Assembly: GCA_021788515.1 (NCBI GenBank)
Contig: JAJYKN010000048.1
Location: 1 to 7,793 of the forward strand
Origin: Nitrospirota bacterium
GTDB taxonomy: Bacteria; Nitrospirota; UBA9217
Length of the DNA stretch: 7,793 bases
Direction: 5' to 3'
Shown here piece after piece: positions 1 through 7,793 of this stretch; positions within the stretch are counted from its first letter, which is position 1, and every line of letters begins with the position of its first letter. The notes under the pieces were generated by a model, which saw only the letters and a program-made list of their open reading frames with translations, was not told the origin of the DNA and searched no databases. Made by a program: the position numbers and the translations under genes.

Positions 1-335
1 GCGACCCCGCCGCGGCCGGAACCGACGAGGACCCCGATGCGCAGCGCTTCCTCATGCGTGATGAAAAGCCCGGCGTCCTCCATTGCCATGAGCGCGGCAG
101 CCGCGGCATACTGGATGAACGGGTCTGTTCGCAGCGTTTCTTTCCTGGTCATATACGCCTGCGAATCGAACCCCTTAAGCTCGCCGGCAATGCAACAGGA
201 AAAGGCCGAGACATCGAACTTTGTGATGCGGCCGATTCCCGAGGAGCCCTTGACGAGCTTGTTCCACGTTGCTTCCGCGGAATTTCCGAGCGGCGTGAGT
301 GCGCCCATGCCGGTGATGACGATGCGTGATTTCAT
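1..335 (-). CDS. Beta-ketoacyl-ACP synthase II family protein (FabF-like), N-terminal part
   Basis: Reading the minus strand from an ATG at 335 gives 111 codons before the window edge cuts the gene. The protein opens with MKSRIVITGMGALTPLGN, the hallmark N-terminus of FabF-type condensing enzymes. It continues with SGIGRITKFD, IAGELKGFD, AAAALMAMEDAGL and RIGVLVGSGRGGV, all at the expected family positions. FabF enzymes condense malonyl-ACP with acyl-ACP in cytoplasmic fatty acid elongation. The catalytic Cys and two His lie beyond the edge and cannot be checked. The segment usually written RRMDRF is LRTDPF here, and the usual GSGIGG is GSGRGG, so this may be a divergent paralogue rather than the housekeeping FabF; no acpP precedes it. 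The start is fixed by homology, yet no Shine-Dalgarno sequence precedes it and the -10 box ends 7 bases upstream. I therefore give no gene symbol. Confidence 0.9.
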   Translation of the reverse strand, partial: MKSRIVITGMGALTPLGNSAEATWNKLVKGSSGIGRITKFDVSAFSCCIAGELKGFDSQAYMTRKETLRTDPFIQYAAAAALMAMEDAGLFITHEEALRIGVLVGSGRGGV

Positions 336-342
336 GCGGCGC

Positions 343-371
343 AGTATAAGATTTTTGTCTCTTTTTGTCAA
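343..371 (-). promoter_or_regulatory. Sigma70-type promoter of the fabF-like gene, probably leaderless
   Basis: On the minus strand a perfect -35 box TTGACA (371-366) is followed by a 17-base spacer and a -10 box TATACT (348-343). Only GCGCCGC separates the -10 box from the ATG at 335. Transcription normally starts about 7 bases after the -10 box, so the mRNA should begin at or next to the A of the start codon. The box match is seen directly; the leaderless conclusion is inferred. Confidence 0.75.
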
Positions 372-402
372 AAGATACCGTACAATACAGGAGGGAATCA
401 GT

Positions 403-430
403 TTGACAATAGTGCGGATTATGCTATAGT
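403..430 (+). promoter_or_regulatory. Sigma70-type promoter of the DUF4912 gene
   Basis: A perfect -35 TTGACA (403-408), a 16-base spacer and a -10 TATAGT (425-430) preceded by TGC, which is an extended -10 element. The predicted start near 437 leaves a leader of about 40 bases containing a strong Shine-Dalgarno (AGGAAGGGGGGA, 459-470). It lies back to back with the minus-strand fabF-like promoter: the two -35 boxes are 31 bases apart, so the two transcripts could share regulation. Confidence 0.7.
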
Positions 431-476
431 TAACTCGTACGCAGGCACTTAATCGTTCAGGAAGGGGGGATTTGAG

Positions 477-1463
477 ATGACGAAATCAGAATTGACAGCA
501 TTGACTGTGGCTGAACTCAAAGCCCTGGCCAAGAAGAAGAAAGTGTCCCTGTCTTCAAGTGATAGAAAGGCCGATATTGTCTCAGCACTTATGGCTGCAG
601 AAAAGATGTCCGCAAAAAAACCGGTCATGAAGAAGGCAGTAACTGCAACGAAGACAGCAGTAAAGAAAGCAGCAGCCGCGACGAAGCAGGCGCTTAAAAA
701 AGCAGTGCAGCCCAAGAAACCGGCGAAGATCGAGCACGTCCTGGTGTCGTCCGCGCAACGTCCTGTTGCGGGAAGGCCGTCGAAGGAGACGGTCCCGGCG
801 CGGGAATGGAAGCAGCCTCCTGTTGCCGAAGAACCGCTTATGGTGCAGGAGCGGGTTTCGGAGTCCAAGTATTACACGGGGCCGGCCACGCTGGCCGAGG
901 TCCCCGCCCATAGTGAGTTGCCGCAGGCCTATGGAGAAGACAAAATCGTTATCATGATGCGCGATCCTTTTGTGGCCTATGCCTACTGGGAGGCGACGCC
1001 GGCCCGGATCGAGCGCGAGAGGTCCTGGTTCGGCTGGGACAGCAAACTCTGCGTGCGCATCTACGACGTGACCGGCGTACAGTTCGACGGACGGAACGCC
1101 ATTGGCTATTTCGACCAGGAGATCTTCGACCGGACCGGGAGCTGGTATTTCGACCTCGGCAGGCCGAGCCACTCCTTTTGTGCGGACCTGGGTCTTCTCA
1201 CCCAGGAAGGTAGATTCCTGACGCTCGCGCGGTCCAATTACATCACCATGCCGCTCGACACGGCATCGGAAGTGATCGACGAGGAATGGATGCTCGTGGA
1301 CGAGGAATTCTGGAAGCTCTACGGCTATCCCGAAGGCATGCGCGCCGGCCTGTCGTCTCCCGAGATGCAGGAGATGGTGCGGCGCAGACGTTTGCTCGAA
1401 ATCACCTCGCCGGGACTGTTTCCCCGCGAAAAGCTGAAGCGGAAACAGAAGCAGAAAGCCTGA
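477..1463 (+). CDS. SAP-like / histone H1-like tail / DUF4912 protein
   Basis: A 328-residue cytoplasmic protein with three visible parts. Residues 4-38 (LTVAELKALAKKKKV, then RKADIVSAL) look like a SAP or Rho-N helix-extended-loop-helix nucleic-acid-binding fold. Residues 52-84 are Lys/Ala-rich and consist of three 11-residue repeats starting KKAVTATKTAV, KKAAAATKQAL and KKAVQPKKPAK, like histone H1 tails. Residues about 130-285 match the DUF4912 pattern (IVIMMRDPFVAYAYWEAT, LCVRIYDVTG, GSWYFDLG, YITMPLD), a domain without established function. The C-terminus is again basic. The start is set by the Shine-Dalgarno at 459-470, six bases upstream. It has its own promoter and terminator. From recall, DUF4912 genes often sit beside GH57 glucan-branching enzymes, as here, suggesting a role in alpha-glucan metabolism or its control; the DNA-binding role of the N-terminus is inferred. 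Confidence 0.85.
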   Translation: MTKSELTALTVAELKALAKKKKVSLSSSDRKADIVSALMAAEKMSAKKPVMKKAVTATKTAVKKAAAATKQALKKAVQPKKPAKIEHVLVSSAQRPVAGRPSKETVPAREWKQPPVAEEPLMVQERVSESKYYTGPATLAEVPAHSELPQAYGEDKIVIMMRDPFVAYAYWEATPARIERERSWFGWDSKLCVRIYDVTGVQFDGRNAIGYFDQEIFDRTGSWYFDLGRPSHSFCADLGLLTQEGRFLTLARSNYITMPLDTASEVIDEEWMLVDEEFWKLYGYPEGMRAGLSSPEMQEMVRRRRLLEITSPGLFPREKLKRKQKQKA

Positions 1464-1513
1464 AAGAAGGGATTCTGCGGGGAATGATATTCCTATTCTG
1501 AACCGAGCTTGAG

Positions 1514-1546
1514 AAGTCCATCCGAACATGGGTGGACTTTTCTTTT
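1514..1546 (+). terminator. Rho-independent terminator after the DUF4912 gene
   Basis: A 10-bp stem (1514-1523 with 1530-1539, one T-G wobble) closes a 6-base loop GAACAT and runs directly into TTTTCTTTT. It lies 50 bases after the DUF4912 stop codon and should uncouple that transcript from the GH57 operon. Confidence 0.88.
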
Positions 1547-1597
1547 GAGTATCAGCATTGGTATTGCCGAAAGGCAAAAAACAAAATTTCGCACGAA

Positions 1598-1658
1598 GCC
1601 ACAAAGCCACGGAGAAATTTTATCTTTATTTAAAATCCGTTTTTTGTGTCTTTGTGGC
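1598..1658. repeat. Inverted repeat GCCACAAAG / CTTTGTGGC
   Basis: A perfect 9-base inverted repeat (1598-1606 and 1650-1658) flanks an AT-rich 43-base core. The arms extend inward as GCCACAAAGCCAC against GCCACAAAGACAC, 12 of 13 matching. The wording resembles the CACAAAG/CTTTGTG-rich intergenic repeats common in environmental bacterial genomes (recalled, not searched). No open reading frame is associated with it. It could be a degenerate mobile repeat or a structured RNA between transcription units. Confidence 0.55.
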
Positions 1659-1701
1659 GCCCTGTGGGACACGATTTTTTTGACTTGCCCCTTCGGAGGC
1701 A
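1646..1701 (+). other. Two further weak hairpins upstream of the GH57 gene
   Basis: GTGTC (1646-1650) can pair with GACAC (1668-1672), followed two bases later by seven T (1675-1681); this could be a second, weaker terminator. Next, 1686-1701 (TGCCCCTTCGGAGGCA) folds as a short stem with one mismatch around a UUCG tetraloop. The arrangement could be a back-up terminator or part of the GH57 control region. Neither is strong enough to call firmly. Confidence 0.35.
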
Positions 1702-1709
1702 CTTTTAAC
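1680..1709 (+). promoter_or_regulatory. Possible promoter of the GH57 operon
   Basis: TTGACT (1680-1685) fits a -35 box, and TTTAAC (1704-1709), 18 bases on, is a 4-of-6 match to a -10 box. A transcript starting near 1716 would carry the Shine-Dalgarno at 1720-1727. A promoter is expected here because a strong terminator lies upstream, but the -10 match is poor. Confidence 0.3.
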
Positions 1710-1719
1710 TTAGCCGCTC

Positions 1720-1727
1720 AGGGAAGG
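1720..1727 (+). promoter_or_regulatory. Shine-Dalgarno that decides the GH57 start
   Basis: AGGGAAGG lies 7 bases before the ATG at 1735. The alternative in-frame ATG at 1801, where most GH57 homologues would begin, has only AGAAGGG about 13 bases upstream, which is too far. The longer start is therefore preferred. Confidence 0.6.
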
Positions 1728-1734
1728 CGTTTGC

Positions 1735-3381
1735 ATGCTGAAAAAGAAAGACCGTGCCGACGTCAGGCGCGGTAAAAAAGAGAAGGGCGTCGTAGACAGA
1801 ATGGGAAAAGGCTATCTTTCGCTGGTCCTGCATTGTCATCTGCCGTATGTGCGGCACCCCGAGCACGACCGGTTTCTCGAAGAAGACTGGTTGTACGAGG
1901 CGATCACCGAGACCTACATTCCGCTCATCAACGTATTCGACGGACTGGTGAACGACGGCGTGGATTTCCGCCTCACCATGAGCCTGACGCCGACCCTCAT
2001 TTCCATGCTCACCGATCCGCTCCTCCAGCAGCGCTATCTCCGTCATATCAGCCGCCTTATCGACCTTGCCGGGAAGGAGCTCGAACGCACGAAGGACGAG
2101 CCCGAGTTCAACGCCCTGGCCCGAATGTATTTCGAGCTTTTTCAAAACGCCCGCTTCGTCTTCGAGGAAAAGTACGGCCGCAATCTCGTCACCGCCTTCC
2201 GGAAGTTCCAGGACCTGGGCAAGCTTGAAATCATCACCTGCGGCGCCACACACGGCTTCCTGCCGCTCATGAAGAACGCAAAAGCGGTGCGGGCGCAGAT
2301 CGCCGTTGCCGTCCAAGCCCACACGAAACACCTTGGCAGGCCGCCCAAAGGCATCTGGCTTCCCGAGTGCGGGTACTACGAGGGGCTCGATGAGATCCTG
2401 GGCGAGTTCGGCATCCGCTATTTCTTTACGGACTCCCACGGAGTTTTTCACGCGACCCCCCGGCCCAAGTACGGAGTCTACGCGCCGATCTACTGCCCCT
2501 CGGGTGTTGCAGCCTTCGGCAGAGACATCGAGTCGTCCAAGCAGGTCTGGAGCTCCGTGGAAGGGTATCCCGGCGACTATGATTACCGGGATTTCTACCG
2601 CGACGTGGGTTTCGACCTGGATTTCGACTACGTCAAACCGTATATCCATCCCGACGGCATCCGGGTTAACCTCGGGATAAAATATTACCGGATCACGGGG
2701 AATACGAACAACAAAGAACCCTACGTCCGGCAAAGGGCGCTCAATAAGGCTGCGGAGCATGCAGGGAATTTCCTGTTCAACCGGGAGAAACAGGTGGAGT
2801 GGCTTGCGGGAGCATTCCAGGACCGGAAGCCGCTGATCGTGGCCCCCTACGATGCGGAGCTGTATGGCCACTGGTGGTTCGAAGGGCCGGACTGGATCAA
2901 CTACCTGGTCCGGAAGACCGTCTATGACCAGAAAACGGTCCGTTTGATCACTCCATCGGAGTATTTGGAGGAAAATCCCAAGAATCAAATTGCGACGCCC
3001 TCCGCATCCAGCTGGGGGTTCAAAGGTTACTCCGAAGTATGGCTGAACGGGGCCAACGACTGGATCTACCGGCACCTGCACAAGGCCGCGGACCGTATGA
3101 TCGAGCTTGCGCGGATGTTCCCGCAGGCCGACGGGCTCCTGCTGCGGGCCTTGAACCAGGCTGCGCGGGAGCTGCTCCTGGCCCAGAGCTCGGACTGGGC
3201 GTTCATCATGAAGACCGGCAGCCACGTGGAATATGCGGAGCGGAGGACGAAAGAACATTTGCTCCGGTTCACCAGGCTCTACGAGGATGTTACAGGAAAT
3301 CATATTGACGAAGGCCGGCTCGCCGATTTAGAATATATCGATAATGTGTTCCCGGATATCGACTACCGCGTCTATGCTTGA
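1735..3381 (+). CDS. GH57 family 1,4-alpha-glucan branching enzyme (DUF1957 type)
   Basis: A 548-residue cytoplasmic enzyme of the GH57 branching-enzyme type, which cuts an alpha-1,4 glucan and re-attaches it through an alpha-1,6 bond in glycogen synthesis. All five conserved GH57 regions are visible: HCHLPY (residues 33-38), GKLEIITCG (162-170), GIWLPECGY with the expected nucleophile Glu211, APYDAELYGHWWFEG with the expected acid/base Asp373, and ALNQAARELLLAQSSDW (472-488). Trp427 and Trp436 match the C-terminal aromatic gate residues of archaeal GH57 branching enzymes. The length is normal for the short bacterial/archaeal form. The first 22 residues are a Lys/Arg-rich extension before the usual MGKGYLSLVLH start; translation could instead begin at 1801. 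The stop overlaps the next gene by 8 bases. Some enzymes annotated this way act mainly as amylases, so substrate specificity is less certain than family. Confidence 0.92.
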   Translation: MLKKKDRADVRRGKKEKGVVDRMGKGYLSLVLHCHLPYVRHPEHDRFLEEDWLYEAITETYIPLINVFDGLVNDGVDFRLTMSLTPTLISMLTDPLLQQRYLRHISRLIDLAGKELERTKDEPEFNALARMYFELFQNARFVFEEKYGRNLVTAFRKFQDLGKLEIITCGATHGFLPLMKNAKAVRAQIAVAVQAHTKHLGRPPKGIWLPECGYYEGLDEILGEFGIRYFFTDSHGVFHATPRPKYGVYAPIYCPSGVAAFGRDIESSKQVWSSVEGYPGDYDYRDFYRDVGFDLDFDYVKPYIHPDGIRVNLGIKYYRITGNTNNKEPYVRQRALNKAAEHAGNFLFNREKQVEWLAGAFQDRKPLIVAPYDAELYGHWWFEGPDWINYLVRKTVYDQKTVRLITPSEYLEENPKNQIATPSASSWGFKGYSEVWLNGANDWIYRHLHKAADRMIELARMFPQADGLLLRALNQAARELLLAQSSDWAFIMKTGSHVEYAERRTKEHLLRFTRLYEDVTGNHIDEGRLADLEYIDNVFPDIDYRVYA

Positions 3382-4750
3382 CCCCGCCGTACTAAAAGAA
3401 CTCAAAAGAATTCTCGGCGCAGACGGCGTTTCCACCACGCCGGAAGAACTGGTCGCCTACTCGTACGATGCCACGCAGCGGGAAGCGCTGCCGTGGGCCG
3501 TGGCGCGTCCCCAAACTGTTGCCCAGGTCTCGCAGGTCCTTGCGTTTGCCAACCGGGAGCGCTTTCCCGTGGTCCCCCGCGGGGCAGGGACCGGAATGTC
3601 GGGCGGATCAGTGCCGACCCAGGGCGGCGTTGTCCTGTCCTTCGAGCGGATGAACCGCATTCTCGAAATCGACGAGGAGAACATGATCGCCGTGGCGGAG
3701 CCCGGCGTCGTGACCGGAGATCTGCAGCGCGAGGTCGAGTCACGGGGGCTCTTTTACCCGCCGGACCCGGCCAGCCACCGGTTCTGCACATTGGGCGGGA
3801 ATGTTGCGGAGTGCGCAGGGGGCTTGCGCGCCGTGAAGTACGGCGTTACCAAGGACTATGTTCTGGGCCTTGAGGTGGTCCTTCCCACAGGGGAGATCAT
3901 TACGACCGGGGCCCGCACAGCGAAGAGCGTGGCCGGGTATGATCTCACCAAGCTGATCGTGGGTTCAGAAGGCACGCTCGGCGTGGTGACGAAGATCATC
4001 GTGAAGCTTTTGCCGTTGCCGGAAAGCGTGCTCACGCTTTCGGCATTTTTCAGAAGCGTTGACGATGCCGCACGGGCCGCTTCAAAGGTCCTGGCGAGCA
4101 GGATCATTCCGCGGGCGCTCGAATTGATCGACCAGGCCGCGCTCCGGGCCGTGGAAAACTACCTGAAGGAAGACCTGTCCCAGGGGGCCGCAGCCATGCT
4201 GATTGTCGAGGTGGACGGTCCGGCGGAGACCACGGAGCGTGAAAGCGCGAGGGTCGCCGATATCCTGACCAAAGCAGGAGCCACAAGGGTGCAGAGCGCC
4301 GATGCCGGGCCGGAGCGGGAGCAGCTCTGGAAGGCGCGTCGCTCGATCTCGCCGGCGCTGTACACGATCAAACCGAAAAAAATAAACGAGGACATTGTTG
4401 TTCCGCGAAGCAGGATCGCCGACATCCTGCGCGAGATCAACGATATTGCGAAACACTACGATCTGCTGATCGTGAACTTCGGCCACGCAGGCGACGGCAA
4501 CATCCATACGAACATCATGCTCGACGACGTTGATCTGCCGAAAGCCGGGGAGGCAGTGAAGAAAATATTCGCGGCAGTGCTTCGCCTCGGGGGAAGCATC
4601 ACGGGAGAGCACGGGATCGGTATTTCCAAGGCCCCCTATCTCCCCATGGAACTGTCCCCGGACGCGCTTTCCGCCATGAAGCGGATCAAGCAGGCGCTCG
4701 ATCCGAACAATATATTAAACCCGGGGAAGATTTTTCTGAATGCGGAATAA
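3374..4750 (+). CDS. GlcD-type FAD-linked 2-hydroxyacid dehydrogenase/oxidase subunit
   Basis: A 458-residue FAD flavoprotein of the glycolate oxidase GlcD / D-lactate dehydrogenase / D-2-hydroxyglutarate dehydrogenase family. The FAD-binding domain shows VVPRGAGTGMSGGSVPTQGG (residues 66-85), VAEPGVVTGDLQ, YPPDPAS, GGNVAECAGG and KSVAGYDLTKLIVGSEGTLG (184-203). The substrate domain shows FGHAGDGNIHTNIM (His371, His378) and GEHGIG (Glu412, His413), the family's metal and substrate ligands, plus an Arg pair at 322-323. The reaction is oxidation of a 2-hydroxyacid to the 2-oxoacid; the actual substrate cannot be read from the sequence. The chosen ATG at 3374 overlaps the GH57 stop by 8 bases and has no clear Shine-Dalgarno, suggesting translational coupling; an upstream ATG at 3344 lies deep in GH57. 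No GlcE or iron-sulfur GlcF gene follows, so the electron acceptor partner must be encoded elsewhere or be dispensable. Confidence 0.92.
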   Translation: MLDPAVLKELKRILGADGVSTTPEELVAYSYDATQREALPWAVARPQTVAQVSQVLAFANRERFPVVPRGAGTGMSGGSVPTQGGVVLSFERMNRILEIDEENMIAVAEPGVVTGDLQREVESRGLFYPPDPASHRFCTLGGNVAECAGGLRAVKYGVTKDYVLGLEVVLPTGEIITTGARTAKSVAGYDLTKLIVGSEGTLGVVTKIIVKLLPLPESVLTLSAFFRSVDDAARAASKVLASRIIPRALELIDQAALRAVENYLKEDLSQGAAAMLIVEVDGPAETTERESARVADILTKAGATRVQSADAGPEREQLWKARRSISPALYTIKPKKINEDIVVPRSRIADILREINDIAKHYDLLIVNFGHAGDGNIHTNIMLDDVDLPKAGEAVKKIFAAVLRLGGSITGEHGIGISKAPYLPMELSPDALSAMKRIKQALDPNNILNPGKIFLNAE

Positions 4751-5396
4751 AAGGCAAAAAACATTGATCTCGATGTTCACTGTCGTCATCGCTGCTCTGG
4801 CGCTGTTGATCTGTCCATTCTCGTGGGCAGGAAGCGTTTCTGCATCACTGTCTGTCGAAGAGCTCAGTGCTGACGTGCAGGCCCTCCGGCAGGAAGCAAC
4901 GCAACTGGAAGAAGAGAACCAGGGACTTCGCAGGATCCTGGCGTCCCAGGATGATGGCGAACTGTATATTGTCGTGGACACCGAGAGCAACCGGTTGACT
5001 CTTCGTCAGGGCAACGCCGTGCTGCACCAGGCGGTGTGCGGGACCGGAAGCCATCAGTTCATCGAATCCGAGACAGGAACGGACTGGTATTTTGAGACGC
5101 CTATCGGTTCCTTTACGGTTCTCGGAAGAGAGCGGAACCCGGTGTGGATCCGGCCCGACTGGTCCTATGTCGAGGAAAATATGCCTGTCCCGGCGGAGCA
5201 CGATCCGGACCGTCTCGTGCGGGGCGTGCTCGGCAAGTACGCGCTGCTTCTCGGGAACGGCTACAAGATCCACGGAACGAAGTGGACCAGTCTTCTGGGA
5301 ACCCATTTTACCCACGGGTGCATTTCCCTGGGCGATGACGATCTCGAACTGGTCTACAAATCGGTGAAGACCGGGACGAAAGTGTATATTTACTGA
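4740..5396 (+). CDS. Exported/anchored L,D-transpeptidase (YkuD domain)
   Basis: A 218-residue envelope protein. Residues 3-7 are basic, 9-28 are hydrophobic (signal peptide or membrane anchor; possible cleavage after Ala30), and 37-70 form a Glu/Gln/Leu-rich predicted coiled coil. The YkuD catalytic domain follows: YIVVDTESNRLTLRQG (76-91), ETPIGSFTVLGR (119-130), then IHGTKW (177-182) and THGCISL (191-197). Cys194 is the expected nucleophile with His178 and His192. Such enzymes form 3-3 cross-links in peptidoglycan or attach proteins to it, in the periplasm. There is no LysM or other wall-binding domain, so the coiled coil may place it. The start overlaps the glcD-like stop by 11 bases, with GGGGAAGA 9 bases upstream as Shine-Dalgarno. 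Family is sure; physiological substrate is not. Confidence 0.92.
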   Translation: MRNKRQKTLISMFTVVIAALALLICPFSWAGSVSASLSVEELSADVQALRQEATQLEEENQGLRRILASQDDGELYIVVDTESNRLTLRQGNAVLHQAVCGTGSHQFIESETGTDWYFETPIGSFTVLGRERNPVWIRPDWSYVEENMPVPAEHDPDRLVRGVLGKYALLLGNGYKIHGTKWTSLLGTHFTHGCISLGDDDLELVYKSVKTGTKVYIY

Positions 5397-5424
5397 TGAG
5401 GCCCGCTTGAAGGCCGGTTTTGCT

Positions 5425-5461
5425 CTCCGTTCACCCTTCGACAGGCTCAGGGCGAACGGAG
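5425..5461. repeat. REP-like palindrome A
   Basis: An 8-bp perfect outer stem (CTCCGTTC, 5425-5432, with GAACGGAG, 5454-5461), one mismatch, then a 4-bp inner stem CCCT/AGGG (34-37 with 49-52 of the 5400s) around an 11-base loop. Read on the minus strand its loop is GAGCCTGTCGA. It begins 28 bases after the L,D-transpeptidase stop and may protect or end that transcript. Similar sequences are, from recall, abundant in many environmental bacterial genomes. Confidence 0.75.
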
Positions 5462-5470
5462 GGATCATTG

Positions 5471-5502
5471 AAACGATTAACATCAAGGAAACGATTCACA
5501 TT
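5471..5502 (+). repeat. Short direct repeat AAACGATTNACATN between the two REP-like palindromes
   Basis: AAACGATTAACATC (5471-5484) and AAACGATTCACATT (5489-5502) match at 12 of 14 positions with an 18-base period. They fill most of the spacer between the REP-like units. Their role is unknown; two copies 18 bases apart could be a binding site or a replication-slippage product. Confidence 0.45.
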
Positions 5503-5503
5503 A

Positions 5504-5539
5504 TCCGTTCGTGGTGAGCTTGTCGAACCACGTAAAACG
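5504..5539. repeat. REP-like palindrome B, inverted relative to A
   Basis: TCCGTTCG then TGGT (5512-5515), loop GAGCTTGTCGA (5516-5526) and ACCA (5527-5530); with one extra C-G pair each side the stem is CGTGGT/ACCACG. It matches the reverse complement of unit A in its flank (TCCGTTCG) and in 10 of 11 loop bases, while the inner stem changed by three paired substitutions. With A it makes an inverted REP doublet (REPIN-like). Its outer right arm is degraded compared with A. Confidence 0.7.
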
Positions 5540-5567
5540 CTTTTTCGATGACCGGGAACGAATTTTT

Positions 5568-6089
5568 ATGAGAGTAGTATTGAAAAAACTGCTGCCGATG
5601 ATCCTGCTGGTGCCGTTTCTCATGGCCGCTGCGGACGGCGGAGACGCTGTCCGGGACGAGCGCGCGTCACTCGAAGCGATGAGATCCTTGCTGCGCCAAA
5701 AGATCTCCTCGCTCAAGCGCGAACAGGACTTCCTGCTTTTTCAGAAGACGATGTACGCGGCGGACTCAAAGTACCTCATTATCGACGTCAAGCACCGCAC
5801 GGCACAGCTCAAGTACAAGAACAGGCTGCTGAAGGGCATGCGCTTCACCCCTTCAAAAAAGTTCCCGGGCCGCGGGCTCCGGCAGGGCATGCTCGTGCTG
5901 ACAAAAAAAGTGGAAGGAAAGAAGGACCGCGATGTCCTGGTTTTCGGAAAATCGCTCGTTCTGCAGTGGAAACAGTCCATTGTTCCTCCGCAGGAAAAGG
6001 GCCTTCCTTCCATCACGCTGTTGAAAAATGAACTGCTGTCCGTCTACTATGCCGTGGAAGAGGGCGCTCCGGCATATCTCCTTCGCTGA
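5568..6089 (+). CDS. Exported YkuD-like protein lacking the catalytic motif (candidate pseudoenzyme)
   Basis: A 173-residue protein with a signal peptide (MRVVLKKLLPMILLVPFLMA, processing likely near Ala22), a helical segment at about 28-60, then YLIIDVKHRTAQLKYKNRLL (69-88). That strand pattern matches YIVVDTESNRLTLRQG of the L,D-transpeptidase just upstream. The C-terminal 26 residues also align without gaps: SITLLKNELLSVYYAVEEGA here against CISLGDDDLELVYKSVKTGT there. The catalytic Cys is Ser148, and the preceding His-Gly is Leu-Pro. I infer a diverged paralogue that has lost transpeptidase activity; it may bind peptidoglycan or regulate its neighbour. The frame is intact, so it is not a simple pseudogene. 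The start was placed at 5568 because it begins a clean signal peptide; the GTG at 5511 lies inside REP unit B. The Shine-Dalgarno is weak (GGGAACG). A general database annotation would probably be hypothetical protein. Confidence 0.8.
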   Translation: MRVVLKKLLPMILLVPFLMAAADGGDAVRDERASLEAMRSLLRQKISSLKREQDFLLFQKTMYAADSKYLIIDVKHRTAQLKYKNRLLKGMRFTPSKKFPGRGLRQGMLVLTKKVEGKKDRDVLVFGKSLVLQWKQSIVPPQEKGLPSITLLKNELLSVYYAVEEGAPAYLLR

Positions 6090-6122
6090 CCCGCCGGGCG
6101 CTTTCCTTTCGGCACTTTCAGG

Positions 6123-6150
6123 TTGACTCAGATTGAATTCACGGTATAAT
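6123..6150 (+). promoter_or_regulatory. Sigma70-type promoter of the HD-domain gene, probably leaderless
   Basis: TTGACT (6123-6128), a 16-base spacer and a perfect -10 TATAAT (6145-6150). The ATG at 6156 follows after only five bases, so the transcript should start at or within a base or two of the start codon. No Shine-Dalgarno exists upstream of 6156 or of the next in-frame ATG at 6168. Confidence 0.75.
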
Positions 6151-6155
6151 CATTC

Positions 6156-7568
6156 ATGCGAGAACTCATGAGGGGGGAAGAATTTTACGACGGCACCGCC
6201 CTGCTGGGCGATCCGGTGCACGGTTATATTTCCTTTACCACTCCCCGCGGGGCGGGGGAAAAAACCGAGAAGGACCTCATCGACACGGCCTGGATGCAGC
6301 GCTTGAGGCAGATCTACCAGCTTCAGAGCGCGCGGTGGGTCTACCCCTCGGCGGAGCACAGCCGGTTCCAGCACGTGCTCGGAGCGATGCATCTGGCGGG
6401 GCGCTTCGCCCGCCATCTCTATCCCTCCCTCAAGGCGGCGGTCCGCGATTGCCCGTCAGCCAACTACGTGGAGGAGTTCCTCCGCATCGCGGCATTGCTC
6501 CATGACATCGGTCACGGTCCTTTCGGACACTTCTTCGACGACAACTACCTGGCTCAGTACGATCTGACTCACGAGAAACTGGGACAACACATCATCAGGA
6601 CCGAGCTCTCCGACATCATCAAGTCCATTCGCAGAAGCCCCACCGGCGAATTCGGGAAAGGGGAAAAACTGAACCCGGACCAGGTCGCCTACCTTATCGG
6701 CAAGGGACCGGGCTCGTCCTCCTCAAAGCAGCCGCGCTGGGTCGTCTTTCTCCAGCCGCTCCTTTCCGGGATTTACACGGTGGACAACCTTGACTACGTG
6801 ATGCGCGACGCCTTCATGTGCGGCGTGGCCATCGGCGCCGTGGACATCGACCGGCTCATGTACTACACGTTCTTCACCGAGAAAGGGCTCACGCTCCACA
6901 AATCGGGACTGACGGCGCTCAACATGTTCCTGAACGCCCGGCTGTATATGTATACGAACGTGTATTATCACCGCACCACGCGCGCCATCGACGAACATCT
7001 GAAAGAGCTCTTCAAGGACACGATGGCGGTATTGTTCCCCTACAACCCTGTCGAGAATCTCGATGAATACCTCGACCTGACGGACTGGTCCCTGCTTGAG
7101 GCCGTACGGAAGTGGGGGAGCAGCAAGAACATTGCAATTGCCAAACTCGGGAGGGAGTGGTCGGCCATCCTCGCCCGGGAAGTGAAATGGAAAATGGCCT
7201 ACGACGTGACGCTCTCGATGCGGGAGATCGAAAAGGGAAAAACGATCATCGACGCCAGAGAGCTGGTGAGCCGCATCAAAAGGAACCTTCCTGCCAAACT
7301 GAAAGAGCTGCCGTTCCGCGTGGATATGGCGAGCCAGGACCCGAGGCCGGTCAACCCGCTCATGATGGGCGAACGCCAGATCTACGTATTCAATCCTTCC
7401 ACCCGTAAAGTCGAAAAAGAGCCGCTCAAGGACTTCTTCGACTATATTCCGGCGCGCGTTGTCCAGTGTCGCGTCTTTACCCTCAATCACGATCACGACC
7501 GGGAGCTCGCCGAGATCGTGGACAAGGTCCTGGGGATCCAGGAAGACAGCATTAAAACAAACGTCTGA
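6156..7568 (+). CDS. HD-domain phosphohydrolase, SAMHD1/dGTPase-like
   Basis: A 470-residue cytoplasmic protein of the HD superfamily, close in motif pattern to SAMHD1 and bacterial dNTP triphosphohydrolases. The opening DPVHGYI and the LRQIYQLQSA segment are typical. The metal ligands are visible: His73 in RFQHVLGAMHLA, His116-Asp117 in LLHDIGHGPFGHFFDD, and Asp210 in TVDNLDYVMRD, which lines up with Asp311 of SAMHD1; Tyr214 and Asp218 match its Tyr315 and Asp319. THEKLG (138-143) matches the catalytic THE segment. The expected reaction is hydrolysis of a dNTP to the deoxynucleoside and triphosphate, balancing nucleotide pools or restricting phage. The substrate is unproven, since members of this group vary. 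It carries a GPGSSSSKQ loop at about 184-192. Start 6156 is used, although 6168 is possible. It has its own promoter and is separate from the upstream operon. Confidence 0.9.
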   Translation: MRELMRGEEFYDGTALLGDPVHGYISFTTPRGAGEKTEKDLIDTAWMQRLRQIYQLQSARWVYPSAEHSRFQHVLGAMHLAGRFARHLYPSLKAAVRDCPSANYVEEFLRIAALLHDIGHGPFGHFFDDNYLAQYDLTHEKLGQHIIRTELSDIIKSIRRSPTGEFGKGEKLNPDQVAYLIGKGPGSSSSKQPRWVVFLQPLLSGIYTVDNLDYVMRDAFMCGVAIGAVDIDRLMYYTFFTEKGLTLHKSGLTALNMFLNARLYMYTNVYYHRTTRAIDEHLKELFKDTMAVLFPYNPVENLDEYLDLTDWSLLEAVRKWGSSKNIAIAKLGREWSAILAREVKWKMAYDVTLSMREIEKGKTIIDARELVSRIKRNLPAKLKELPFRVDMASQDPRPVNPLMMGERQIYVFNPSTRKVEKEPLKDFFDYIPARVVQCRVFTLNHDHDRELAEIVDKVLGIQEDSIKTNV

Positions 7569-7735
7569 AGATCATGTCTCGTGATTCGTCCTGCTGAAAA
7601 AGGCGGCTGTGGCGCGAGCCGGCTAAAATTGGTCGAGATTTTTTTTGCTTGTTTTGTCTATTTTCTTTTTTATATATTCATCTGTAGCCAAGGCTGTGTC
7701 TGTCTAAAGCGGATGGAAGGCTCATAACGGCTGCC
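7569..7735. other. Intergenic, T-rich, with a weak hairpin and a possible promoter
   Basis: A 5-bp stem CGGCT/AGCCG (7604-7608 with 7617-7621) lies about 17 bases before a run of eight T (7639-7646). The gap is too long for a standard terminator, so this is a weak candidate for the end of the HD-gene transcript. Beyond it the plus strand is strongly T-rich to about 7678. TTGTTT (7649-7654) and TATATT (7673-7678), 18 bases apart, could be a promoter for the next gene. No other gene was seen. Confidence 0.35.
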
Positions 7736-7793
7736 ATGATAAAAATAAAAGAAGAACATAAGGTCCTCGCCGCTACGGTCATCGTCGTTGTTT
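7736..7793 (+). CDS. Start of an unidentified protein, cut by the window edge
   Basis: An ATG at 7736 opens a frame that stays open to the edge, giving 19 residues: MIKIKEEHKVLAATVIVVV. A charged start followed by a hydrophobic run suggests an N-terminal membrane segment or signal anchor. GGAAGG (7715-7720) lies 15 bases upstream, too far for a confident Shine-Dalgarno, so start and reality are only moderately supported. The family cannot be recognised from this much. Confidence 0.5.
   Translation, partial: MIKIKEEHKVLAATVIVVV

Follow-up and report, generated by a model that had tools for sequence, protein, structure and literature searches.

The window analysed here, a 7,793-nucleotide stretch of a Nitrospirota contig, encodes a 173-residue protein that is a conserved relative of the L,D-transpeptidases (LDTs), is predicted to adopt the YkuD fold and is probably a dedicated, non-catalytic subunit of the LDT encoded immediately upstream of it. 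To our knowledge, little is known about how LDTs are controlled and directed. These enzymes form wall crosslinks against which most beta-lactams are ineffective, and they also tie lipoproteins to the wall (PMC10434034). A free-standing, catalytically dead LDT found beside the enzyme across a phylum would, as far as we have searched, be the first case of a pseudoenzyme dedicated to an LDT as its partner.

From left to right, the window carries a partial frame on the minus strand, which we take from reading the frame to be FabF-like, followed by genes for a DUF4912 protein, a GH57 branching-enzyme-type protein, a GlcD-type FAD oxidase, the YkuD LDT, the dead YkuD protein and an HD-domain protein (Table 1). 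Both reading frames named in an initial annotation of this DNA, those of the LDT and the dead protein, are present in the ORF list as claimed. The gene for the GlcD-type oxidase (3344-4750) shares 11 bp with the start of the LDT gene (4740-5396), and the GH57, GlcD and LDT genes lie in a row across the genomes read from the window's family (labelled f1), which are odd metabolic surroundings for a wall enzyme. The gap between the LDT gene and the dead gene contains two palindrome-like elements (5427-5459 and 5505-5532; CCGTTCACCCTTCGACAGGCTCAGGGCGAACGG and CCGTTCGTGGTGAGCTTGTCGAACCACG) that resemble dispersed REP-type repeats; since the gap is far shorter in relatives, they may represent an insertion. 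The genome to which the window belongs (as contig 42) is 74% complete, and the three relatives that turned up in a named collection are metagenome assemblies assigned to Nitrospirae/Nitrospirota.

Table 1. Features of the LDT gene, the dead gene and the interval between them, in positions of the window
Feature	Positions	Strand	Size or residues	Basis or remark
Dead protein with predicted YkuD fold (pseudo-L,D-transpeptidase)	5568..6089	+	173 aa, stop within coordinates	ORF, homologue family, predicted fold
Partner YkuD L,D-transpeptidase-type protein (LDT)	4740..5396	+	218 aa	PF03734, E 8e-19
Intergenic gap between LDT gene and dead gene	5397..5567	.	171 bp	
LDT N-terminal helix, Leu heptad L42/L49/L56/L63	4854..4949	+		Helix 39-70 in one-chain model
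LDT His178 (IHGT motif), presumed catalytic base	5271..5273	+		Invariant, 25/25
LDT His192-Gly193-Cys194 motif	5313..5321	+		Invariant, 25/25
LDT Ser196 at Cys+2	5325..5327	+		Arg/Gln in LDTs of other Nitrospirota families
Predicted coiled-coil helix of dead protein	5643..5759	+	Residues 26-64	Model helix H26-64; Leu heptad L35/L42/L49/L56
Degenerate YkuD domain of dead protein	5763..6086	+	Residues 66-173	hhalign without coil; VIA-align best row range 65-173
Dead protein Q133, site of LDT catalytic His178	5964..5966	+		Profile alignment, 121 sequences
Dead protein Ser148, site of LDT catalytic Cys194	6009..6011	+		Profile alignment, 121 sequences

The two window proteins by themselves could not settle homology because BLASTP found only a weak match (E 0.003), which covered the coil and the first strand and missed the C-terminal match. 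Profiles built from 68 dead-protein sequences (A3) and 25 LDTs (A2) aligned over their full length with a score of 52.5 (probability 93.9, 145 columns). When the coil was removed, the YkuD-like part scored 31.8 over 105 columns in hhalign, compared with at most 20.3 in 200 column shuffles and 20.3 with the profile reversed; the coil alone scored 17.4. The profile-profile alignment paired CISLGDDDLELVYKSV with SITLLKNELLSVYYAV and YIVVDTESNRLTL with YLIIDVKHRTAQL, as the initial annotation had done by eye. That annotation had proposed a YkuD fold to be sought by profile search and structure prediction, and both bore it out: the coil-free domain beat all 200 shuffles, and the fold predicted for the 173-residue protein is YkuD, with a model that matches YkuD structures. 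Run on genomes, A3 also matched LDTs directly: it found the G003 enzyme at E 8e-6 and, at E 6e-4, a frame in G244 that overlaps the LDT of this genome.

Other searches returned little. Pfam gave no family at E<=10 for the window's dead protein, so that the cut-off of PF03734 was not reached, and for 68 members of the dead family, PF03734 was absent from the 25 Pfam families listed out of 32. An NCBIfam search with the window protein gave no credible match, a PDB sequence search with the single sequence gave no match, and a profile search of PDB sequences gave eight matches, all at E 0.45 or worse and over the helix. For the dead family itself, phmmer gave 252 proteins at E<=1 and a profile search gave 420 at E<=0.01, the best 120 being listed in each case. 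The profile comparisons show, at the level of aligned sequences, that the dead protein is homologous to the LDT over its whole length, and modelling predicts the YkuD fold for it. It thus has both the predicted fold and the detectable sequence relationship that characterise the YkuD superfamily.

The residues on which LDT catalysis depends have been lost from the dead family. The initial annotation had Cys194 of the LDT replaced by Ser148, His192-Gly193 replaced by Leu146-Pro147 and the HGT motif gone, and the profile-profile alignment yielded the same pairs and placed His178 of the IHGT motif opposite Q133. Among 121 sequences (the window protein and its best 120 listed homologues), position 133 is occupied by Q in 83, R in 29, K in 4, E in 2, L in 2 and H in 1, and position 148 by S in 33, V in 27, F in 20, A in 16, R in 8, T in 7, Y in 6, I in 3 and L in 1. 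The catalytic Cys, and with it the (S/T)HGC motif of the enzymes, is found at position 148 in none of the 121, and the catalytic His is found at its aligned position in a single sequence that also lacks Cys at position 148. Although Ser148 does align with Cys194, it is not a conserved serine, and we rejected it as a replacement nucleophile for that reason. Elsewhere in the domain, Ser67 and Lys114 are each invariant (121/121) and Asp66 is present in 120/121. The dead-family member of G004 (L008:1-516, minus strand) has IIHGKRYS where the LDT has KIHGTKYT. This could be a relic or a chance reversion, and chance is as likely as a relic since two sister genomes carry Q there. The signal peptide of the initial annotation stands insofar as a hydrophobic N-terminus can be seen by eye, but homologues with GMDG behind the hydrophobic part have no clear cleavage site, and so an uncleaved N-terminal anchor is possible.

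A protein stripped of its catalytic residues might be an LDT duplicate that is decaying towards a pseudogene, and the dN/dS of 0.56 for the whole gene between the window and G008 (one-sided p 0.055 against neutrality, not significant alone) would fit such decay. This value is raised by the fast-evolving first 30 codons (dN/dS 1.61). In the same pair of genomes, dN/dS is 0.30 for the YkuD part, which has 7 synonymous changes and as many nonsynonymous ones, and 0.27 for the coil. Both lie below 0.35, in line with the purifying selection that the initial annotation had suggested looking for. The neighbouring genes gave 0.23 (LDT), 0.11 (GlcD), 0.16 (GH57) and 0.03 (HD). For the dead gene, dN/dS was 0.33 between G005 and G006 and 0.29-0.40 in three more pairs with large dS (1.26-1.62), while one pair was saturated. 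Homologues are not randomly truncated or frameshifted, as all 11 loci in genomes of the order, the window included, are open and lack internal stops. Decay is scarcely credible given these open frames, the domain dN/dS of about 0.3, the 252 to 420 homologues, the residues that are invariant across aligned members and the diverged counterparts that occupy the same place across the phylum, and the pseudogene reading was rejected on homologue number, open frames and dN/dS.

The dead protein is closely tied to its neighbour within the window's family. It occurs in 11 of the 14 genomes of the order, and an orthologous LDT occurs in the same 11. The GlcD, LDT and dead genes are consecutive on one strand in nine of them (the window, G003, G004, G005, G006, G009, G010, G011 and G012). 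In G008, the LDT gene runs off one contig and the contig with the dead gene opens with codons that match the end of the LDT gene, for which reason it was counted as the tenth linked genome; the LDT and the dead YkuD are thus adjacent in 10/11 f1 genomes. The exception is G001, where the dead gene is not linked to the LDT gene. It lies in another neighbourhood (L049:3623-4141, contig 146), and the LDT gene still follows GlcD. Except in the window, where 171 bp separate them, the LDT and dead genes of the linked family members overlap or are less than 30 bp apart. The pair is missing from G007 and G013, where the operon is at the cut of a contig end, and from G002, which is 74% complete and also lacks the neighbouring genes; its absence from these three genomes is not informative.

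The association of an LDT with an adjacent dead YkuD protein extends well beyond the window's family. A search of 295 Nitrospirota genomes with A3 gave no convincing partner outside f1, which had suggested that the pair was restricted to this family. Reading and modelling the genes that follow the LDTs in other families overturned that view, since these genes encode a diverged counterpart of the dead protein. A profile of eight diverged partners (A8) matched 73/295 Nitrospirota genomes and none in f1. Outside f1, 78 LDT loci were identified in 76 genomes at E<=1e-20, and at 71 of them the diverged partner lies directly downstream on the same strand. Of the seven loci without a partner, two are at contig ends (G060 and G207) and five have an f18 LDT that reads HGCIQ rather than HGC(I/V)R. 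Combined by hand over the 295 genomes, both proteins are found in 83, the LDT only in 4 (G207, at a contig end, G136, G205 and G241), the partner only in 1 (G187, a 32-residue match) and neither in 207, so that the partner is present in 83/87 genomes that have an LDT of this type. These counts refer to this LDT type only, and more distant LDTs also occur in these genomes. The linkage to an LDT that the initial annotation had noted is far stronger than can be seen in the window.

When 27 of them are used, the diverged partners align more strongly with the dead family than with the enzymes. The profile of eight gave moderate probabilities in profile comparisons (75.6 to A3 and 83.1 to A2), weaker than those with 27; an alignment of 27 diverged partners matched A3 with a probability of 96.2 and a score of 63.2, compared with a maximum of 22.9 among 100 shuffles. 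With the 27-row alignment, the dead families scored 48.1 and 46.7 against LDTs, below the 63.2 between the dead families; the shuffle maximum for the 48.1 comparison, the only one of these two for which shuffles were run, was 19.8. By eye, no HGC motif is present in the 27-row alignment, and although a Cys occurs within the final 70 residues in seven of the 27, it is in no case at the position of the LDT Cys. Pfam searches with seven diverged partners were blank.

The initial annotation described the LDT of the window as an active-looking paralogue. That description holds for His178, His192 and Cys194, which are kept, but the residue at Cys+2 is Ser rather than Arg. Ser is found at this position in 11/11 f1 loci and in 117 of the best 120 listed LDT homologues (the motif was not found in the other 3), whereas LDTs of other Nitrospirota families have Arg (44/49) or Gln (5/49) among the 49 of 78 loci read. 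The f1 LDTs form one group (100/100) in the tree, set off by a long stem that measures 1.54 changes per column. LDTs with transpeptidase activity have Arg at Cys+2, and most DpaA-like proteins have Ala or Asn there (PMC8263019). Since the f1 enzyme has Ser in place of Arg, the reaction that it carries out may differ from ordinary transpeptidation.

Outside f1, the pair is part of a larger operon. In other Nitrospirota families (L156-L175, 20 loci; for example, L170:313-3397), four genes follow one another, encoding a lipoprotein, a DpaA-like YkuD, the LDT and the dead YkuD. The DpaA-like gene precedes the LDT gene in all 20 of the longer loci read (20 of the 78), and its product lacks Arg at Cys+2 in 20/20 (M in 10, S in 3, A in 3, Q in 2 and G in 2). 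In front of it lies a gene for a protein of about 200 aa in which a simple pattern found a lipobox in 17/19, although one of the 17 matches (L163) is upstream of the likely start. This small lipoprotein ends in Lys in 12/20 and in Arg in 2/20, and one member only has sub-threshold similarity to DUF4398. A profile of six small lipoproteins (A9) placed the lipoprotein upstream, on the same strand and within 1.5 kb, at 77/78 LDT loci outside f1. The profile matched 94/295 genomes, which served as a positive control, and 0/14 genomes in the window's order, where 9/14 genomes have a DpaA-like relative elsewhere. At five f18 loci (L096, L102, L104, L108 and L110), the LDT with HGCIQ follows such a lipoprotein at a distance of 204-394 bp and has no dead partner. 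This simpler module indicates that such an LDT does not need to have one.

In E. coli, LdtA, LdtB and LdtC attach Lpp to peptidoglycan and DpaA (LdtF), a YkuD hydrolase without Arg at Cys+2, detaches it (PMC8263019), and Lpp is joined through its C-terminal Lys (PMC10434034). By analogy, the four-gene operon is a candidate Braun-type tether system of the outer membrane. The ancestral job of the LDT and its dead subunit would likely have been to attach an outer membrane lipoprotein to peptidoglycan, with the DpaA-like YkuD detaching it, as suggested by an operon that combines a small, often Lys-ending lipoprotein with a DpaA-like YkuD. Since f1 keeps the LDT and the dead partner without the rest of the operon, the dead protein appears to serve the LDT itself; the combination in f1 of no detected lipoprotein, Ser at Cys+2 and a retained dead partner would link its role with the enzyme rather than the lipoprotein.

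How might the dead protein act on the LDT? In the reading that we favour, both proteins would be exported and their N-terminal helices would pair as a coiled coil through Leu heptads in matching register, which would bring the dead YkuD domain beside the active one and modify the activity or localisation of the latter, or the acceptor that it chooses. Both window proteins have a hydrophobic stretch, then a helix and then the YkuD domain, and their heptads keep the same register when counted from the first strand, with Leu at positions 35, 42, 49 and 56 of the dead protein in 66, 67, 68 and 68 of 68 sequences and at positions 42, 49, 56 and 63 of the LDT in 22, 24, 24 and 23 of 25. The coil of the LDT is acidic in 25/25. 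Among 68 dead proteins, the net charge of the coil is positive in 48, zero in 7 and negative in 13. Charge pairing is thus not universal, and the complementary charges of the two coils are no more than suggestive. These patterns are most simply read as a heterodimeric coiled coil, though homodimers would fit them equally. A one-chain surrogate model of both proteins, obtained without PAE or a control, has a pTM of 0.65 and a pLDDT of 75.7 (two of five models at 62.8) with a disordered linker, and it weakly suggests a fixed arrangement of the two proteins; its listed PDB matches are YkuD/LDT-type structures.

Adjacency of the genes could instead mean shared regulation without contact between the products. 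Another alternative is that the dead protein is an independent peptidoglycan- or lipoprotein-binding protein that has kept the YkuD fold for its substrate groove and sits beside the LDT without touching it. The same idea was raised as a speculation for the dead second YkuD domain of LdtPae1 (PMC10434034), and the unlinked genes of G001 would agree with it. A conserved groove is difficult to reconcile, however, with a former active-site position that varies among S, V, F, A, R, T, Y, I and L, and the dead protein accompanies the LDT in nearly every genome that has one of this type, including those of f1 where the lipoprotein was not detected. We therefore consider an independent binder unlikely. 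Still less probable is some other catalysis on the YkuD scaffold through different conserved residues. Lpg1514, a YafK-type YkuD protein, reportedly uses Ser and not Cys for beta-lactam turnover (PMC13400389), and the dead family has its own conserved set in Ser67, Lys114 and Asp66, with Lys114 aligned to Lys93, which is invariant in eight diverged partners. None of the three is at an aligned catalytic Cys or His position, however, and Lys114 looks inherited rather than newly catalytic since it aligns with Lys/Arg at 130 of the active LDTs. We thus still prefer to read the dead protein as a non-catalytic subunit dedicated to the LDT. A more elaborate version of this reading, which we offer tentatively and would not be surprised to see fail, is that Nitrospirota have a two-subunit LDT whose dead YkuD subunit is obligate and held through the coiled coil, and which forms the attaching half of a Braun-type tether operon; in f1, Arg would have changed to Ser and the lipoprotein would have been lost, leaving an enzyme that acts on a new acceptor and only when joined by its dead twin.

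Among the matches listed by literature searches, which covered few subscription journals, there was no account of a dead LDT partner encoded separately or of an operon of this kind. The closest parallel is LdtPae1 of P. aeruginosa, which combines an active YkuD domain with a Cys-less one (QLGKIR) in one protein, an architecture that its authors state to be present in no other LDT (PMC10434034). Unlike LdtPae1, where dead and active domains share a polypeptide, the dead protein described here has its own gene, has been kept throughout a phylum and is without the His motifs as well. The window contains two ORFs with stops between them, and the ORFs are likewise separate in the linked genomes. 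Lpg1514 of Legionella also uses a YkuD scaffold in a Cys-independent manner, but it keeps the canonical Cys and its own activity, and its dependence on Ser differs from the unconserved Ser148 of the dead protein (PMC13400389). LdtJ of Acinetobacter baumannii has a role in fitness that is independent of the active-site Cys; it is an active enzyme and not a dead paralogue (PMC12548408).

In its logic, the proposed subunit resembles the LytM activators (EnvC, NlpD and ActS, and DipM; PMC10336132), in which a dead relative of a wall enzyme controls wall enzymes. Like them, the dead YkuD protein is related to a wall enzyme and lacks the catalytic residues. The LytM proteins have the LytM fold and reportedly target amidases and other autolysins, whereas the model of the dead protein is predicted to be YkuD and its binding to a partner is inferred. 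As in the Lpp system of E. coli, the Nitrospirota loci outside f1 pair a lipoprotein with a DpaA-like YkuD (PMC8263019). They differ from it in having a dead YkuD, E. coli having none as far as that source describes, and in the greater length of the lipoprotein, which was not detected in f1. The operon suggests that Nitrospirota may join the outer membrane to the wall with a lipoprotein other than Braun's.
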